From Acuticoccus yangtzensis (GTDB taxonomy: Bacteria; Pseudomonadota; Alphaproteobacteria; Rhizobiales; Amorphaceae), in the NCBI RefSeq assembly GCF_001927245.1, contig NZ_MJUX01000001.1:62001-126000 (forward strand): DNA of 64,000 bases, in the 5' to 3' direction. Both the position numbers and the translations under genes were made by a program. Below are positions 1 through 64,000 of this stretch, in pieces (position 1 is the first letter of the stretch; every line of letters begins with the position of its first letter). The notes under the pieces are model-generated. The model was not told the origin of the DNA and did not search any database. It saw nothing but the letters and a program-made list of their open reading frames with translations.

Positions 1-284
1 AATACGGCAAGCCCATCATCGACCGCTCGGTGACCTTCGACACCCCGCTCGACGAAGCGCTGAAGATCGCCCTCATCTCGATGGACTCCACCATCCGCTC
101 GAACCTTGCCGTCGGCATGCCCCTCGACGCGATGATCCTGCCGCGCGACGGCCTCGCCTGCTCGGTCAACGTGCGCATCACCGACGGCGACCCCTATTTC
201 GGCCACGTGCGCGATTCGTGGTCGAACGCCTTGCGAGAGGCGCATCTGTCGATCCCTAACCCGCCCTACAGCCACAACCGCTGA
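1..284 (+). CDS. Anbu proteasome-like peptidase, C-terminal fragment
   Basis: This is the last ~93 codons of a gene that begins before the window; the reading frame opens at base 3. The residues resemble the end of Anbu, the bacterial proteasome-type protease related to HslV, which uses an N-terminal nucleophile. Visible family traits are YGKPIIDR followed by a conserved SMDSTIRSNL segment and then VGMPLD. The catalytic N-terminus lies outside the window, so activity cannot be judged. Anbu genes often sit with a transglutaminase, an alpha-E protein and a circularly permuted ATP-grasp protein, which would lie upstream. Identification rests on remembered family sequence. Confidence 0.75.
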   Translation, partial: YGKPIIDRSVTFDTPLDEALKIALISMDSTIRSNLAVGMPLDAMILPRDGLACSVNVRITDGDPYFGHVRDSWSNALREAHLSIPNPPYSHNR

Positions 285-458
285 GGGCACCGCCTGCGCC
301 TGCCGTCTGACGCCTGCGCCAGCGCCTCCCGTTTGGCGCCTGCCGCCGGCGCAGGCCTCGGCCTCTCGGCCAGCCGCACCACCCCGCGCGCCTGCCCCGC
401 GAAGTCAGCCAGGGACCAGACCGTCAGGCCATGATCCGCGTCATCTGTTAGCGAGATC

Positions 459-1661
459 ATGCGAGGGGTGTCGATGATCGGCGCGTTCCAGCAACTGATG
501 CTGTCGGCCAGCATCTACATCATCTGCGCGTTCGTCCTCGGGTTCGTCTACGAGCGGATCGGGACGAGCGGTTGGCGCCAGGTCGGTTTCGGCGCCGTCA
601 TGGGCGCTGCGATCATGGGCCTCGAGCTCACGCCGCTCGAATTCTCCACCTTCGTCGTCGACATCGACACGCCGCTTCTGTTGATCTCGACCCTTTATGG
701 CGGGCCGATCGCGGCGGCGCTGGTGCTGCCGGGCCCCGTCCTCATCACCATCTTCGCCGAGCATCCGGACCTCGTCTACGAGCTGACCATGGCGGTCGCG
801 CCGGTGCTTATCGGCCTCACCGTTCTCGCCACCTGGGTGGCGTGCGGCTGGGAGGTCGACCGGCGGGCCGTTCTCGTCTGCGCGCTCCTGTCGCCGCTCA
901 CGCTCTTGCCGAGCGCGCTGCCGATCGAGGACAGCGACGTCGACGCGCTCAGCGTGCTCGCGGTGTGGACGGCGGCCGGAACGCTCATCTTCGGCCTGAT
1001 GCTCGCCCATGAGCTGAAGCGCGCCCGCTTCTCCCGCGCCCGGCGCAAGCAGCGCCTCTTCGATGCGCTCACCGGCACCATCCCGGCCGAGGTCTTCCAA
1101 CAGCAGCTCGAGCACCAGTGGCGCCTGCACGAGCGCTACGGCCATCAATATTCCTACCTCATGATCTCGATCGACGACGCCGCCGCGACGCGCGAAGATC
1201 TCGGCATGAAGGAGTGGGAGCGCATGCGCGCCCTGGTGGCGACGTCGATCCTTCACGCCACCCGCGATTCGGACGTGTGCACCGCCATCGAATACGACCG
1301 CTTCGGGCTGCTGCTGCCGCACGCCAGCCTTCCCTACGCGCTGCCCGTCGCGCAGCGGGTGAAGGAGGCGGTGGACGGCGCGACGCTGGTCGCCAAACCA
1401 GCGGCCCCTGTGACCGTGTCCATCGGCTGCGCCGATGTCGAAGGCACCCAGTCGCCGGGCGACGTGCGCGCTGCGGCGGAGGGCCAGCTCTTCCTCGCCA
1501 CGGCCAAGGGCAAGCGCGGCGTCATCTCGCCGGACCCCGAAAGCTTTTCCGACGGCATCGTGCGGTCCTTTCCGGGCAACAGCGGCCGCCGCAGCGACGA
1601 GTTGACCGCGGCCCCGCAGACGGAGTCCCAACTCCTCACCCGCAACAACCATGTGGCGTGA
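459..1661 (+). CDS. Membrane protein with degenerate GGDEF domain
   Basis: A 400-residue protein (ATG at 459; an in-frame ATG at 474 is also possible). Residues ~12-185 hold about five to six hydrophobic segments, and residues ~200-350 align with a GGDEF fold: it opens with DALTGTIPAEVF, has an internal D-rich strand and ends with VTVSIGCA, all normal landmarks. The position of the GG(D/E)EF catalytic loop reads EYDRF, so both glycines and the catalytic acid pattern are lost. Diguanylate cyclase activity is therefore unlikely; a membrane sensor with a non-catalytic nucleotide-binding or dimerisation domain is inferred. The stop codon falls inside a 33-bp tandem repeat. Confidence 0.7.
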   Translation: MRGVSMIGAFQQLMLSASIYIICAFVLGFVYERIGTSGWRQVGFGAVMGAAIMGLELTPLEFSTFVVDIDTPLLLISTLYGGPIAAALVLPGPVLITIFAEHPDLVYELTMAVAPVLIGLTVLATWVACGWEVDRRAVLVCALLSPLTLLPSALPIEDSDVDALSVLAVWTAAGTLIFGLMLAHELKRARFSRARRKQRLFDALTGTIPAEVFQQQLEHQWRLHERYGHQYSYLMISIDDAAATREDLGMKEWERMRALVATSILHATRDSDVCTAIEYDRFGLLLPHASLPYALPVAQRVKEAVDGATLVAKPAAPVTVSIGCADVEGTQSPGDVRAAAEGQLFLATAKGKRGVISPDPESFSDGIVRSFPGNSGRRSDELTAAPQTESQLLTRNNHVA

Positions 1662-1736
1662 GCGGGGCGAGGTCGCCTGAGCCGGGCCGCGTGAGCGGGG
1701 CGAGGTCGCCTGAGCCGGGCCGCGTGAGCGGGGCGA
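1656..1736. repeat. 33-bp tandem repeat, about 2.5 copies
   Basis: Copies run 1656-1688, 1689-1721 and a partial copy from 1722. The first two are identical. The first copy contains the TGA stop of the GGDEF-like gene, so the duplication lies at the gene end and in the spacer before homospermidine synthase. Confidence 0.9.
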
Positions 1737-1848
1737 ACCCGCGCCCGCCCCCGGCGAACCTCTCCTATGCGCATTCCCCGTCCGGGGGGCCGTGGCATGA
1801 TCGGCCGAGATGGCTTAAACGGCGCCCAACTCAACGCGGGAGACAGGC

Positions 1849-3285
1849 ATGAGCGACTGGCCGATCCACGGCACCATCTCCGGCCCGATCGTGATGATCG
1901 GGTTCGGGTCCATCGGGCGAGGCACGCTGCCGCTCATCGAACGGCACTTCAACTACGACAAGAACCGGATGGTCGTCATCGACCCGTCCGACGCCGACAA
2001 GGCCCTCCTCGACGAGCGCGGCATCACCTTCATGCAGCTCGCCATCACCAAGGACAATTATCGCGACGTCCTCACCCCGCTCCTCACCGAAGGCGAGGGC
2101 CAGGGCTTCTGCGTCAACCTCTCCGTCGACACCTCCTCGCTCGACATCATGAAGCTCACCCGCGAGCTCGGCGTCCTCTACATCGACACCGTCGTCGAGC
2201 CGTGGCCGGGCTTCTACTTCGACCCCGCCGCCAAGCCGGAAACGCGCACCAACTACCACCTGCGCGAGACGGTGCGGTCGGAGAAGGCGGCCAATCCCGG
2301 TGGCACCACGGCGGTTTCCTGCTGCGGCGCCAATCCCGGCATGGTCTCCTGGTTCGTCAAGCAGGCCCTCCTCGACATCGCCAAGGACCTCGGCCAGGAC
2401 GCCGCCGCCCCCGCCGACCGCGAAGGCTGGGCCAAGCTGATGCAGTCGCTCGGCGTCAAGGGCGTCCACATCGCCGAGCGCGACACCCAGCGCACCAAGC
2501 ACCCCAAGCCGATGGACGTGTTCTGGAACACCTGGTCCGTCGAAGGCTTCATCTCCGAGGGCCTGCAGCCGGCCGAGCTCGGCTGGGGCACGCACGAGAA
2601 GTGGATGCCGGACAACATGTGCGTCCAGCCCGAGGGCTCCGGCTGCCGCTCGGCCCGCTTCCTTCTGCAGCCCGGCGCCAACACGCGCGTTCGCACCTGG
2701 TGCCCCACCCCTGGCGCCCAGTACGGCTTCCTGGTGACGCACAATGAAAGCGTCTCCATCGCCGACTACTACACCGTCGGCGAGGGCCTCGACCCCGAGT
2801 ATCGCCCGACCTGCCACTACGCCTACCACCCGGCCAACGACGCCGTGCTGTCGCTGCACGAGATGTTCGGCCAGAACGGCAAGCCGCAGTCCAAATTCCA
2901 CGTTCTCGACGAGGACGAGATCGAGGACGGCATCGACGAGCTCGGCGTCCTCGTCTACGGCCACGCCAAGAACGCCTACTGGTACGGCTCGCAGCTCTCC
3001 GTGGAGGAGACGCGCCGCATCGCCCCCTACCAGAACGCGACCGGCCTGCAGGTGACCTCGGCCGTCCTCGCCGGCATGGTGTGGGCGCTGGAAAACCCCA
3101 CCGCCGGCATCGTCGAGGCGGACGAGATGGACCACGCCCGCTGCCTCGAGGTCCAGCTTCCCTATCTCGGCCCCGTGAAGGGCTATTATACGGACTGGAC
3201 CCCGCTGGAAGGCCGCCCCGGCCTCTTCCCCGAGGACCTCGACACCGCCGACCCCTGGCAGTTCCGCAACGTCCTGGTGCGCTAA
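1849..3285 (+). CDS. hss: Homospermidine synthase
   Basis: A 478-residue cytosolic enzyme of the usual alphaproteobacterial length that makes sym-homospermidine from putrescine (or putrescine plus spermidine) with NAD+ as prosthetic group. A Rossmann loop GFGSIGRG is at residues 18-25, and the segment around VVEPWPGF plus SCCGANPGM matches the family. The ATG at 1849 is preceded by GGGAGA a few bases upstream. It is monocistronic here. Related saccharopine-reductase folds are less likely because length and internal motifs fit the bacterial HSS family. Homospermidine is a characteristic polyamine of many alphaproteobacteria. Confidence 0.93.
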   Translation: MSDWPIHGTISGPIVMIGFGSIGRGTLPLIERHFNYDKNRMVVIDPSDADKALLDERGITFMQLAITKDNYRDVLTPLLTEGEGQGFCVNLSVDTSSLDIMKLTRELGVLYIDTVVEPWPGFYFDPAAKPETRTNYHLRETVRSEKAANPGGTTAVSCCGANPGMVSWFVKQALLDIAKDLGQDAAAPADREGWAKLMQSLGVKGVHIAERDTQRTKHPKPMDVFWNTWSVEGFISEGLQPAELGWGTHEKWMPDNMCVQPEGSGCRSARFLLQPGANTRVRTWCPTPGAQYGFLVTHNESVSIADYYTVGEGLDPEYRPTCHYAYHPANDAVLSLHEMFGQNGKPQSKFHVLDEDEIEDGIDELGVLVYGHAKNAYWYGSQLSVEETRRIAPYQNATGLQVTSAVLAGMVWALENPTAGIVEADEMDHARCLEVQLPYLGPVKGYYTDWTPLEGRPGLFPEDLDTADPWQFRNVLVR

Positions 3286-3741
3286 ACCGGTGCGCTGAGC
3301 CTGCGCCTTCACCCGGCGCGCTCCCAAAGCGCGCCGGCCCCGCGCCCACTCGTGCGCACCAACGCCGGGCCACCTCACCGCGGCCCGCCTCCGATCACGG
3401 CCACCACCCCCGACGGTGCGGCACCGCCCGACACAGCGGCGGCGCACTCGGCTCCGCGTCGCGCCACCTTGCTCCGCGTCGCGCCACCTTGCTCCGCGTC
3501 GTGCCACCCGGCTGCGCGTCACGCCGCCCGGCTCCACGTCACGCCGCCTTGCACGGCGGTCGTCCCACGCCGTGCCTCGCAGCCCCCGTGCACCACACGC
3601 CCCGGCGCCGGCACCACAGGCCGCCACCACACAACCGCCGGCCACACAGCCGCCGGCCACACAAAAGCGTGCATGGACCGTGACACGCGGCGCTGTTCAA
3701 AAACCCATGCGATAAGCGACGTTCACCGGAGCCCGCCCGCC
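3286..3741. other. 456-bp GC-rich gap with no supported gene
   Basis: No convincing gene is present. The open frame running into the adenylate cyclase codes for a low-complexity Arg/Pro/His/Ala chain and arises from GC-rich repeats. The gap contains five 20-bp tandem units (3451-3550). Confidence 0.7.
3451..3550. repeat. 20-bp tandem repeat, five copies
   Basis: Five adjacent 20-bp units begin at 3451, 3471, 3491, 3511 and 3531. The first two are identical (GCTCCGCGTCGCGCCACCTT); later ones carry one to several changes, so divergence increases towards the downstream gene. There are no spacers, so it is not CRISPR-like. Confidence 0.93.
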
Positions 3742-5094
3742 ATGGTCCCGCTGCCCCGCAGCCTGTTCACCCATCTCGGCCTGCGCCCGCAGGAGATGGA
3801 CCGCCTGCCGCCACGCATCGCCGGCATGATGGCGCTCGAAGAAGCGCGGTCGGAGCGGGTGATCTCCTGGGTGCAGATCGGCCTGACCCTCACCTTCGCC
3901 GCCCTCTACAGCCTCGCCCCGCGCCCGGTCGACGCGGCCATGCTGGACCAGCCGGTGCCCTGGGCGCTCGGCACCTACTTCGTCTTCACCCTCGTGCGCC
4001 TCGCCCTCTCCTATCGCGGCACGCTGCCCGGATGGTTCCTCATCCTCTCCATGCTGGCCGACGTCCTGCTGCTCTACACCCTCATCTGGGAGTTCCACCG
4101 CAGCTACGGTCAGCCGCCGTCCTTCTCCCTGCGCGTTCCCACCTTCGCCCACATCTTCATCTTCATCGCCGTGCGCGCGCTGCGGTTCGATCCGCGCTTC
4201 GTCATCACCCAGGGCCTCTTCGCCTTCCTCGGCTGGGTCGTCCTCGTCTCCCTCGCCGTCTGGGAGATGGGGCCGGCCGCCGTCACCCGCTCCTTCGTCG
4301 CCTACATGAGCGGCGCCGGCATCCTCATCGGCGCGGAGGCGGACAAGCTGATCTCCATCGTCGTCGTCACCGCCGTTCTCGCCGCCACCCTCTACCGCGC
4401 CCGCGCCACCCTCTTGACCGCCGTGCGCGAGGGCGCCGCCTCGCGCGACCTGAGGCGCTATTTCGGCACCGGCGTCGCCGCCGCCATCACCGACCGCGCG
4501 ACCGCCGCAACCGCCGGTGACGCCGAAGCGCGCGACGCCGCCGTCCTCATGCTGGACCTGCGCGGCTTCACCCCCTTCGCCGCCACCAGGGCCCCGGCCG
4601 AGACGGTCGCCACCCTCACCCGCTTCCACGGCCTCACCATCCCCATCATCGAAAGCCACGGCGGCGTGGTGGACAAATTCATGGGCGACGGCGTCATGGC
4701 CACCTTCGGCGCCGTCCGCCCCTCGCCGACCGCCGCCGCCGATGCCCTCTCCGCCCTCTGCGCCGTGATGGACGCCGCGCCCGAATGGGACCGCATCCTC
4801 GCCGCCTCGAGCCGCCCGACGCTCCCCATCAACGGCGCCGCCGCCTCCGGCCCCGTCGTCGCCGCCACCGTGGGAACCGATCACCGCCTGGAATTCACCG
4901 TCATCGGCAGCGCGGTAAACCTCGCGGCAAAGCTGGAAAAGCATAACAAGGAGGCCGGAACGCGCGCCCTCACCGACAAGGCCACTTATGACCGCGCCTG
5001 CGCCCAAGGATTTTGCCTCCCCGATGCGCCACCAAGCCGCCTGCACCGGGTGACGGGCCTCGACAACCCGCTCCTCCTGATCACACTTAAATAG
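3742..5094 (+). CDS. Membrane-bound class III adenylate/guanylate cyclase
   Basis: A 450-residue protein starting at the ATG at 3742; the upstream in-frame extension is repeat-derived and rejected. About six hydrophobic helices span residues ~40-225, followed by a class III cyclase domain (~255-445) that would convert ATP to cAMP. Both metal-binding aspartates are visible: D272 in LDLRGF and D316 in DKFMGDG. The transition-state Asn is kept (N393 in VNLAAKLE) but its partner Arg is Lys (K397). Activity is likely but could be reduced. It is one of two class III cyclases in the window; the other (42786-45143) has a CHASE2 sensor and an intact Asn-Arg pair. Confidence 0.88.
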   Translation: MVPLPRSLFTHLGLRPQEMDRLPPRIAGMMALEEARSERVISWVQIGLTLTFAALYSLAPRPVDAAMLDQPVPWALGTYFVFTLVRLALSYRGTLPGWFLILSMLADVLLLYTLIWEFHRSYGQPPSFSLRVPTFAHIFIFIAVRALRFDPRFVITQGLFAFLGWVVLVSLAVWEMGPAAVTRSFVAYMSGAGILIGAEADKLISIVVVTAVLAATLYRARATLLTAVREGAASRDLRRYFGTGVAAAITDRATAATAGDAEARDAAVLMLDLRGFTPFAATRAPAETVATLTRFHGLTIPIIESHGGVVDKFMGDGVMATFGAVRPSPTAAADALSALCAVMDAAPEWDRILAASSRPTLPINGAAASGPVVAATVGTDHRLEFTVIGSAVNLAAKLEKHNKEAGTRALTDKATYDRACAQGFCLPDAPPSRLHRVTGLDNPLLLITLK

Positions 5095-5098
5095 TCTC

Positions 5099-5124
5099 GA
5101 CGGCCCTCCCCCAACCGGGCCGTC
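5099..5124 (+). terminator. Hairpin after the adenylate cyclase
   Basis: An 8-bp perfect stem (GACGGCCC with GGGCCGTC) closes a 10-nt loop a few bases after the cyclase stop. No T-run follows, so it may be a weak terminator or an mRNA 3' stabiliser within the 50-bp gap before the next gene. Confidence 0.4.
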
Positions 5125-5144
5125 CCGAACCTGAGTGAGGATCA

Positions 5145-6098
5145 ATGGGTTACCTGCTTCACGGAGTCTGGCATACCGGCGCCCCCACCCTTGCGGGCGA
5201 CGACGGTGCCTACCACCGCCACGAATCCTCCTTCCGGAACTGGATCACCACCGACGGCAGCCCCGGCCCCTCCGGCGACGGCGGCTTCAAGGCCGAGGCC
5301 GGGCGCTACCACCTCTACGTCTCCCTCGCCTGCCCCTGGGCCCACCGCGCCCTCATCATGCGCCGCCTGAAACGCCTCGAAGACGTCATCAGCCTGTCCG
5401 TCGTTCACTGGCACATGGGCGAGAACGGGTGGACCTTCGAGCGCGGCCCCGGCGTCATCGCCGACTTCCTCAATCACGCCCGCTATCTGCGCGAGGTCTA
5501 TCTCGCCGCGGACCCCGATTTCACCGGGCGCGTCACCGTGCCGGTCCTGTGGGACCGCGAGCGTGAGACGATCGTCAACAACGAGTCCGCCGAGGTGATC
5601 CGCATCCTCAACAGCGCGTTCGACGCGGCCGGGGCCGAACCGGGCGATTATTACCCTGAGCCGCTGCGGGAGGAGATCGACGCGGTCAACGCGCGCATCT
5701 ACGACACAGTGAACAACGGGGTCTATAAGGCCGGTTTCGCCACCCGTCAGAGCGCCTACGAAGACGCCTTCTCCGCCCTCTTCGATTCGCTGGACTGGCT
5801 GGAGACGCGCCTTGCGGACACGGCCTATCTCGTCGGCGGAACGCTCACCGAGGCCGACATCCGCCTCTTCACCACCCTCGTGCGGTTCGATCCCGTCTAT
5901 CACGGGCATTTCAAATGCAACCTGCGGCGGATTGCCGATTATCCCAATCTGTCCGCCTATTTGAAGCGGCTCTATGGCAAGGATGGGTTCGGTGGAACGA
6001 CGGACCTCTTCCACATCAAGAACCACTATTATACGAGCCACACGATGCTGAACCCGTCGGGCATCGTCCCTCTGGGACCGGAACTCGACTACACCTGA
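5145..6098 (+). CDS. Glutathionyl-hydroquinone reductase (GST family, Xi class)
   Basis: A 317-residue cytosolic protein of the YqjG/ECM4 type, which uses glutathione to reduce glutathionyl-hydroquinones. The catalytic cysteine C63 lies in ACPWAHR, the CPWA motif typical of the class, and the length fits the family (~315-330). A thioredoxin-like N-terminal half is followed by an all-helical C-terminal half (~residue 180 on). ATG at 5145 follows GTGAGGATCA. It lies 7 bp before the YqaA-like gene and may be cotranscribed with it and dsbB, giving a redox-flavoured group. Confidence 0.9.
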   Translation: MGYLLHGVWHTGAPTLAGDDGAYHRHESSFRNWITTDGSPGPSGDGGFKAEAGRYHLYVSLACPWAHRALIMRRLKRLEDVISLSVVHWHMGENGWTFERGPGVIADFLNHARYLREVYLAADPDFTGRVTVPVLWDRERETIVNNESAEVIRILNSAFDAAGAEPGDYYPEPLREEIDAVNARIYDTVNNGVYKAGFATRQSAYEDAFSALFDSLDWLETRLADTAYLVGGTLTEADIRLFTTLVRFDPVYHGHFKCNLRRIADYPNLSAYLKRLYGKDGFGGTTDLFHIKNHYYTSHTMLNPSGIVPLGPELDYT

Positions 6099-6105
6099 GG
6101 CCACC

Positions 6106-6684
6106 TTGCTCCAGAAGCTCTACGACCGGACGATGGCGCTGGCCGCCAGCCGCCGGGCCGTCCCGACGCTCGCGGGCGTCTCCTTCGCGGAAAGCTCCTT
6201 CTTTCCCATCCCGCCCGACCTCCTCCTCATTCCGATGGTGCTGTCGGCGCGGGCGCGGTGGATCCTCTATGCGGCCGTCTGCACCGTCGCATCCGTGCTC
6301 GGCGGGCTCGCGGGATACGCCATCGGCGCCTTCCTGTTCGACAGCGTGGCCCAGCCGATCCTCGCCTTCTACGGCTATGCCGACAAGTTCGCGAGCTTCA
6401 CAGAGCGGTTCAACCAATACGGCGCGTGGATCGTCTTCCTCGCGGGGGTGACGCCCTTCCCCTACAAGGTCATCACCATCGCGTCCGGCGCAACGGGGCT
6501 GCCGCTGCCGGTCTTCATGGCGGCCAGCGTGCTCGCCCGCGGCCTGCGCTTCTTCCTCGTCGCCGGGCTTCTCTACCTCTTCGGCCCGCCGATCCGCCGC
6601 TTCATCGAGGAGCGCCTCGCCATGCTCCTCGCCCTCGTCGGCGCCGGTATCGTCATCGGCCTCATCGCGGTAAGGTTCCTATGA
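6106..6684 (+). CDS. YqaA/DedA-like membrane protein
   Basis: A 192-residue inner-membrane protein starting at TTG (6106). The start is chosen because the family begins with a similar MLxxLYDxTM stretch; the ATG at 6133 is the alternative. The landmark FAESSFFPIPPD near residues 27-38 is characteristic of the YqaA branch of the DedA/SNARE-associated superfamily, and about four to five membrane segments follow. Substrate is unknown; DedA relatives move lipids across the membrane. Its stop overlaps the dsbB start by ATGA (6681-6684), indicating translational coupling. Confidence 0.82.
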   Translation: MLQKLYDRTMALAASRRAVPTLAGVSFAESSFFPIPPDLLLIPMVLSARARWILYAAVCTVASVLGGLAGYAIGAFLFDSVAQPILAFYGYADKFASFTERFNQYGAWIVFLAGVTPFPYKVITIASGATGLPLPVFMAASVLARGLRFFLVAGLLYLFGPPIRRFIEERLAMLLALVGAGIVIGLIAVRFL

Positions 6685-7190
6685 GACCCGTCACCCTGCC
6701 CGCTCTCACCTTCGGCGCCCTGGTCCTGATGCTGGGGGCGATCGCCGCCGTTTGGGCGTTCCAGTTCGCAGGCTACATGCCGTGCCCGCTCTGCCTTCAG
6801 CAGCGCATCGGCTACTATGTGGCCATCCCGCTGGCACTCGCCGCGCTCCTGACGGCCAAGCGCGCACCGGCTCTGGCGCGCCTTCTCGCCCTCGCCGCCG
6901 CCGTCGCCGTCGCCTGGAGCGCGGGCCTCGGCGTCTATCACGCCGGCGCCGAATGGGGGTTCTGGCCCGGTCCCAGCACATGCGCAGGCGGCGGGGACGA
7001 GATCTTCAACAATCCGGGCGGCCTCCTCGGCGCGCTCGACCAGGAGGTGATCGTGAGCTGCACCGAGGTGCAGGGCCGCTTCCTCGGCCTCAGCTTCGCC
7101 GGGTGGAACGTCCTGTCCGCGGGTACATCGGCGCTTCTCCTGGCCCTTGCCGCGCTGCTGGACGGGCGCACCGCCCGCGCCCCGCGCTGA
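6681..7190 (+). CDS. dsbB: Disulfide bond formation protein DsbB
   Basis: A 169-residue inner-membrane protein that reoxidises DsbA and passes electrons to quinone. Both cysteine pairs are visible: C35/C38 in CPLC followed by QR, and C101/C127 in the second periplasmic loop. Four hydrophobic helices fit the family. The start overlaps the stop of the YqaA-like gene by 4 nt. No dsbA is in the window. Confidence 0.9.
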   Translation: MRPVTLPALTFGALVLMLGAIAAVWAFQFAGYMPCPLCLQQRIGYYVAIPLALAALLTAKRAPALARLLALAAAVAVAWSAGLGVYHAGAEWGFWPGPSTCAGGGDEIFNNPGGLLGALDQEVIVSCTEVQGRFLGLSFAGWNVLSAGTSALLLALAALLDGRTARAPR

Positions 7191-7205
7191 CCGCGCCCGG
7201 CCGCC

Positions 7206-7586
7206 ATGGACGCCGACACCTTCGCCCGCCTCGCCCGCGCCGAATATGACGCGCTGCCGGACGATGTGCGCGCCCTCACCGCCGATGTGGAACTGCGCAT
7301 CGCCGACACCGCGCCGGACGATGTGCTGGACGAGATGGACATCGAGGACCCGATGGATCTCCTCGGCCTCTTCGTCGGCATCGGCCTCGCCGAAGGGGGC
7401 GGCGCCGCCCACACCGGTGAGGCGCCCAACCGCGTCTGGCTCTACCGCCTCCCCATCCTCGCCTTCCAGGCCGGTGGCGAGGATACGCTGCAAGCCGTCA
7501 TCCGCCACGTCCTCGTCCACGAGCTCGGCCACCACTTCGGCCTGTCCGACGACGACATGTACGCCATCGACGACGAGCCGGACTGA
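7206..7586 (+). CDS. Minimal zincin-type metallopeptidase family protein
   Basis: A 126-residue protein with the zinc motif HELGHHFGLSD at residues 105-115, that is HExxH with a following glycine and a downstream aspartate, as in the small zincin family PF06262. These are predicted cytosolic proteases of unknown substrate. ATG at 7206 lies 15 bp after dsbB, so it probably belongs to the same transcript. The N-terminal half is acidic. Confidence 0.85.
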   Translation: MDADTFARLARAEYDALPDDVRALTADVELRIADTAPDDVLDEMDIEDPMDLLGLFVGIGLAEGGGAAHTGEAPNRVWLYRLPILAFQAGGEDTLQAVIRHVLVHELGHHFGLSDDDMYAIDDEPD

Positions 7587-7630
7587 CCTGGTCCTTCACC
7601 CGCATTTCGCCGCGTGCGCGGCGCGCCGCG

Positions 7631-7921
7631 TCAGGCCGGCTCGCCGTCCCTGGCCTTCTCGTGCTCGGGCGAGCCGTAGAACAGTTTGACCGAGGCCAGA
7701 TTGAAGCGCTTGTTGTCGATGGCCATGACCAGATCGTCGGGACGCAGGCTCTTATATTCCTCCGCCGCGAAGCTGATCGCCTCCGTCGCGGTCGCGAAGC
7801 GGTGATAGTGCAGCCCGCCCCGCTTCGATCCCGCCTTGCGCGTGACGAAGAGTTCCGCCGGGAGGCTGTAATCGGCCGCTTCCATCTGTTCGGGCGGATT
7901 GTTGGCGCGGGACGTGTTCAT
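7631..7921 (-). CDS. Conserved small hypothetical protein
   Basis: A 96-residue protein read from the ATG at 7921; an upstream in-frame extension exists but is arginine-rich and unlike the rest. No known domain was recognised. The sequence has an LHYHRF segment followed by a helical stretch (ATEAISFAAEEYKSL) and a strand-rich end, suggesting a compact alpha/beta cytosolic protein. It converges with the zincin gene, and its promoter would lie in the 7.9-8.3 kb gap. Confidence 0.65.
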   Translation of the reverse strand: MNTSRANNPPEQMEAADYSLPAELFVTRKAGSKRGGLHYHRFATATEAISFAAEEYKSLRPDDLVMAIDNKRFNLASVKLFYGSPEHEKARDGEPA

Positions 7922-8369
7922 CGCGGTTCTCCTGCGGCGGCATGGCCAGCCTGTACGGATCTCTATCTGATCGAAGCCCGGATGGTCGGAGTCGCGTTGC
8001 CCGCAAATCGGCGCGCCGCGACGGACCTTCCCGGTTGCAGCACGGCCGGCTGATCGAGGCATTCCATCGCCCCGTGGCACGGAGGCATGACGCGGCATAT
8101 CAGGACGTCGCCTAGAGGATATAAGCGCTGCTGTCGGCGGGACAATCCCTGCTGCAGATTGGAAAAAGTAGATCTTCTGCTTTGCCCTGGAGACCGCTGA
8201 ATATTTCTGCGAGGTAACTTGTATCCCGCGCGACAAACGTGCATATGGGACCCGCTTAGTTACCCATCGTCCGACACTGTTTCCTCCAGGCTACAGTCCA
8301 CGATTTTGCTCTGACTGCAGCCACACTGCCGCATATTGCGGGCAGGCGGAAACATCAATGGAGATCACG
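7922..8369. other. 448-bp non-coding gap upstream of cold-shock gene
   Basis: This AT-richer space separates the small minus-strand gene from the cold-shock gene and should hold both divergent promoters. The stretch before the cold-shock start could form a long 5' leader, as is common for cspA-like mRNAs, but I see no decisive structure. No supported gene lies inside. Confidence 0.5.
8360..8363 (+). promoter_or_regulatory. Ribosome binding site deciding the cold-shock start
   Basis: GGAG lies 6 nt before the ATG at 8370, favouring this start over the in-frame ATG at 8358, and gives the canonical [10 protein letters not shown]-terminus. Confidence 0.7.
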
Positions 8370-8579
8370 ATGGCCAATGGCACCGTGAAATGGTTCAACG
8401 CAACGAAGGGCTTCGGCTTCATCCAGCCGGAAAGCGGCTCGCGCGACATCTTCCTGCACATCTCGGCGGTTGAGCGTGCCGGCCTGAGCACCGTCGACGA
8501 GGGCCAAAAGGTCTCGTTCGAGGTCGAGCGCGGGCGTGACGGGCGCGAGTCCGCATCCAACCTTCAGCTCATCGACTGA
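8370..8579 (+). CDS. Cold-shock protein, CspA family
   Basis: A 69-residue single OB-fold nucleic-acid-binding protein. RNP1 (KGFGFI) and RNP2 (DIFLHIS) motifs are both visible, and the [12 protein letters not shown] start is diagnostic. Such proteins melt RNA structure in cold or stationary-phase conditions. The gene is monocistronic and followed by a strong intrinsic terminator. Confidence 0.95.
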
Positions 8580-8643
8580 GGTTGACCGGTAGCCGAGGCC
8601 GCCGCCCGTTTAGCGGCGCCTGGTCTTGGCTTGCCAGAACGTG

Positions 8644-8670
8644 AAAAGGGAGCCTCGCGCTCCCTTTTTT
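8644..8670 (+). terminator. Rho-independent terminator of the cold-shock gene
   Basis: A GGGAGC/GCTCCC stem extended by A/T pairs, a 5-nt loop and then a T6 run, about 65 bp after the stop codon. Confidence 0.88.
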
Positions 8671-8813
8671 GTTGACCGCCGTGCGAACCGGACAGCGCTG
8701 TCGACCGCGTGGAGACGAGGCACCGGCCACGCCGCGCGCACGCCAGCGTCCGGTGACAGCCCCACCTCGCCGCAGGCAGCGGAGGAGCGATGGAAGCACA
8801 CTGCTCCCGCCGC

Positions 8814-9350
8814 TCAGCGCGCGCGCTCGGCCTGGCGCGCCGCCGCCTCGCTCACCACACGGTGCGCCTCCGATACGTCGCCCCACCCCGCCGTGCGCGG
8901 ACGCGCCGCCTCCTCCACGTCGCGGTAGTGAAGGACGAAGTTGGCGATCGTCCGCAGTTCGCCCTGCGGCAGGTCCTTGTAGTTCACCACGCTGTCATAA
9001 CGCGCGGTGAGGCGCGCCGCCGGGACGCACAGGACGACCATCTCCTCCCCGTCCGCCCCGCTGACGTAGAGGACGCCGATGGGCCGCGCCCCCACCACAA
9101 GCCCCGGCGCCAGCGCGTGCTCGCCCGCCACCAGCGCCGTCAGCGGTCGCCCGTCCTCACCCACCGTACGCGGGATCAGGCCGAGATTGCCCGGACACCG
9201 CATCGCCGTATGATAGAGCCGGTCGACCGCGAGGTGACCCGCCGCGTCCAGTGAGACGCCGAGCGGAAGCGCCCCAGTAGAGGCCGTCACCAGGACGTTG
9301 ATGTCCCCCGGCGGGTCGACGGCGAAGGGCAGGTCGCCGAACGGGCGCAC
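8814..9350 (-). CDS. Pyrophosphatase-fold protein lacking catalytic residues (pseudoenzyme)
   Basis: A 178-residue protein from GTG at 9350, which lies one base after the upstream GNAT stop, so the two are coupled. It aligns along its length with family I inorganic pyrophosphatase: VDRLYHTAM, DGRPL, HYRDVE and the GW near the end sit in the expected order. Relative to E. coli PPase, R43 and D65 are kept (R44, D66), but D67 becomes R68, D70 becomes T71, D97 becomes G98, K104 becomes V105, and E20, K29, E31, Y51 and Y55 are also absent by hand alignment. The metal centre is therefore missing. A regulatory or binding role is inferred. The alignment was done by eye. Confidence 0.75.
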   Translation of the reverse strand: MRPFGDLPFAVDPPGDINVLVTASTGALPLGVSLDAAGHLAVDRLYHTAMRCPGNLGLIPRTVGEDGRPLTALVAGEHALAPGLVVGARPIGVLYVSGADGEEMVVLCVPAARLTARYDSVVNYKDLPQGELRTIANFVLHYRDVEEAARPRTAGWGDVSEAHRVVSEAAARQAERAR

Positions 9351-9351
9351 C

Positions 9352-9891
9352 TCAGAAGGGATCGTCGGAATCGGGAAGCTCCCGGTCGAACCCGTAGGCG
9401 ACCTTCGCCACCTTCACGTCACGGAACATCTCGTCCGCCCCCGCCACAGCGCGGCCGCCCAGCGCTTCGTAGAAGCGGCAAGCCGGGTCGTTGTCCGCCA
9501 GGCACCAGACCACCAGTGCCTCGTGCCCGCGCCGGACGAGACGCTGCTGCACCGTGCGGAACAGGCGCCGGCCGAAACCGAGGCCGGAATATTCGGGCTG
9601 AATATAAAGCTCGTAAACTTCGGCCTTATAGGGCAGTGTGCGCACGCGATTGCCACCATAGGTGACATAGCCGCGAATCTTGCCGCCATTCTCGAGCACC
9701 ACGATGGGAACGCGGCGCGTGATCGCCTTGTGCCACCAGGTCGGACCGCGCCGGGCGATCATCCGCTCCAGCTCGGCACCCGGCAGAATGCCGCGATAAG
9801 CAAAGCGCCACGCCGCGTCATGCACGTCCGCAAGGCCATGCGCGTCGGTCGGTTTCGCGGTTCGGATCGCAATTGCAGCCGTGCTCATCAT
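9352..9891 (-). CDS. GNAT family N-acetyltransferase
   Basis: A ~179-residue protein from ATG 9891 (or the adjacent ATG at 9888). The acetyl-CoA-binding motif A is seen as LYIQPEYSGLGFGRRLF, followed by a C-terminal strand with the NDPACRFYEALGG motif typical of GNATs. The substrate is unknown. It forms a tight two-gene operon with the downstream pyrophosphatase-fold pseudoenzyme, so the pair may act together. It diverges from mtaB with ~110 bp between the starts. Confidence 0.85.
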   Translation of the reverse strand: MMSTAAIAIRTAKPTDAHGLADVHDAAWRFAYRGILPGAELERMIARRGPTWWHKAITRRVPIVVLENGGKIRGYVTYGGNRVRTLPYKAEVYELYIQPEYSGLGFGRRLFRTVQQRLVRRGHEALVVWCLADNDPACRFYEALGGRAVAGADEMFRDVKVAKVAYGFDRELPDSDDPF

Positions 9892-10001
9892 GCGATGGTG
9901 TCGGCACAATCGACGAGGTGCAAGCGATTTCGTACGCTTGGCCCCACTCCCTTCGGTCACATCCGGTTGCAACAATCAACCAGCCAGCGCATATCACCCC
10001 C

Positions 10002-11273
10002 GTGAAAAAGTCACCCGCCCCCATCGACGTCGTCACCTTCGGCTGCCGCCTCAACGCGCTGGAGAGCGAGAACGTGCGCGCCCTCGCCAGCGCCGCCGGG
10101 CACGACGATATCGTCATCGTCAACACCTGCGCCGTCACCGCCGAAGCCGTCCGCCAAGCGCGGCAGACCATCCGCCGCATCCGCCGCGAACGGCCGGATG
10201 CCACCATCGTCGCCACCGGCTGCGCCGCACAGACCGAGCCCGAAACCTTCACCGCCATGGCCGAGGTCGACCACATCGCCGGCCAGAGCGAGAAGATCTC
10301 CCCCGCCTTCTGGCACGGTCTCGCCAAGGACGAGCGCGTCGTCGTCAGCGACGTGATGCAGCTCACCGAGACCGCCGAGCACATGGTGGACGCCTTCGCC
10401 TCCCGCACCCGCGCCTTCGTCGAGGTGCAGAACGGCTGCGACCATCGCTGCACGTTCTGCATCATCCCCTACGGCCGCGGCCCGTCGCGCTCGGTCCCCA
10501 TGGGACGCGTCGTCGACCAGGTGAAGCGCCTCGTCGCCGCCGGCCACGCCGAGGTCGTCCTCACCGGCGTCGACCTGACGAGCTACGGCCCCGACCTTCC
10601 CGGCAATCCCAGCCTCGGCGACCTCGTCGGGCGCATCCTCACCCTCGTGCCGGACCTTGCGCGCCTGCGCCTGTCGTCGATCGATTCCATCGAGGCCGAC
10701 CCCGCCCTTCTCGACGTGTTCGCCTCTGAGCCGCGCCTGATGCCGCATCTGCACCTGTCGCTGCAGGCCGGGGACGACATGATTCTGAAGCGCATGAAGC
10801 GCCGGCATCTGCGCCACGATGCGGTGCGCTTCTGCGCCGACGTGCGCGCCCGCCGGCCGGGCACCACCTTCGGCGCCGACATCATCGCCGGCTTCCCCAC
10901 CGAGACCGAGGCGATGTTCGAGAACACCCTCGCCATCATCGCCGATTGCGGGCTGTCCCACATCCACGTCTTCCCCTTCTCGCCGCGCGCCGGCACCCCG
11001 GCGGCCCGCATGCCGCAGCTTCCGCGCCCCGTGGTGAAGGAGCGCGCCGCCCGGCTGCGCGAAGCCGCCGACGCCGCCATGGCCACGACCCTGTCCGCCG
11101 CAGTCGGCACCACGGCCGAGGTGCTGGTGGAGGAGGACGGGCGCGGCCGCACCGAAACCTACCTGCCCGCGTCGACCAGCGCCGCGGCGGCCCCCGGCAG
11201 CTTCGTCACCGGCCGCGTGACCGGCATCGCAGGCAGCGTCCTGACGATCGAGAGCATGGCAGAGGCCGCATGA
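10002..11273 (+). CDS. mtaB: tRNA t6A37 methylthiotransferase MtaB
   Basis: A 423-residue radical-SAM enzyme that converts t6A37 to ms2t6A37 in tRNAs. The start is GTG at 10002. The N-terminal UPF0004 domain carries cluster cysteines C15 (FGCRLN), C43 (NTCAVT) and C74 (TGCAAQ). The radical-SAM motif is C146/C150/C153 in CDHRCTFC. A C-terminal TRAM-like domain covers the last ~60 residues. FGCRLN and NTCAVT separate MtaB from the related MiaB and RimO. Its stop overlaps the ftsY start (ATGA, 11270-11273). Confidence 0.93.
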   Translation: MKKSPAPIDVVTFGCRLNALESENVRALASAAGHDDIVIVNTCAVTAEAVRQARQTIRRIRRERPDATIVATGCAAQTEPETFTAMAEVDHIAGQSEKISPAFWHGLAKDERVVVSDVMQLTETAEHMVDAFASRTRAFVEVQNGCDHRCTFCIIPYGRGPSRSVPMGRVVDQVKRLVAAGHAEVVLTGVDLTSYGPDLPGNPSLGDLVGRILTLVPDLARLRLSSIDSIEADPALLDVFASEPRLMPHLHLSLQAGDDMILKRMKRRHLRHDAVRFCADVRARRPGTTFGADIIAGFPTETEAMFENTLAIIADCGLSHIHVFPFSPRAGTPAARMPQLPRPVVKERAARLREAADAAMATTLSAAVGTTAEVLVEEDGRGRTETYLPASTSAAAAPGSFVTGRVTGIAGSVLTIESMAEAA

Positions 11274-12412
11274 GCGAGCGCCGATCCTTCTGGGGCTTCG
11301 GCCGCAAGAAATCCGCCGACCCGGCCCCCGCGCCGGACGTTGCTCCCGAGGCCGCGCCGCAGGACGAGGCCGCCCCCGCAGCCGCGCCCGAAGCACACGC
11401 CGCCCCCGAAGAACAGGCCGCACCGGTAGAGGCCCCTGCGCCCCCGCCGCCCGCGGTCACCACACCCGCGCCGACCGCGCCCGCGCCGACCGCACCCGCC
11501 GCCGCCAAAGACGGCTGGTTCACCCGGCTGCGCAAAGGTCTCGGCCGCTCGTCCAACCGCCTCGGCGATCAGGTCTCCAGCCTCTTCACCAAGAAGAAGC
11601 TCGACGCCTCGTCCCTCCAGGACCTCGAGGACATCCTCATCGAGGCCGACCTCGGCGTCGACACCGCGATGGCCATCACCGACCGCCTGTCCGAAGGCCG
11701 CTACGCCCGCGGCATCGAGGCGGACGAGCTGCAGGAGGTCCTCGCCGACGAGGTGGAGAAGGTGCTCGCCCCCCTCGCCCGCCCGCTCGACCTCACCGGG
11801 CCGCGCCCTTACGTGGTCCTCGTCGTCGGCGTGAACGGGACCGGCAAGACCACCACCATCGGCAAGATCGCCGCCCAGGAGGCCGCCGCGGGCAAGAAGG
11901 TCGTCCTCGCGGCGGGCGACACCTTCCGCGCCGCCGCCGTCGAGCAGCTCAAGATCTGGGGCCAGCGCTCCGGCTGCACCGTCGTCGCCGGCGCCCCCAA
12001 GGCCGACGCCGCCGGCCTCGTCTACGAAGCCCTCGACGCCGCCAAGGACGCCGACGTCCTCCTCATCGACACCGCCGGCCGCCTGCAGAACCGCGCCGAG
12101 CTGATGGCGGAGCTGGAAAAGATCGTCCGCGTCATCAAGCGCCGCAATCCGGACGCCCCCCACGCCGTCCTCCTCACGCTGGACGCCACCACCGGCCAGA
12201 ACGCCCTCAATCAGGTCGAGATCTTCGGCAAGACCGTGGGCGTCACCGGCCTGGTGATGACGAAACTCGACGGCACGGCGCGCGGCGGCATCCTCGTCGC
12301 CATCGGCGCCAAGCACAAATTGCCGATCCACTTCATCGGCGTCGGCGAGGGGATCGACGATCTCGCCCCCTTCCGCGCCGAAGATTTCGCCCGCGCCATC
12401 GCCGGGCTCTGA
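11270..12412 (+). CDS. ftsY: Signal recognition particle receptor FtsY
   Basis: A 380-residue SRP receptor GTPase for co-translational membrane targeting. Residues 15-80 form an Ala/Pro/Glu-rich acidic A domain, followed by the helical N domain (~80-170) and the G domain. G1 is GVNGTGKTTT (187-196), G2 DTFRAAAVEQL follows, G3 is DTAGR (267-271), and TKLDGTARGG follows near residue 335. Translationally coupled to mtaB by a 4-nt overlap, an arrangement common in alphaproteobacteria. Confidence 0.96.
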   Translation: MSERRSFWGFGRKKSADPAPAPDVAPEAAPQDEAAPAAAPEAHAAPEEQAAPVEAPAPPPPAVTTPAPTAPAPTAPAAAKDGWFTRLRKGLGRSSNRLGDQVSSLFTKKKLDASSLQDLEDILIEADLGVDTAMAITDRLSEGRYARGIEADELQEVLADEVEKVLAPLARPLDLTGPRPYVVLVVGVNGTGKTTTIGKIAAQEAAAGKKVVLAAGDTFRAAAVEQLKIWGQRSGCTVVAGAPKADAAGLVYEALDAAKDADVLLIDTAGRLQNRAELMAELEKIVRVIKRRNPDAPHAVLLTLDATTGQNALNQVEIFGKTVGVTGLVMTKLDGTARGGILVAIGAKHKLPIHFIGVGEGIDDLAPFRAEDFARAIAGL

Positions 12413-12486
12413 CGCCGCCCGGCCCACGAGGGGGGCCGCATGGCAGATATCCTTTCACCGGGGCCGATTTCTCCACAGCGCCCCGG

Positions 12487-12514
12487 TTGACCTTACCGGT
12501 GAACCGGCTTATCA
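12487..12514 (+). promoter_or_regulatory. Likely promoter of tRNA-Lys
   Basis: TTGACC (-35) and TTATCA (-10) are separated by 16 bp and lie 15 bp before the mature tRNA start at 12530. Spacing and position fit a housekeeping sigma-70-type promoter. Confidence 0.55.
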
Positions 12515-12529
12515 GACGGCCATCGGTTG

Positions 12530-12605
<76 letters not shown>

Positions 12606-13541
12606 ATCTTCTCACACCATCGCCAGAAGATTGAACCCAACCGCCGCAGCGTCTCGGCACCGTTCTGCTGCGTGATACCCCTCCACCGCATCGGATACCC
12701 TCCGCCGCCTCCATTCGGCCGGCCGATTGCATCGCCGCCGCGTCCATCATGACGGCAGCGCGTGGCCGATCCTGCCACCGTCCCCCGCCGAACTCGCCGC
12801 GAGGACGCCCGCCGGGTGGCGTCACGCAACGCTCCGACCCGGTCGCAGACCACCCTCCCAACGCGCCTCAGGTCAGCACCCACACCCACACCGCCGCCTT
12901 CGCCCGGGCTGGGGTGATGCAGACGCACCGGCCTCCCTTCGCCGCCTCCGCTCGGCCGACCCATCGCAGCGCCGTCACGTTCTTCGTAACGGCCGCGCGT
13001 GGCCGATCCTGCCGCCGTCCCTCGCCAAAGTCGCCGCGAGGACCAAGACGCCACCGCAGCACCGTTCCGGCCAGCATCGACCGCCGCGCGTCGCAGGCAA
13101 CCGGGGGTCTGCGCACCTCCTTTGGTCGGCGCTGCCGACGGCGTCTTCGGCGTTGCCCGGTTGATGCCGCGCATCCTCTTCGGCAGGGGGCGGGAGATCG
13201 ACATGTCGCACAACCCCAGCGCGAAATGGCGCGCCGGTTGCGCAAGACGATCCTGCCGCGGAACCTCTTCGCCCCTCTTGCCTCTTGCCTCCCGCCGCCG
13301 CTGCCTCGCCCGCCTCGCAAACCGGCCCGAGCCGCCCCCCACACCGCACCCCCGGCCCGTCCCGCCGCGAGGCGCCGTCGCCCGCGACGCTGCGGCAACG
13401 CCGAACTTTGCGTCGTCCCGCACGCCGAGCGTTGACATCGCCTCGTCCACGCCCTTCGCTCATCTCCCCGCCCCGCGCGGCAGCCCGTGGCGCCCCACCA
13501 CGGCCGCCCCGCCACGTCTCCTGAGCCAAGTGTCCGCCGCC
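12606..13541. other. 936-bp GC-rich gap with a degenerate direct duplication
   Basis: No supported gene. Open frames here are Arg/Pro/Ala-rich on both strands and have no recognisable domain. Two copies of a ~140-bp block lie 237 bp apart (listed separately). The amidase ORF extends upstream through this gap but its family begins near 13542. Confidence 0.65.
12668..13043. repeat. Degenerate ~140-bp direct repeat, period 237 bp
   Basis: The best-conserved 56 bp are 12751-12806 and 12988-13043, sharing a core CGTGGCCGATCCTGCC and a downstream TCGCCGCGAGGAC. Weaker similarity extends ~85 bp upstream of each. Substitutions exceed indels, suggesting an old duplication. Confidence 0.75.
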
Positions 13542-14879
13542 ATGACCACCATCGCTCGCCTCTCCACCCGTCTCGCCAGCGGGGCGGCAACACCGCACCT
13601 CCTGGCCGAGGAGGCGCTCGCCGCCATCACCGACGGGGCAGCGCTCGGCGCATTCATCACCGTCACCGCGGAGGAAGCACGGCGGGCAGCGGGCGAGGCC
13701 GCCTTGCGCTGGCGAAGCGGCACCATGCGCGGGCCCCTGGACGGCATCCCCGTCACCATCAAGGACAATCTCGACCTCGCCGGCACCCGCACCACGTCGG
13801 GCCATGCGGACGGCCCTGTGGCCGCAGCCGACGCCGCCGCCGTCGCGCGGCTGAAGGCGGCGGGCGCGATCATCGTCGGCAAGACCAACATGGACGAAGG
13901 CGCGCTGGGGGCCGTGTGCGACAATCCCCATCACGGCCGCACCACCAACCCGCTCTCCGAGGGGCACACCCCCGGCGGATCCAGCGGCGGCGCGGCGGTC
14001 TCGGTCGCAGCCGGCATGGTGCCGCTGGCGGTCGGCAGCGACACGCTGGGCTCGGTGCGCATCCCCGCCGCCTATTGCGGCCTCTACGCGCTCAAGCCCA
14101 CCGCCGGGGCGATCGCCCGCACAGGTCTTGCCCCCCTCGCCGAAAGCCTCGACACGATCGGCCTCATCGCCGCCAGCGCCGTGGACCTTTCCACCGGACT
14201 GAGCATCCTCGCCTCGTTCGACCCCGCCGACCCCGCCGGCGTCCCGTTTGCCGAGCGTCGGGGCCTCGCCGGCCCCCGCGGCCCGCGCCTCGAGGTCGGC
14301 CTCTCCACCCTGCCGGGGACGGCGCTGGACGATGCGGTCGCCGATTCGCTCGGCCGCGCGGCCCTCGCCCTCGCGTCCATGGGGGCCGACATGGTGCCGA
14401 TCACCGTGCCCGGCTGGGACCCCGCCCGCACGCGCAAGGACGCCCTCCTGGTGATCGAGGCGGAGGCGGCGATGACGCACGGCGGGGCGATCGCCGCCGA
14501 CCCCGCCCGATACGGCGACACCTTCACGGCGATGGTGGCCTACGGGGCCGAAGTCGCGGCCCCCCGCCTCGCCGCAGCCTACGCCACATTGCGCCGCGCG
14601 GCCGCCGGGGCGCGTCACGCTCTGCGCGAGGTCGACCTCATCCTGATGCCGACGACCCCGCAGCTCAGCTTTCCCCATGCGGCCCGCGCCCCGGCGAGCC
14701 AGGGCGAATTGACCGCACTCGCCAACGCCGCGGGACTACCCGCGGTGCAGATCCCCGTGCCGCACCGGGGCGGGCTCCCGGCCGGTGTCCAACTGATCGG
14801 CCCGGCCTGGAGCGAGGGCTGGCTCATCCCCCTCGCAGGCCGCCTCGGCGACGCTCTGGCCGTCGGCGGCGCAACGTGA
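13542..14879 (+). CDS. Amidase signature family hydrolase
   Basis: A 445-residue Ser-cisSer-Lys amidase from ATG 13542 (an in-frame GTG at 13530 is possible). The catalytic lysine lies in GIPVTIKDN (~residue 69), the cis-serine in the TPGGSSGG loop (~145-152), and the nucleophilic serine in GSDTLGSVRIPA (~170), where Leu replaces the usual second Gly of GSDTGGS. GatA is unlikely because no gatB/gatC is adjacent and the sequence is short. The substrate is probably a small amide or carbamate. The neighbouring convergent genes suggest a catabolic setting. A palindromic terminator lies ~85 bp downstream. Confidence 0.88.
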   Translation: MTTIARLSTRLASGAATPHLLAEEALAAITDGAALGAFITVTAEEARRAAGEAALRWRSGTMRGPLDGIPVTIKDNLDLAGTRTTSGHADGPVAAADAAAVARLKAAGAIIVGKTNMDEGALGAVCDNPHHGRTTNPLSEGHTPGGSSGGAAVSVAAGMVPLAVGSDTLGSVRIPAAYCGLYALKPTAGAIARTGLAPLAESLDTIGLIAASAVDLSTGLSILASFDPADPAGVPFAERRGLAGPRGPRLEVGLSTLPGTALDDAVADSLGRAALALASMGADMVPITVPGWDPARTRKDALLVIEAEAAMTHGGAIAADPARYGDTFTAMVAYGAEVAAPRLAAAYATLRRAAAGARHALREVDLILMPTTPQLSFPHAARAPASQGELTALANAAGLPAVQIPVPHRGGLPAGVQLIGPAWSEGWLIPLAGRLGDALAVGGAT

Positions 14880-14964
14880 CGTCACCCGCGGTGTGCCGAT
14901 GGCCGCAACACGGCGCTGGCCGCCGACCGGGCGGAGATCGCCTCGGCCCGAACCTCAACCTGAG

Positions 14965-14985
14965 GTAACCCGCGGGTTACTTTTT
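14965..14985 (+). terminator. Intrinsic terminator after amidase
   Basis: A perfect 16-nt palindrome GTAACCCGCGGGTTAC is followed directly by TTTTT. A smaller hairpin (ACCTCA/TGAGGT) precedes it. Confidence 0.75.
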
Positions 14986-15049
14986 CCTTAACGCGCTGAA
15001 GCCGGACGGAGCGCCCCCGCCCCGTCCGCGCCCGGCGCCGCGCGTTCGC

Positions 15050-16246
15050 TCAAATCGCCTTGGCCGCCTTCAGCGCGGCGATGTCGTCCGCCGAATAGCC
15101 GAGTTCACCGAGGATCGCGTCATTGTGCTCGCCCGCATCCGGCGCGGCGCAGGAGATACGCGCCGGGGTGCGGGTCAGGTGCACCGGTGTGGCCACCAGG
15201 CGGATGTCGCCCATGCGCGGATGGCGCACCGGCTCGGCCATCCCCGTATGCTTCACCTGCGGGTCGGCGAACACCTTGTCCATCTCGTAGATCGGTCCGG
15301 CGGGCACGCTGCAAGCCTCCAGACGATCGAGCCAGGATTCGGTGGTGTCCTCCATGAAGAGCGGCTCCAGCATGGCGCGCACCTGCGGCCGGTTCGCCGT
15401 GCGGGCGCCGACGGTGGCGAAACGCTCGTCCGTCCCCCAGTCGGGCTGGCCGAGCTCCGCGCACAAGGCGCGCCACTGTCCGTCGCCCGCCACGCCGAGA
15501 TTGAGGTGGCCGTTCTTGGTGGCGAAGACGCCGGTCGGGGTCGTCACCGGGTGGTCGTTGCCGGCCTGGGGCGGCACCTGACCGTCGACGAGATAGCGCG
15601 CGGCCTGGAAGTCCATCATGGCGATCTGCGCCTCCAGCAGCGAGGTGTGCAGCCATTGGCCCTTGCCGGAGCGTTCGCGCTCCAGGAGAGCGGTGAGGAC
15701 CCCGGTGGCGGCGAAGATCCCCGCCGAGAGGTCGGCGACGGCGGTTCCGGCGCGCATCGGCCCCTGGCCCGGCGTTCCGGTGACGGCCATGAGCCCGCCG
15801 AGGCCCTGGGCGATCTGATCGAAGCCGGGCCGCTTGGCATAGGGCCCGTCCTGGCCGAAGCCGGAGATCGACGCCAGGATGATGCGCGGGTTGATCGCCG
15901 CCAGGGTCTCGTAGTCGACACCGAGGCGGAATTTCACGTCGGGCCGGAAATTCTCCACGACGACGTCGGCGGTGGCGACCAGCTTCTTCAGGACCGTCTG
16001 GCCCTCGGGCGTCTTCATGTTCAGCGTGATGGACCGCTTGGAGCGGTGCAGGTTCTGCATGTCGGGGCTGTCGCGCGAGCCGTTGATCCCGGCGTTGGGG
16101 TCGACGCCCTCCGGCGCGTCCACCTTGATGACGTCGGCGCCGTGGTCGGCGAGGATGCGGCAGCAGGTCGGCCCCGCCCGCACGCGCGTCAGGTCGATGA
16201 CGCGGATGTGGGAGAGAGCTCCCGTGGTGTTGGGTTGGTCACGCAT
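15050..16246 (-). CDS. CaiB/BaiF-type CoA-transferase
   Basis: A 398-residue class III CoA-transferase from ATG 16246; the in-frame upstream extension is encoded by 15-bp repeats and is rejected. The conserved catalytic aspartate is D172 in AVADLSAGIFA, matching Asp169 of formyl-CoA transferase. Other marks are VENFRPDV and GFGQDGPYA. It would move CoA between carboxylic acids. It diverges from a crotonase and lies near a hydrolase and an SDR, so the set may activate and degrade an organic acid. The substrate cannot be read from sequence. Confidence 0.9.
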   Translation of the reverse strand: MRDQPNTTGALSHIRVIDLTRVRAGPTCCRILADHGADVIKVDAPEGVDPNAGINGSRDSPDMQNLHRSKRSITLNMKTPEGQTVLKKLVATADVVVENFRPDVKFRLGVDYETLAAINPRIILASISGFGQDGPYAKRPGFDQIAQGLGGLMAVTGTPGQGPMRAGTAVADLSAGIFAATGVLTALLERERSGKGQWLHTSLLEAQIAMMDFQAARYLVDGQVPPQAGNDHPVTTPTGVFATKNGHLNLGVAGDGQWRALCAELGQPDWGTDERFATVGARTANRPQVRAMLEPLFMEDTTESWLDRLEACSVPAGPIYEMDKVFADPQVKHTGMAEPVRHPRMGDIRLVATPVHLTRTPARISCAAPDAGEHNDAILGELGYSADDIAALKAAKAI

Positions 16247-16310
16247 GGAACGGCTTTCGGTTCGGCAGGATGGCGGGAAGCCAGGAGGGACGGTCGGGCA
16301 CCGCGTCACA

Positions 16311-16409
16311 CGGCTCCACGGCACACGGATCGCACGGGTCCACGTGACGCGGATCCACGTGACGCAGGCCCACATGGCGCGGGTCCAAGTCGCGCGGATC
16401 CACAAGAGT
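16311..16409. repeat. 15-bp degenerate tandem repeat
   Basis: About six units of a 15-bp motif like CGGATCCACGTGACG. The clearest register is 16335, 16350, 16365, 16380 and 16395. It lies between the divergent CoA-transferase and crotonase genes, where operators would be expected, so it could affect their shared control region. Confidence 0.85.
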
Positions 16410-16495
16410 GGCGGAGAATGGCGGTGTGCATGGTTCGGCGGGGTCCGCTTCGTCTATGATCGCATGAACAATGCGGTCAATGAAGCGGACGGTCT

Positions 16496-17338
16496 ATGGT
16501 GCCCGAGGGTGATGAGCTGACGATGGACGACGAAGTGGCGGCATTGCCCGCTCTGGCCGCCAGGCACATCAAGGTGGAGCGGCCGAGCGCGGGATGCGCG
16601 GTGGTGACGCTGAACCGTCCGGCGCAGAAGAACGCGATGACGCTCGCCATGTGGCAGGGCCTCGCCTTGACCTTCGAGGCGCTGGGGCGCGAGGCGGCGT
16701 TGCGCACGGTCATCCTGACCGGGGCGGGCGGCTCATTTTGCGCAGGCGCCGACATCAAGGAGTTCGCCACGGTCCGCGCGAGCGCGCAGGACATCGAGAC
16801 CTATGCCCATTGGGTCGACCGCTGCACGCTGGCGATCGTCGATTGCCCCAAGGCGACCTTCGCGGCGGTGTCGGGTTACGCCTATGGGGGCGGCTGCGGG
16901 CTGGCGGTGTCGTGTGATTTCCGGATCGCCGACAGGACGGCCAAGTTCGCCATCCCGGCGGCCAAGCTCAGCATCGTCTACGGCATCGAGGAAACGCGGG
17001 CGCTGTACCAGGCGGTGGGGCTGACGGCGGCCAAGGAGATGCTGTTCTCCGCAGCGCCCCATGATGCCGAGGCGGCGCGCGCCATCGGCCTCGTCAGCGA
17101 GGTGACCGAGGGCGACGTGATGGCTGCTGCGCACCGCCGGGCGGACGCGCTGGCGGCCTCGGCGCCGCTCACCATCGCCGGGGCCAAGCTGGTGCTGGAG
17201 GCGTTGACGAAGGGCGAGACGGCGGAGCGGGTCGAGCGCGCCGAGGCGGCGGCGCGGCATGCCGGTGCCAGCGCCGACTATGCCGAGGGGCGCACCGCCT
17301 TCGTGGAAAAGCGTGCTGCCCACTTCACCGGCCGCTGA
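16496..17338 (+). CDS. Enoyl-CoA hydratase/isomerase (crotonase) family protein
   Basis: A 280-residue crotonase-fold protein (ATG 16496; the ATG at 16523 is an alternative start). The oxyanion-hole segment GSFCAGADIKEF and the GYAYGGGCGLAVSCDFRIA loop are clear. In hydratases the latter reads GGGCELA and is followed by a second Glu; here both catalytic glutamates are replaced (Gly in GGGCGLA, Ala in IPAAKLSI). Simple enoyl-CoA hydration is therefore doubtful, and an isomerase, decarboxylase or thioesterase-type crotonase is possible. It diverges from the CoA-transferase and converges with the hydrolase gene. Confidence 0.85.
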   Translation: MVPEGDELTMDDEVAALPALAARHIKVERPSAGCAVVTLNRPAQKNAMTLAMWQGLALTFEALGREAALRTVILTGAGGSFCAGADIKEFATVRASAQDIETYAHWVDRCTLAIVDCPKATFAAVSGYAYGGGCGLAVSCDFRIADRTAKFAIPAAKLSIVYGIEETRALYQAVGLTAAKEMLFSAAPHDAEAARAIGLVSEVTEGDVMAAAHRRADALAASAPLTIAGAKLVLEALTKGETAERVERAEAAARHAGASADYAEGRTAFVEKRAAHFTGR

Positions 17339-17375
17339 GGCGTCGCTCGGCCTGCCCTCCCTGGCTGGGGAGGCA

Positions 17376-17414
17376 CCCCCGATCGGGGGCGCCGCCTGGT
17401 CCGGGGGCGGCGCC
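17376..17414. terminator. Bidirectional hairpin cluster between convergent genes
   Basis: A perfect CCCCCGATCGGGGG palindrome (17376-17389) abuts a second 9-bp stem, GGCGCCGCC (17388-17396) with GGCGGCGCC (17406-17414). It lies between the crotonase stop and the hydrolase stop. No T-run is visible, so the terminator role is inferred from position. Confidence 0.5.
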
Positions 17415-17422
17415 GGAGAGGA

Positions 17423-18304
17423 TCACTTGGTGCCGACGATCCCGTCCACCATCGTGCGCGGGTCGCGCGGTTTCCAGGCGCCGACGTCGACCTGGTGCAG
17501 GAAGTTCTGCAGCGCGGCGTTGAAGGCGGCGGAGACCTCGATATTGATCGTATGGCCGGCGTTCGGCAGCACCACCAGGGCCGACGTGGTGATGACGCGC
17601 TTCATCATGATCGACGGCTCCAGGCACGGCCAGTCCTCGTCGCCGGTGATGATGAGTGCGGGCGCGGTGATCGACGCCATCTTGTCGGTGAGGTCGTAGA
17701 GCGAGGGGCGCCTCGCCTGGCAGCCGCGCATGGTGTTGGCCGATCCGAGCGCGGAATGCTGAACGAGCTGGTCGCGGAATTCCTGCCAGCCGCGCGGATC
17801 GTTGTTCTGGAACTGCACGCGGGTGGGGCCGAGGGCGTAGGAGCCGCCCGCCTCCTCCATCGGCAGCGTCAGGAAGCGCTCCACGTTCACCTCGATCTCG
17901 CGGGCGAACTGCTCGCGCTTGTCCGGCTCGGCACCGTATCCGCAGCCGCCGATGGTCAGCGAGAGGGCGCGGTCCGGATAGGTGAAGCCGAAGTGGACCG
18001 TCGCGAAGCCGCCCATGGAGAGGCCGACGATGTGGGCCTTGTCGATGCCGAGACCGTCGAGGATGGCGAGGATGTCGTCGCGGGCGCGGTCCTGCGAATA
18101 GGCTTCGGGGTCGGCCGGAACATCGGACGGCAGGAAGCCGCGCGCCGAATAGGTGATGCAGCGATAATAGCGTGAGAAGTGCCGCATCTGCGGCTCCCAG
18201 GACCGCCAGTCGCCGGCGAACTCGTGGACGAAGACGATGGGGATGCCGCTGCCGGCCTCCTCATAATAGAGTTTGACGCCGTCGTTGGTGGTGACGAAGG
18301 GCAT
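17423..18304 (-). CDS. Alpha/beta hydrolase
   Basis: A 293-residue alpha/beta-hydrolase from ATG 18304. The nucleophile is S96 in the GLSMGG elbow, the acid is probably in ITGDEDWPC, and the catalytic histidine in NAGHTIN. It resembles 3-oxoadipate enol-lactonase/peroxidase-type hydrolases in size and order, but the substrate is unknown. It lies 23 bp after the upstream SDR gene on the same strand and is likely cotranscribed. Confidence 0.88.
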   Translation of the reverse strand: MPFVTTNDGVKLYYEEAGSGIPIVFVHEFAGDWRSWEPQMRHFSRYYRCITYSARGFLPSDVPADPEAYSQDRARDDILAILDGLGIDKAHIVGLSMGGFATVHFGFTYPDRALSLTIGGCGYGAEPDKREQFAREIEVNVERFLTLPMEEAGGSYALGPTRVQFQNNDPRGWQEFRDQLVQHSALGSANTMRGCQARRPSLYDLTDKMASITAPALIITGDEDWPCLEPSIMMKRVITTSALVVLPNAGHTINIEVSAAFNAALQNFLHQVDVGAWKPRDPRTMVDGIVGTK

Positions 18305-18327
18305 GGAGGGTCGGCGCTCCGGAAGGG

Positions 18328-19104
18328 CTAGAAGCTGCGGGATTGGCTGGCGATACCGCCGTCGATGGTGACGACGGTGCCGGAGGTGTAGGCGCTGCGG
18401 TCCGAGGCGAGCATCGCGGCCATGGCGCCGATCTCCTCCGGGCTGGCGGCGCGGGCGAAGGGGAGCGGCGCTTTGAGCTGCTCCCAATTGTCGGCGGAGC
18501 CGGTGCGGTCGGCCGCCTTCTTGCGCATCAGCGTTTCGAGCCGCCCGGTCTCCACCGGCCCCGGATTGATGGCGACGACGCGGATGCCGTCGCGGAAGGA
18601 CTGGCTGCCGAGGGTGCGGGTGAAGGCGCACAGTCCCGCGTTGGCGGTGGAGCCCATGATGTACTCGAAATCGAGCGCTTCGGCGGCCGCACCGATGATG
18701 TTGACGATGACGCCGTGCCCGGCCTCTTTCATCATCGCGTAATATTGGCGGCAGAGCGAGATGTAGCCGAAGAGCTTCAGCTCCCAGACGTCCTTGAGGC
18801 GGGCATCGTCGAATTCGAGGAGATTGCCGCCGGGGATGGCGCCGGCATTGTTGATGAGGATGTCGACCGGGCCGACGCTCTGGGCGAGGCGCAGCCGTTC
18901 GGCCTCGCGCGACAGGTCGGCCGGGAACGGTGTGGCTGTGCCGGGGCCTTCGACCGACGCGGCGGCGTCGACGAGTTCGGATTCGGTGCGGGCGACCAGG
19001 GTGACGTTCACCCCTTCGGCGGCGAGAATGCGGGCAGTGGCGAGTCCGATGCCCTTGGACGCGCCGGTCACCAGGGCGGTGCGGCCGTTCAGTCCGAGGT
19101 CCAT
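18328..19104 (-). CDS. SDR family oxidoreductase, atypical active site
   Basis: A 258-residue short-chain dehydrogenase from ATG 19104. The cofactor motif TGASKGIG (residues ~14-21) and NNAG (~85-88) are normal, and the C-terminal TSGTVVTIDGG is family-typical. The YxxxK motif is altered: after EYIMG comes STANAGL, so Lys is missing four residues after Tyr. Such SDRs form a recognised non-classical branch. First gene of an operon with the alpha/beta hydrolase, suggesting sequential action on one catabolic substrate. Confidence 0.88.
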   Translation of the reverse strand: MDLGLNGRTALVTGASKGIGLATARILAAEGVNVTLVARTESELVDAAASVEGPGTATPFPADLSREAERLRLAQSVGPVDILINNAGAIPGGNLLEFDDARLKDVWELKLFGYISLCRQYYAMMKEAGHGVIVNIIGAAAEALDFEYIMGSTANAGLCAFTRTLGSQSFRDGIRVVAINPGPVETGRLETLMRKKAADRTGSADNWEQLKAPLPFARAASPEEIGAMAAMLASDRSAYTSGTVVTIDGGIASQSRSF

Positions 19105-19964
19105 GCTGATGATCCTTGATGGTGCGCTGAGCGTGCGGTCCGGACCGCAGCCGATTTATTTGGCATGCAATGACCGGTCCAGCCAAGCGGGGCCGGATGG
19201 CTCCGGTGGGCGCCGCGGCGGGGGTGGAGGATGATGGTTCGACATGGGCCAGCCCAAAAGAGACCCGATGAACATGCCTCTGAGCACAATTCTATATGAA
19301 AGCTCGCATCAGTTGACCGCGTTCGCTGTGCCCTGTGCGCATGCTGTAGTATTGGGCGAATTGATAATTGATCGCCTCGGATTTATGGTTGATGTGGTCT
19401 TCCCGCCCAAAGACGTCGGGAAGGATTGATGGCAACAGTGCGAGCACTCGGCATCGCGCTACCGTCAGTTCCGTGATGTAAAGAGCAGAAGAAGCAGGCG
19501 GCGCTAAATGGTTGGCCATCGGCGTCCGTGCGTCCACCAGTTCCGCGCATTGCGGCATGTCCAGCACGGACGCGCCGGCATCCGGTCCGACGTTTTCGAT
19601 TGCGGGGCATAGGGAGCGTCGAATTGTCCGGAGCTCAAAACACCATAGCCCCACAGTCAGCGCGGCATTCCAATCAGAAGAGCGCGTGTGGCTGGAGGCT
19701 CCGCCCTGAGCCATTGCCGATTCGCAACCATGGGGGCCGCAGGAGCCCAGTTGGCTCCGCGCAAGTTGCTGACGAAAGTGCTAGAGCGAGTTGCTAAAGA
19801 AGCGCAGTGGCTGCTTGGGCCAAGCCATCTATAAAGAAGGTTAAATAGAAAGTAGCTGGGGCGGCTGAATCCGAAGTAGCGTGGTTAGCGTCGCTACACG
19901 ACCTGCTACATTTCCCGAGAATAGAAACCAGCTAAGTAACTGGCATCAACAGACGCATTGGAGT
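19105..19964. other. 860-bp AT-richer gap with no supported gene
   Basis: From about 19250 to 19960 composition drops well below the surrounding genes. Several short frames exist on both strands (for example a 140-codon frame at 19292-19714 minus), but none shows a known domain or a good ribosome site. The gap ends at the 3' side of tRNA-Gln, a common integration point, so it may be decayed foreign DNA. I found no integrase or repeated tRNA end. Confidence 0.5.
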
Positions 19965-20038
19965 TGGCTGGGGGACGTGGATTCGAACCACGACTAACGG
20001 AGTCAGAGTCCGCTGTTCTACCGTTAAACTATCCCCCA
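19965..20038 (-). tRNA. tRNA-Gln (anticodon CTG)
   Basis: A 74-nt cloverleaf on the minus strand with encoded CCA. The acceptor TGGGGGA pairs with TCCCCCA, the anticodon loop CTCTGAC gives CTG, and the T arm is built on GGTTCGAATCC. Confidence 0.96.
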
Positions 20039-20251
20039 ATGAAGCAGCCGCGAGGGGTGCTTCCGGGAGCGGTATCGTGCGGAGCGGGTGCGCTCCGCGA
20101 CGTGTCGCCCTGTGCCGCTCCCTCTAAAGGCTGTCGGCGGACCCGTCAAGGGCTTCTCCGGCAAGGCGCGGTCTGTGGACAAACGGCCCACACGGGCGCA
20201 TCGGCCGGCGCCGCCACCGGGTTCGGTCCCGGCTATGGTGCAGCGCCGCCT

Positions 20252-20327
20252 CGAACCGGCCGCCGATGGGGCGCCTGAGGCTGTAGCTGCGAACCGGCCG
20301 CCGATGGGGCGCCCGCGGCTGTAGCTG
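20252..20327. repeat. 38-bp tandem duplication
   Basis: Copies at 20252-20289 and 20290-20327 differ at only two to three positions near the middle (CTGAGG versus CCGCGG), indicating a recent duplication. Confidence 0.92.
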
Positions 20328-20455
20328 CCGGCACATGCGGCGCGGATCGCGCGCTGGGGCACATGAAGGGCTGCATGTCGACGGGCCTGCGGCGTGCAGA
20401 CGTGTGGTGGGCGGGTGGTCGAAGGTGGCGGTTCGCAGAGACAGGGCGCGGGAAG

Positions 20456-20466
20456 TTGTCTAACAA
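20456..20466. promoter_or_regulatory. Candidate GntR-type operator
   Basis: TTGTCTAACAA has 4-bp inverted arms around CTA and fits the FadR/GntR consensus TNGTNNNACNA. It lies 67 bp before the Gfo/Idh start. A near-identical site stands at 22455-22465 between the next two genes. Confidence 0.45.
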
Positions 20467-20532
20467 TACAACAACGCCTTTCGGGTCGGGTCACTCGGCC
20501 CAAGGCCTTTCACGATGACCGGAGCCACCGCC

Positions 20533-21531
20533 ATGACCGCCCCCACTCAGCTTGCAATCGTCGGACTCGGGCGCTGGGGCAAGGTGCTGGTGGACGCGGT
20601 GCAGACCACGAGCCCCACGGTGCGCTTCGTGACCGCCGTCAGCCGCGACCCGGCGCACATCGACGGCGACGCGAAGGCGCGCGGCCTCACCGCGGTCGCC
20701 ACGCTCGCCGAGGCGCTGGCCGATCCGGCGGTGGAGGGCGTGGTGCTCGCCTCGCCCCACTCGGCGCACGCGGGACAGATCGCCCAGTGCATCGCCGCCG
20801 GTCGCCCGGTGCTGGTGGAAAAGCCGTTCACGTTGACGAAGGCGGACGCGGAGGCGGCGCTGGCGGCGGCGGATGAGGCGGGCGTCCTCGTCACCGCGGC
20901 GCACAACCGGCGCTTCCTCGCGCCGATGGTGACGCTGAAGGAGATGATCGAGGCCGGCGCGCTGGGCACGCTCCTCCACATCGAGACCAATTTTTCGTCG
21001 GACATGACGGGGCGCTATCAGGCCGGACACTGGCGGATCGCGCCGGGGGAGAGCCCGGCGGGCGGCCTGGCGGGGTCCGGCATCCACCACATCGACGGGA
21101 TCATTTACCTCGCAGGGCCGATCGCGGAGGTGTTCGCGGTGTCGTGCCGCAGGGTGCATGACGTTCCGCTCGACGACACCACGGTGGTGACGATGCGGCT
21201 GGCGTCCGGCGCGACGGCCTCGCTGTTGATGATGACGGCGACGGCGCCGACCTACCGGATCGTCGCCTACGGCACCAAGGGCAAGGCCGAGATCAACGGC
21301 GATGCGGCGCGGCGCGGCAGCGAGACGATGGTGGTGACGCTGACCGACGGGAGCGAGACGCGCCGCGCGTTCGAGCCGTTCGACATCGAGCGCGCCGAGG
21401 TCGAGGCGTTCGCGGCCTCGATCCGCGGCGAGGCGCCGGCGCAGGTGACGCCGGCGGACATCGTCAACGGCATCGCCGCGTTCGAGGCGGTGCCGGCGTC
21501 GGCGGAGGCGGGCCGCCCCATCGCGGTGTGA
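20533..21531 (+). CDS. Gfo/Idh/MocA family oxidoreductase
   Basis: A 332-residue NAD(P)-dependent oxidoreductase. ATG at 20533 is preferred over the ATG at 20515 because GGAG sits 8 nt before it. The Rossmann loop VGLGRWG is at the N-terminus, the family lysine lies in EKPFTLT, and GSGIHHIDGIIYL carries the histidine motif of the substrate domain. Members oxidise or reduce sugars, inositols or related polyols. It stands alone but may be co-regulated with the following SDR/RraA pair through a shared operator-like sequence. Confidence 0.9.
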   Translation: MTAPTQLAIVGLGRWGKVLVDAVQTTSPTVRFVTAVSRDPAHIDGDAKARGLTAVATLAEALADPAVEGVVLASPHSAHAGQIAQCIAAGRPVLVEKPFTLTKADAEAALAAADEAGVLVTAAHNRRFLAPMVTLKEMIEAGALGTLLHIETNFSSDMTGRYQAGHWRIAPGESPAGGLAGSGIHHIDGIIYLAGPIAEVFAVSCRRVHDVPLDDTTVVTMRLASGATASLLMMTATAPTYRIVAYGTKGKAEINGDAARRGSETMVVTLTDGSETRRAFEPFDIERAEVEAFAASIRGEAPAQVTPADIVNGIAAFEAVPASAEAGRPIAV

Positions 21532-21591
21532 CGCGGCGGCCCCGTGGGGCCGGGCCGCGAGGGTCCGGCCGCCGTCGATGCGGATCGGGGG

Positions 21592-22371
21592 TCAGACCGA
21601 GAGGATCTGGCCGCCGTCGACGCGGATCACGGACCCGGTGATGTAGGCGCCGCCCTCGCTGGCGAGGAAGACGGCGGCGGCGCCGAACTCTTCGGGCTTG
21701 CCGAGGCGGCCCGCGGGGATCGACGCCTTCGACGCCTCGTGCACCTCTTCGGGCGTGCGGCCGGTGCGCTTGGCGTTGGCGGCGTCCAGCTCGGCGATCC
21801 GATCGGTGGCGATGCGGCCCGGCGCGATGGCGTTGACGGTGACGCCGTGCTTGGCGACCTCGGCCGACAACGTCTTACCCCAGCCGATGAGCGCCGGACG
21901 GATGGCGTTGGAGATGGCGAGATTCGAGATCGGCTGCACAACGCCGGACGACACCACGGTCATGATGCGCCCGAACCCGCTTTCGATCATGCCCGGAAGC
22001 GCCAGATCGGCGAGGCGCACGAGGTTGACGAACATGCTTTCGAAGGACGCGCGCCACTGGTCGGAGGCGACACCTTGGGCAGCGCCCGGGGGCGGACCGC
22101 CGGAGTTGAGGACGAGGATCTCCACCGGGCCACCGAGAGCGTCCACCGCGGCGGCGTGGAGGGCATCGACGTCGGCGGATTTGGCGGTGTCGCAGGCGAA
22201 GGAGACGGCGCCGTTGCCGATCGTCCCGGCGGCTTCGGCGGCACGCTCGGCGGAGCGGCTGGCGAGCGCGACCTTGGCGCCCTCGGCGGCGAGGCCTGCG
22301 GCGATGGCGTAGCCGAGGCCGCGGCTGGCGCCCAGAACGAGGGCGCGCTTGCCGGTCAGTTTGGTATCCAT
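21592..22371 (-). CDS. SDR family oxidoreductase, atypical active site
   Basis: A 259-residue short-chain dehydrogenase from ATG 22371 with the cofactor loop GASRGLG and a complete C-terminal GSVIRVDGG. The catalytic serine region is present (VVSSGVVQP), but the usual YxxxK is replaced by NLAISNAI, so both Tyr and Lys are absent. It belongs to the branch with the NLAxSN signature, whose chemistry is less certain. It diverges from the RraA-like gene across a 121-bp spacer that holds a candidate GntR operator. Confidence 0.87.
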   Translation of the reverse strand: MDTKLTGKRALVLGASRGLGYAIAAGLAAEGAKVALASRSAERAAEAAGTIGNGAVSFACDTAKSADVDALHAAAVDALGGPVEILVLNSGGPPPGAAQGVASDQWRASFESMFVNLVRLADLALPGMIESGFGRIMTVVSSGVVQPISNLAISNAIRPALIGWGKTLSAEVAKHGVTVNAIAPGRIATDRIAELDAANAKRTGRTPEEVHEASKASIPAGRLGKPEEFGAAAVFLASEGGAYITGSVIRVDGGQILSV

Positions 22372-22454
22372 GTCGGTCCTTCTGGTTTTGGGGGCTTTCT
22401 ATACACCGCGATGACGTGCAATGCGCGGCGGACGCAATTGCCCCGTTTGGCTAA

Positions 22455-22465
22455 TTGTCTAACAT
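22455..22465. promoter_or_regulatory. Candidate GntR-type operator (second copy)
   Basis: TTGTCTAACAT matches the site at 20456 at ten of eleven positions and lies in the divergent SDR/RraA-like promoter region, 28 bp before the RraA-like start. Confidence 0.45.
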
Positions 22466-22492
22466 ACTGCCGAAGACACACGAGAGGCTGAG

Positions 22493-23209
22493 ATGAGCGC
22501 ACTCACCGAAGACGTCCGGCAGAAGCTGATGGGAGTGTCCGTTCCGGCGGTCGTCGCCCTGCTCTGGTACAACGGCTACAAGACGACGATGCTGTTCGGG
22601 CCGCGCCCTGTGAACCCGGCGACGAACCGCTTCGTCGGCACCGCCTTCACGGTGCGGACGGTGCCGGTGCGCGAGGACTTCGTGGAGGCGCAGACGAAGG
22701 GCGAGCGGGCGAACCTTCAGGCGCAGGCGGTGGCAGACATCGGAGCCGGCGAGGTGCTGGTGGTCGACATGGGGGGCGAGACGCGCACCGCCTTCATGGG
22801 CGACATCATGACGACGCATCTGTCGGTGAAGGGCGTCGCGGCAGTGGTGACGGACGGTTCGGTGTCGGACGCGGCGACGATCTCGACCATTGCGATGCCG
22901 GTGTGGGCGTGCGGCAACGCGGCGACCACCTATTTGTCGCACCGTTTCGTGACGGACCTCAACGTGCCGATCGGGTTGTCGGGGGTCGCGGTGTGTCCGG
23001 GTGACGTTCTGATGGGCGATTCCAACGGCGTTGTGGTGATCCCGGCGCACATGGCGGCGAGGATCGCGGATCTGGCGGTGGAGCGGGAGCTGTTGGAGGA
23101 GTTCGTTCTGGCGCGGGTGAAGGAGGGTGCGCCGCTGGTCGGCACCTATCCGCCGAACGAGGCGACGAAGGCCGCGTTCGAGGCGTGGCGCAAGGAGGCC
23201 GGCAGGTAA
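22493..23209 (+). CDS. RraA-like family protein
   Basis: A 238-residue protein of the RraA/4-hydroxy-4-methyl-2-oxoglutarate aldolase family, starting at ATG 22493 after GAGGCTGAG. The central fold, VVDMGGETRTAFMGD followed by a VVTDG turn, is clear. In characterised aldolases the turn reads DGxxRD, with Arg and Asp binding substrate and metal; here it is DGSVSD, so the Arg is missing. An RNase E-inhibitor role is unlikely to transfer by name alone. The divergent SDR suggests a role in acid or keto-acid catabolism, but the activity is uncertain. Confidence 0.85.
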   Translation: MSALTEDVRQKLMGVSVPAVVALLWYNGYKTTMLFGPRPVNPATNRFVGTAFTVRTVPVREDFVEAQTKGERANLQAQAVADIGAGEVLVVDMGGETRTAFMGDIMTTHLSVKGVAAVVTDGSVSDAATISTIAMPVWACGNAATTYLSHRFVTDLNVPIGLSGVAVCPGDVLMGDSNGVVVIPAHMAARIADLAVERELLEEFVLARVKEGAPLVGTYPPNEATKAAFEAWRKEAGR

Positions 23210-23319
23210 CTCCCGGTGCACTGCGCACTGTGCGCGGCTGCAGGACGGGCGGGACGCCGAAGTCCGGGTGGCGCGGCGGCCTGAAGCACGGCATCGCCCT
23301 CCCCGGCGAGGGCGTGCAG

Positions 23320-23760
23320 CTAGACCGCGGCAGGGGCGTGAAGCGGTAGACCGTCGAACAGGCGGCGGGCGCCGTCCCTGTTCAGGACATCGTCCAGACT
23401 GTGACGATCGAGGACGGCGAAGAAGGCGGCGACAGCCTCGTCGAGCGGGGACGTCAGACGGCAGACGCGGCGCGCGACACAGGTGCTGCAGCCGACGAGG
23501 TCGATGCATCCTTCGGTGTGGCGGATGAGGCGGCCCATGTTGATCTCGGCCGTCGGGCGGGCGAGGCTCAATCCGCCGCCGCGCCCGCGCACGTTCGTGA
23601 CATATCCCTCCCGCTCCAATTCCACGGCCACCTTGGCGATGCGGCTGCGCGGGATCGCGTAGGTGTCGGCGATCTCGGCGAGGGTCGACGGCCGGGCGGG
23701 ATGGGCGGCGAGGTAGAGCAGGATCTTCACGGCGTAGTCGGTGAAGGTCGTCAACCGCAT
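23320..23760 (-). CDS. Rrf2 family transcriptional regulator, NsrR-like
   Basis: A 146-residue winged-helix regulator from ATG 23760. The start MRLTTFTDYAVKILLYLA closely follows NsrR, and GRGGGLSLARP is the wing. Cysteines C91, C94 and C100 (with C85 nearby) lie in the cluster-binding loop, matching a Fe-S-sensing Rrf2 protein although the first two are closer together than in E. coli NsrR. It probably senses nitric oxide or redox stress. No NO-detoxification gene is adjacent. Confidence 0.88.
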   Translation of the reverse strand: MRLTTFTDYAVKILLYLAAHPARPSTLAEIADTYAIPRSRIAKVAVELEREGYVTNVRGRGGGLSLARPTAEINMGRLIRHTEGCIDLVGCSTCVARRVCRLTSPLDEAVAAFFAVLDRHSLDDVLNRDGARRLFDGLPLHAPAAV

Positions 23761-23983
23761 GGCAAGGCTCCGCGATGGCGCCCGCTGTGCGGGGCAATGG
23801 CCGTCGGGTGCGGTGCCCCCTGCCCGCCCGCCCTCGGCCTGTGGACGAGGAAGGCGGGCCGGAACGGCCGCGATCCCGGCCCCATCGTCTCGCGGTCGGC
23901 GAGCGGCCGCCTTGAGCCACGTCATGGTGCGCGCCGCGCAGATGCGTCGTGCGCGCTGCCGGGCGGACGGCGAAGATCGTCGA

Positions 23984-25015
23984 TCAGGTCGCGGCGGGAC
24001 GGCCCTCGACAGGATATTGCGGGTCGACGAAGTGGCGCACCGCGGTGGAGCCTTTGGGGACCACGGCGTCGAAGGCGGCTTCGTCCTCCGGCGTCCATTG
24101 GAAGGCGAGCACCTTCAGATAATCCTCGAGCTGGGCGAGCGTGCGGGGGCCGACGATCGCGCCGGTCACCATCGGATTGGCCATGACGAAGCCGAGCGCC
24201 ATCGTGGCGAGGTCCACACCGCGCGCCGCCGCGTGTTCGGCGAGGCGGGCGGCGGCGGCCAACGTCTCGGGATGGAACTCGGTTTCCATGATGCGCTTGT
24301 CGCGCGCACCGGCGCGGCTGCCCGCGGGCGCCTCGGCACCGGGCTGATATTTGCCCGTCAGCACGCCGCGCGCGATGGGGCTGTAGGGGTAGACGCCGAT
24401 CCCCATGTCCGCACAGGCCGGCAGAAGCTCCACCTCGATCGTCCGGTTGAGGGCGTGATAGAGGGGCTGACAGACTACGGGACGGCCGATCCCCGCCTCC
24501 TCGCAATAGCGGGTCAGCTTCGCGACGCGCCACGCCTTGTGGTTCGACACGCCGATGTGCAGCACCTTGCCCTGACGCACCAGGATCTCGAGCGCCCTCA
24601 CCGTCTCCTCCAGCGGGGTGAGCGGGTCCTCCTTGTGGAGGTAGAGGACGTCCAGCCGATCGGTGTCGAGCCGCTTCAGGATGCGCGGCACCTCACGCAG
24701 GATCCAGCCCGGCGAGAGGCCGCGGTGGTTGGGGTCGTCCCCCATCGGATTGGCGAGCTTGCTGGCGATCACCACCTTGTCGCGCCGCGCCTTGAGGAGG
24801 CGGCCGAGGATCTCCTCGGAGCGCCCGCCATTATAGGCGTCGGCGGTGTCGAAGAAGTTGATGCCGGCGTCGATGGCGCGGTCTGTGATCGCGGCCGACT
24901 CGGCCTCGTCGGCGCGGCCGCCGAACATCATGGTGCCGAGGCACAGGCGCGAGACGGTCAAGCCGCTGCGGCCGAGGGTGGCCATGGGCATCGGGGAAGT
25001 CGAGGTGGCGGGCAT
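23984..25015 (-). CDS. Aldo/keto reductase
   Basis: A 343-residue NADPH-dependent TIM-barrel oxidoreductase from ATG 25015. The tetrad is visible: Asp and Tyr in FFDTADAYNGGRSE, Lys in VIASK and His in VLYLHKED. SNHKAWRV follows as the family cofactor strand. It resembles the YghZ/Tas-type bacterial AKRs. It diverges from the LysR-type regulator with ~180 bp between starts, the classical layout for LysR control of the divergent gene. Confidence 0.92.
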   Translation of the reverse strand: MPATSTSPMPMATLGRSGLTVSRLCLGTMMFGGRADEAESAAITDRAIDAGINFFDTADAYNGGRSEEILGRLLKARRDKVVIASKLANPMGDDPNHRGLSPGWILREVPRILKRLDTDRLDVLYLHKEDPLTPLEETVRALEILVRQGKVLHIGVSNHKAWRVAKLTRYCEEAGIGRPVVCQPLYHALNRTIEVELLPACADMGIGVYPYSPIARGVLTGKYQPGAEAPAGSRAGARDKRIMETEFHPETLAAAARLAEHAAARGVDLATMALGFVMANPMVTGAIVGPRTLAQLEDYLKVLAFQWTPEDEAAFDAVVPKGSTAVRHFVDPQYPVEGRPAAT

Positions 25016-25195
25016 CGGCGTGTCCTTTCGGTTTCTTGGGGGCCGCGACCGAGAGCTGCCGGCGCCCGCTGCCACGCTACTGCGGCGCGCGGGAGCCGCG
25101 CAACGCACGAAAGTCTCGGATGGTCGCTACGGCATTGATGCGGCAACGGAAGAAGCGGTACGCTTCAGCGGCGCACCATGGCCGGATGGGAACGA

Positions 25196-27136
25196 ATGGA
25201 CAGGCTGACCGCCGATCGCATGTTCATCGCCGTGATGGACGAGGGGAGCTTCAGCGCCGCAGCGCAGAAGCGTGGGACGAGCTCGGGCCAGGCCTCGAAG
25301 CTCGTTTCACGGCTGGAGGCGGAGCTCGGGGTGCGCCTCTTGAACCGCACGACGCGGGCCGTTGCGCCGACGGAGGCGGGACGGGCCTACTACGCGCGCC
25401 TGCGCCCGATCATGGACGCGCTGGACGAGCTCGACCTTGAAATCCGCGACACCGTGGGCCGGCCGGCGGGGCGGCTGAGGCTCACCGCCCCGCTGACGTT
25501 CGGGGCGCGGGAACTGACGCCGGCGTTGAACGCCTTCGCCGCGCTCTTCCCGGCGATCGCGCTCGACGTCGCCTTCACCGACCGCGTGGTCAACATCGTC
25601 GACGAGGGGTTCGACTTGGCGGTTCGCATCGGGCGTCCGGCCGACTCCAGCCTCATCGCACGCAAATTGTGCGACATGCGGATCGTCGTCGTGGGGTCGC
25701 CCGCCTACCTTGCCGCGCGCGGCACACCGGCGGACCTCGGCGCCCTCAGCCGGCATGATGCGGTGGTGGACACCAACATGCGCGACGGCAGGCGCTGGCC
25801 GTTCCGCCACCCCGTGCGCGGCGAGACGAGCGTGGCGGTGGAGGGACGCATCCGTTACGCCAATGCGGAGGCGTGCTTGGCGGCGGCGGAGGCCGGGCTG
25901 GGGCTCACGTGCGTTCCCTGGTTCGTGGCGTGTGATGCGGTGGCGGCGGGCCGCGTGGTGCGCGTCCTCGCGGACTATGAGACGGCGGCCTACGGGGTCT
26001 ACGCGCTCTACCCGCACACCCGGCACCTCGCCGCCAAGGTGCGCACGCTCGTCGACGATTTGGCGGTTTATTTCCGGGACCGGTGGCCAGATTCGAGCGT
26101 CCCGTCCACTCCGACCACGACCGAAAATAGCGACAAGTTGATCCGGTTACCGGCGATTGCATCCATAATGGATGAAATTATCTGCCGAACGGTGGTGTCT
26201 ACAACCGCTCGACCTTACCCCATGTCGGACAGCGCGGCCCATGACGGCGCCGGATCAGACGCGCAATCAAAGGGGCAATCGATGGGCCAAAACTTCGACA
26301 TGAACGCAGCGCCGCTGCGGATCGGCTCTGTCTGCCTCAAGGTTCGCGATCTCAACATGGTGGCGGACTATTACCGAACCGTGCTCGGACTGCGGACGCT
26401 GGAGAGCGGCGCAACGCGGGTGACGCTCGGCACCCGGACGACGCCGCTGCTGCACCTGGAGGCCGACCCGCAGGCCGCCCCCCTCGACCGGCGCCAGGCG
26501 GGACTTTTCCACACGGCCTTCCTGATGCCGGTGCGCGCCGATCTCGGCCGCTGGTTCGCCCGCGCGCTGGCACAGAAGCTGGAGTTTCAGGGCGCGTCCG
26601 ACCACATCGTCAGCGAGGCGATCTATCTGTCCGATCCGGAGGGTAACGGCATCGAGGTCTATGCGGACCGGCCGGCGTCGGAGTGGCAGACGGCGAGCGG
26701 GTCTGTGACCATGGCGACCGAGCCGCTGCTGGCGGAAAACCTGCTGCGGTCAGGCGGCGGGGAACCTTATGACGGCTTTCCCGACGGCGGCTTGATCGGC
26801 CACGTGCACCTTCAGGTGGGCGACACCGCGGTGGCGGACGGCTTCTACCGCGACGTCTTGGGCTTCACCATCTCGTCCCACTATCCGGGCGCCAGCTTCT
26901 ACGGCAGCGGCGGCTACCATCATCAGCTTGCCGGGAACGTGTGGAACAGCCGGGGCGCCGGGGCGCGGCCGCAGCCGATGACGGGCCTTGCCGAACTGAA
27001 CCTGGTGGCGCGTGAGGGCGCCACCATGGAGGCGATCGCCGCGCGGGCCGAGGCGAAGGGCCTCGCGTCGACGGCGAACGGCACCGCGCTCGGCCTCACC
27101 GATCCGTGGGGGACGCCGATCAGTCTGACCCGTTGA
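25196..27136 (+). CDS. LysR regulator fused in frame to a two-domain VOC (CatE-like) protein
   Basis: One uninterrupted frame of 646 residues from ATG 25196 (GGGA just upstream; ATG 25178 is an alternative). Residues ~1-295 are a complete LysR regulator: HTH with FSAAAQKRGTSSGQASKLVSRLE, then a substrate-binding domain. Residues ~363-646 are two VOC domains as in catechol 2,3-dioxygenase/CatE proteins; the second shows GHVHLQV, YHHQLA and ELNLV, a possible His-His-Glu metal site. The joining stretch (26090-26281) is AT-rich, holds a perfect palindrome and ends with a strong ribosome site before ATG 26282, as if it were an intergenic region without an in-frame stop. True fusion, stop loss or a sequence error are all possible. 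Confidence 0.75.
   Translation: MDRLTADRMFIAVMDEGSFSAAAQKRGTSSGQASKLVSRLEAELGVRLLNRTTRAVAPTEAGRAYYARLRPIMDALDELDLEIRDTVGRPAGRLRLTAPLTFGARELTPALNAFAALFPAIALDVAFTDRVVNIVDEGFDLAVRIGRPADSSLIARKLCDMRIVVVGSPAYLAARGTPADLGALSRHDAVVDTNMRDGRRWPFRHPVRGETSVAVEGRIRYANAEACLAAAEAGLGLTCVPWFVACDAVAAGRVVRVLADYETAAYGVYALYPHTRHLAAKVRTLVDDLAVYFRDRWPDSSVPSTPTTTENSDKLIRLPAIASIMDEIICRTVVSTTARPYPMSDSAAHDGAGSDAQSKGQSMGQNFDMNAAPLRIGSVCLKVRDLNMVADYYRTVLGLRTLESGATRVTLGTRTTPLLHLEADPQAAPLDRRQAGLFHTAFLMPVRADLGRWFARALAQKLEFQGASDHIVSEAIYLSDPEGNGIEVYADRPASEWQTASGSVTMATEPLLAENLLRSGGGEPYDGFPDGGLIGHVHLQVGDTAVADGFYRDVLGFTISSHYPGASFYGSGGYHHQLAGNVWNSRGAGARPQPMTGLAELNLVAREGATMEAIAARAEAKGLASTANGTALGLTDPWGTPISLTR
26160..26174. promoter_or_regulatory. 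15-bp perfect palindrome upstream of the VOC part
   Basis: CATCCATAATGGATG has 7-bp arms around a central A in an AT-rich stretch inside the LysR-VOC frame. It looks like an operator or promoter element of a separately expressed VOC gene. Confidence 0.5.
26269..26284 (+). promoter_or_regulatory. Internal ribosome site and alternative start of the VOC protein
   Basis: AAAGGGG (26269-26275) is followed after 6 nt by ATG 26282, which would give a 284-residue stand-alone two-domain VOC protein beginning MGQNFDMN. Confidence 0.65.
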
Positions 27137-27217
27137 GCGTGCGGCGCGCGGGCTGCGGTTCGGCCGATCCGGTGGCGGGCGCCGCCGGCGGTTCCGGGGC
27201 GCGTGTCCGCCCGCGGC

Positions 27218-28087
27218 TCAGGCGGCGGCGACCCACTCGGCCGGCTCGCCGAGCTCCATGTTGTCGATCAGGCGGGTGCTGCCGATCTTCGCGGCGATCA
27301 ACACGACGGCGGGGCCCTCGACGGACCTCTCGAACCGCGTCGCGAGGTCGGGCGAGCGGATTTCGAGATAATCGAGGCTGATGGCGGGGTCGTTCGTCAC
27401 CGGGGCGGCGGCCAGCATGAGCTGGGACACGTCGCGCTCGCCGGCGTCGAAGCGGCTGCGCATCGCCATCAGCGCGGCGGAGAGCTTGACGGCGCGGGCG
27501 CGGTCGTCGGCGCTGAGATAGGCGTTGCGGCTGGAGCGGGCGAGGCCGGTCTCCTCGCGCACCGTTTCGCAGCCGATGATTTCGGCCGGAACGTCGAGAT
27601 CGAGCGCCATGCGGCGGATGAGGGTGAGCTGCTGGTAGTCCTTCTTGCCGAAGAAGGCGCGGTCACAGCGGGACATGTTGAGGAGTTTGAGGACGACCGT
27701 CAGCACCCCGTCGAAGTGGCCGGGGCGGTGGGCGCCGCACAGGACGCGGCTCGTCGCGCTGTTGGTGAGGCTCGTCTCGAACCCGTCGGGATAGATGTCG
27801 GCGACGGCGGGGACGAAGGCGACGTCGGCCCCTGCGCGCTCCAATTTGGCGAGGTCGCTCTCCAGCGTGCGGGGGTAGACGCCGAAGTCTTCGTTCTCGC
27901 CGAACTGGAGCGGGTTGACGAAGATGGTGGCGGCCGTGAGGTCGCACGAGGCGCGGGACTGGCGCACGAGGCTGATGTGTCCGTCGTGCAGGGCGCCCAT
28001 GGTGGGGACGAGGCCGATGCTGCGGCGCTGGGCTTTCTCAGCGCCCATGGCGGCTTTGAAGTCGTCTTTGGTGGTGATGACCTGCAC
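27218..28087 (-). CDS. panC: Pantoate--beta-alanine ligase
   Basis: A 289-residue cytosolic enzyme that joins pantoate and beta-alanine using ATP in CoA biosynthesis. The GTG start at 28087 is preceded by a GGGGGAGGG ribosome site. Signature VPTMGALHDGH (residues 27-37, with both ATP-binding histidines), FVNPLQFG and FFGKKDYQQ are all present. No panB or panD is adjacent. It converges with the VOC gene and is divergent from the IclR regulator across an AT-rich spacer. Confidence 0.96.
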   Translation of the reverse strand: MQVITTKDDFKAAMGAEKAQRRSIGLVPTMGALHDGHISLVRQSRASCDLTAATIFVNPLQFGENEDFGVYPRTLESDLAKLERAGADVAFVPAVADIYPDGFETSLTNSATSRVLCGAHRPGHFDGVLTVVLKLLNMSRCDRAFFGKKDYQQLTLIRRMALDLDVPAEIIGCETVREETGLARSSRNAYLSADDRARAVKLSAALMAMRSRFDAGERDVSQLMLAAAPVTNDPAISLDYLEIRSPDLATRFERSVEGPAVVLIAAKIGSTRLIDNMELGEPAEWVAAA

Positions 28088-28419
28088 GATGTTTCCCTCC
28101 CCCGATGGCCGCGGGGCCGGTCCCGGAGGGTCGGCATGGCATGAATAGGTGTTGCATCTCAAGCCCGCCGCCGGGTGCCGCCGGCCGCTCTGGCCTGGCC
28201 GAGCATGCTTTATATTTCCATATTCGCGATCTTTTCCACCGGCCCGGAAGAACAGTCCGGTGAAGCATGACCCCACTCGCCCATATTACCGCAGTTTATT
28301 GATCGACATGATTTAAAGTTGCTTTGCGTGATATTGCATGGCATATTTTGAACATGACGATCGATGGTCGCGGTTGCGGCGATGCCGTGTGGCGGATCAA
28401 ATAGAATTTGGTTGAGCCG
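28088..28419. other. 332-bp divergent control region (panC / IclR)
   Basis: An AT-rich spacer, especially 28205-28415, expected to hold promoters for panC and the IclR regulator. No supported gene; I could not fix exact promoter boxes. Confidence 0.5.
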
Positions 28420-29211
28420 ATGAAGCAAGCTGCCAAAATTTTAGATCTACTTGAACTTTATGCACGGCATTGCGAGCCGATCAGCGCCGCCGACATTTCG
28501 GACAGGTTCGACTGGCCGCGGTCCACCACCTTTGGCCTTCTGGCGGTGCTGACCGACCGTGGCTTCCTCTACGAGGCCGAGGCGAGGGGGCGGTTCTATC
28601 CGACCCGGCGCTGGCTGCTGCTGGCGCAGGAGTTCAGCCCGGCCGAGCCGCTTCCGCCCGCCCTCGTCGACCTCGCGGACGAGATCGCCGACCATGGGGG
28701 CGAAGACACCTGCATCGCCGCGCAGTCCGGGCTTCATGCCGTGGTGCTGCACATGAGGCAGAGCGTGGGGCGCACCGGTCTCGATGCGGCACCCGGCTCC
28801 TGTGTCCCCGTTCATGCCACAGCGGCCGGGCAGGCGCTTCTCAGCCAGGTGAATCCGGTTCACCGGGCCGCCCTGCTGCGCAAGATCGCGTTCGAGCGGT
28901 ATGCACCGCGCACGCCGATGACGCCGGCCAAGGTCGAAGAGGCCATCGCCATGGGTCTGCAGCGCGGCTGGTTCGCCGCCCGGTCGACATGGATGCCGGA
29001 CATGTGCGACGTCGCCATCCCCCTGACGATGGACGGAAGCACCTATGCGGTGGTGACGGGCGGCCCCACCGTGCGCACGGCCGACCGGCTGGACGAGCTC
29101 GGCCGGGTGATCCGCGATTGCGTCGCGCGCATGAGGGGCGCGTCCCTCCACAGGACCGAGGCCCCGGCCGCCGCCCCCGCCCCCGTAATGGCGCCGAGCG
29201 GAGCCGCCTGA
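28420..29211 (+). CDS. IclR family transcriptional regulator
   Basis: A 263-residue regulator from ATG 28420 (an upstream TTG at 28408 is also in frame). The N-terminal winged helix contains ISAADISDRFDWPRSTTFGLL, and the C-terminal effector domain shows GSCVPVHATAAGQALL and the late DVAIPLTM strand typical of IclR. It ends with an Ala/Pro-rich tail (~20 residues) beyond the usual domain. The regulated genes are not evident; the kinase/PLP enzyme operon downstream on the other strand is a candidate. Confidence 0.9.
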   Translation: MKQAAKILDLLELYARHCEPISAADISDRFDWPRSTTFGLLAVLTDRGFLYEAEARGRFYPTRRWLLLAQEFSPAEPLPPALVDLADEIADHGGEDTCIAAQSGLHAVVLHMRQSVGRTGLDAAPGSCVPVHATAAGQALLSQVNPVHRAALLRKIAFERYAPRTPMTPAKVEEAIAMGLQRGWFAARSTWMPDMCDVAIPLTMDGSTYAVVTGGPTVRTADRLDELGRVIRDCVARMRGASLHRTEAPAAAPAPVMAPSGAA

Positions 29212-29755
29212 AACCGCGCCTGACGTGATGCGGCTCTGGGCGGACCCGCTTGCGAGGCCCTCTCGCACGGTCGGATCGACTGATGGACCAGGGCCAGACA
29301 GCGCCGTGCACCAGGGCGACCCGGCAAGTGTGGCGTTCCCCTGGTGGGGCGGTGGTCACCCAAGGGCGCTATGAGCACGCATGCCGGGCGTTGTTGCGCG
29401 GCGCGAACGTGCCGCCGGTGGGACCGTCGCAGCGTGCCTCGCCGGCGAGCGTGTGGGCTGCGTCGGTCGAGGCGCCCCCCAGCGAGACGGGGTTTAGAGC
29501 CGCTTTCGCACGGTTTGGACCAACTGATGCAGCTGGGCACTTCCGTGGCGAGAAAGATCGTGCAGCCGGTAGCGCGGGCACCGGCGGGCGGCGTGACGCT
29601 GCCCACGGTGTGGCGCTGGTCGCCGAAGGGCACCATCAGCGCGCATGCCGGGCGTTGTTGCGCGGCGCGAACGTGCCGCCGGTGGGACCGTCGCAGCGTG
29701 CTTCGCCGGCGAACGTGTGGGCGTCGGCGGTCGAGGCGACCCCCCGCGAGACGCC
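29212..29755. repeat. 264-bp-period tandem duplication in a 544-bp gap
   Basis: No supported gene. Two similar ~250-bp blocks follow each other. A 60-bp segment is identical at 29378-29437 and 29642-29701, flanked by weaker similarity that includes a repeated GACTGATGGACCAGGG-like and GACCAACTGATGCAGC-like stretch. Period 264 bp. The identical core suggests either a recent duplication or local gene conversion. Confidence 0.85.
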
Positions 29756-31078
29756 TTAGACGGAAGACGGGGCTGCTGTTTCGCTGAGCGTGTCGTCCAG
29801 GACGGTGAGGAGATGATCGGCCTCGCGCGGGCCGAAGACCAGAGGGGGGCGGATCTTCAGAACGTTGGCCCCCGCCCCTGTGGCGCTGATGAGGATCCGC
29901 CGTTCGCGCAGGCGGTTGACGATCCGCGCCGCCCCGGCCGCATCGGGCCCCGCCTCGCCGACGATGTCGACACCGATGAAGAGGCCCGCCCCCCGCACGG
30001 CGCCGATGGCCGGATAGTCCGCGGCAAGCTCGCGCAGACCGTCCAGCACGCGGGCGCCGGTCTCGCGCGCGTTGTCCATCAGGCCCTCTTCGTCGATCAC
30101 GTCGAGAACGGCGAGGCCCACGGCGCAGGAGACCGCGTTGCCTCCGAAGGTGTTGAAGTATCGCGCCCGGCGGCCGAAGCCGTCGACGAGGTCGGCGCGG
30201 CCGAAGAGGGCGGCGACGGGGTGGCCGTTGCCCATCGGTTTGCCGGCGGTGACGAGGTCGGGCACCAGATCGTGGCGCATGAAGCCCCACATGGCGGCGC
30301 CCGTGCGGCCGAGGCCGGGCTGCACCTCGTCGGCGACGAAGAGCGCGCCGGCCGCGCGGGCCGCCTCCACCGCGGCGCCGAGGAAGCCGGGCGGATCGGC
30401 GCACACCCCGTCCGACGAGAAGATGGTGTCGCAGATGAAGGCGGCGGGGCGGATGCCGTGGCGCGCAAGGTCCGCGAAGGCGGCGGCGACGCGGCGGGCG
30501 AAGGCGGCGCCGTCACCGTCCAGCGGCGGGGCCACGGTGCGCACGTGGGCGCCGAGCGGCACGCCAGGTCCGAGCGACGGGGAGAAGGCGGCCACTTCGG
30601 CGGTGACGCCGTGGTAGGCCGTGTCGGTGACGACGATGCCGGTGCCGCCGGTGGCCTGGCGGGCGATGCGCAGGGCGAGGTCGTTGGCCTCGCTGCCGGT
30701 GCAGGTGAACATCGCGCGGTCGATGGGGCCGGGGAAGGTGGCGAGCAGGCGCTCGGCAAAGGCGACGACGGGGCTGCCGAGATAGCGGGTGTGGGTGTTG
30801 AGCGTGGCGGCCTGGCGGGTCAGCGCCTCCACCACGCGCGGGTGGCAATGGCCGACCGACGCGACGTTGTTGTAGGCGTCGAGGTAGGGGTTCCCGTCCG
30901 CGTCGTAGAGCAGGCAGCCTTCGCCGCGTACGAGGTGGACGGGGCGCTGATAGAAGAGGCGGTAGGCCGCGCCCAGCACGCGCTCGCGCCGGGCGAGAAG
31001 GGCGGCGTCCTCCGGGTCCAGCATCACATCATCGGACGCGACGTAGGCGTTGGCCATGCCGGCGGGGGTGGAGGTCAT
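29756..31078 (-). CDS. Class III PLP-dependent aminotransferase/phospho-lyase
   Basis: A 440-residue fold-type I PLP enzyme from ATG 31078. The Schiff-base lysine is K280 in TAGKPMGNG and the pyridine-nitrogen aspartate is D250 in VADEVQPGLGRTG; YLDAYNNVASVGHCHP marks the N-terminus. The GKPMGNGHP motif resembles AGXT2L (ethanolamine-phosphate or phosphohydroxylysine phospho-lyases) more than omega-transaminases. The upstream gene, 43 bp away, is a small-molecule kinase, supporting a phosphorylate-then-eliminate pathway. The substrate is not determined. Confidence 0.85.
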   Translation of the reverse strand: MTSTPAGMANAYVASDDVMLDPEDAALLARRERVLGAAYRLFYQRPVHLVRGEGCLLYDADGNPYLDAYNNVASVGHCHPRVVEALTRQAATLNTHTRYLGSPVVAFAERLLATFPGPIDRAMFTCTGSEANDLALRIARQATGGTGIVVTDTAYHGVTAEVAAFSPSLGPGVPLGAHVRTVAPPLDGDGAAFARRVAAAFADLARHGIRPAAFICDTIFSSDGVCADPPGFLGAAVEAARAAGALFVADEVQPGLGRTGAAMWGFMRHDLVPDLVTAGKPMGNGHPVAALFGRADLVDGFGRRARYFNTFGGNAVSCAVGLAVLDVIDEEGLMDNARETGARVLDGLRELAADYPAIGAVRGAGLFIGVDIVGEAGPDAAGAARIVNRLRERRILISATGAGANVLKIRPPLVFGPREADHLLTVLDDTLSETAAPSSV

Positions 31079-31121
31079 CGCAGTCTCTTCGGGGTTGGTG
31101 CGGGCCGGGGCGGCCGGAGGG

Positions 31122-32147
31122 TCAGCCGTTCGGCCACAGGAGCGCCGCGGCCTCGTCGGGCGTGACGAGCGAAAGGCGCTCCAACGCGGCGACGGCAACG
31201 GGGACGTTGCGCAGAATATAACGCCTGTTCTGAGGGTGGAGCTTCGCGCGCCAGGCGGATATGCCGAGCGTCAGCACGTTGCGCGCGCCCATCAGCGGGG
31301 CAAGCAGCGCCCGCTCGCGCGCGGTGGGCGCCATGTGACGCGCCCACGCCCCGGCGAGTTGCGGTGCGAGGCCGAGCGGCCCCTCCCCCATCCCCACGAC
31401 GTAGCTCGCCGCGGTGGCGACGTCGTTGATGCGCGGCGCGCGCAGGATGTCGCCGAAGTCGATCAGCCCGCTGATCGCCCCGTCCGGTCCGGTCAGCACG
31501 TTGTGGGGGTTCATGTCGTTGTGGATGACCTGGCGCGGCAGGCGGGTGAGATCGTCCATCACCGCCTCGGCCCGGTCCAGCGCGGCGTGCGCCGCGCGGC
31601 GGTGGTGCGGATCGTCGATCTCGTCCAGGTGATCGCGCACCTCGGCGGCGCGGCAGATGTCCCACAGAAGGGCGCGGTCCTGGGCGGGGTGGATGTAGCC
31701 TTCGAGCGCACGGTCGATCCGCCCGAGGATGTCGCCGCATGCCGCCGCCTGGGCCGGCGTCAACGCGCGTGAGCCGACCGGCTCGCCCTCCAGATAGGTG
31801 AGCACGCAGACATGATGGCTGCGCCCTTCCAGCGACACCTGCGCCACCAGTGCGCCGGTGCAGTCGGCAACGACGCGCGGCACCGGGAGCGCCGGATCCT
31901 CTTCTTCGATGCGGGCGAGGGCGCCGAGCTGAAAGTCGATCGCCCCGCGGGACTCGTCCCCGTTGGCGATCTTCATGACGAAGCTGCCGTGAGAGCCGGC
32001 GGCCTTGAGGAGGAAGTTGCGGTCGCGCTCGCCGGTCAGCGGGCGGGCGGTGACCTCGATGCCGTAGAGATCACCGGCGATCGCGACCGCATCCGCCGCC
32101 GTCAGCGCGGGCGGCGCGGTCGTCAGTACGTTGAGAGTGTCCAGCAT
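31122..32147 (-). CDS. APH-fold small-molecule kinase (hydroxylysine-kinase-like)
   Basis: A 341-residue aminoglycoside/choline-kinase-fold phosphotransferase from ATG 32147. The Brenner catalytic loop VIHNDMNPHNVL and the metal-binding IDFGD are clear near residues 207-230; RDRNFLLK marks the N-lobe. Adjacent to a class III PLP enzyme in the same direction, it resembles the eukaryotic HYKK/AGPHD1 kinase that works with an AGXT2L phospho-lyase. I infer that it phosphorylates the hydroxyl of an amino alcohol or hydroxy amino acid. Confidence 0.82.
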   Translation of the reverse strand: MLDTLNVLTTAPPALTAADAVAIAGDLYGIEVTARPLTGERDRNFLLKAAGSHGSFVMKIANGDESRGAIDFQLGALARIEEEDPALPVPRVVADCTGALVAQVSLEGRSHHVCVLTYLEGEPVGSRALTPAQAAACGDILGRIDRALEGYIHPAQDRALLWDICRAAEVRDHLDEIDDPHHRRAAHAALDRAEAVMDDLTRLPRQVIHNDMNPHNVLTGPDGAISGLIDFGDILRAPRINDVATAASYVVGMGEGPLGLAPQLAGAWARHMAPTARERALLAPLMGARNVLTLGISAWRAKLHPQNRRYILRNVPVAVAALERLSLVTPDEAAALLWPNG

Positions 32148-32260
32148 GGGCCGACCGGGCGTTGGGAAAGCACAGCACCTTCAAAGGCCGATATTAACGC
32201 CTGCGTTCAGCGCCTTAAGTCAACTCCCCTCGCCGCGGCGATGGCCGGCGAGCGCGCCTC

Positions 32261-34006
32261 TCATGCGACGGCGATCCACGCCGCCTCGTAGGGGCCGAGC
32301 ACCATCTCGGTGACGGTTTCGCCGATCATCGGCCCCTCACCGCCGAGGAGGTTGGTGGTGGCCCCCGGCGTGAAGCCGAGCTGGGCGGTGGAGACGCGCA
32401 GCGTGACGGGCGTGTCGCTGACGTTGACGCTCACCCAGACGCGGTCGGTCTCGCTCTCGCGCACGAGGGAGAAGACGCGGTGGTCGAGCGGGAGGACACG
32501 CTGGGCCGCGTTGGGTGCGAACGCCGCGCGGGTGGCGCGCACCGACAGGCGATCGCGGAAGGCGGCGAGGATGCGCGCGCGCAGGCTGCCCGGATCGTTC
32601 AGCGCCTGCTCGAGGGCGCGCAGCGACAGCTTCTCGCGGTTGATGGACCGCGAGCGGCCGGTCTTCGCCATCCCGGCGGTGTCGTTACGCGAGCCGAGCA
32701 GCGAGTGGATGTAGATGCCGGGAATGCCGACCAGCGAGAGCAGGATCATCTGCGCCGCCATGAACTTGGCGATCACCACGTCGTCGCTGTCACCGGGCGA
32801 GGACACGGCGTCGAGATAGGTGATGTTGAGTTCGTACGGAGCCTCGCGGCCGCCGGGCAGCGCGCGCATGGAGACCTTGCCGCCACGGGTGACCACCGCG
32901 GCCGCCATTTCCAGCACCTCCTGCTGGCTGAGAATCCCCTCCGCGGGACGCACGCCGATCCCGTCGTGGGAGGCGAGGAAGTTGAAGAAGGTCGTGGTCG
33001 GCGTGGTCTCGTCCAGCGACATGGCCCAGCTCGTCAGGCGCGAGGCGTCGCCTGTGAGAAAGGCGTGGAGGGTCAGCGGCGGCAGAGGAAACTGGTAGAC
33101 GAGGTGGGCCTCGTCGCTGCCGTCGCCGAAGTAGCTGATGTTGTCGGCATGCGGCACGTTGGTTTCGGTGACGAACATCGTGCCGGGGGCGGCGGCGTCC
33201 ATCACGGTGCGCAGGGCCTTGATGATGGCGTGGGTCTGCGGCAGGTGCATGCAGGTGGTGCCGACCTCCTTCCACATGAAGCCGATCGCATCGAGTCGGA
33301 TGAATCGTGCGCCTTTGCGCGCGTAGAAGATCAACAGATCGACGATCTCCAAGAACACCTCGGGATTGGCGTAGTTGAGGTCGATCTGGTCGGCGCTGAA
33401 GGTGGTCCAGACGTGCTTCATCCCGTCCGAGGTGCCGAAGGGCGTGAGGACCGGGGTGGCCCGCGGGCGGGTGACGGACGACAGGTCCGTCTGCGGGTTC
33501 ATGACTGTGAAATAGTCCGCATAGGTCGGGTCGCCGGCCTTGAATGCTTTGAACCAATCACTCTCTGCGGAGATGTGGTTGATGACGCCGTCGAACATCA
33601 GGCCGACATCTTCGGCCAGCGCCTCGACATCGGACCAGCGGCCGAGTTCGGGGTCGATGGCGCGGTAGTCCTTGACCGAGAACCCGTCGTCGGACGTCCA
33701 CGGATAGAACGGCAGAACGTGGACGTTGGTGATGAAGTCGCTGGTATGGGCCTTCAGAAAGCGGCGCAGGGTTGCGAGGGGAACTTCTCCGGTCGTGCGA
33801 ATCGAGTCGCCATAGGTGATGAGCATGACGTCGCGCTGGTCGAGCCAATTTGCACCCCGTGCACCAATCTCCGCGCGTGCAGATGCAACCAAACGCGCGA
33901 TGCGCTTGAGGAGCATTGCAACTGTCTCGGAGTCATATGCAACGCTGAGTTGGCGCTCCAGCGTAGACTTGTAGTTGTCGCCTTGAACTGTCACGCGAGT
34001 CTCCAT
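32261..34006 (-). CDS. GH13_18 sugar phosphorylase (glucosylglycerate/glucosylglycerol type)
   Basis: A 581-residue alpha-amylase-fold phosphorylase from ATG 34006. GH13 residues are visible: nucleophile D239 in FIRLDAIGF, acid/base E281 in VTETNVPH and D348 in LASHDGIG. Segments LPFYPWTSDDGFSV and GFMWKEVGTTC match E. coli YcjM (glucosylglycerate phosphorylase) closely, more than sucrose phosphorylases of shorter length. It would split a glucosyl-glycerate or -glycerol with phosphate to give glucose 1-phosphate. It diverges from a complete sugar ABC importer, which likely delivers its substrate, a compatible solute. Confidence 0.88.
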   Translation of the reverse strand: METRVTVQGDNYKSTLERQLSVAYDSETVAMLLKRIARLVASARAEIGARGANWLDQRDVMLITYGDSIRTTGEVPLATLRRFLKAHTSDFITNVHVLPFYPWTSDDGFSVKDYRAIDPELGRWSDVEALAEDVGLMFDGVINHISAESDWFKAFKAGDPTYADYFTVMNPQTDLSSVTRPRATPVLTPFGTSDGMKHVWTTFSADQIDLNYANPEVFLEIVDLLIFYARKGARFIRLDAIGFMWKEVGTTCMHLPQTHAIIKALRTVMDAAAPGTMFVTETNVPHADNISYFGDGSDEAHLVYQFPLPPLTLHAFLTGDASRLTSWAMSLDETTPTTTFFNFLASHDGIGVRPAEGILSQQEVLEMAAAVVTRGGKVSMRALPGGREAPYELNITYLDAVSSPGDSDDVVIAKFMAAQMILLSLVGIPGIYIHSLLGSRNDTAGMAKTGRSRSINREKLSLRALEQALNDPGSLRARILAAFRDRLSVRATRAAFAPNAAQRVLPLDHRVFSLVRESETDRVWVSVNVSDTPVTLRVSTAQLGFTPGATTNLLGGEGPMIGETVTEMVLGPYEAAWIAVA

Positions 34007-34340
34007 GGTCGTTGCGAGGCCAATCTAGCGACCGTTCGACATTTGTAAAAGATTGTTTGCCGAGATGTGTCTTTCGCCCTACCCTTATGGAAATGAAGAG
34101 AAGAGTGGGACGCCTGAATGTTTCGGGCCTGAACCTCGCTGACGGACGTCCCCCACGGGAGGAAAGATGCGTTCGCCGCAGAGGCGGTCGCATGTCTGGC
34201 CCCGACCCGGACACGCGCCGCGCTATCTCATTCGCCGCTTACGCGAAAAATTTACGACCACTCGCCCCGCACGACGCGTGGCCGTTGTCCTGCGTCCGCG
34301 ATTGGGCCGCCGGCAACGCTCTCGAACATGGAGATCCTAC
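34007..34340. other. 334-bp divergent control region (phosphorylase / sugar importer)
   Basis: An AT-richer spacer between divergent genes, expected to carry both promoters. I see no clear LacI-type operator by eye and no gene. Confidence 0.5.
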
Positions 34341-35681
34341 GTGAACGCTTTTGCGAAGATCGCCGCATTTGCGGTGCCTTTGTCGCTGGCTGTCACGGCT
34401 GCCGACGCGCAGTCGCTCAGCTTCTGGACCATGGAGGAGCAGCCCGAGCGCCTGGCACGGCAGGAAGCCATGGCCGAAGCCTTCACGGAAAAGACCGGCA
34501 TCGCAGTCGAAATCATCCCCGTCAGCGAAAGTGATCTCGGCACCCGCGCCACGGCGGCCTTCGCGGCGGACGATCTGCCAGACGTGATCTATTTCTCGCT
34601 CCAGTATATGCAGCCCTGGGCCGAAGCCGGCATCCTCGACATCGACGCCAATACCGAGGCGGTGGAGGATCTCGGCGAGGACACCTTCGCGCCGGGCGCG
34701 CTCGAGATGGCCGACATCGACGGTGACTATGCCGCCGTGCCGCTCGACGGGTGGACGCAGATGCTGATCTACCGCAAGGACCTGTTCGAGGAGGCCGGGC
34801 TCGAGCCGCCGACCACCTATGCCGCCATCACCGCCGCGGCCGAGGCGCTGAACAACCCGCCGGACATGTACGGCTTCGTCGCCGCGACGAAGATCGACGA
34901 AGACTTCATGTCCCAGGTGCTGGAGCATGTGCTCCTGGCCAACGGCGCGACGCCGCTGACCGAGGACGGCATCGGCTTCGACCCGGCGGCGTTGAAGGAG
35001 AGCCTGGAATTCTACAAGTCCATCGCCGACACTTCGCCGGACGGTGAACTCTACTGGGCCCAGTCGCGCGAACTCTACTTCGCCGGCCGCGCGGCGATGA
35101 TCATCTGGTCGCCCTTCATCCTCGACGAGCTGGCGGGCCTGCGTGACAGCGCGCCGCCGACGATCAACGACGACCCGACCTCCACCGAGCTCGCCCAGAA
35201 GTCGGGCATCGTCACCACCCTCTCCGGCCCGTCCAATCCTGACGGCGCGTCGTACGCCAGCATCAACTATCTCGGCGTGACGACCTCGGCCGACGACGCG
35301 GATGCGGCGATCGACTTCATCAAGTTCTCGCTCGGCGAAGGCTATGGCGAGACCTTGGCGATCGCGCCCGAAGGCAAATTCCCGGTGCGCCGCGGCACGG
35401 AGGACGAGCCGGAGAAGTTCACCGACCTGTGGGCGACGCTTCCGGTTGGCGTCGACCGTCAGGCGCCGCTGTCGGACCTTTATCCGGCGGACGTGGTGGA
35501 GACCATCGTCACCGGCCTCGACACGGCGCAGCGCTGGGGCGTCGAGGAAGGCCGCCTCGCGGAAGCCTCGCGCATCGTGACGAGCCAGGTGATCAACCAG
35601 ATCGTGCGCCGCTATATCGACGATGAAATCTCCGTCGACCAGGCGGTCGAGGAGATCAACGCGCAGATTTCCAACCTCTGA
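34341..35681 (+). CDS. Sugar ABC transporter substrate-binding protein
   Basis: A 446-residue periplasmic binding protein (family 1, carbohydrate type). GTG at 34341 is chosen because GGAG lies 7 nt upstream and the product begins with a clear signal peptide (cleavage near residue 23, ADA/Q). Family marks are LPDVIYFSLQYMQPWAEAG and PLDGWTQMLIYRKDLFEEAGL. First gene of the four-gene importer operon divergent from the GH13_18 phosphorylase; a glucosylated compatible solute is the inferred ligand. Confidence 0.92.
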   Translation: MNAFAKIAAFAVPLSLAVTAADAQSLSFWTMEEQPERLARQEAMAEAFTEKTGIAVEIIPVSESDLGTRATAAFAADDLPDVIYFSLQYMQPWAEAGILDIDANTEAVEDLGEDTFAPGALEMADIDGDYAAVPLDGWTQMLIYRKDLFEEAGLEPPTTYAAITAAAEALNNPPDMYGFVAATKIDEDFMSQVLEHVLLANGATPLTEDGIGFDPAALKESLEFYKSIADTSPDGELYWAQSRELYFAGRAAMIIWSPFILDELAGLRDSAPPTINDDPTSTELAQKSGIVTTLSGPSNPDGASYASINYLGVTTSADDADAAIDFIKFSLGEGYGETLAIAPEGKFPVRRGTEDEPEKFTDLWATLPVGVDRQAPLSDLYPADVVETIVTGLDTAQRWGVEEGRLAEASRIVTSQVINQIVRRYIDDEISVDQAVEEINAQISNL

Positions 35682-35741
35682 CGCCAGCCGACGTGCGGGG
35701 CCCGCTCCCCGCACCTTTTTCTTTTGCGGAGACCGCTCACC

Positions 35742-37031
35742 ATGACCGACGCCACGCAAGGACCGCCGAGGGGTGCGGGTGCTCTCGAAAAGCGCGAGGC
35801 GCGTCTGGCCTTCATCCTGCTGGCGCCGACCTTCGCCATCGTGGCGCTGGTGGTGGCGCTGCCGCTGATCATGAACTTCTGGATCAGCGTGAAGCCGGTG
35901 ATGCTGGCGGACCTTCGTCCGGCCGAAGCGACCATCAACGAACGGGTGCGGGCGGACGACACGGTGGCGCCGGGGGAGACGTTCGAGATCGTCTATACGC
36001 TGCGCAACACGTCGCCCAACCTGCCGGTGGGGCGCGCGGGGTTCACCGACGCCATTCCCGCCGGCGTGACGCTGGATCTGACGGACGACCGCTGCGCGCT
36101 GGCGGACGGAACATTGACCTGCGCGGTGGGACGATTGGAGCCACGGGCGCGCGAGCGGTTCGAGATCGTGGCGACGGCGACCGAAGCGATCGACGATCCC
36201 GAGGAGCGCTACGAGGCGACGGAGCCGGCGGCGCAGGGGCGCGGCCAGAACGCGCTGCTGACGTTCAACTTCTCGCTCGAAAACTTCACCCGCGTGGTCA
36301 ACTCGCCCGAGTTCTGGAGCGTGTTGTGGACGTCGATCGTCTACGCGATCTTCGGCACGGGGGGTGCGCTACTGCTCGGCCTGTTCGCGGCGCTGCTGCT
36401 CAACAACGCCTTCAAGGGTCGGGCTTTCCTGCGCGGGCTGTTCCTCTTTCCCTACGTCGCCCCGGTGATCGCGGTGGCCTACACGTGGATCACGCTGCTG
36501 GACCCCAATTCGGGCACGCTCAACGCGATCCTGATGCAGATGGGTGCGGTGAGCGAGCCGGTGAACTTCCTCGGCCAGCGCACCGCCTTCACCTTCTCCG
36601 TGTTCGGCTTCTCGATCGACTTTCCGATGGCGCTGACGACGGTGATCGTGTTCGAGGCGTGGCGTTATTTCCCGCTCTCGTTCCTGTTCATCCTGGCGCG
36701 CATGCAGTCGATCAACACCGACATGTATGAGGCGGCGGAGATCGACGGGGCGACGCCCTTCCAGCAGTTCTGGTACTTGTCGCTGCCGCAGCTCGCCGCG
36801 ATTTTGGCGATCCTGTTCCTGCTGCGCTACATCTGGACCTTCAACAAATTCGACGACATCTTCCTTCTCACCGGCGGGGCGGCGGGGACGCGCACGCTGA
36901 CGGTGGACGTGTACGAGCAGGCGATCGGCCTCGGCAATATCGGCGCGGGTGCGGCGGTTGCGGTGGTCGTCTTCGTGGCGTTGCTGCTGTTCTCGCTGGT
37001 CTTCTTCCGCTTCACCCCGAAGGAGGGCTGA
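35742..37031 (+). CDS. Sugar ABC permease (MalF-like) with DUF11-like periplasmic insertion
   Basis: A 429-residue inner-membrane permease from ATG 35742. After the first helix (~26-48) comes a ~160-residue periplasmic insertion. Its core (residues ~74-150) reads like a DUF11/conserved-repeat beta domain: VAPGETFEIVYTLRNTS, then AIPAGVTL and LEPRARERFEIVATA. The normal permease core follows with the EAA loop EAAEIDGATPFQQFWYLSLP near residue 330. MalF also has a large loop here, but an immunoglobulin-like DUF11 fold is unusual. The loop could contact the binding protein or peptidoglycan. Confidence 0.88.
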   Translation: MTDATQGPPRGAGALEKREARLAFILLAPTFAIVALVVALPLIMNFWISVKPVMLADLRPAEATINERVRADDTVAPGETFEIVYTLRNTSPNLPVGRAGFTDAIPAGVTLDLTDDRCALADGTLTCAVGRLEPRARERFEIVATATEAIDDPEERYEATEPAAQGRGQNALLTFNFSLENFTRVVNSPEFWSVLWTSIVYAIFGTGGALLLGLFAALLLNNAFKGRAFLRGLFLFPYVAPVIAVAYTWITLLDPNSGTLNAILMQMGAVSEPVNFLGQRTAFTFSVFGFSIDFPMALTTVIVFEAWRYFPLSFLFILARMQSINTDMYEAAEIDGATPFQQFWYLSLPQLAAILAILFLLRYIWTFNKFDDIFLLTGGAAGTRTLTVDVYEQAIGLGNIGAGAAVAVVVFVALLLFSLVFFRFTPKEG

Positions 37032-37032
37032 G

Positions 37033-38322
37033 ATGAGCACCCTTGCCTCCTCCCCCTCCTCGGGTCCCGGATCGGCCGTGAAGCAGCGCCCGGCTCCGGG
37101 CGGCTTCGGCCTCGCGTCCGGCACCACGGCGGCGCTGATCGCCGGGCCTGTGTTCGGCGCGCTCTTCATGATCGTCTTCGGCGTGACCTTGGCGCTGTTC
37201 TCGGGCGAGCCGGCGCGGCCTCAAGTGGGCGCGTCGGCGCTGGCGGGGCTCGCCGCGGCGCTGGTGCTCGTCTTCACCGGGGCGATGAGCGCGCCGCTGC
37301 GCCGTGCCGTCGTAGCGGGCGCCTTCTTCGCGGTGCTGATGGTCCTGTCGCTGGGCGCGCCGTTCGGGCTGGCGCTGACCGCCTCGCCGCTGTGGCAGCT
37401 CGCCGGGCTGGCAGTACTCGTCGGCCTGACGATGCAGACGTTGTGGCTGTGCCTCGCCGACACGCCCGCGGGTCGCTTGCGCCGCTACGACTTCGAGGTC
37501 GCGCTGATCCGCATCCTGAAGGGGGTGGGCTACATCGTCTTCACGGTGTTCGTGGTGTTGCCGTTCTACGTGATGGTGATGACGAGCTTCAAAAGTCAGG
37601 CGTCGCTGCTGGCGAACCCGCTCGACTTCTCCATCGACCTGAACAGCGATCTCGTCAGCAGCTACACGACTCTGTTCACAGAGTTCAACTTCGGCACCTA
37701 CATCCTCAACTCGGCGATCGTGTCGGTGGGGACGGTGTTTCTGACGTTGTTCTTCGCCGTGCCTGGGGCCTACACCATCGCGCGGCTGAGGTTTCGCGGA
37801 CGCGATGCCTTCGCCAATTCGGTGCTCCTCATCTACATGGTGCCGGCGATCGTCTTGGTGTTGCCGCTCTATGCGGTGTTTTCGCAGCTCGGCCTGCGCA
37901 ATTCCATTGTGGGGCTTCTGATCGTCTATCCGGCGACGACGATCCCGGTGGCGCTCTACATGCTGCAGGGCTACTTCCGCGGCCTCCCTGCCGAGATGGA
38001 GGAGGCCGGGCTGATGGACGGCCTTTCCCGGCTGGGGGTCATCGCCAAGATCACGCTGCCTCTGTCGCTTCCGGCGCTCGCGTCGGTGTCGCTCTACGTC
38101 TTCATGATCGCGTGGAACGAGTTCCTGTTCGCGTTCATGTTTTTGGACGATCCGTCCATCTTCACCCTGCCGCGCGGGGTGGCGTCGTTGAATTCGTCGG
38201 AATTGCCGCGTGAGTTGATGATGGCGGGCGCCGTCATCGCCACCGTTCCGATCATGGTGATCTTCCTTTGGCTCGAGCGCTTCATGGTTCGCGGCCTCGC
38301 GGCTGGCGCCGTCAAAGGATAA
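37033..38322 (+). CDS. Sugar ABC permease (MalG-like) with extra N-terminal membrane block
   Basis: A 429-residue permease from ATG 37033, one base after the previous stop. Residues ~150-429 are a standard MalG-type permease with the coupling loop [21 protein letters not shown]. Residues ~30-145 add about four hydrophobic helices not found in the usual ~280-residue family member. A Ser/Pro-rich head precedes them. Tight coupling to the upstream permease indicates a heterodimeric transporter with the ATPase that follows. Confidence 0.88.
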
Positions 38323-38332
38323 GGAGACTGAA

Positions 38333-39388
<1,056 letters not shown>

Positions 39389-39410
39389 CGGCACCTGGGC
39401 TCGAGGGCTG

Positions 39411-39493
39411 CGGCGGGGTCAAGGTTCCGCCCGGACCCGCGCGCAGGCCGCCCTCCAAAGGGCGGGCGAGCACGGGGAGGACGGGGCCTTGAC
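39411..39493. repeat. Dispersed 83-nt imperfect hairpin element, copy A
   Basis: Terminal inverted repeats GTCAAGG and CCTTGAC enclose a GC-rich imperfect stem with the apical hairpin CCGCCCT-CCAA-AGGGCGG. The same element occurs inverted at 57782-57862 with most positions identical. It lies between convergent genes, so it may serve as a bidirectional terminator. Confidence 0.85.
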
Positions 39494-39534
39494 GCCGTCG
39501 CGGCACTCGACAGGCTTGCATCAGGTGGTCAGTC

Positions 39535-39553
39535 TCGGGCTTCTTAAGCCCGA
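39535..39553. terminator. Hairpin between convergent ABC genes
   Basis: TCGGGCTT and AAGCCCGA form a perfect 8-bp stem around a 3-nt CTT loop in the 269-bp gap that also holds the 83-nt element. No long T-run follows. Confidence 0.5.
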
Positions 39554-39657
39554 ACTGAACGCCTGCCGGGTGGCGAACCGGGGGAGCGCGAGGGGGAACA
39601 CCCTCGCGGGGCGGTCCCGCTCGCGAAAGCGCCGGGGATTCGCCGGGCCGTGCCGCC

Positions 39658-40419
39658 TCAGGCGTAACGGGAGAGGAACCGCTGCGCCCGTTCGGTCTTG
39701 GGGTTGCCGAAGAACTCGGCGGGGGGCGCGTGCTCGACGACGACGCCGCGGTCCATGAACACGACCTCGTCGCACACGTCGCGGGCAAAGCCCATTTCGT
39801 GGGTGACGACGACCATGGTCATGCCTTCCTTGGCGAGGTCACGCATGACGGCGAGGACCTCGCCCACCAGCTCGGGGTCCAGGGCGGAGGTGGGCTCGTC
39901 GAACAGCAGCACGTCGGGCTTCATGCAGAGGGCGCGGGCGATGGCGACGCGCTGCTTCTGCCCGCCGGAGAGGGCGAAGGGGTAGACGTCGCGCTTGTCG
40001 GCGAGGCCGACCTTGGCGAGCAGCCCCTCGGCGCGGGCGACGGCCTCGTCCTTTGAGAGGCCGAGGACCTTGGTCGGCGCCTCGATGACGTTCTGCAGCA
40101 CGGTGAAGTGGGGCCACAGGTTGAAGCTCTGAAACACCATGCCCATGCGGGCGCGGCTTTTGGCAAGCTCCTTGTCGGACACGAGCCGCCCGTCCGCCCG
40201 GCGGCCGACGGGCTCGCCTGCCAGGAGAACCTGGCCCCTGTCGGGCGTCTCCAGGAAATTGAGGCAGCGCAGCATGGTGGACTTGCCGGAGCCGGAGGGG
40301 CCGAGCACGGAGATGGTGTCGCCGGGGTTCACCACCAGGGAGATGTCGCGCAGGACCTCCAGCTCGCCGAAGGTCTTCGATATGTGACGCGCCTCCAGCG
40401 CGGGAACGGCATCAGGCAC
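39658..40419 (-). CDS. Polar amino-acid ABC transporter ATPase
   Basis: A 253-residue ATPase of the GlnQ/HisP type from ATG 40419. Walker [16 protein letters not shown], signature [16 protein letters not shown], Walker [14 protein letters not shown] and H-loop [11 protein letters not shown] are intact. Its start overlaps the end of the upstream permease gene by 8 nt, so the importer operon (binding protein, two permeases, ATPase) is tightly packed. Confidence 0.95.
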
Positions 40420-41116
40420 GGCCGAGACCTCTCTTTCTGGCGAAGCGTCCGACGAGGAAGACCAGCCCTTCGATCGCCAAGGTGGAGATCCAGTAGAGGC
40501 CGATGGCGACGATGAAGGGCTGCAGCGGCACGAAGTACATCGACTGCACGGAGTTGGCCGCGTAGGTGAGATCCTGCACGGTGATGATCATGAGGAAGGC
40601 CGTGTCCTTCAGCATGTAGATGAGCTGATTGCCGAGGATGGGGGCCGACCCCAGGACGAGCTGCGGCAGGACGATGCGCAGGAAGAGTTGGGGGCCGTGG
40701 AAGCCCATGGCGCGGGCGGCCTCGGTCTGGCCCGCCGGAAGCTGAGACCAGGCTCCGCGCAGGATCTCGGCCACATAGGCGGCGTGGTAGAGGATGAGGC
40801 CGAGGAGCCCCGCCGTCCACGCCGACATGCGGATGCCGAGCGACGGCAGGCCATAGTAGAGCAGATAGGCGAAGATGAGGAAGGGCAGCATCCGCATGCC
40901 GTCCACATAGACACGCCCCGCCGCGCGCACGGACGGATTGCGCGAGGCCATGAGGTTGACGATGACGGCGCCCAGCAGGAAGGCGCCGACCACCGACACG
41001 GCGAACAGGGTGAGCGTGTTGGAGAAGCCGCGCATGAAGCGGGGCCACTCGTTCAGCACAATCTCCCATTCGGCCGGGTTAAAGAGGATGCTGTTGGTGA
41101 TCAGGTCCCAATCCAT
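40412..41116 (-). CDS. Polar amino-acid ABC permease (HisM-like)
   Basis: A 234-residue permease from ATG 41116 with about five helices and the EAA loop [20 protein letters not shown]. The N-terminal [12 protein letters not shown] and [11 protein letters not shown] segment is typical of HEQRo/PAAT family permeases. Works with the adjacent permease, ATPase and binding protein. Confidence 0.92.
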
Positions 41117-41126
41117 CGCCGCCCCC

Positions 41127-41768
41127 TCATGCCGACCATTTGGCGGCGCGTTTTTCGAGCACGCGCTGCAGGCGGACCATGCCGGCGATGATGATCATGT
41201 AGATGATCCCGGCGGCGATGATGGGCGGCAAAGGCTCGTAGGTGCGGGCCGAGATGCGGTCCGTCACGCGGGTGAGGTCGACGATGCCGATGACAGCGAT
41301 GGCCGGGCTCGCCTTCACCAGAAGGGTGGCCTCGTTCATCAGCCCCGGCAGCGCGGCGACGGACATTTGCGGCAGCATGATGCGCCGGAAGATCGCGCCC
41401 TTCTGCATCCCCACCGCCTGCGCCGCTTCGATCTGGCCGCGCGGGAAGCTCTGGTAGACGGAGCGCCAGATCTCGGCGTTGAAGGTGGCGGTGTTGAGGA
41501 GGAGCGTGAGGACGCCCGCCGTGACGGCATCGATATTGATGCCGACGACGGGCAGGCCCACGAAGAGGAGCAGCACCAGGGTCACCAGCGGCGTCGCCCG
41601 GCCAATGGAGATGTAGAGCGCCAGGAGCTGCGACAGGACGGGGATCCCGGCCACGCGGCCGAGACCGAGGACGAGGCCGAGGGGCACGCCGCCGACAATC
41701 GCGATCGCGGAGATCCACACGGTGGTCCACGCGCCCGAGAGGAGCATTTGAAGTTCGGTGCCGGTCAC
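41127..41768 (-). CDS. Polar amino-acid ABC permease (HisQ-like)
   Basis: A 213-residue permease starting at GTG 41768 with the EAA loop EAAQAVGMQKGAIFRRIMLP and helices typical of the PAAT family. It follows the binding-protein gene by 25 bp and forms the heteromeric channel with the permease at 40412-41116. Confidence 0.92.
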   Translation of the reverse strand: MTGTELQMLLSGAWTTVWISAIAIVGGVPLGLVLGLGRVAGIPVLSQLLALYISIGRATPLVTLVLLLFVGLPVVGINIDAVTAGVLTLLLNTATFNAEIWRSVYQSFPRGQIEAAQAVGMQKGAIFRRIMLPQMSVAALPGLMNEATLLVKASPAIAVIGIVDLTRVTDRISARTYEPLPPIIAAGIIYMIIIAGMVRLQRVLEKRAAKWSA

Positions 41769-41793
41769 CCGTCCCGCCTCCGGTCCGGGGCTC

Positions 41794-42654
41794 TTATTCG
41801 GCCGCCGTCAGCTCTTCGTATTTCTCAACCGACGTGATCGGCTCGGACGGCAGATCCGGGAAGGCCTGGCCGAACCATTTTTCCTGCAGCTCGGCGAGCT
41901 TGCCGCTCTCCTTCATCTCCAGGATGAAGCCGTTGATGAACTCCAGCAGCTCCTCGTTGCCCTTCGGCACGGGGTAGGCGTGGAAACCGGGGCCGGAGAC
42001 GGGCTCGCCCATGGCGAACTCGTCGCCGCGCTCGGCGATCAGGCTTTTGGCGGAGATGATGGAGTTGACGGTGTAGTCGAGGCGGCCGTTCTTCAGGTCC
42101 TCGTAGATTTCGGGATAGGACGTGTACTCGACGACGCGGCCCATGGAGCCGCCGGTCTCCTCCAGCATGGCTTCGAGCTCTGGCAGGCGGGAGAGGAGCA
42201 CCGAGCCGGCCTGCACGCCAACGGTGAGGCCGTCGAGATCGGCGATTCCGTTGATGCGGTCATCGTCGGCGCGCTTGATGTAGTAGTGCTGGGCGGACGC
42301 GGTCGGAACGGCGAAATCGAACACGCGCAGGCGCTCGGTGGAGATGATGGAGCCGGTGATGGCGGCGTCGTATTTGCCGGCGCGCACGGCGGCGAGGAGG
42401 CCGGACCAGGGGAGGATGTCCTGGCGAATCTCGAAGTCGGCATATTCTTTCAGCGCCGCGACCATGTCGTGGGTGAAGCCGGTCGGGGTGTCGCCCTCCA
42501 TGATCTCGAAGGGGGCGTAGTTGTCTTCGGTGGCGATCGCCATGTAGCCGCGCTCTTTGATCTCGCTGAGATCGGCGGCGCCGGCGGCGGCGGGCGCCAG
42601 GGCAAGGCTTGCGGCGACGGCCGCGCTCAGAAGGGCTTTGTTGAAATCGAACAT
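41794..42654 (-). CDS. Amino-acid ABC transporter substrate-binding protein (family 3)
   Basis: A 286-residue periplasmic protein from ATG 42654 with a signal peptide (residues 1-26, ending AAGA/ADL). The SBP_bac_3 opening IKERGYMAIATEDNYAPFEI and the later AITGSIISTERLRVFDFAVP are diagnostic. It is first in the operon; ligand probably a polar amino acid or opine. A ~130-bp spacer separates it from the upstream cyclase gene on the same strand. Confidence 0.93.
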   Translation of the reverse strand: MFDFNKALLSAAVAASLALAPAAAGAADLSEIKERGYMAIATEDNYAPFEIMEGDTPTGFTHDMVAALKEYADFEIRQDILPWSGLLAAVRAGKYDAAITGSIISTERLRVFDFAVPTASAQHYYIKRADDDRINGIADLDGLTVGVQAGSVLLSRLPELEAMLEETGGSMGRVVEYTSYPEIYEDLKNGRLDYTVNSIISAKSLIAERGDEFAMGEPVSGPGFHAYPVPKGNEELLEFINGFILEMKESGKLAELQEKWFGQAFPDLPSEPITSVEKYEELTAAE

Positions 42655-42785
42655 CGGGTTGCTCCACCGGTGAGGCGCAGCGATCGGCGTGGCGGGTGGG
42701 ACCACGGCCCGTGCGGCGCATGGGGAGCCGACGTGCAACTGCGATGCCAGGGGCGCGGGCCGAGGGTCGCAATCGGGGGACGCGG

Positions 42786-45143
42786 TCAGTCGGTGCCTGT
42801 CGCTTCGCCGTCCGCACCATCGGCGCGGACCAGGCGCTGGTGGCGGCGGCGGTACATTTCCACCACCGTGCCGAGGGGCGGCGGAACAGGCTCTGCCATG
42901 GCGGCGAGGGCAGCGCCCATTCCCGCGGCGTCGCCCGCCCGGTCGGCCTCGGCGAGGCGGTCGACCGCCCTTCCCGCCGCCTGAAGCGCCGGTGACGGCG
43001 GATGGTTCGGCCCGCCGATGAGGCCGTAGACGTCGATCGCCTCGGTCTTGCCCTTCACGCGCACGCTGTCGACGAGGGCGAAGACGTAGCCGGCCGGGCG
43101 CGCCTGCTCGGCGGTGCGCGGGCCGACGAGGATCGGCATGCCGTAGCTCTTCGTCTGACTCTCCAGGCGGGAGGCGACGTTCACGTCGTCGCCGATCACC
43201 GAATAGTCGAACCGCTGGTTGGCGCCGAGATTGCCGACGCAGCAGATGCCGGTGTTGAGGCCGATGCCGATCGCGACCTCGGGGAAGATGCCCTTCGAGA
43301 CGAGGTTGAAGCGCTCGAGCGCCGTCATCATGGACAGCGCGGCTTCGCAGGCGTGGGCGGCGTGGGCGAAGTCGTTCAAAGGCGCGTTCCAGAAGGCCAT
43401 GATGGCGTCGCCCATGTATTTGTCGATGGTGCCGCGGTGCTCCAGGATCACCCCGGTCATCTCCGACAGGAAGGCGTTGAGGAAAGCGGTCAACTCCTCG
43501 GCGTCCATCGTCTCGCCGATGGTGGTGAAGCCTCTGATGTCGGTGAAGAGGATGGTCATGGGCCGCATCTCGCCGCCGAGGCGCAGGCGGGCGGGATCGT
43601 CGGCGAGGTTCTCCACCACGTCGGACGACACGTAGCGCGAGAAGGCGTGGCGGACCCACCGCCGGTCAGCGCGCTCACGCATCGCCACCCAGGCGGTGGT
43701 GGCAAACAGGGTGACGCCGCTCGCCAGCGAGGCGAAGGACGGGTCGAGGAAGAGCCCGGCACGGGTGAAGGCGAGGTAGCTCGCCGCGAAGACGAGGGCG
43801 ATGGTGGTGCAGCCGACGATCACCGCCGTCTGCGGCGAGAACAGGCCCGCGGCGACGGCAAAGAGCACGGCGAGGACGACGAAGACCATCATTTCCAGGC
43901 CGTCGGCCCAGTCCGGCCGTTTCAGCCACACCCCGGCGACGATCTGCTCGATCACCTGGGCGTTGATCTCGATACCGGGGATGGCGACGTCGAGCGGGGT
44001 GGCCTGGAGGTCGAAGAGGCCGGTGGCGGTGGCGCCGACGAGGATGATGCGCCCGGCCACCTCCTGCGGGTCCACGAGCCCTTCCAGCACCCACCAGGCG
44101 GGGATGTTCCGCTCGGCCCGCTGCGGGGTGTAGTGCATCAGAAGGCTGCCGTCGGCGGTGGTGGGCACGTCGAAGGCGCCGATGCGGATGGCGTTGACCC
44201 CGGTCGCGGCACCGAAGGCGGTCTGCCCGCTGGCGTTAGACGAGCGGATGACGAAGCTCTGGGCGTTTTGGGCGACGCGCAGCGCTTCGGCGGCGAGGCT
44301 CGGCACGTAGACGCCGTCGCCGGCGTGGAAGATCAGGGGCACGGCGCGCACCACCTGGTCGGTTCCCGGCATCCAGTTGAGCGCGCCGAGGCCGAGGGCG
44401 GCCTGGGCGAGCTGCGGCAACGGGCCGGACACCTTGCCGAAATTGGGCACGAAACGGTCCGGCAGGTCACCGGCGAAGGCGAAGCCGGCCTTGGGGTCGG
44501 AGAAGCCGCGGTCGGCGGCGGGCGCGTCCATCCCCGGCCCCGCCCCGGCTTCCAGCAGCACGCCGACGATGGACGGCGCGTTCTGCAGGGCGACGGCGAG
44601 CTGGTCGTCGCCGCGGGGAACGCCCTGGAGCGCGGCGGCGACGCGCTCGCGCTCCGGCCCCTCGGGCATCAGCCGGGCGATGTTTTCCGGCGACATGCGG
44701 TCCGGCTCGGAGAAGATGATGTCGAGCGCGATGGCGGCGGCGCCCATCTCGGTGAGCGCGGCGACCATCTCGGCGACGCGGGCGCGGGGCCATGGCCATT
44801 GGCCGACGCGGGCGAGCGACTCCTCGTCGATGGCGACGATGCGCACCGGGGCGCCGCGGTCGAAGGTGCGCGGGGCGAGGTGCTGGTACTCGTCATAGAC
44901 GATCGTACGTAAACGCTGCAGGGCTGAATAGTCTTCGCCGCGCACGACGAGGCCGGCCGCGACGAGGGCGAGCGTGATGAGGGTGAGCGGCGCGACGCGG
45001 CGCACGAGGCGGCGCCAGCGGCTGGGCCGTGGCCCCGCTCCGCCCGGCGGCTTGACCGGAGCCGGACGCGCCTGCGGCGGCGGGGCCGGCGCAGCGGGCC
45101 GTTCGGGCGAATGCGGCCCCGTGGGCTCGGCGATCCGGTCCAT
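42786..45143 (-). CDS. CHASE2-domain adenylate/guanylate cyclase
   Basis: A 785-residue inner-membrane receptor cyclase from ATG 45143. A Pro/Ala-rich cytosolic head (1-45) and helix (~48-67) precede a periplasmic CHASE2 domain (~75-400), then three further helices (~425-500) and a class III cyclase domain. Both metal aspartates (FTDIRGFT near residue 533 and DKYMGDAIMAFW) and the Asn-Arg pair (DDVNVASRLE near 654) are intact, so cAMP synthesis is expected. CHASE2 senses an unknown extracellular signal. It diverges from a possible secretion gene pair. Confidence 0.92.
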   Translation of the reverse strand: MDRIAEPTGPHSPERPAAPAPPPQARPAPVKPPGGAGPRPSRWRRLVRRVAPLTLITLALVAAGLVVRGEDYSALQRLRTIVYDEYQHLAPRTFDRGAPVRIVAIDEESLARVGQWPWPRARVAEMVAALTEMGAAAIALDIIFSEPDRMSPENIARLMPEGPERERVAAALQGVPRGDDQLAVALQNAPSIVGVLLEAGAGPGMDAPAADRGFSDPKAGFAFAGDLPDRFVPNFGKVSGPLPQLAQAALGLGALNWMPGTDQVVRAVPLIFHAGDGVYVPSLAAEALRVAQNAQSFVIRSSNASGQTAFGAATGVNAIRIGAFDVPTTADGSLLMHYTPQRAERNIPAWWVLEGLVDPQEVAGRIILVGATATGLFDLQATPLDVAIPGIEINAQVIEQIVAGVWLKRPDWADGLEMMVFVVLAVLFAVAAGLFSPQTAVIVGCTTIALVFAASYLAFTRAGLFLDPSFASLASGVTLFATTAWVAMRERADRRWVRHAFSRYVSSDVVENLADDPARLRLGGEMRPMTILFTDIRGFTTIGETMDAEELTAFLNAFLSEMTGVILEHRGTIDKYMGDAIMAFWNAPLNDFAHAAHACEAALSMMTALERFNLVSKGIFPEVAIGIGLNTGICCVGNLGANQRFDYSVIGDDVNVASRLESQTKSYGMPILVGPRTAEQARPAGYVFALVDSVRVKGKTEAIDVYGLIGGPNHPPSPALQAAGRAVDRLAEADRAGDAAGMGAALAAMAEPVPPPLGTVVEMYRRRHQRLVRADGADGEATGTD

Positions 45144-45250
45144 CGGTGTTTGACCTCGTCGTCTCGCCGGAAATGTTGCCCAGACGCGACACACACGCGC
45201 CGAACGTCGAATCACGGCGCGTTGACGCGTGCGCTCCCCTCCGCAGCATG

Positions 45251-45290
45251 TCAAGTTTCGGTATAGCTCTTTACAAGATTATATTTGTCG
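45251..45290 (+). promoter_or_regulatory. AT-rich divergent promoter region
   Basis: This AT-rich segment (including TTACAAGATTATATTTG) lies in the 166-bp spacer between the cyclase and the TPR/outer-membrane gene. A -10-like TATATT is visible; a matching -35 is not certain. Confidence 0.4.
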
Positions 45291-45309
45291 CAAGTCGCGA
45301 GGGTTCTCC

Positions 45310-46683
45310 ATGGGGGTTGAGTGGGTTGCTTGCCGCGCCACATTTCGCGCGGGTTGGCTCGCCCTTATCCTTGCGGCATCGCTGATCACGTGCGGCGTTG
45401 CGGTGGCGCAGGAGGCGGCGCCGACCCCGCTGGAGCAGCGGCGCGACCAGCTCTTCATGGCGACGCTGAACGACCCCGACAATCTCGACGTCGCGTTCCA
45501 ATATGCCCTCGTCTCCGCGCAGCTCGGCGACTTCGAGGGGGCGATCGCCACGTTGGAGCGGATGCTCGTCTTCGCGCCCAACCTGCCGCGGGTGCAGTTG
45601 GAGCTCGGCGTTCTCTACTACCGCATCGGCGCGCGGGAGATGGCGCGCAGCTATCTGGAGGCGGTGGCCAACCAGCCCAATCTGCCGCCGGCGGTGCGCG
45701 AGCGGGTGAACACCTTCCTCGCCCAGCTCGACCGGCAGGACCGGCGCCTTCTCGTCACCGGCCAGGTGGTGGGCGGCTTGCAGGTGCAGACCAACGCCAA
45801 CTCCGCGCCGGGCGACGACGTGGTGGTGCTGAACGGCATCCCGGTGACCCTGAACCAGGACGGGCGGGCGAAGGGGGACTGGAACGTCTTCTCGATCGCG
45901 CGGGCGCATTTCTCGTATGATCTGCGCAATCAGGGCGATCTGATCGAAGCCGACATCACCAACTATAACAGCGTCTTCGGCGATCTGACGCAGCTCGACC
46001 TCAACATCATCGAGGCGCAGGTCGGGCCGACATTCGGGCTCGGCCGCGTCGGTCTCGACCAGGCGCGGGTGGGCGTTTACGGCATCCTCGGCGCCAATGC
46101 GCTGGGCCATTCCATCTACTCGACCACCTATGGTGCGGGGGCGCGGCTGCAGGCCTCGCTCGCCGAGACGCTGCTTTATGACGGGCGGGCCGAGGTGCGC
46201 GTCCTCAACTACGACAACTCCACCTATTATCCCACCGTGCGGCTGCAGACCGGCGAGGAATATCGCGCCGTGGGCCAGCTCACCAAGCTGTGGTCGCCGC
46301 GGTGGATCACCTCCGTCTCGGCCGGGTCGCGGGTGGTCGACGCGCGGACGGACTTCAAGAGCTATGCCGAGGTGACGGGGTCGGCCAACGCCACCTACCG
46401 CTTCATGGGCCCGTCCTACGGCCCGCTGGCGGAGGGGGTGCCGTGGGCGCTCTCGCTGACGGGCGGGCTCCTCTACCGCGACTATTGGGGCGCGGACCCG
46501 TTGGTGAACGCGGACGAGACGGAGGAGGACTTCGCGCTGTGGGCCGAGGCCGGCATCTCGGTGCCGATGGAGCAGAACATCGCCGTCTTCCTGACCGGGC
46601 AGATCCGCCATCAGGCATCGAACTACGACACCCGTGAGTACACCAATGCGATCTTCACGCTTGGTGTGTCCAAGAGGTTCTGA
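45310..46683 (+). CDS. TPR plus outer-membrane barrel protein, Slam/T11SS-like
   Basis: A 457-residue exported protein from ATG 45310 (GAGGG upstream). Signal peptide ~1-33 (AVAQ/EAAP). Residues ~45-135 hold TPR-like helices ([20 protein letters not shown], then [12 protein letters not shown]). Residues ~145-457 alternate in short amphipathic strands and end in ...LGVSKRF with a terminal Phe, as in outer-membrane barrels. TPR followed by a C-terminal barrel is the plan of Slam/DUF560 (type XI) secretors. The next gene, 4 bp downstream, encodes a secreted protein with a TbpB-like domain, as expected of a Slam cargo. Confidence 0.65.
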
Positions 46684-46687
46684 CCCC

Positions 46688-49600
46688 ATGGCCACGATGA
46701 CGAAACCGCGCCTCGCCCTTCTGGCCGCCACCGCGATCGGCACGGTGATGGGGGCCGGGCCATGGGGCGCAGCGCCCGCCGCCGCACAGTCGCGCATCGG
46801 CGTGACGACGGCGGTGAACCAGAGCACCGACGTGGAGCGCCGCGCCGCGCGGAAGACGGTGGTGATCGGCGACAACATCCTGTTCCAGGACCGGGTGATC
46901 ACGTCGAGCGACGGCCTGGCGCAGATCATGTTCGTGGACGGGTCGGCCTTCACCATCGCCGCCAACTCGCGGGTGGTGATCGATGAGTTCGTCTACAACC
47001 CGTCGTCCGGGGCGGGGTCGCTGGCGGCGGAGGTGACGCAAGGGGCACTGCGCTTCGTCGGCGGGCGGCTGTCGAAGAACGGCGGCCAGGTGCGGTTCGG
47101 CACGCCGGTGGGAACGCTGGGCGTGCGCGGCGGCATCCTGAACCTCGACCTCAACCCGCCGTGCCTGCCGGACGGACGGTGCCCCTCGGCCACCGCGTCC
47201 CTGGTGTTCGGCGACGATCTGATCCTGAACCCCGGCACGCCGGGCCAGCGGCGCATCTACGACACGGGCTATTCGTTCGTCTTCTTCGGTACCGGGGCGG
47301 GGGCGCAGGTGGAGACGCTGCCGACCTCGCGGCTGGACCAGTCCGTGTTGCAGCAGCGGTTGTCGGGCACGCCGGGCAAGAGCGGCGGCGCGGCGGTGGT
47401 ACCGACCGACGCCAACGTGGTGGCGAGCACGATCCCGGTGATCAACTCGGACCTGTCGCCGGTGACGGTGCTGCCCCGGCCGCGTCCGCAGATCGTGCGC
47501 TCGGCCTATGCGCCGGAGGATGGCGAGGTCGGCATCGGCACCGTCACCAACGAGATCCAGGTGGCGATCACCGACGAGGCGACGGCGGACGCCGGGGTCC
47601 CGCGCGAACGGCCTGACCCTGGTCCGGGCCCCGATCCCGGCCCCGATCCGGGTCCTGGGCCGGACCCCGGTCCCGAGCCGGAACCCGAACCCGAGCCGGA
47701 GCCGGAACCCGAGCCTGAACCCGAGCCGGAGCCTGAACCCGAACCGGAGCCCGAGCCGCAACCGGAGCGGTTGACGCTGCGTTTCGCACGCACGCCTGGC
47801 TTCCACCCCTATACGCCCGCCCCGCCGGAGGACGAGAACGTCGACTACGGCGCGCTGACGCTGTTCGCCGACTACCCGATCCGCGAATCCTTCCGATACG
47901 TGCGCAACGACGTGGGCGAGATCGTGCGCATCCGCACCTCCGGCGGCACGGTGCTGCCTTACACCGAGGCCGAGGGGCAGACGCGCTTCCGTCTTGAAAC
48001 CAACAGCTTCGGCTTCAACGAGACGGGTGAGGACGCGGACGGCGACGGGACGATCGACACCGCCCCGGTCAACGGCGTGATGATCCGCGGTGCGGACGAC
48101 TTCGTGCTCTACTACATGCAGCCGGACGGCCCGCGCGGCGCGTTCCAGCAGGTGTTGTTCACCGGCTATGGCGGCGTCGCCACCCCGGCGGAGGTGTTCT
48201 TCCCCGAGCGGGGCACGCGCGAAGGCGTGGTGCGCACCTATCAGGTGGGCGACAATCCGCAGTGGGTGCGTCAAGGGCTGAACACGGAGCTTCCCTTCCT
48301 CAACCCGCTTGTCGCGCGCGAGTTCGGCCGTGCCCTGCTGTCGGCGTCCACCACGGACCTGCTGATGGTCGATTCCGACAACTTCGTCGACGAACCGGCG
48401 ACGTTGCAGGCCGGCCTCGTGCTGCGCGGCGAAGGGGCGCTGCAGCGCTCGGCCATCTCGGTCGGCGTCGGCTTCGTCGAGGAGTCCTACGGCAGCGACG
48501 AGCCCGGCGCCAACGTCGTCGGCAGCCGCCGCGGCACCTACCGGGCGCAGTCCAACTACGGCGCCGCGGCGATGACCGGCTCCCTCTCCAGCGCCGACTT
48601 CCTGATCGACGGTGAGAAGAAGACGGTCTACGGCCGCAACGGTCAGACCTTCGCCATCGTGCCGGCCGGCATCTCCGCCACGGACGGCTATAACGACGAC
48701 ACCGCCAATTCACCGCGCGAGACGAAGGTCGGCTTCGTCGACGTTCAGCCGGAAAGCGGCGGGATCTTGAACCCCGATACGGAGCTGACGAGCGGCACCG
48801 GCGTCCTTGCCACCCTGCAGCGCGAAACCCCGGTGACCGCGTTCGACCGCGTCGTCGGGCAGTTCGAGGGATTTGCGGCGGGCATGCTGGAGTCGGACGG
48901 CGGCGGCAGTCCGATCGTGATGCGCTCGACCCGCACCGGCCATTTCGCCATGCAGACCCTGGTCCAGCACTCCGGCGTCGGCGGTGTGGCGATCCTCACC
49001 GACGTGGAGAATTCCGGCGACATCACGCTGCTGCAGGCGGCCTTCGGCGTCGGCACGCGCGATCTGACCGAGGATCCTTCGGTCACCGGCCAGACCGAGG
49101 CGGCGATCGAAATCGTCACAGGTTCGGCCGGAACCGGCACCTATGTCGATCACGACACTTACGCTGCGATCGAGGCGGGCTATGCGGATCGCCCCGGCAG
49201 CCCCGACACCAAGCTCGTCGGCACCACCGGTGGGGTGATGCAGCAGGTCGAGGGGGTGAACCCGGCGACCTACGTTGTGCCGTCCACCTTGGTGCCGAAC
49301 AGCGAGATCTTCGAGAACGCTGGCGTGACGGAGTGCGAGTGCGCCTTCCTGGAATGGGGCTGGTGGGGCACGCAGACCGAGGTGCGAACGGCCGACGGCG
49401 GAACGCGGCGCGATTTCGTCCACCTCGGCACCTGGGCCGCGGGCGACGTGACGCGCCAGGTGGACATGCCGACGAGCGGGTCGGCGACCTATAACGGTCA
49501 TGCGGTCGGCAGTGTGTCCAACACCAACGCGCTCGGCACCACGCAATATGTGGCCGCGGGCGAGATGGAGATGAACTTCGACTTCGGCGAGCGCACCGGC

Positions 49601-49900
49601 CGGCTGGACATCCGCAACTTCGACGGCCGTGACTTCGGCGGAACCATCTATTCCGACGACGCGCCGGACGCGCTGAACCAGTTCAGCGGCTATGTGACGG
49701 GCGGCGAGCTGATCGGCGGGGAGATCCCCTCCATCAGCGGCGCGGCGACGGGGGCCTTCGTCGACGGTCCGCAGATGCGGGCACAGGGCGTGATCGGCTC
49801 GTTCAACGCGGCCGAGGCGAACTGGCGGGCGACCGGCACCTTCGTCGGCGAGCGCGACCTCGGCGATATCGGCGTGAATCTGAAGGCGGGGCGGCGCTAG
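46688..49900 (+). CDS. Large secreted FecR-domain protein with EP-repeat linker and TbpB-like C-terminus
   Basis: A 1070-residue exported protein from ATG 46688. Signal peptide ~1-34 with no lipobox cysteine, so it is not a lipoprotein. A FecR domain (~50-150) shows [25 protein letters not shown] and GTLGVRGG. Residues ~309-361 are a PDPG/EP repeat, a stiff periplasmic or surface linker. A long beta-rich middle follows, and residues ~890-1065 resemble the TbpB C-terminal barrel ([14 protein letters not shown], then [19 protein letters not shown]). It is directly downstream of the Slam-like gene; I infer it is its cargo. FecR here is free-standing, not tied to a TonB receptor or ECF sigma factor. 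Confidence 0.75.
47612..47770 (+). repeat. In-frame Pro-Glu/Pro-Asp-Gly coding repeat
   Basis: This part of the FecR protein first encodes PDPGPG-type units, then about 15 Pro-Glu pairs. Codons alternate among synonymous forms (GAACCC, GAGCCG, GAGCCT), so the protein repeat is conserved beyond simple DNA slippage. Confidence 0.9.
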
Positions 49901-50123
49901 GGGCGATCGTGTCTCGCTCTCGGTTCGGCGCACGCAGGGTGCGGCGGACCGAGAGACGCCTTTTGCGAGGCGTGAACGTCGTGGCGGCGCGATGCCGCCC
50001 CCGACGCGGAGCGCGGCCGGATGCGGCGGCAGGGGGATGGCGGGACCGCATGGCAAAACGCGGTTCCGAAATCCGGCAAAGCGGCTAAAGTGTCTGCAAA
50101 AATGCCGAGGACACGCCACGCCC

Positions 50124-52472
50124 ATGCCCATCGACCCTTTCGGCGCAGAGCCCCGCGCGGCGGCTCGCGCGCCCTATGACGGCGCGTCGCTGCAACGCCT
50201 GTTCAATCCGCGGAGCATCGCCATCGTCGGCGTGTCGTCGCGCGAGACGTCGTTCGGGGCGCGGTTTGCCGCCAACCTCCATGCCTTCACGGGCGACCTC
50301 TTCCTCATCAACCCGAAGCGCGACACGCTCTATGGGCGGCGCTGCTACCCCTCGCTCGGCGCGCTGCCGGTGGCACCGGACTGCGTGATCATCGCCACCG
50401 ACCTGTCCACGGTGGAGCCGATCTTCGAGGAGTGCGTGGCGGCGGGCGCGGGCGGCGCGGTGGTGATCGCGTCGGGCTTCGCGGAAACCGGCGACGCTGC
50501 GGCGGCGGCGATCCAGTCGCGCCTCGCCGCGCGGGCGGCGGAGACGGGTGTGCGGCTCAACGGCCCCAACACGATCGGCTTCGTGCATTACGAGACGCGA
50601 TGCGCGGCGACCTTCCTCTCCGACCTCGCGTTCGAGCGGTGCTGGGACCAGCCGCGGGAGGCCCGGCGGATCGGTTTCATCAGCCAGTCCGGCGCGCTCG
50701 GCTTCTCGCACAGCCAGGCGGCGCAGCGGGGCATCTATTTCAGCGCCATCCTCACCTGCGGCAACGCGGCTGACGTGAACGTTGCGGACTGCATCGCCTA
50801 TCTGACGGCGGACCCCGACACGGCGGTGATCGGGTGCCTGCTGGAGGGGATGGCCGAGCCGCGTCAGCTCGAGGCGGCGATCGCGGGGGCCGCGGCGGCG
50901 GGCAAGCCGGTGATCCTCTACAAGATGGCCAAGGGGCGCGAAGGGGCGCGGGCGGCCGCCTCCCACACCGGCAATCTCGCCGGGCCGGACGATGCCTACC
51001 GCTCCATGGTAGAGCGCGCGGGCGGGGTCTTCGTGGACGCCTATGAGGATCTCCTCGAGGTGACCGCCTTCTTCGCCAAGGCGGGTACGCCGCGGGTGAC
51101 GGGCGGCATGCCCGCCGGTGCAGGAGCGCGCGGAGAGGCGGCGCCGGGCGCAGGGGTGGCGGCGACGGAGCCGACCGGTGCGGGGCCGGCGGGCACGGGG
51201 CCGGCCGGTGCGGGGCCGGCGGGCACGGGGCCGGCCGGTGCGGGGCCGGCGGGCACGGTGGTGATCGCGACATCGGGCGGCGCGGCGATCATGGCGGCGG
51301 ACGCTGCGGAGGCGGCGGGCGTTCCCCTCCCCCAGCCGAACGCGGCGGTGGCGGCGACGCTGGCCGAGCGCATCCCCGCCTTCGGTTCGGCGCGCAATCC
51401 GTGCGACGTGACCGCCCAGGTGATCAACGACATGGAGAGCCTGGAGGTGTGCATCCGGGCCGTGCTGTCGCAGCCGGACTATCATTCCGTGATCGTGCCG
51501 CACGTTCTGGCCTACGAGGCGAGCCTGCCGCGTATCCGGCTGATGGACGCGCTGGCCGCGGACGCCGGCAAGCCGATCATCGTGCCGTGGCTGACGGCAT
51601 GGCGGGAGGGGCCGGGGGCGCTTCAGGTGGAGGAGGCGCGGCATCTGCCCTTCTTCAGCTCGATGAACCTCGCCTTCCGTGCGTTGCGTCTTTGGACCGA
51701 CTGGCACGCCCGGCGCGCGATGCCGCGCGGCGCGGCACGGCTGAGCGATCCGGCGGCGGCGCAGACCGCGGCACGGCTGATGACGCCGGGCGCCACGTTG
51801 ACGGAGAAGACCGCGAAGGAGGTGCTGGCGGCTTACGGCGTGCCGGTGGTGGCCGAGGAGGCGGCGGCGACGGCGGCAGAGGCGGCGGCCATCGCGGCGC
51901 GGCTGGGGCGGCCGCTCGCCATCAAGATCGATTCGCCGGACATTCCCCACAAGACCGAGGTGGGCGGCATCGCCCTCGACGTCGCGCCCGGCGATGTGGC
52001 GGCGCAGGTTCAGGCGATGCTGGCGCGGGTGGCCGCCGCCGCGCCGGGTGCGCGGATCGACGGTGTGCTTCTTCAGCCGATGGTGCCGAAGGGAGTCGAG
52101 ATCGTCGTCGGCGCCACGGTGGACCCCGCCTTCGGGCCGCTGGTGGTGGTCGGCCTCGGCGGGGTGCTGGTGGAGCTGCTGCGCGACAGCGTGGCCGCGC
52201 CGGCGCCCGTTTCGGCGGTTGAGGCCGAGATGATGCTGCGCCGCCTGCGCGGGGCGGCGATCTTCGCCGGGGTGCGGGATCTTCCGGCGGTGGACGTGGC
52301 GGCGCTGGCGCAGGTGGTGGCGCGCGTGTCGGAATGTGCCGCCGATCATGCGGGGCGGATCGCCGAGCTCGACGTCAACCCGCTGATCTGCCGCGGCGGC
52401 GAGATCGTTGCGGTGGATGCGCTGATCGTCACGCGGGGCGCGGTCCCCGCGGCGGCCGAGGCGCTGGCCTGA
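50124..52472 (+). CDS. ADP-forming acyl-CoA synthetase / ATP-grasp family protein
   Basis: A 782-residue fused acyl-CoA synthetase (NDP-forming) from ATG 50124. The order is CoA-binding (FNPRSIAIVGVSSR), CoA-ligase with catalytic-type histidine (AAASHTGNLAG), and a C-terminal ATP-grasp domain (VAIKIDSPDIPHKTEVGGI). It would interconvert acyl-CoA and acid with ADP/ATP. A ~55-residue linker (residues ~328-378) between the ligase subdomains contains a 10-residue GAGPAGTGPA repeat encoded by tandem 30-bp DNA. Upstream is a 223-bp spacer; a thioesterase gene converges downstream. Confidence 0.9.
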   Translation: MPIDPFGAEPRAAARAPYDGASLQRLFNPRSIAIVGVSSRETSFGARFAANLHAFTGDLFLINPKRDTLYGRRCYPSLGALPVAPDCVIIATDLSTVEPIFEECVAAGAGGAVVIASGFAETGDAAAAAIQSRLAARAAETGVRLNGPNTIGFVHYETRCAATFLSDLAFERCWDQPREARRIGFISQSGALGFSHSQAAQRGIYFSAILTCGNAADVNVADCIAYLTADPDTAVIGCLLEGMAEPRQLEAAIAGAAAAGKPVILYKMAKGREGARAAASHTGNLAGPDDAYRSMVERAGGVFVDAYEDLLEVTAFFAKAGTPRVTGGMPAGAGARGEAAPGAGVAATEPTGAGPAGTGPAGAGPAGTGPAGAGPAGTVVIATSGGAAIMAADAAEAAGVPLPQPNAAVAATLAERIPAFGSARNPCDVTAQVINDMESLEVCIRAVLSQPDYHSVIVPHVLAYEASLPRIRLMDALAADAGKPIIVPWLTAWREGPGALQVEEARHLPFFSSMNLAFRALRLWTDWHARRAMPRGAARLSDPAAAQTAARLMTPGATLTEKTAKEVLAAYGVPVVAEEAAATAAEAAAIAARLGRPLAIKIDSPDIPHKTEVGGIALDVAPGDVAAQVQAMLARVAAAAPGARIDGVLLQPMVPKGVEIVVGATVDPAFGPLVVVGLGGVLVELLRDSVAAPAPVSAVEAEMMLRRLRGAAIFAGVRDLPAVDVAALAQVVARVSECAADHAGRIAELDVNPLICRGGEIVAVDALIVTRGAVPAAAEALA
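51177..51257 (+). repeat. In-frame 30-bp tandem repeat inside acyl-CoA synthetase
   Basis: Copies at 51177-51206 and 51207-51236 are identical, with a partial third to 51257. Each encodes GAGPAGTGPA. Being a multiple of three, copy-number change keeps the frame and only alters linker length. Confidence 0.93.
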
Positions 52473-52499
52473 GCGCCCTCCCGGGCGGCCGCCGCCACG

Positions 52500-52964
52500 T
52501 CAGCCGGGCAGCTTCCAGGTGGCGGTGGCGTGGGCGCAGAGCTTGGCCGAGGCGTCGGTGAGGCGGCTTTCCATGAACGCCATGGTGCGGCCGCGGCGGA
52601 GGAATCGGCCCTCGGCCACCGCGACGCCAGGACCGACCGGCCGCATATATTGCGTCTTCATCTCGATGGTGGCGGTGCCCGAAAGGCCGGTCGCCTTGTT
52701 CAGGAGATGGCCCATCGAAATATCCATCACCGTGGCGATGATGCCGCCATGCAGCGTCCCTTGCGGGTTGCCGAGAAACGGTGCCACGGGGAAGGAGACG
52801 CGGCAGGCCTCCACGTCCGCGCCCGCCGCTCCTTCCGGCAGATAGACGAACGAGAGGTCGAGAAGCCGGGCGAGGAAGAAGGTTTCGAAGCCTGGCGCGG
52901 CCGTCGCCAGCGCCGTGTCCAGGCGCGCACGCACCGCATCCGCGTCGATCGTCGATTCGCTCAC
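52500..52964 (-). CDS. PaaI-type hotdog thioesterase
   Basis: A 154-residue hotdog-fold acyl-CoA thioesterase from GTG 52964 (upstream frame rejected as low complexity). The motif TLHGGIIATVMDISMG (H72-G-G, D81) matches the PaaI/DUF4442-type active site. It would hydrolyse short or aromatic acyl-CoAs in the cytosol. It converges with the acyl-CoA synthetase gene with only 27 bp between stops. Confidence 0.87.
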   Translation of the reverse strand: MSESTIDADAVRARLDTALATAAPGFETFFLARLLDLSFVYLPEGAAGADVEACRVSFPVAPFLGNPQGTLHGGIIATVMDISMGHLLNKATGLSGTATIEMKTQYMRPVGPGVAVAEGRFLRRGRTMAFMESRLTDASAKLCAHATATWKLPG

Positions 52965-53463
52965 CCGGCGCGCCTTTCCGCTCAGTTCATCCCGCCGAGT
53001 GTGGGACACAGCCGCGGCCCGCCGCAAGCCGGCCTGCCGGACCACCCACAATCCGCCCCACACCTGAACCGACGTCTCCGGCCGAACCGCGCCCTTCGCC
53101 GCCCCCGGCGCCACGCCGTCGGTGGGTTTCCCGCGCCAAGTCCCGTGCGGCCTTATCCGCCGCGCTTAATCGGCCCGGTCTGATCTGCGCGGGATGATCC
53201 CGCCCGGCCTGATCTGCTCGACCTGATCCCGCCCGGCCTGCGCTCTCGCGGCCCCCATCGCGACGCACCAAAGTCCCGGCCCCCGGAGAAAAGTGCCGGT
53301 TTGGCGCAGCCGGCCGCCGGTGTGCACAAGCGGGCGGCAGGCGCATAACGCATAGCCGGTGCTCGGCGCGATGATTTGGCGCATGCGAGGATCTGTGTCA
53401 TGACACCTAAGGCGCGGTCCTGCCGGATGGCCGACCAGCGCGCCAAGGTCAGGAGTGCCCCAC
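52965..53463. other. 499-bp GC-rich gap with no supported gene
   Basis: A divergent spacer between the thioesterase and the DMT transporter. It holds short repeats around GATCCCGCCCGGCCTG (53190-53240). Open frames in it are low-complexity. Promoters for both genes are expected here. Confidence 0.55.
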
Positions 53464-54381
53464 ATGTCCGTCATCGCCGAACGCCGGGGCCTGAGCGAGA
53501 CTCAGGTGGGGATCATGCTCGGCCTCGTCACGGTCGCGATCTGGGGCGCCTACCTCGCCATGAACCGTTTCGGCACCGCATCCGGGCTGACGATGGCGGA
53601 CCTCGCCCTCGTGCGCTACGGCATCGGCACGCTGGTGCTGCTGCCCTGGCTCATCACCCACAGCCCCGCCACCCTCGGCGGCCTCGGCTGGCGCCACGGC
53701 ATCATCATGACGATGATCCTCGGCCCGTCCTTCATGTATTTGGCCGTCGGCGGCTATTATTTCGCGCCGCTGGCCCACGGGGCGGTGTTCCAGCCGTCCG
53801 GCCTCATCGTCTCCGGCCTGGTCCTCGGCGCCTTCGTGCTGGGGGAAACCATCCGCGCCGCGCATCTCGTCGGCATCGTCATCATCCTCGCCGGGCTCTC
53901 ACTGGTGGCGGGCCCGGCGCTGTTCCAGGGCGGCAACCACGCCTTCCTCGGCGACATCCTGTTCTTCATCGCCGGCAGCTCGTGGGGCCTCTTCACCGTG
54001 CTCGCCAAGCGCTGGCGCAGCGATCCGATCGCGGCCACGGCGGCGGTCTCCATCTTGTCCGGCGTCGTCTTCGTGCCGCTCTTCATCGCGACAGACACGT
54101 TCGAGCGCCTCGCCGCGCTGCCTTGGCCGAGCCTCGTCGCGCAGGTGGTGGTGCAGGGCGTCCTCGCCGCCGTGGTGGCGACGATCACCTTCACCAAAGC
54201 GGCCCAGCTCATCGGCGCGAGCCGGGTGTCCGTCTTCCCGGCCCTCGTTCCTGGGATCGCCATCTTGATCGGCGCACCGGTGACGGGCGAGTGGCCCAGC
54301 CTGACGCAGGCGTCCGGCATCGCCGTCGTCGTCGTCGGCCTGTTGACGGCGATCGGCACCTTTCAGCGCCGCCGCCGGTGA
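53464..54381 (+). CDS. DMT superfamily (EamA) transporter
   Basis: A 305-residue inner-membrane protein with ten predicted helices in two EamA halves. ATG 53464 is chosen because AGGAG sits 8 nt upstream (a GTG at 53455 is in frame). IWGAYLAMNRFG and the second-half SSWGLFTVLAKRW are family-typical. Likely a metabolite exporter or importer; substrate unknown. It converges with the lipoprotein gene. Confidence 0.92.
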   Translation: MSVIAERRGLSETQVGIMLGLVTVAIWGAYLAMNRFGTASGLTMADLALVRYGIGTLVLLPWLITHSPATLGGLGWRHGIIMTMILGPSFMYLAVGGYYFAPLAHGAVFQPSGLIVSGLVLGAFVLGETIRAAHLVGIVIILAGLSLVAGPALFQGGNHAFLGDILFFIAGSSWGLFTVLAKRWRSDPIAATAAVSILSGVVFVPLFIATDTFERLAALPWPSLVAQVVVQGVLAAVVATITFTKAAQLIGASRVSVFPALVPGIAILIGAPVTGEWPSLTQASGIAVVVVGLLTAIGTFQRRRR

Positions 54382-54418
54382 GGTTCTACCGCGCCGCAGG
54401 CTCTGCCGCGCCGCAAGT

Positions 54419-54988
54419 TCAGTTCTGGTCGAATCCGACGAAGATCTGCGCGGTGCTGGGGGCTTGGATCACCACCGCCTCGTCCACATAGGCCCAGTCC
54501 TGCGAGCTCTGGTCCAGTGTGACCCGCACGCTGTGGAGCTTGCTGTAGCTCGTCGCATTGCCCTCGCGCACGGCGACGCGCAGCGGCAGGGTCAACGCAC
54601 CGCTTCCCCCCTTGGGTCCGCGGATGAGCCGCCCGGCGACGCCGACGCGCACGGTCACGCCCGTGGCAGCGGGTGCGCATTCGCGTGCCGTCTTGGTGAT
54701 CGAGGCCTGCCACATCAGATTGTCGTTGCCGCCGCCGGACGCCTCGCGCCGCAGGACCTCGGTCTCCGGCAGAACGTAGAGGCGGGGGCAGGCGCGGTCC
54801 GCCACCGGCTCGGCGGGGGCGGGTTCGGGCGCGGAGGGTCCGGCGCCCATATTCAACATCGAGGTCACCGCGCCGGTGGTGTCGCTGAAGCTGGTGCCGC
54901 CGCAGGAGGCGAGGCCGAGGGCCGCCCCCAGCACCAGACCGACGCGCAAACGCCGGGTGGGAACATTCAGAATGGCACGTTTCATCAT
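54419..54988 (-). CDS. Predicted lipoprotein of unknown function
   Basis: A ~189-residue protein from ATG 54988 (or adjacent ATG 54985). A basic head ([17 protein letters not shown]), hydrophobic core and lipobox LGLASCGG mark a lipoprotein signal with lipidated Cys near residue 31. A Pro/Glu/Ala linker follows, then a beta-rich domain ([26 protein letters not shown]). No domain was recognised. It diverges from ispH. Confidence 0.75.
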
Positions 54989-55068
54989 GCTCGAACTGTT
55001 CGACGAATGACGCCGCTCCCCGACCAACACACAAGGCGCTCCTTGACTCCGTCGCGCTTGGTTCCTCT

Positions 55069-56103
55069 ATGACGTTGGTGATCGTCAATCAAATTCGGAG
55101 TGACGCCGTGGGATCCGAGCGTGCTGAACTCAACGTCCTGCTCTGCGCCCCCCGCGGCTTCTGCGCCGGGGTCGACCGCGCGATTCAGATCGTCGAGCTC
55201 GCCCTCGAGAAATATGGCGCGCCGGTCTATGTCCGGCACGAGATCGTGCACAACCGTTTCGTCGTCTCCTCGCTGGAAGACAAAGGCGCCGTCTTCGTCG
55301 AAGAGCTGGACGAAATCGAGGAGGACGACCGTCCGGTCATCTTCTCGGCCCATGGTGTGCCGAAGGATGTCAAAGCGGACGCCGCCTCGCGCAACTTCTT
55401 CTTTCTCGACGCGACTTGCCCCTTGGTGTCCAAGGTCCACAAGGAAGCCGAGATCCACTTCAAGCGCGGACGCGAGATCATTCTGATCGGCCACCGCGGC
55501 CACCCGGAGGTCGTCGGCACCATGGGCCAATTGCCCGAAGGCGCCGTCACCCTGGTGGAGACCGTGCGCGACGTCGCCCACCTCACCCCGCGCGATTCCT
55601 CGCAGCTCGCGTGGATCAGCCAGACCACCCTCTCTGTGGACGACACGCGCGAAATCGTCGCGGCGCTCGGCGCGCGATTCCCCGCCATCGTCGGCCCTCA
55701 CAAGGACGATATCTGCTACGCGACGACGAATCGGCAGGATTCGGTGAAGTCGGTCGCCCCGCAGTGCGACGCGATGATCATCGTCGGCGCGCCCAATTCG
55801 TCCAACTCGCAGCGCCTGCGCGAGACGGCGATCCGCGCCGGCTGCCGCAACACCCGGCTGATCCAGCGCGCCGCGGAGATCGACCTCGCCAGCCTGGAGG
55901 GTGCGCGCACCGTCGGCATCTCCGCCGGAGCCTCTGCGCCCGAACGCCTGGTCGAAGAGGTGCTGGAACGCCTGTCCGAGACCTTCCGGCTCAACGTCAG
56001 CACCGCCCGCACCGCCGACGAGGACATCGAATTCACCCTCCCCCGCGCCCTGCGCGACAGCCGTCCGGTGGAGCCCTCGCTCACCGAGACCATATCGGGC
56101 TGA
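55069..56103 (+). CDS. ispH: 4-hydroxy-3-methylbut-2-enyl diphosphate reductase
   Basis: A 344-residue Fe-S enzyme of the MEP isoprenoid pathway that reduces HMBPP to IPP and DMAPP. Cluster cysteines are C32 (GFCAGVDRA), C117 (DATCPLV) and C216 ([10 protein letters not shown]); HEIVHN and the SAHGVP histidine are present. A ~20-residue N-terminal extension precedes the usual start; a later start is possible. ispH-thrB-rnhA is a common alphaproteobacterial order, with 6 bp to thrB. Confidence 0.96.
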
Positions 56104-56109
56104 ACCACC

Positions 56110-57069
56110 ATGGCGGTTTATACCGCCGTCGACGACGAAGCGTTGACGGCGTTTCTGGCGGACTACGACGTCGGCGAGCTTCTGTCCGCGAAGGGCATCG
56201 CCGAAGGTGTCGAGAACACCAACTACGTGCTGATGACGACGGGCGGCACCTTCATCCTCACCCTCTACGAGCAGAGGGTGGAGGCGGCGGATCTGCCCTT
56301 CTTCCTCAACCTGATGAACCACTGCGCCGATAAGGGCATCGCCGCGCCGCAGCCGGTGCCCCGCCGCGATGGTGCGCTTCTGGGCGAACTGTGCGGCCGC
56401 CACGCCGCCATGGTGACCTACCTCGACGGGATGGCGACCAAGCGTCCCAAGCCGCTGCACTGTGCCGAGCTGGGGCGCGGCCTCGCCGCCTTCCACACCG
56501 CCACCGCCGACTTCGGCATGCGGCGCGAGAATGCGCTCGGCGTCGCGTCATGGGGTCCGCTCTTCGCCCAGTCGCGCGAGGCGGCCGACGGCGTGGTCCC
56601 CGGCCTCGCCGCGCTGGTCGACGACGAACTGGCCGCGCTGGACACGCTATGGCCGCGCGACCTGCCCGCCGGGGTGATCCACGCCGACCTCTTCCCCGAC
56701 AACGTCTTCTTCATCGGCGATGCGCTGTCCGGGCTGATCGACTTCTATTTCGCCTGCAATGATACGCTGGCCTACGACCTCGCCATCTGCATCAACGCCT
56801 GGTGCTTCGAGGATGATCTCGCCTTCAACGTCACCAAGGCACGGTCGATGATCCTGGGATATGACGCGGTGCGCCCGTTGTCGGAGGCCGAGAAGGACGC
56901 GCTGCCGCTGTTCTGCCGCGGTGCCGCACTGCGCTTCTGCCTCACCCGCCTGCACGACTGGCTGCGTGTGCCCGAAGGCGCCCTCGTGACCCCGAAGGAC
57001 CCGCGCCCCTACTACGAGCGGCTGCGCTTCCACCGCTCCGTCGCGGGCCCCGTCGAATACGGCATCTGA
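56110..57069 (+). CDS. thrB: Homoserine kinase (ThrB, APH-fold type II)
   Basis: A 319-residue kinase from ATG 56110 that phosphorylates L-homoserine for threonine synthesis. It is the aminoglycoside-kinase-like form usual in rhizobia rather than the GHMP type. EGVENTNYVL in the N-lobe, the Brenner loop VIHADLFPDNVFF and the metal-binding IDFYFAC are visible. Lies 6 bp after ispH and 90 bp before rnhA. Confidence 0.95.
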   Translation: MAVYTAVDDEALTAFLADYDVGELLSAKGIAEGVENTNYVLMTTGGTFILTLYEQRVEAADLPFFLNLMNHCADKGIAAPQPVPRRDGALLGELCGRHAAMVTYLDGMATKRPKPLHCAELGRGLAAFHTATADFGMRRENALGVASWGPLFAQSREAADGVVPGLAALVDDELAALDTLWPRDLPAGVIHADLFPDNVFFIGDALSGLIDFYFACNDTLAYDLAICINAWCFEDDLAFNVTKARSMILGYDAVRPLSEAEKDALPLFCRGAALRFCLTRLHDWLRVPEGALVTPKDPRPYYERLRFHRSVAGPVEYGI

Positions 57070-57159
57070 CCTCCGGCGGGGGACAACGCCTCTGCGCCGT
57101 TGCATCGGCGCCGGCGGATGTGGTCCCACGAGCGCGTTGCGATCAGCCATGAGGGAACG

Positions 57160-57636
57160 ATGAGCGCCGACGACAGCACCGGGAACGGCGAGAGCGCCTC
57201 CAAGGGGGTGGTCATCTACACGGACGGTGCCTGTAGCGGCAATCCGGGCCCCGGCGGCTGGGGCGTCGTCATGACCTACGGCGCGCACGAGAAGGAGCTT
57301 TATGGCGGGGTGCCGCACACCACCAACAACCGCATGGAGCTGACCGCCGCGATCAAGGCGCTGGAGGCGCTGAAGCGGCCGACCCCGGTGGAGATCGTCA
57401 CCGACTCCCAGTACGTGCGCCAAGGGATCACTCAATGGCTGCACGGCTGGAAGAAGAACGGCTGGAAGACCGCGTCCAAGCAGCCGGTGAAGAACGATGA
57501 TCTGTGGAAGGAGCTGAGCAACCTGACCCAGATCCACAAGGTGAAGTGGAGCTGGGTGAAGGGCCACGCCGGCCATCCCGAGAACGAACGCGCCGACGCC
57601 CTGGCCCGGCAGGGTATCAAGGATCTGAAGGCGTAG
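57160..57636 (+). CDS. rnhA: Ribonuclease HI
   Basis: A 158-residue cytosolic enzyme that removes RNA from RNA-DNA hybrids. ATG 57160 is preceded by GAGGG. All four metal-binding acids are present: D22 ([11 protein letters not shown]), E60 (NNRMELTA), D82 (VTDSQYV) and D146 (NERADALA). Last gene of the ispH-thrB-rnhA group. It converges with kdsA across a large hairpin element. Confidence 0.96.
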
Positions 57637-57722
57637 GCGAGACTGCGGCAGGTTTCGCCGGGTGGGACCGCCGATGCGAGGGGAGTTCCCCCCTCGCGCT
57701 CCCTCCGTCTCGCCGACGGGCA

Positions 57723-57752
57723 AGCCTTCAATCCGGAAGAAGATTGAAGGCT
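57723..57752. terminator. Hairpin downstream of rnhA
   Basis: AGCCTTCAAT and ATTGAAGGCT form a 10-bp perfect stem around a 10-nt purine-rich loop, ~90 bp after rnhA. It probably acts with the following large inverted repeat in transcription termination. Confidence 0.55.
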
Positions 57753-57766
57753 GCATCGAGGCTGAG

Positions 57767-57870
57767 AAGGAGGGCGGCGGGGTCAAGACCACCGTCCTCC
57801 CCGTGCTCGCCCGCTGAAGAAGCGGCCTGCGCGCGGGTCCGGGCGGGATCTTGACCCCGCCGCCCTCCTT
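57767..57870. repeat. Dispersed hairpin element, copy B, with 22-bp perfect terminal inverted repeats
   Basis: A 22-bp arm at 57767-57788 is perfectly complementary to 57849-57870. The core (57782-57862) is the reverse complement of the 39411-39493 element with roughly seven of eight positions shared. The apical hairpin here is CCGCT-TCTTC-AGCGG when read in copy A orientation. It lies between convergent rnhA and kdsA. Confidence 0.88.
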
Positions 57871-57874
57871 CAGG

Positions 57875-58744
57875 TCAAAGCCGGCGCTTCACCACCTCGT
57901 CGAGCTGCAGCAGCGTTTCGAGGAACGCCGGCATGTCGGCGAGCGGAAGCATGTTCGGACCGTCCGACGGGGCGTTGTCCGGGTCCTGGTGGCTCTCCAC
58001 GAAGAGGCCCGCGATGCCGACCGCGATCGCCGCCCGCGCCAGCGTGGGGACGAAGCGCCGCTCACCGCCCGACGAACCGCCCTGCCCGCCCGGCTGCTGC
58101 ACCGAATGCGTCGCGTCGAAGATCACCGGCGCACCCGTCCCGGCCATGATCGGCAGCGAACGCATGTCCGACACCAGCGTGTTGTAGCCGAAGGAGGCGC
58201 CGCGCTCGGTCAGGAGGACGTTGGGGTTGCCGCTCTCCGTCAGCTTGGCGACCACGTTCTTCATGTCCCACGGGGCGAGGAACTGGCCCTTCTTCACGTT
58301 GACCACGCGGCCGGTGGCGGCGGCGCCGATGAGAAGGTCCGTCTGGCGGCACAGGAAGGCCGGGATCTGCAGGATGTCGCACACCTCGCCCACCACGGCG
58401 CATTGTGCCTCGGTGTGGACGTCGGTCAGAACGGGCACGCCGAATTCGGCCTTCAGGTCAGCGAACACCGGCAGCGCCGCATCGAGGCCCATTCCGCGCT
58501 TGCCCTTCAGCGAGGTGCGGTTGGCCTTGTCGAAGCTCGACTTGTAGACGAAGCCGATCTCCAGCTCGTCGGCGATCTCCTTCAGCGCGCCGCACATGTC
58601 GAAGGCGTGGGCGCGGCTCTCCATCTGGCACGGCCCGGCGATGAGGGCGAACGGTGCGTCGTTGGCGAAGGTCACCCCGCCGACCTCCACACGGCCGAGG
58701 GGCCGCGCGCCATCCTGCGCCTTGCTCGTCGTCGGCTGGTCCAT
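57875..58744 (-). CDS. kdsA: 3-deoxy-8-phosphooctulonate synthase
   Basis: A 289-residue enzyme that condenses PEP and arabinose 5-phosphate for KDO in lipid A/LPS. ATG 58744. The N-terminal [10 protein letters not shown] carries Cys39 at the position that marks metal-dependent KDO8P synthases (E. coli has Asn). [17 protein letters not shown] and [11 protein letters not shown] are family motifs. It diverges from kdsB with ~125 bp between. Confidence 0.95.
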
Positions 58745-58871
58745 CTCGTCTCGTCCTGTCCGTTGATGGCCTCTCAATGGACCTCAGCGCGCGCCGCTTC
58801 AAGTCGCCCGCTGTTGCCGCCGTTTCAGCGAAACGCTATGGCCGAGCCTCCCCCCAGGAGGAGAAGCGACT

Positions 58872-59654
58872 TTGGGCACCGTCATCATCATCCCCGCCAG
58901 GTTTCCGTCGCAGCGGTTTCCCGGCAAGCCGCTTCGGCCGCTGAAGGGGGCCTCCGGCGTTGCCCGCACGCTGCTCCAGCGCACCCACGATGTGGCACTG
59001 AAGGTGCCGGGGATCGACGCCGTCTATGTCGCGACCGACGACGAGCGGATCGCCAGCCACGCGCAGGAGTTCGGCGCGAAGGTGCTGATGACCTCCGACC
59101 AGTGCCGCAACGGCACCGAGCGGTGCGAGGACGCGCTGGACAAGCTGCCCGCCGAGCCGGACCTCGTCGTGAACCTGCAGGGCGATGCGCCGCTGACCCC
59201 GGCCCATTTCGTCACCGACCTCATCGAAGGGATCGGCGACGCCGCCGTCGCCACCCCCGCCCTCCTGTGCGACGAGGAGACGCTGGCCCGCTTCAAGCAG
59301 GACCGTGCGGCCGGGCGCGTCGGCGGGACGACGGTGGTGATGACCGCGGCCGGGCGCGGGCTCTACTTCTCCAAGGAGGTGATCCCCTACGTGCCCGAGG
59401 GGAAGACCGGCGTGCCCGTCTACCACCACGTCGGCCTCTACGCCTACCGGCCGGCGGCGCTGCGCCACTATGTCAGCTTCGCGCCGGGCCCGTTGGAGGT
59501 CAACGAAGGGCTCGAGCAGCTCCGCTTCCTGGAGAACGGCATCGACGTGCAGTGCGTCACCGTCGAGGCCCGCCAGTCGATGTTCTGGGAAGTGAACAAC
59601 CCGGAGGATGTTCCCCGGGTGGAGGCCGCGCTGGCACGGCTCGGGATCGACTGA
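58872..59654 (+). CDS. kdsB: 3-deoxy-manno-octulosonate cytidylyltransferase
   Basis: A 260-residue enzyme making CMP-KDO. The TTG start at 58872 is supported by GGAGGAG ~8 nt upstream and gives the expected IIIPARFPSQRFPGKPL N-terminus. Later marks are ATDDERI, NLQGDAPL and VYHHVGLYAYR. Its partner kdsA is divergent, so a shared promoter region coordinates KDO supply. Slightly longer than E. coli KdsB. Confidence 0.95.
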   Translation: MGTVIIIPARFPSQRFPGKPLRPLKGASGVARTLLQRTHDVALKVPGIDAVYVATDDERIASHAQEFGAKVLMTSDQCRNGTERCEDALDKLPAEPDLVVNLQGDAPLTPAHFVTDLIEGIGDAAVATPALLCDEETLARFKQDRAAGRVGGTTVVMTAAGRGLYFSKEVIPYVPEGKTGVPVYHHVGLYAYRPAALRHYVSFAPGPLEVNEGLEQLRFLENGIDVQCVTVEARQSMFWEVNNPEDVPRVEAALARLGID

Positions 59655-59723
59655 TCCCAAACCATCCGGCCGGCCCTGCGTTGAGACTGTGACGGCGACA
59701 GTTCGCCAGGAAAGGTCAATCGC

Positions 59724-60494
59724 ATGATACGCGCCACATTGCCGATGCTTCTCATCGGCCTGTCCCTGCCCCAGGCAGAGGCCCTGCCGCTCGGGACCGC
59801 ACCGGCCGCAACCGACCCCGCCACCCGGCTGGTTCAGCACCGCCACGGCGGCGGCTCGCACCAGGCGGGCCGCGCCGCGCCGATGATGGAGCTGTTCCGC
59901 CAGGCCGACGCCGACGGCGACGGCGCGGTGACGCAGGAGGAGGTGGACGCCTTCATCTCCTCCACCCTCCAGAACGGTGACGCGAACGGCAACGGGACCG
60001 TGTCGCTGGACGAGTTCAAGGCCATCTGGGTGGTCCTGATGGAGCGGATGATCGTCGACCGCTTCCAGTCCATGGACGAGGACGGCGACGGCGAGATCAG
60101 CCGCGCGGAAGTGGACGAGAAGTTCGGCGCGATCGTCGAGCGGATGGACCGCGACGGCGACGGCAGGCTGACCCGCACCGACCGCCGCCACGAGATGCGC
60201 CGTGGCGAGGACGGCCGGCGCGGCGAAAGACGCGCCGCCCGCGGTGAGGACCGCCGAGGACCGCAGGCCCGGCGGCCCGAGCCGCCCAGCTTCAGCGACA
60301 TCGCCCCCGAAGAGCGCCGCGCTCTGATGGACGAGCACCGCGCCCGCCAGGCCGAGCGCCGCGCCGAGCGGGATGAATACCGCGCGCGGATGCAAGAGCG
60401 CCGCGCCCGCCGCGAAGAGCGACGCGCCCATGAAGAGGCCGCCGAGGCCGCTGCGGATCAGGGCGGCGCACAGGCCCCCGCGACCGCGAACTAA
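59724..60494 (+). CDS. Secreted EF-hand protein with charged C-terminal helix
   Basis: A 256-residue exported protein from ATG 59724 with a signal peptide (~1-20). Four EF-hand loops are visible: DADGDGAVTQEE, DANGNGTVSLDE, DEDGDGEISRAE and DRDGDGRLTRTD (residues ~62-155), each with the oxygen ligands for calcium. From ~157 on it is strongly Arg/Glu-rich, with repeated RRAERDEYRARMQERRARRE-type helix, then an Ala-rich tail. Function unknown; a periplasmic calcium-binding or buffering role is inferred. Monocistronic. Confidence 0.88.
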   Translation: MIRATLPMLLIGLSLPQAEALPLGTAPAATDPATRLVQHRHGGGSHQAGRAAPMMELFRQADADGDGAVTQEEVDAFISSTLQNGDANGNGTVSLDEFKAIWVVLMERMIVDRFQSMDEDGDGEISRAEVDEKFGAIVERMDRDGDGRLTRTDRRHEMRRGEDGRRGERRAARGEDRRGPQARRPEPPSFSDIAPEERRALMDEHRARQAERRAERDEYRARMQERRARREERRAHEEAAEAAADQGGAQAPATAN

Positions 60495-60555
60495 CGATCC
60501 GAGAAGAGCTTTTGGCCGAGGTGCTGGTGTCGCCTTACGGGAGGAGAGCCGGCCC

Positions 60556-60592
60556 GCGGCCTGCGGTCTGATCCGGGCGGGGTTCTTGGCCT
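60556..60592. repeat. Possible decayed half-copy of the hairpin element
   Basis: GCGGCCTGCG, then 6 nt, then ATCCGGGCGGGG and TTCTTGG parallel one half of copy B (57815-57860). The other half was not found here, so this may be a remnant or chance GC-rich similarity. Confidence 0.35.
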
Positions 60593-60710
60593 TCGGCTGT
60601 CGCCGGGCGGGTCGACCATCGTCTCGCCTTATGGGGCTGTGGAGCGGCGTCGACAGGCGCCGTTCCATCTGCGACCTTCGGGGTAATGAAGGCGGACCCC
60701 AAAGGGACCC

Positions 60711-61484
60711 ATGACCAATAAACTGAAGACACTCTGGGCGGACGGCCGAGGCACGATCAACGGCTGGTGCTCGATCGGCAACAGCGTGGCGGCCGAAGTG
60801 ATGGCCGCCCAGGGCTATGACAGCGTCACCATCGACATACAGCACGGCGCGCTCGACTATTCGGCCGCGCTGCCCATGCTCCAGGCCCTGAAGGGCTACG
60901 ACGTGACGCCGATGGTGCGCGTCCCCTGGAACGAGCCCGGCATCATCATGAAAGCGCTCGACGCGGGCGCCTACGGCATCATCTGCCCCATGGTGAACAG
61001 CCGCGCCGAGGCCGAGGCGCTGGTGTCGGCGGTGCGCTATCCGCCGCACGGCACGCGCTCCTTCGGCCCCACCCGCGTCTCCATCGGCGCCGGCCCCGGC
61101 TATTATGCCAGCGCCAACGAGGACATCCTCGCCTTCGCGATGATCGAGACCGCCGAGGCGGTTGAGAATGTCGAGGCGATCGCCGCGACGCCGGGGCTGG
61201 ACGGGCTCTATATCGGCCCCGCCGACCTCACCTTAGGGGTCACCAAAGGCCGCCTCGCCCCCGGTTTCGACCGGCAGGAGGAGGAGATGATCGCGGTGAT
61301 CAAGCGCATCCTGGCCGCGGCCAAGGCGGAGGGCAAACGCGCCGCGCTCCATTGCGGCACGGCGAGCTATGCCGCCAAGGGCATCGGCTGGGGCTTCGAC
61401 ATGACGACCGTGTCGGGCGATATCCGCCTGCTCGCCGCCAGCGCCAACGCCAGCGTCACGGAGTGGCGCAGCCTCGTCGGCTGA
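60711..61484 (+). CDS. HpcH/HpaI family aldolase
   Basis: A 257-residue class II (metal-dependent) pyruvate aldolase from ATG 60711. The catalytic His region DIQHG, the Arg of MVRVPW, and MIETAEAVENVEAIAATPGLDGLYIGP (metal-binding Glu and the GPADL loop) are clear. Members cleave 4-hydroxy-2-oxo acids to pyruvate plus an aldehyde. It is alone and its physiological substrate is not evident. Converges with the CLC gene. Confidence 0.93.
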   Translation: MTNKLKTLWADGRGTINGWCSIGNSVAAEVMAAQGYDSVTIDIQHGALDYSAALPMLQALKGYDVTPMVRVPWNEPGIIMKALDAGAYGIICPMVNSRAEAEALVSAVRYPPHGTRSFGPTRVSIGAGPGYYASANEDILAFAMIETAEAVENVEAIAATPGLDGLYIGPADLTLGVTKGRLAPGFDRQEEEMIAVIKRILAAAKAEGKRAALHCGTASYAAKGIGWGFDMTTVSGDIRLLAASANASVTEWRSLVG

Positions 61485-61509
61485 CCGGATCCGCGCAGGG
61501 AGCACCGCC

Positions 61510-63462
61510 TCAGCGGTGTTCCTCCACGCTGGTCTCAACCAGGCGGCGGTTATAGGCACGCAGAGCCTGCACATGGGTCACCGTGCCCACCACGCGGTCG
61601 GCATCGCGGCTGCTGACCACCGCGAGCGCGTCGGCGCCGGTCTCGTTGAAGACGCGCAGCACCGTCTCCAGCGTGTCGAACTCGCGCACCGAGCGCGGGT
61701 CGCCGCGATCGGTCAGGCTCGCCGGCTCCTCCAGGGCGGTCATGAAGGTGGTCACCGTCACCGTCTTGAGGAAGAAGCGGTGCGGCCCGTCCGACAGCAC
61801 CACGCCGCGCGTTTCGAGCTGGTGCAGGAAGAAGGACCGGCCGTGGATGGCAAGGTGCAGCCCCGTCGCGATCGACACCGCCAGCAGGAGCGCGATGGAG
61901 AGCGCGTAGCCGCCTGTAAGCTCGAAGACGATGACGGTGGTGGAGATCGGCGCGCCGAGGAGCGCCGCCGCCACTGCGCCCATGCCCAGAATGGCGTAGA
62001 GGCCGTGGTCCGACGCGAGGTCCGGGAACTGCGAGGCGGCGATCATGCCGAACGATCCCCCCACCATCGCGCCGAGATAGAGGGAGGGTGAGAAGATGCC
62101 GCCGCCGAACCGGCAGGCGAGCACCAGCGACGTGGCGAAGATCTTCACCACCGTGAGGAGGATCATCGTCTGCAGCGCGAAGCCGCCGTGGAGGGCGATG
62201 TCCGTCGCCTCGTAGCCGACGCCGATCACCTCGGGCAGCCACAGGCCGAGCAGCCCCATGGCGAGGCCGCCGATCACCGGCCGCGTCCACGCCGGCATGA
62301 TGATGGCGCGGGCGGTCTGATCGAACATCACCAGGGCGAACTGGAAGGTGATCGCGACCACCGCCGCCGTGAGGCCGAGAAGGGCGAAGGCGGGCATCTC
62401 CCAATAGGAGCCGATCGCATAGGCGGGAATCTCGAACGCCGCCACGTCGCCGATGACGAGGCGGCTGGCGAGCGTTCCGGCGACCGAGGCGATGACGATG
62501 GGCACGAACGCCGACACCGCATAGTGGCGCAGGATCACCTCGTGGGCGAAGAGCACCCCGGCGATGGGCGCGTTGAAGGACGCGGAGATGGCGCTCGCCA
62601 CACCGCAGGCGAGGATGATGCGCGCCGCCGGGGCCGGATAGGAGAAGGCGCGCGTCATCGCCGTGGCGAGGGTGGCGCCGAGGTGGATCACCGGTCCCTC
62701 GCGCCCGGCGCTGGCCCCCGCCCCCAGCGAGATGACGGTGGAGATCGAGGACCACAGCCCGTTCCACAGACCGAGGCCGCGCCCGCCCTGGGCCGAAGCC
62801 TCGATGACGTCGGACACTGCCCCGGCCCGGCGGCCGGACAGCACGAACTGGTTGAGGAGGCCGACCACGAAGCCGCCTGTGACGGGCGCCAGCACCACCA
62901 GCCACCAGGGTGCGGCGCGCACGTTGTCGATGATATATTCGCCGGCCTCGCCCAGCCACAGCCACTGCACCCAGCCGATGCCGAGGCGGAAGACCACCGC
63001 CGCCGCGCCGATCGCAAGGCCGATCGCGAGGGCAATGAGCCAGAGGCCCGGCTGGCGGGTGGCGAGGAAGGCCTTGAAATTCTCGATCGAGCGCAGCCGC
63101 TGCGCCTCGGACCAGGCGCGTCCTTCCGCGAACTTGCGGGCGAGCCGTCCGGCCCACTCGCGCGTGTCGCGCCCGGCTTGCGCCTCCCCTTTGGCTTCCG
63201 CTGGCGCGTCGGCCGGGCTGGCCTCGTCGCCCTCCCCCTTGCCCGCGCCTGCGCCGGCCGCCGTGCCTGCGGCTCCCGTCTCGGCCTCGCCTTTGGTGGC
63301 GACGAGCCCGGCCAGCTCCTCGCGCTGAGCGTCGGCGCTGTCCTTGGCGTCGTCGGCGGCCATCTGCCGCGCGGCCTTGCGCTTGGCCTTGGCCTCTTGC
63401 GCGGCCGCAGTGTTCGCCCGCTTCTGCCCGGCCGCCTCCGGCCCGTCACCCGCCTGTGCCAT
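61510..63462 (-). CDS. CLC chloride channel/antiporter with C-terminal CBS region
   Basis: A 650-residue membrane protein from ATG 63462. Residues 1-130 are a charged, Ala-rich cytosolic head. The CLC core (~135-540) has GREGP with gating glutamate E255, a FNAPIAGVLFAHEV helix with a glutamate (E308) at the internal proton-glutamate position, and GGGIFSPSL. The usual GSGIP anion-selectivity motif is not seen; the corresponding stretch reads RAGAVSDVI. A CBS-like region (~565-640) follows. Both glutamates suggest H+/anion exchange. Start overlaps the upstream thioesterase stop by ATGA. Confidence 0.9.
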   Translation of the reverse strand: MAQAGDGPEAAGQKRANTAAAQEAKAKRKAARQMAADDAKDSADAQREELAGLVATKGEAETGAAGTAAGAGAGKGEGDEASPADAPAEAKGEAQAGRDTREWAGRLARKFAEGRAWSEAQRLRSIENFKAFLATRQPGLWLIALAIGLAIGAAAVVFRLGIGWVQWLWLGEAGEYIIDNVRAAPWWLVVLAPVTGGFVVGLLNQFVLSGRRAGAVSDVIEASAQGGRGLGLWNGLWSSISTVISLGAGASAGREGPVIHLGATLATAMTRAFSYPAPAARIILACGVASAISASFNAPIAGVLFAHEVILRHYAVSAFVPIVIASVAGTLASRLVIGDVAAFEIPAYAIGSYWEMPAFALLGLTAAVVAITFQFALVMFDQTARAIIMPAWTRPVIGGLAMGLLGLWLPEVIGVGYEATDIALHGGFALQTMILLTVVKIFATSLVLACRFGGGIFSPSLYLGAMVGGSFGMIAASQFPDLASDHGLYAILGMGAVAAALLGAPISTTVIVFELTGGYALSIALLLAVSIATGLHLAIHGRSFFLHQLETRGVVLSDGPHRFFLKTVTVTTFMTALEEPASLTDRGDPRSVREFDTLETVLRVFNETGADALAVVSSRDADRVVGTVTHVQALRAYNRRLVETSVEEHR

Positions 63463-63965
63463 CAGCCGAGCGGGGCGATGCGGCGCCCGGCCATGTCGGG
63501 CATGCCCACCTCCGCCTGGCGGGCGATCAGCCCATCCGCGGCCGCGGCCCCCGCCGCCGGAAGCGGCGACACCTGGCGCGAGTCCATGTCGACGTGGACG
63601 AACAGCGATTCGGAGGTCGCCGCCAACTGGTCGTCCTCCATCCGCACCATGGTCTGGAAGGCGTGCAGGCGCTTGGCATCCCGCCCGACGAGGTGGAACG
63701 AGACGCGCACCTTGTCGTGCGCTGCGACCTCGCGGCGGTAGACCACATGAGTCTCGACGTTGAAGATCGAGGCATGATGCTGCGCGCGGTAGTCCCGGCC
63801 GAGGCCCATGAGGTCGAAGGCGATGTCGACGGTGCGATCGAACATCACATGATAGTAGGCCATGTTGAGGTGGCCGTTATAGTCGACCCACCCGAGCTCG
63901 ATATCGTAGGGCTCGGACCAGATGAGCCCATCCGGCCCGAAAGGCGGCCTGTTCGGCTCAGACAT
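63462..63965 (-). CDS. Hotdog-fold acyl-CoA thioesterase (4HBT type)
   Basis: A 167-residue protein from ATG 63965 (a TTG at 63980 is also in frame). The catalytic segment GWVDYNGHLNMAYYHVMFD is typical of the YbgC/4HBT thioesterases, where Asp-Asn-Gly-His form the active site, and THVVYRREV follows. The physiological acyl-CoA is unknown. Its stop overlaps the CLC start (63460-63464), so both are cotranscribed. Confidence 0.88.
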   Translation of the reverse strand: MSEPNRPPFGPDGLIWSEPYDIELGWVDYNGHLNMAYYHVMFDRTVDIAFDLMGLGRDYRAQHHASIFNVETHVVYRREVAAHDKVRVSFHLVGRDAKRLHAFQTMVRMEDDQLAATSESLFVHVDMDSRQVSPLPAAGAAAADGLIARQAEVGMPDMAGRRIAPLG

Positions 63966-64000
63966 GACACGCAATTTCAAACATGACGCTCGGCTTCAGA

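Follow-up and report, generated by a model that had tools for sequence, protein, structure and literature searches.

The window analysed here is a stretch of 64,000 nucleotides from Acuticoccus yangtzensis (contig NZ_MJUX01000001.1, positions 62,001 to 126,000 of the forward strand), and the locus in question consists of two genes on the same strand and a divergent neighbour (Table 1). The gap between gene 1 and gene 2 is only 4 bp (the stop codon ends at 46683 and the next start is at 46688). A first-pass annotation of this DNA had given the coordinates, the gap and the 1070-residue length of gene 2 correctly. It had also read the locus as a two-gene unit; the pair is real, but the third gene, a divergent CHASE2 cyclase, had been overlooked. 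Neither a sigma factor nor a TonB receptor is found among the seven neighbouring genes scanned, and the same seven contain no metal, haem or TonB genes.

Table 1. Features of the locus, in positions of the window.
Feature	Position	Strand	Remarks
CHASE2 + class III adenylate/guanylate cyclase	42786..45143	-	Divergent neighbour, predicted partner
Intergenic stretch, cyclase/gene 1 (divergent)	45144..45309	.	
Gene 1	45310..46683	+	457 aa; secreted TPR protein with C-terminal predicted 14-strand barrel; Slam/T11SS superfamily, FecR-associated clade
Gene 1 signal peptide	45310..45408	+	By eye; ends ...GVAVA
Gene 1 TPR helices, residues 40-143	45427..45738	+	Pfam and AlphaFold model
Gene 1 predicted 14-strand beta barrel, residues 147-457	45748..46680	+	Profile comparison and predicted structure
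Gene 2	46688..49900	+	1070 aa; FecR, linker, beta region, TbpB-like barrel; predicted cargo/sensor
Gene 2 signal peptide	46688..46786	+	By eye; ends at about ...APAAA/Q; lipobox not seen by eye
Gene 2 FecR domain (PF04773), residues 68-152	46889..47143	+	Pfam
Gene 2 Pro/Glu-rich linker, residues 309-360	47612..47767	+	Sequence not conserved
Gene 2 beta-rich middle, residues 366-869	47783..49294	+	AlphaFold model; no Pfam or NCBIfam match
Gene 2 CxC ... WGWWG ... HLGTW element, residues 870-931	49295..49480	+	Precedes the barrel
Gene 2 predicted eight-stranded TbpB_B_D-like barrel, residues 932-1056	49481..49855	+	Pfam (below cut-off), AlphaFold, Foldseek

Gene 1 was described at first pass as a TPR protein with a C-terminal barrel, and this description is borne out: Pfam places the TPR repeats at residues 54-128, and the AlphaFold model (mean pLDDT 83.8) has its helices followed by 14 long beta strands at residues 147-456. 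The barrel of Slam also has 14 strands. When the gene 1 family (n = 16) was compared with 12 classical Slams using hhalign, the two matched over 381 columns with a probability of 99.95 and an E-value of 1.3e-38. The barrel of gene 1 alone matched Slam at 99.6% (score 174), compared with 53% (score 36) for the TPR barrel of a sister genus and 94% (score 62) for nine BBP2_2 barrels, both taken as controls; the barrels of two paralogues (L024 and L026), again taken alone, did no better than the BBP2_2 set (94%, score 55). The classical Slams came from 12 of 30 PF04575 loci, the others having been dropped for weak scores or for lack of a clean frame by script, and the TbpB_B_D set from 19 of 30 PF01298 loci, with poor frames in at least two. 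On the profile comparison and the predicted structure, gene 1 is remotely related to Slam over its full length and belongs to the Slam/T11SS superfamily, with a TPR part and a predicted 14-strand pore. The earlier proposal of an exporter-like barrel of the Slam family is upheld to this extent, export itself being a prediction. No protein in the genome, gene 1 included, matches PF04575 above the Pfam cut-off, and a Paracoccus relative of gene 1 reaches 14.9 bits against a cut-off of 22. The first 50 Foldseek matches of gene 1 include BcsC, PelB and porins and no Slam structure. In a quick tree, from which five near-copies of the seed and outer-membrane protein (OMP) frames shorter than 380 aa were excluded, the gene 1 clade stands apart from 13 Slam-type proteins (SH-aLRT 97).

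In gene 2, the FecR domain, already proposed from the letters, scores 25.4 bits (cut-off 24) and comes after the signal peptide seen by eye; a Pfam search of the protein returned no anti-sigma family. The earlier claim that it has no lipobox agrees with our own inspection. At the other end, TbpB_B_D (PF01298) matches residues 927-1053 with an E-value of 0.0013 and 23.1 bits, below the cut-off of 26, and the NCBIfam model slam_lipo (NF041636) gives an E-value of 9e-8 and 32.5 bits, below its cut-off of 80. The AlphaFold model is good at the C-terminus, where it has eight strands, and the pLDDT means of 10-residue blocks over residues 861-1060 are 82-95, with the exception of one block at 70. 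Foldseek ranks 1-31 are taken by TbpB, LbpB, NHBA, fHbp and HphA and, at rank 26, by the FecR-type domain of PupR, in a list that does not give the aligned part of the model; TbpB, NHBA, fHbp and HphA are known Slam/T11SS cargo. The sequence-profile list is headed by fHbp entries, none of them significant alone (best E-value 0.041). The predicted C-terminus of gene 2 thus resembles the TbpB-like barrel of Slam/T11SS cargo, as had been suggested. The folds expected for the two proteins were both predicted, but the Pfam cut-offs of PF04575 and PF01298 were missed. The linker, for its part, is Pro/Glu-rich as the first-pass annotation had it, but the EP repeat is not kept: in orthologues it is replaced by poly-Pro or a DPV/DPI repeat, or is missing altogether. 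We therefore rejected the idea of a conserved rod spanning the pore or the periplasm; the EP linker is a lineage trait.

A neighbourhood survey had been proposed for the pair, and the pairing turned out to be kept across genera. The two genes lie side by side in six of eight genomes of the same genus, the remaining two matching neither gene, and they are adjacent at 11 of 12 loci from genome contigs, the 12th being interrupted by a contig end. Further occurrences of the pair are in Rhodobacterales and Hyphomicrobiales, and this conservation argues that it is more than chance. Of the 67 OMPs of the gene 1 clade surveyed, 50 lie within 3 kb of a FecR frame (same strand and downstream for 46 of the 67) and 28 within 8 kb of a CHASE2 cyclase; neither neighbour occurs at any of the 13 Slam-type OMPs in the same survey. 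This leaves 17 clade OMPs without FecR and 39 without a cyclase at these distances; of the 16 loci read among the 17, two have the cyclase directly downstream and the rest have mostly unrelated genes. Shinella sp. H4-D48 and Paracoccus aminophilus have operons in the order OMP, FecR, cyclase, and all three genes are present in Phaeobacter too. At Stappia loci and at two others, G007 and L043, the portions read have the pair with no cyclase beside it. In the sister genus, the other one of the family, a FecR protein with a linker and no tail lies beside a TPR barrel of another kind and a CHASE2 cyclase. The linkage of FecR to CHASE2 is also seen in general, with a FecR start within 6 kb of 38 of 108 CHASE2 matches. 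No cAMP-receptor-like box common to the cyclase-gene 1 intergenic regions of seven loci was found; two of the loci have one candidate element each between cyclase and gene 1 (TGTT-N8-AACA in L029, GTT-N8-AAC in L035). At the paralogous locus, models of defence systems gave no more than weak matches.

It should be pointed out that the fused FecR-TbpB cargo of the first-pass annotation, while found here, is not universal. With an iterated profile over the 80 surveyed regions, the TbpB-like tail was present in 22 of 53 FecR frames and absent in 31, one of the frames being truncated at a contig end; the profile picked up one decoy below an E-value of 0.1 (0.019). Comparison with hhalign found no TbpB-like domain in the remaining FecR-protein tails, and the notion of a barrel in every FecR partner was rejected on these two results. 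In the neighbour protein it is the FecR domain that is constant and the TbpB-like tail that varies. The same tail profile matched one of 299 genomes sampled evenly across the phylum, namely that of the window itself, so the tail is not common.

Type 11 secretion has been studied as an export route for host-binding surface proteins, and, to our knowledge, the extracellular inputs of CHASE2 cAMP signalling are mostly unknown. We found no literature linking the two among the papers searchable. An apparent exporter-cargo pair with a signalling domain, often beside a cAMP-making enzyme, points to a sensor that passes information from the cell surface inwards. Our preferred reading, to which we give a probability of roughly 0.55, is that the module is a trans-envelope sensor in which the Slam-family pore would display the C-terminal part of gene 2 and a periplasmic FecR domain would control the cyclase. 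Gene 2 would be the dedicated substrate of gene 1, as the pairing suggests; its TbpB-like barrel, with the beta region before it, would reach the cell surface through gene 1, and the N-terminal FecR domain would remain in, or report to, the periplasm. From there the signal could reach the adjoining cyclase by way of its CHASE2 domain, which is periplasmic, and through it cAMP, a step to which gene linkage and the analogy with NsrA-CyaK of Sinorhizobium meliloti both point. The module might then be regarded as a split NsrA-CyaK, its barrel swapped for a secretion-type pore and an exported arm. More tentatively, and here we would not claim even odds, a surface ligand or the translocation state may pull on or release FecR and thereby switch the cyclase, the export of the TbpB-like arm being itself the act of sensing.

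The sensor reading draws on the Slam homology, the TbpB-like fold, the pairing, the class survey, the OMP-FecR-cyclase operons, the FecR-CHASE2 linkage and NsrA-CyaK. Against it count the clade OMPs without FecR or cyclase, the cyclase-less pair of Stappia, the many FecR frames without the tail and the rarity of the tail profile in the phylum, the missed Pfam cut-offs, the L024 and L026 barrels, and the S. meliloti FecR protein SMc02177, reported in the available text to be dispensable for the perception of plant signals (PMC5498481). The Slam homology and the cargo fold would equally suit an ordinary T11SS pair, with gene 2 a wholly secreted adhesin or binding protein whose FecR domain serves structure or retention, and with the cyclase no more than a regulatory neighbour. 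The loci with no cyclase beside the pair also agree with it, as does a match of the FecR profile (E 3.6e-6) to part of the "Antifreeze protein" chain 5ix9, which we take to be the membrane-anchoring end of a Marinomonas adhesin. That match is a lead only, and our literature search found no paper naming 5IX9 and none joining FecR to "retention module". Cargo that is not lipidated is known, from the accessible part of PMC8406197. However, an ordinary pair fits poorly with a FecR domain that stays constant while the tail varies, with a FecR-CHASE2 linkage reaching well beyond the gene 1/gene 2 family and with Slam-type loci that have neither neighbour, and we consider it unlikely, though a serious contender.

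Rather less probable is a reading with no secretion, in which gene 1 is a receptor barrel and a periplasmic gene 2 docks to it through its TbpB-like barrel, relaying ligand binding to CHASE2. FecR partners with no exported-type tail still adjoin OMPs of the gene 1 clade, the sister-genus arrangement is of this kind, and NsrA is described as a receptor barrel in the available portion of PMC7529298; but gene 1 matches Slam along its full length, and the C-terminal domain of gene 2 resembles domains translocated by Slam. Classical FecI-FecR-FecA signalling, the reference taken at first pass for a FecR that was thought to be "free", is very improbable. The PupR match and a Lysobacter cluster of a sigma factor, a separate FecR regulator, a TbpB homologue and a Slam gene (PMC11233812, as far as the text is available) would speak for it; but gene 2 starts with a cleavable-looking signal peptide and lacks a cytoplasmic anti-sigma region, and its seven scanned neighbours include no sigma factor or TonB receptor, on which grounds we rejected the anti-sigma role. 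Nor is the FecR free, since a CHASE2 cyclase adjoins it and FecR-CHASE2 partnerships are already known, in the accessible texts of PMC5498481 and PMC9239204; sigma-factor signalling is for these reasons an unlikely reference.

If the more tentative version of the sensor reading is true, a branch of the T11SS would have come to form the outer-membrane side of a second-messenger route, in which information would run one way, from the surface to the cytoplasm, with no need of TonB, a sigma factor or a histidine kinase. The locus also offers the Slam-family clade missed by the PF04575 model a partner, and many CHASE2 cyclases a possible input from the surface. The gene set is present in Stappia, Phaeobacter, Shinella and Paracoccus, which are marine and soil bacteria and make both claims testable.

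Several known systems share parts with this locus. Slam/T11SS OMPs (PF04575, DUF560, SlipAM) have the same TPR and 14-strand barrel as predicted for gene 1, to which they are related by full-length profile homology, and likewise adjoin a gene for TbpB-like cargo; gene 1 differs in falling below the Pfam cut-off, in its separate clade, and in having a FecR protein, often also a CHASE2 cyclase, as its partner. The cargo proteins TbpB, NHBA, fHbp and the hemophilins HrpC/HphA have in common with gene 2 a C-terminal eight-stranded barrel (predicted in gene 2) and a signal peptide (by eye), whereas the N-terminal FecR domain, the CxC-WGWWG-HLGTW element and a neighbourhood free of metal, haem and TonB genes set gene 2 apart. 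The hemophilins, like gene 2, are unlipidated (PMC8406197, available part), and Pro-rich N-terminal repeats occur among the cargo types in the accessible text of PMC12282271. FecR/PupR anti-sigma regulators share the FecR domain (Pfam, Foldseek), but gene 2 has a signal peptide in place of their cytoplasmic anti-sigma domain and transmembrane anchor. In Lysobacter sp. 3655 (orf4990-orf4994), where a FecR regulator, a TbpB homologue and a Slam gene are clustered as at the window locus, FecR is a separate protein that stands with a sigma factor and a TonB transporter in iron uptake, and the available part of the paper mentions neither a fusion nor a cyclase (PMC11233812). Campylobacterota have clusters of FecR, TPR and CHASE2 cyclase genes, a likeness by gene types (PMC9239204, in part), and the gene of SMc02177 adjoins smc02178 and lies near cyaD1 (PMC5498481, in part). 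The closest in its parts is NsrA-CyaK: NsrA, needed for signal perception in S. meliloti according to the available text of PMC7529298, is a single polypeptide of 1190 aa with FecR, TPR and barrel, encoded directly before the CHASE2 cyclase gene cyaK, and Pfam (E 0.1) found in it no TbpB-like domain and no Slam-type barrel. Both loci thus encode FecR, TPR and an outer-membrane barrel beside a CHASE2 adenylate cyclase, a likeness by part types and gene neighbourhood, but what NsrA holds in one chain the window locus splits over two proteins.

Both genes lie where the first-pass annotation had placed them, with the 4-bp gap it reported between them.

Features of the gene pair and its divergent neighbour (window positions; residues of the encoded protein)
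Feature	Window position	Strand	Length or residues	Remarks
Cyclase gene	42786-45143	-		CHASE2 (E 5e-56) and class III cyclase domain (E 4e-25); divergent
Gene 1, TPR and barrel outer-membrane protein (OMP)	45310-46683	+	457 aa	Apparent signal peptide; TPR repeats at 54-128
Gene 2, FecR/TbpB-like partner	46688-49900	+	1070 aa	Starts 4 bp after gene 1
FecR domain			Gene 2, 68-152	Above Pfam cut-off
Pro/Glu linker			Gene 2, 309-360	
Beta region			Gene 2, between Pro/Glu linker and C-terminal domain	No family assigned
CxC / WG[WY]WG ... HLG.W element	49289-49480		Gene 2, 868-931	
C-terminal barrel			Gene 2, 932-1056	Eight strands in AlphaFold model

In the AlphaFold model of gene 1, built from 16 sequences (mean pLDDT 83.8), helices at residues 40-143 are followed by 14 long strands. 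Foldseek matched this model to PDB entries for porins, OmpG and CymA among them, and for the TPR-barrel exporters BcsC and PelB; none of the first 50 matches is a Slam. When compared as families, 16 relatives of gene 1 aligned with 12 classical Slams at 99.95% (hhalign, E 1.3e-38, 381 columns), and the barrel alone at 99.6% with a score of 174. Part of such a match is a generic signal common to barrels, since control and paralogue barrels also score against Slam: a different TPR barrel of the sister genus scored 36 (24 to the gene 1 family), BBP2_2 barrels 62 (94%; 44 or 28 to the gene 1 family, depending on direction), and the paralogue barrels alone 55 (94%; 180 to the gene 1 family). Compared with either control, the gene 1 family is nevertheless far closer to Slam. 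The Slam-like barrel first proposed for gene 1 stands on the 14 modelled strands and the full-length alignment, but not on PF04575, which matched nothing in this genome although 43 of the 249 phylum genomes searched contain a match. Of 89 proteins placed in a tree by a quick method, with some long branches, 76 FecR-type OMPs (the gene 1 clade) separate from 13 Slam-type proteins (SH-aLRT 97).

Gene 2 has a signal peptide in which no lipobox is visible, and it carries a FecR domain, both as initially described. The TbpB-like C-terminus was supported as a predicted fold, but its family matches are weak. It matched TbpB_B_D and NCBIfam slam_lipo weakly; in the C-termini of five pairs (the window and L027-L030) slam_lipo reached E 1.9e-7 to 3.7e-5, all under the curated cut-off, and the paralogue L024, scanned as the sixth protein, had no match. 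Among 15 such tails searched against Pfam at E 0.1, FHBP_C was touched in eight and TbpB_B_D in five. A sequence profile of the domain found fHbp entries as its best PDB matches, none significant alone (E 0.041 upward). Against 19 TbpB_B_D stretches the domain reached 89% by hhalign, compared with 1.7% for the middle region of gene 2 and 0.06% for its FecR region; the tails of two paralogues alone gave 1.4% to TbpB_B_D and 98% to the gene 2 family.

The barrel itself is well predicted in the AlphaFold model (17 sequences; whole-model mean pLDDT 69.5), and Foldseek ranks 1-22 are TbpB and LbpB, followed by NHBA, fHbp and hemophilin HphA. The alignments to TbpB extend far but fit loosely (rmsd about 20 A, query TM-score 0.12-0.15, in a list that gives no aligned range); for the one-barrel NHBA entries, TM is 0.66-0.69 over NHBA's own length. 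The cell-surface-signalling domain of PupR, at rank 26 (E 1.1e-4), probably matches the FecR region. Just before the barrel, the CxC and WG[WY]WG ... HLG.W motifs are invariant in 15 of 15 aligned relatives, with the paralogues L024 and L026 left aside; the element is possibly a disulphide or a handle.

The pair is kept together, as the neighbourhood survey makes clear. The genes are side by side in six of eight same-genus genomes, and neither was matched in the other two; the cyclase adjoins the pair in five of these six, while the remaining neighbours vary. A search of genome contigs gave 12 loci (two apparently on the same contigs as genomes G005 and G007) in Rhodobacteraceae, Phaeobacter, Stappia, Aureimonas, Jiella and MAGs. 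Gene 1 is immediately upstream of gene 2 in 11 of them, the twelfth ending at a contig edge, and the cyclase is adjacent in six. On the plasmids Shinella sp. H4-D48 p1 and Paracoccus aminophilus pAMI5, the OMP, FecR protein and cyclase are consecutive on one strand, and both FecR proteins have weak C-terminal FHBP_C and TbpB_B_D matches. Genes annotated for NHLP bacteriocin export come after the Shinella operon (L236:10770-14553). Four Stappia loci (L037:3622-6256, L038, L039 and L044) have an additional secreted FecR-only protein before the pair and no cyclase match within the stretch; in L037 and L039 a protein resembling 5'-nucleotidase by eye lies ahead of the pair.

Across the class, the OMP family is present in 83 of 385 alphaproteobacterial genomes. 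Eighty regions were surveyed, comprising 76 of the 97 matches listed and four classical Slam loci, and were divided by profile into 67 FecR-type and 13 Slam-type; the classes were assigned from the OMP sequence alone, with a seed alignment partly from known pairs. FecR lies within 3 kb at 50 of 67 FecR-type loci (downstream on the same strand at 46) versus 0 of 13 Slam-type loci, and a CHASE2 cyclase within 8 kb at 28 of 67 versus 0 of 13; these counts are lower bounds, because the FecR profile derives from the gene 2 family only and some regions stop at contig ends. A TbpB-like neighbour occurs at 9 of 13 Slam-type loci. The TbpB-like tail was found at 18 of 67 loci at first pass and in 22 of 53 FecR frames after profile iteration, the remaining frames being short or having tails without an hhalign assignment. 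Since the tail is scattered over the tree, with some of the branches that carry it long and arising at the clade's unresolved base, its loss or replacement is judged no less likely than its having been gained repeatedly.

Related loci are arranged in other ways. A second, diverged OMP-FecR-tail pair in the same genome (L024:5642-17589; C12, about 1255640-1267590) has a 640-aa FecR protein without the linker and is flanked by a Crp-type HTH/TPR-S regulator and a TIR-domain protein, after which comes a large protein resembling, by eye, a STAND-type NTPase; genome G003 (L026) has the same gene order with similar gene sizes. Also in this genome, a further FecR and a CHASE2 domain are encoded on opposite strands with about 1.5 kb between them (G000:C25:126004-128539). 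In the sister genus (L031:3762-8401, L032:4310-9081), the FecR protein has a Pro-rich end and no TbpB-like domain; its gene is divergent from those of a CHASE2 cyclase and of a TPR protein whose barrel is not of the Slam kind.

A Slam-family pore, a FecR domain, a TbpB-like barrel and a CHASE2 cyclase, in conserved adjacency, are seen in sequence or predicted structure. We propose that gene 1 would display the C-terminal part of gene 2, while FecR would stay periplasmic and contact CHASE2, and cAMP would be the output. For TbpB, Slam1 has been reconstituted as a translocon (PMC9090332), and T11SS-1B secretes unlipidated cargo (PMC8406197).

The link between FecR and CHASE2 is a wider one: among 108 CHASE2 matches from 96 genomes of this class, 38 have a FecR start within 6 kb. 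Perception of a proteinaceous signal by S. meliloti needs both NsrA, an outer-membrane receptor with its barrel at aa 600-1200 (PMC7529298), and the CHASE2 cyclase CyaK (PMC7529298, PMC13001267). NsrA at this locus combines FecR (66-160), TPR and a C-terminal barrel region, with cyaK directly downstream. Trans-membrane signalling was reportedly proposed from this domain layout in the original study. Clusters of FecR, TPR and CHASE2-cyclase genes are described in Campylobacterota (PMC9239204), and FecR next to a CHASE2 histidine kinase in Burkholderia (PMC5192318); as a counter-example, the S. meliloti FecR protein SMc02177 was reported to be dispensable for signal perception (PMC5498481).

The pair would unite a known secretion family with a known signalling pair, a union not found in open-licence papers. 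That literature contained no paper joining FecR or CHASE2 with DUF560 and, among the Slam and T11SS papers listed, none naming 'FecR domain-containing' proteins. The T11SS cargo survey describes Rhodobacteraceae loci with cargo lipoproteins, and its main text nowhere mentions FecR, alphaproteobacteria or a cyclase (PMC12282271). In a Lysobacter cluster, a TbpB homologue and a Slam gene occur together with a sigma factor and a FecR regulator encoded on its own, which makes FecR and Slam genes known neighbours in sigma-factor control; its description mentions neither a FecR-TbpB fusion nor a cyclase (PMC11233812).
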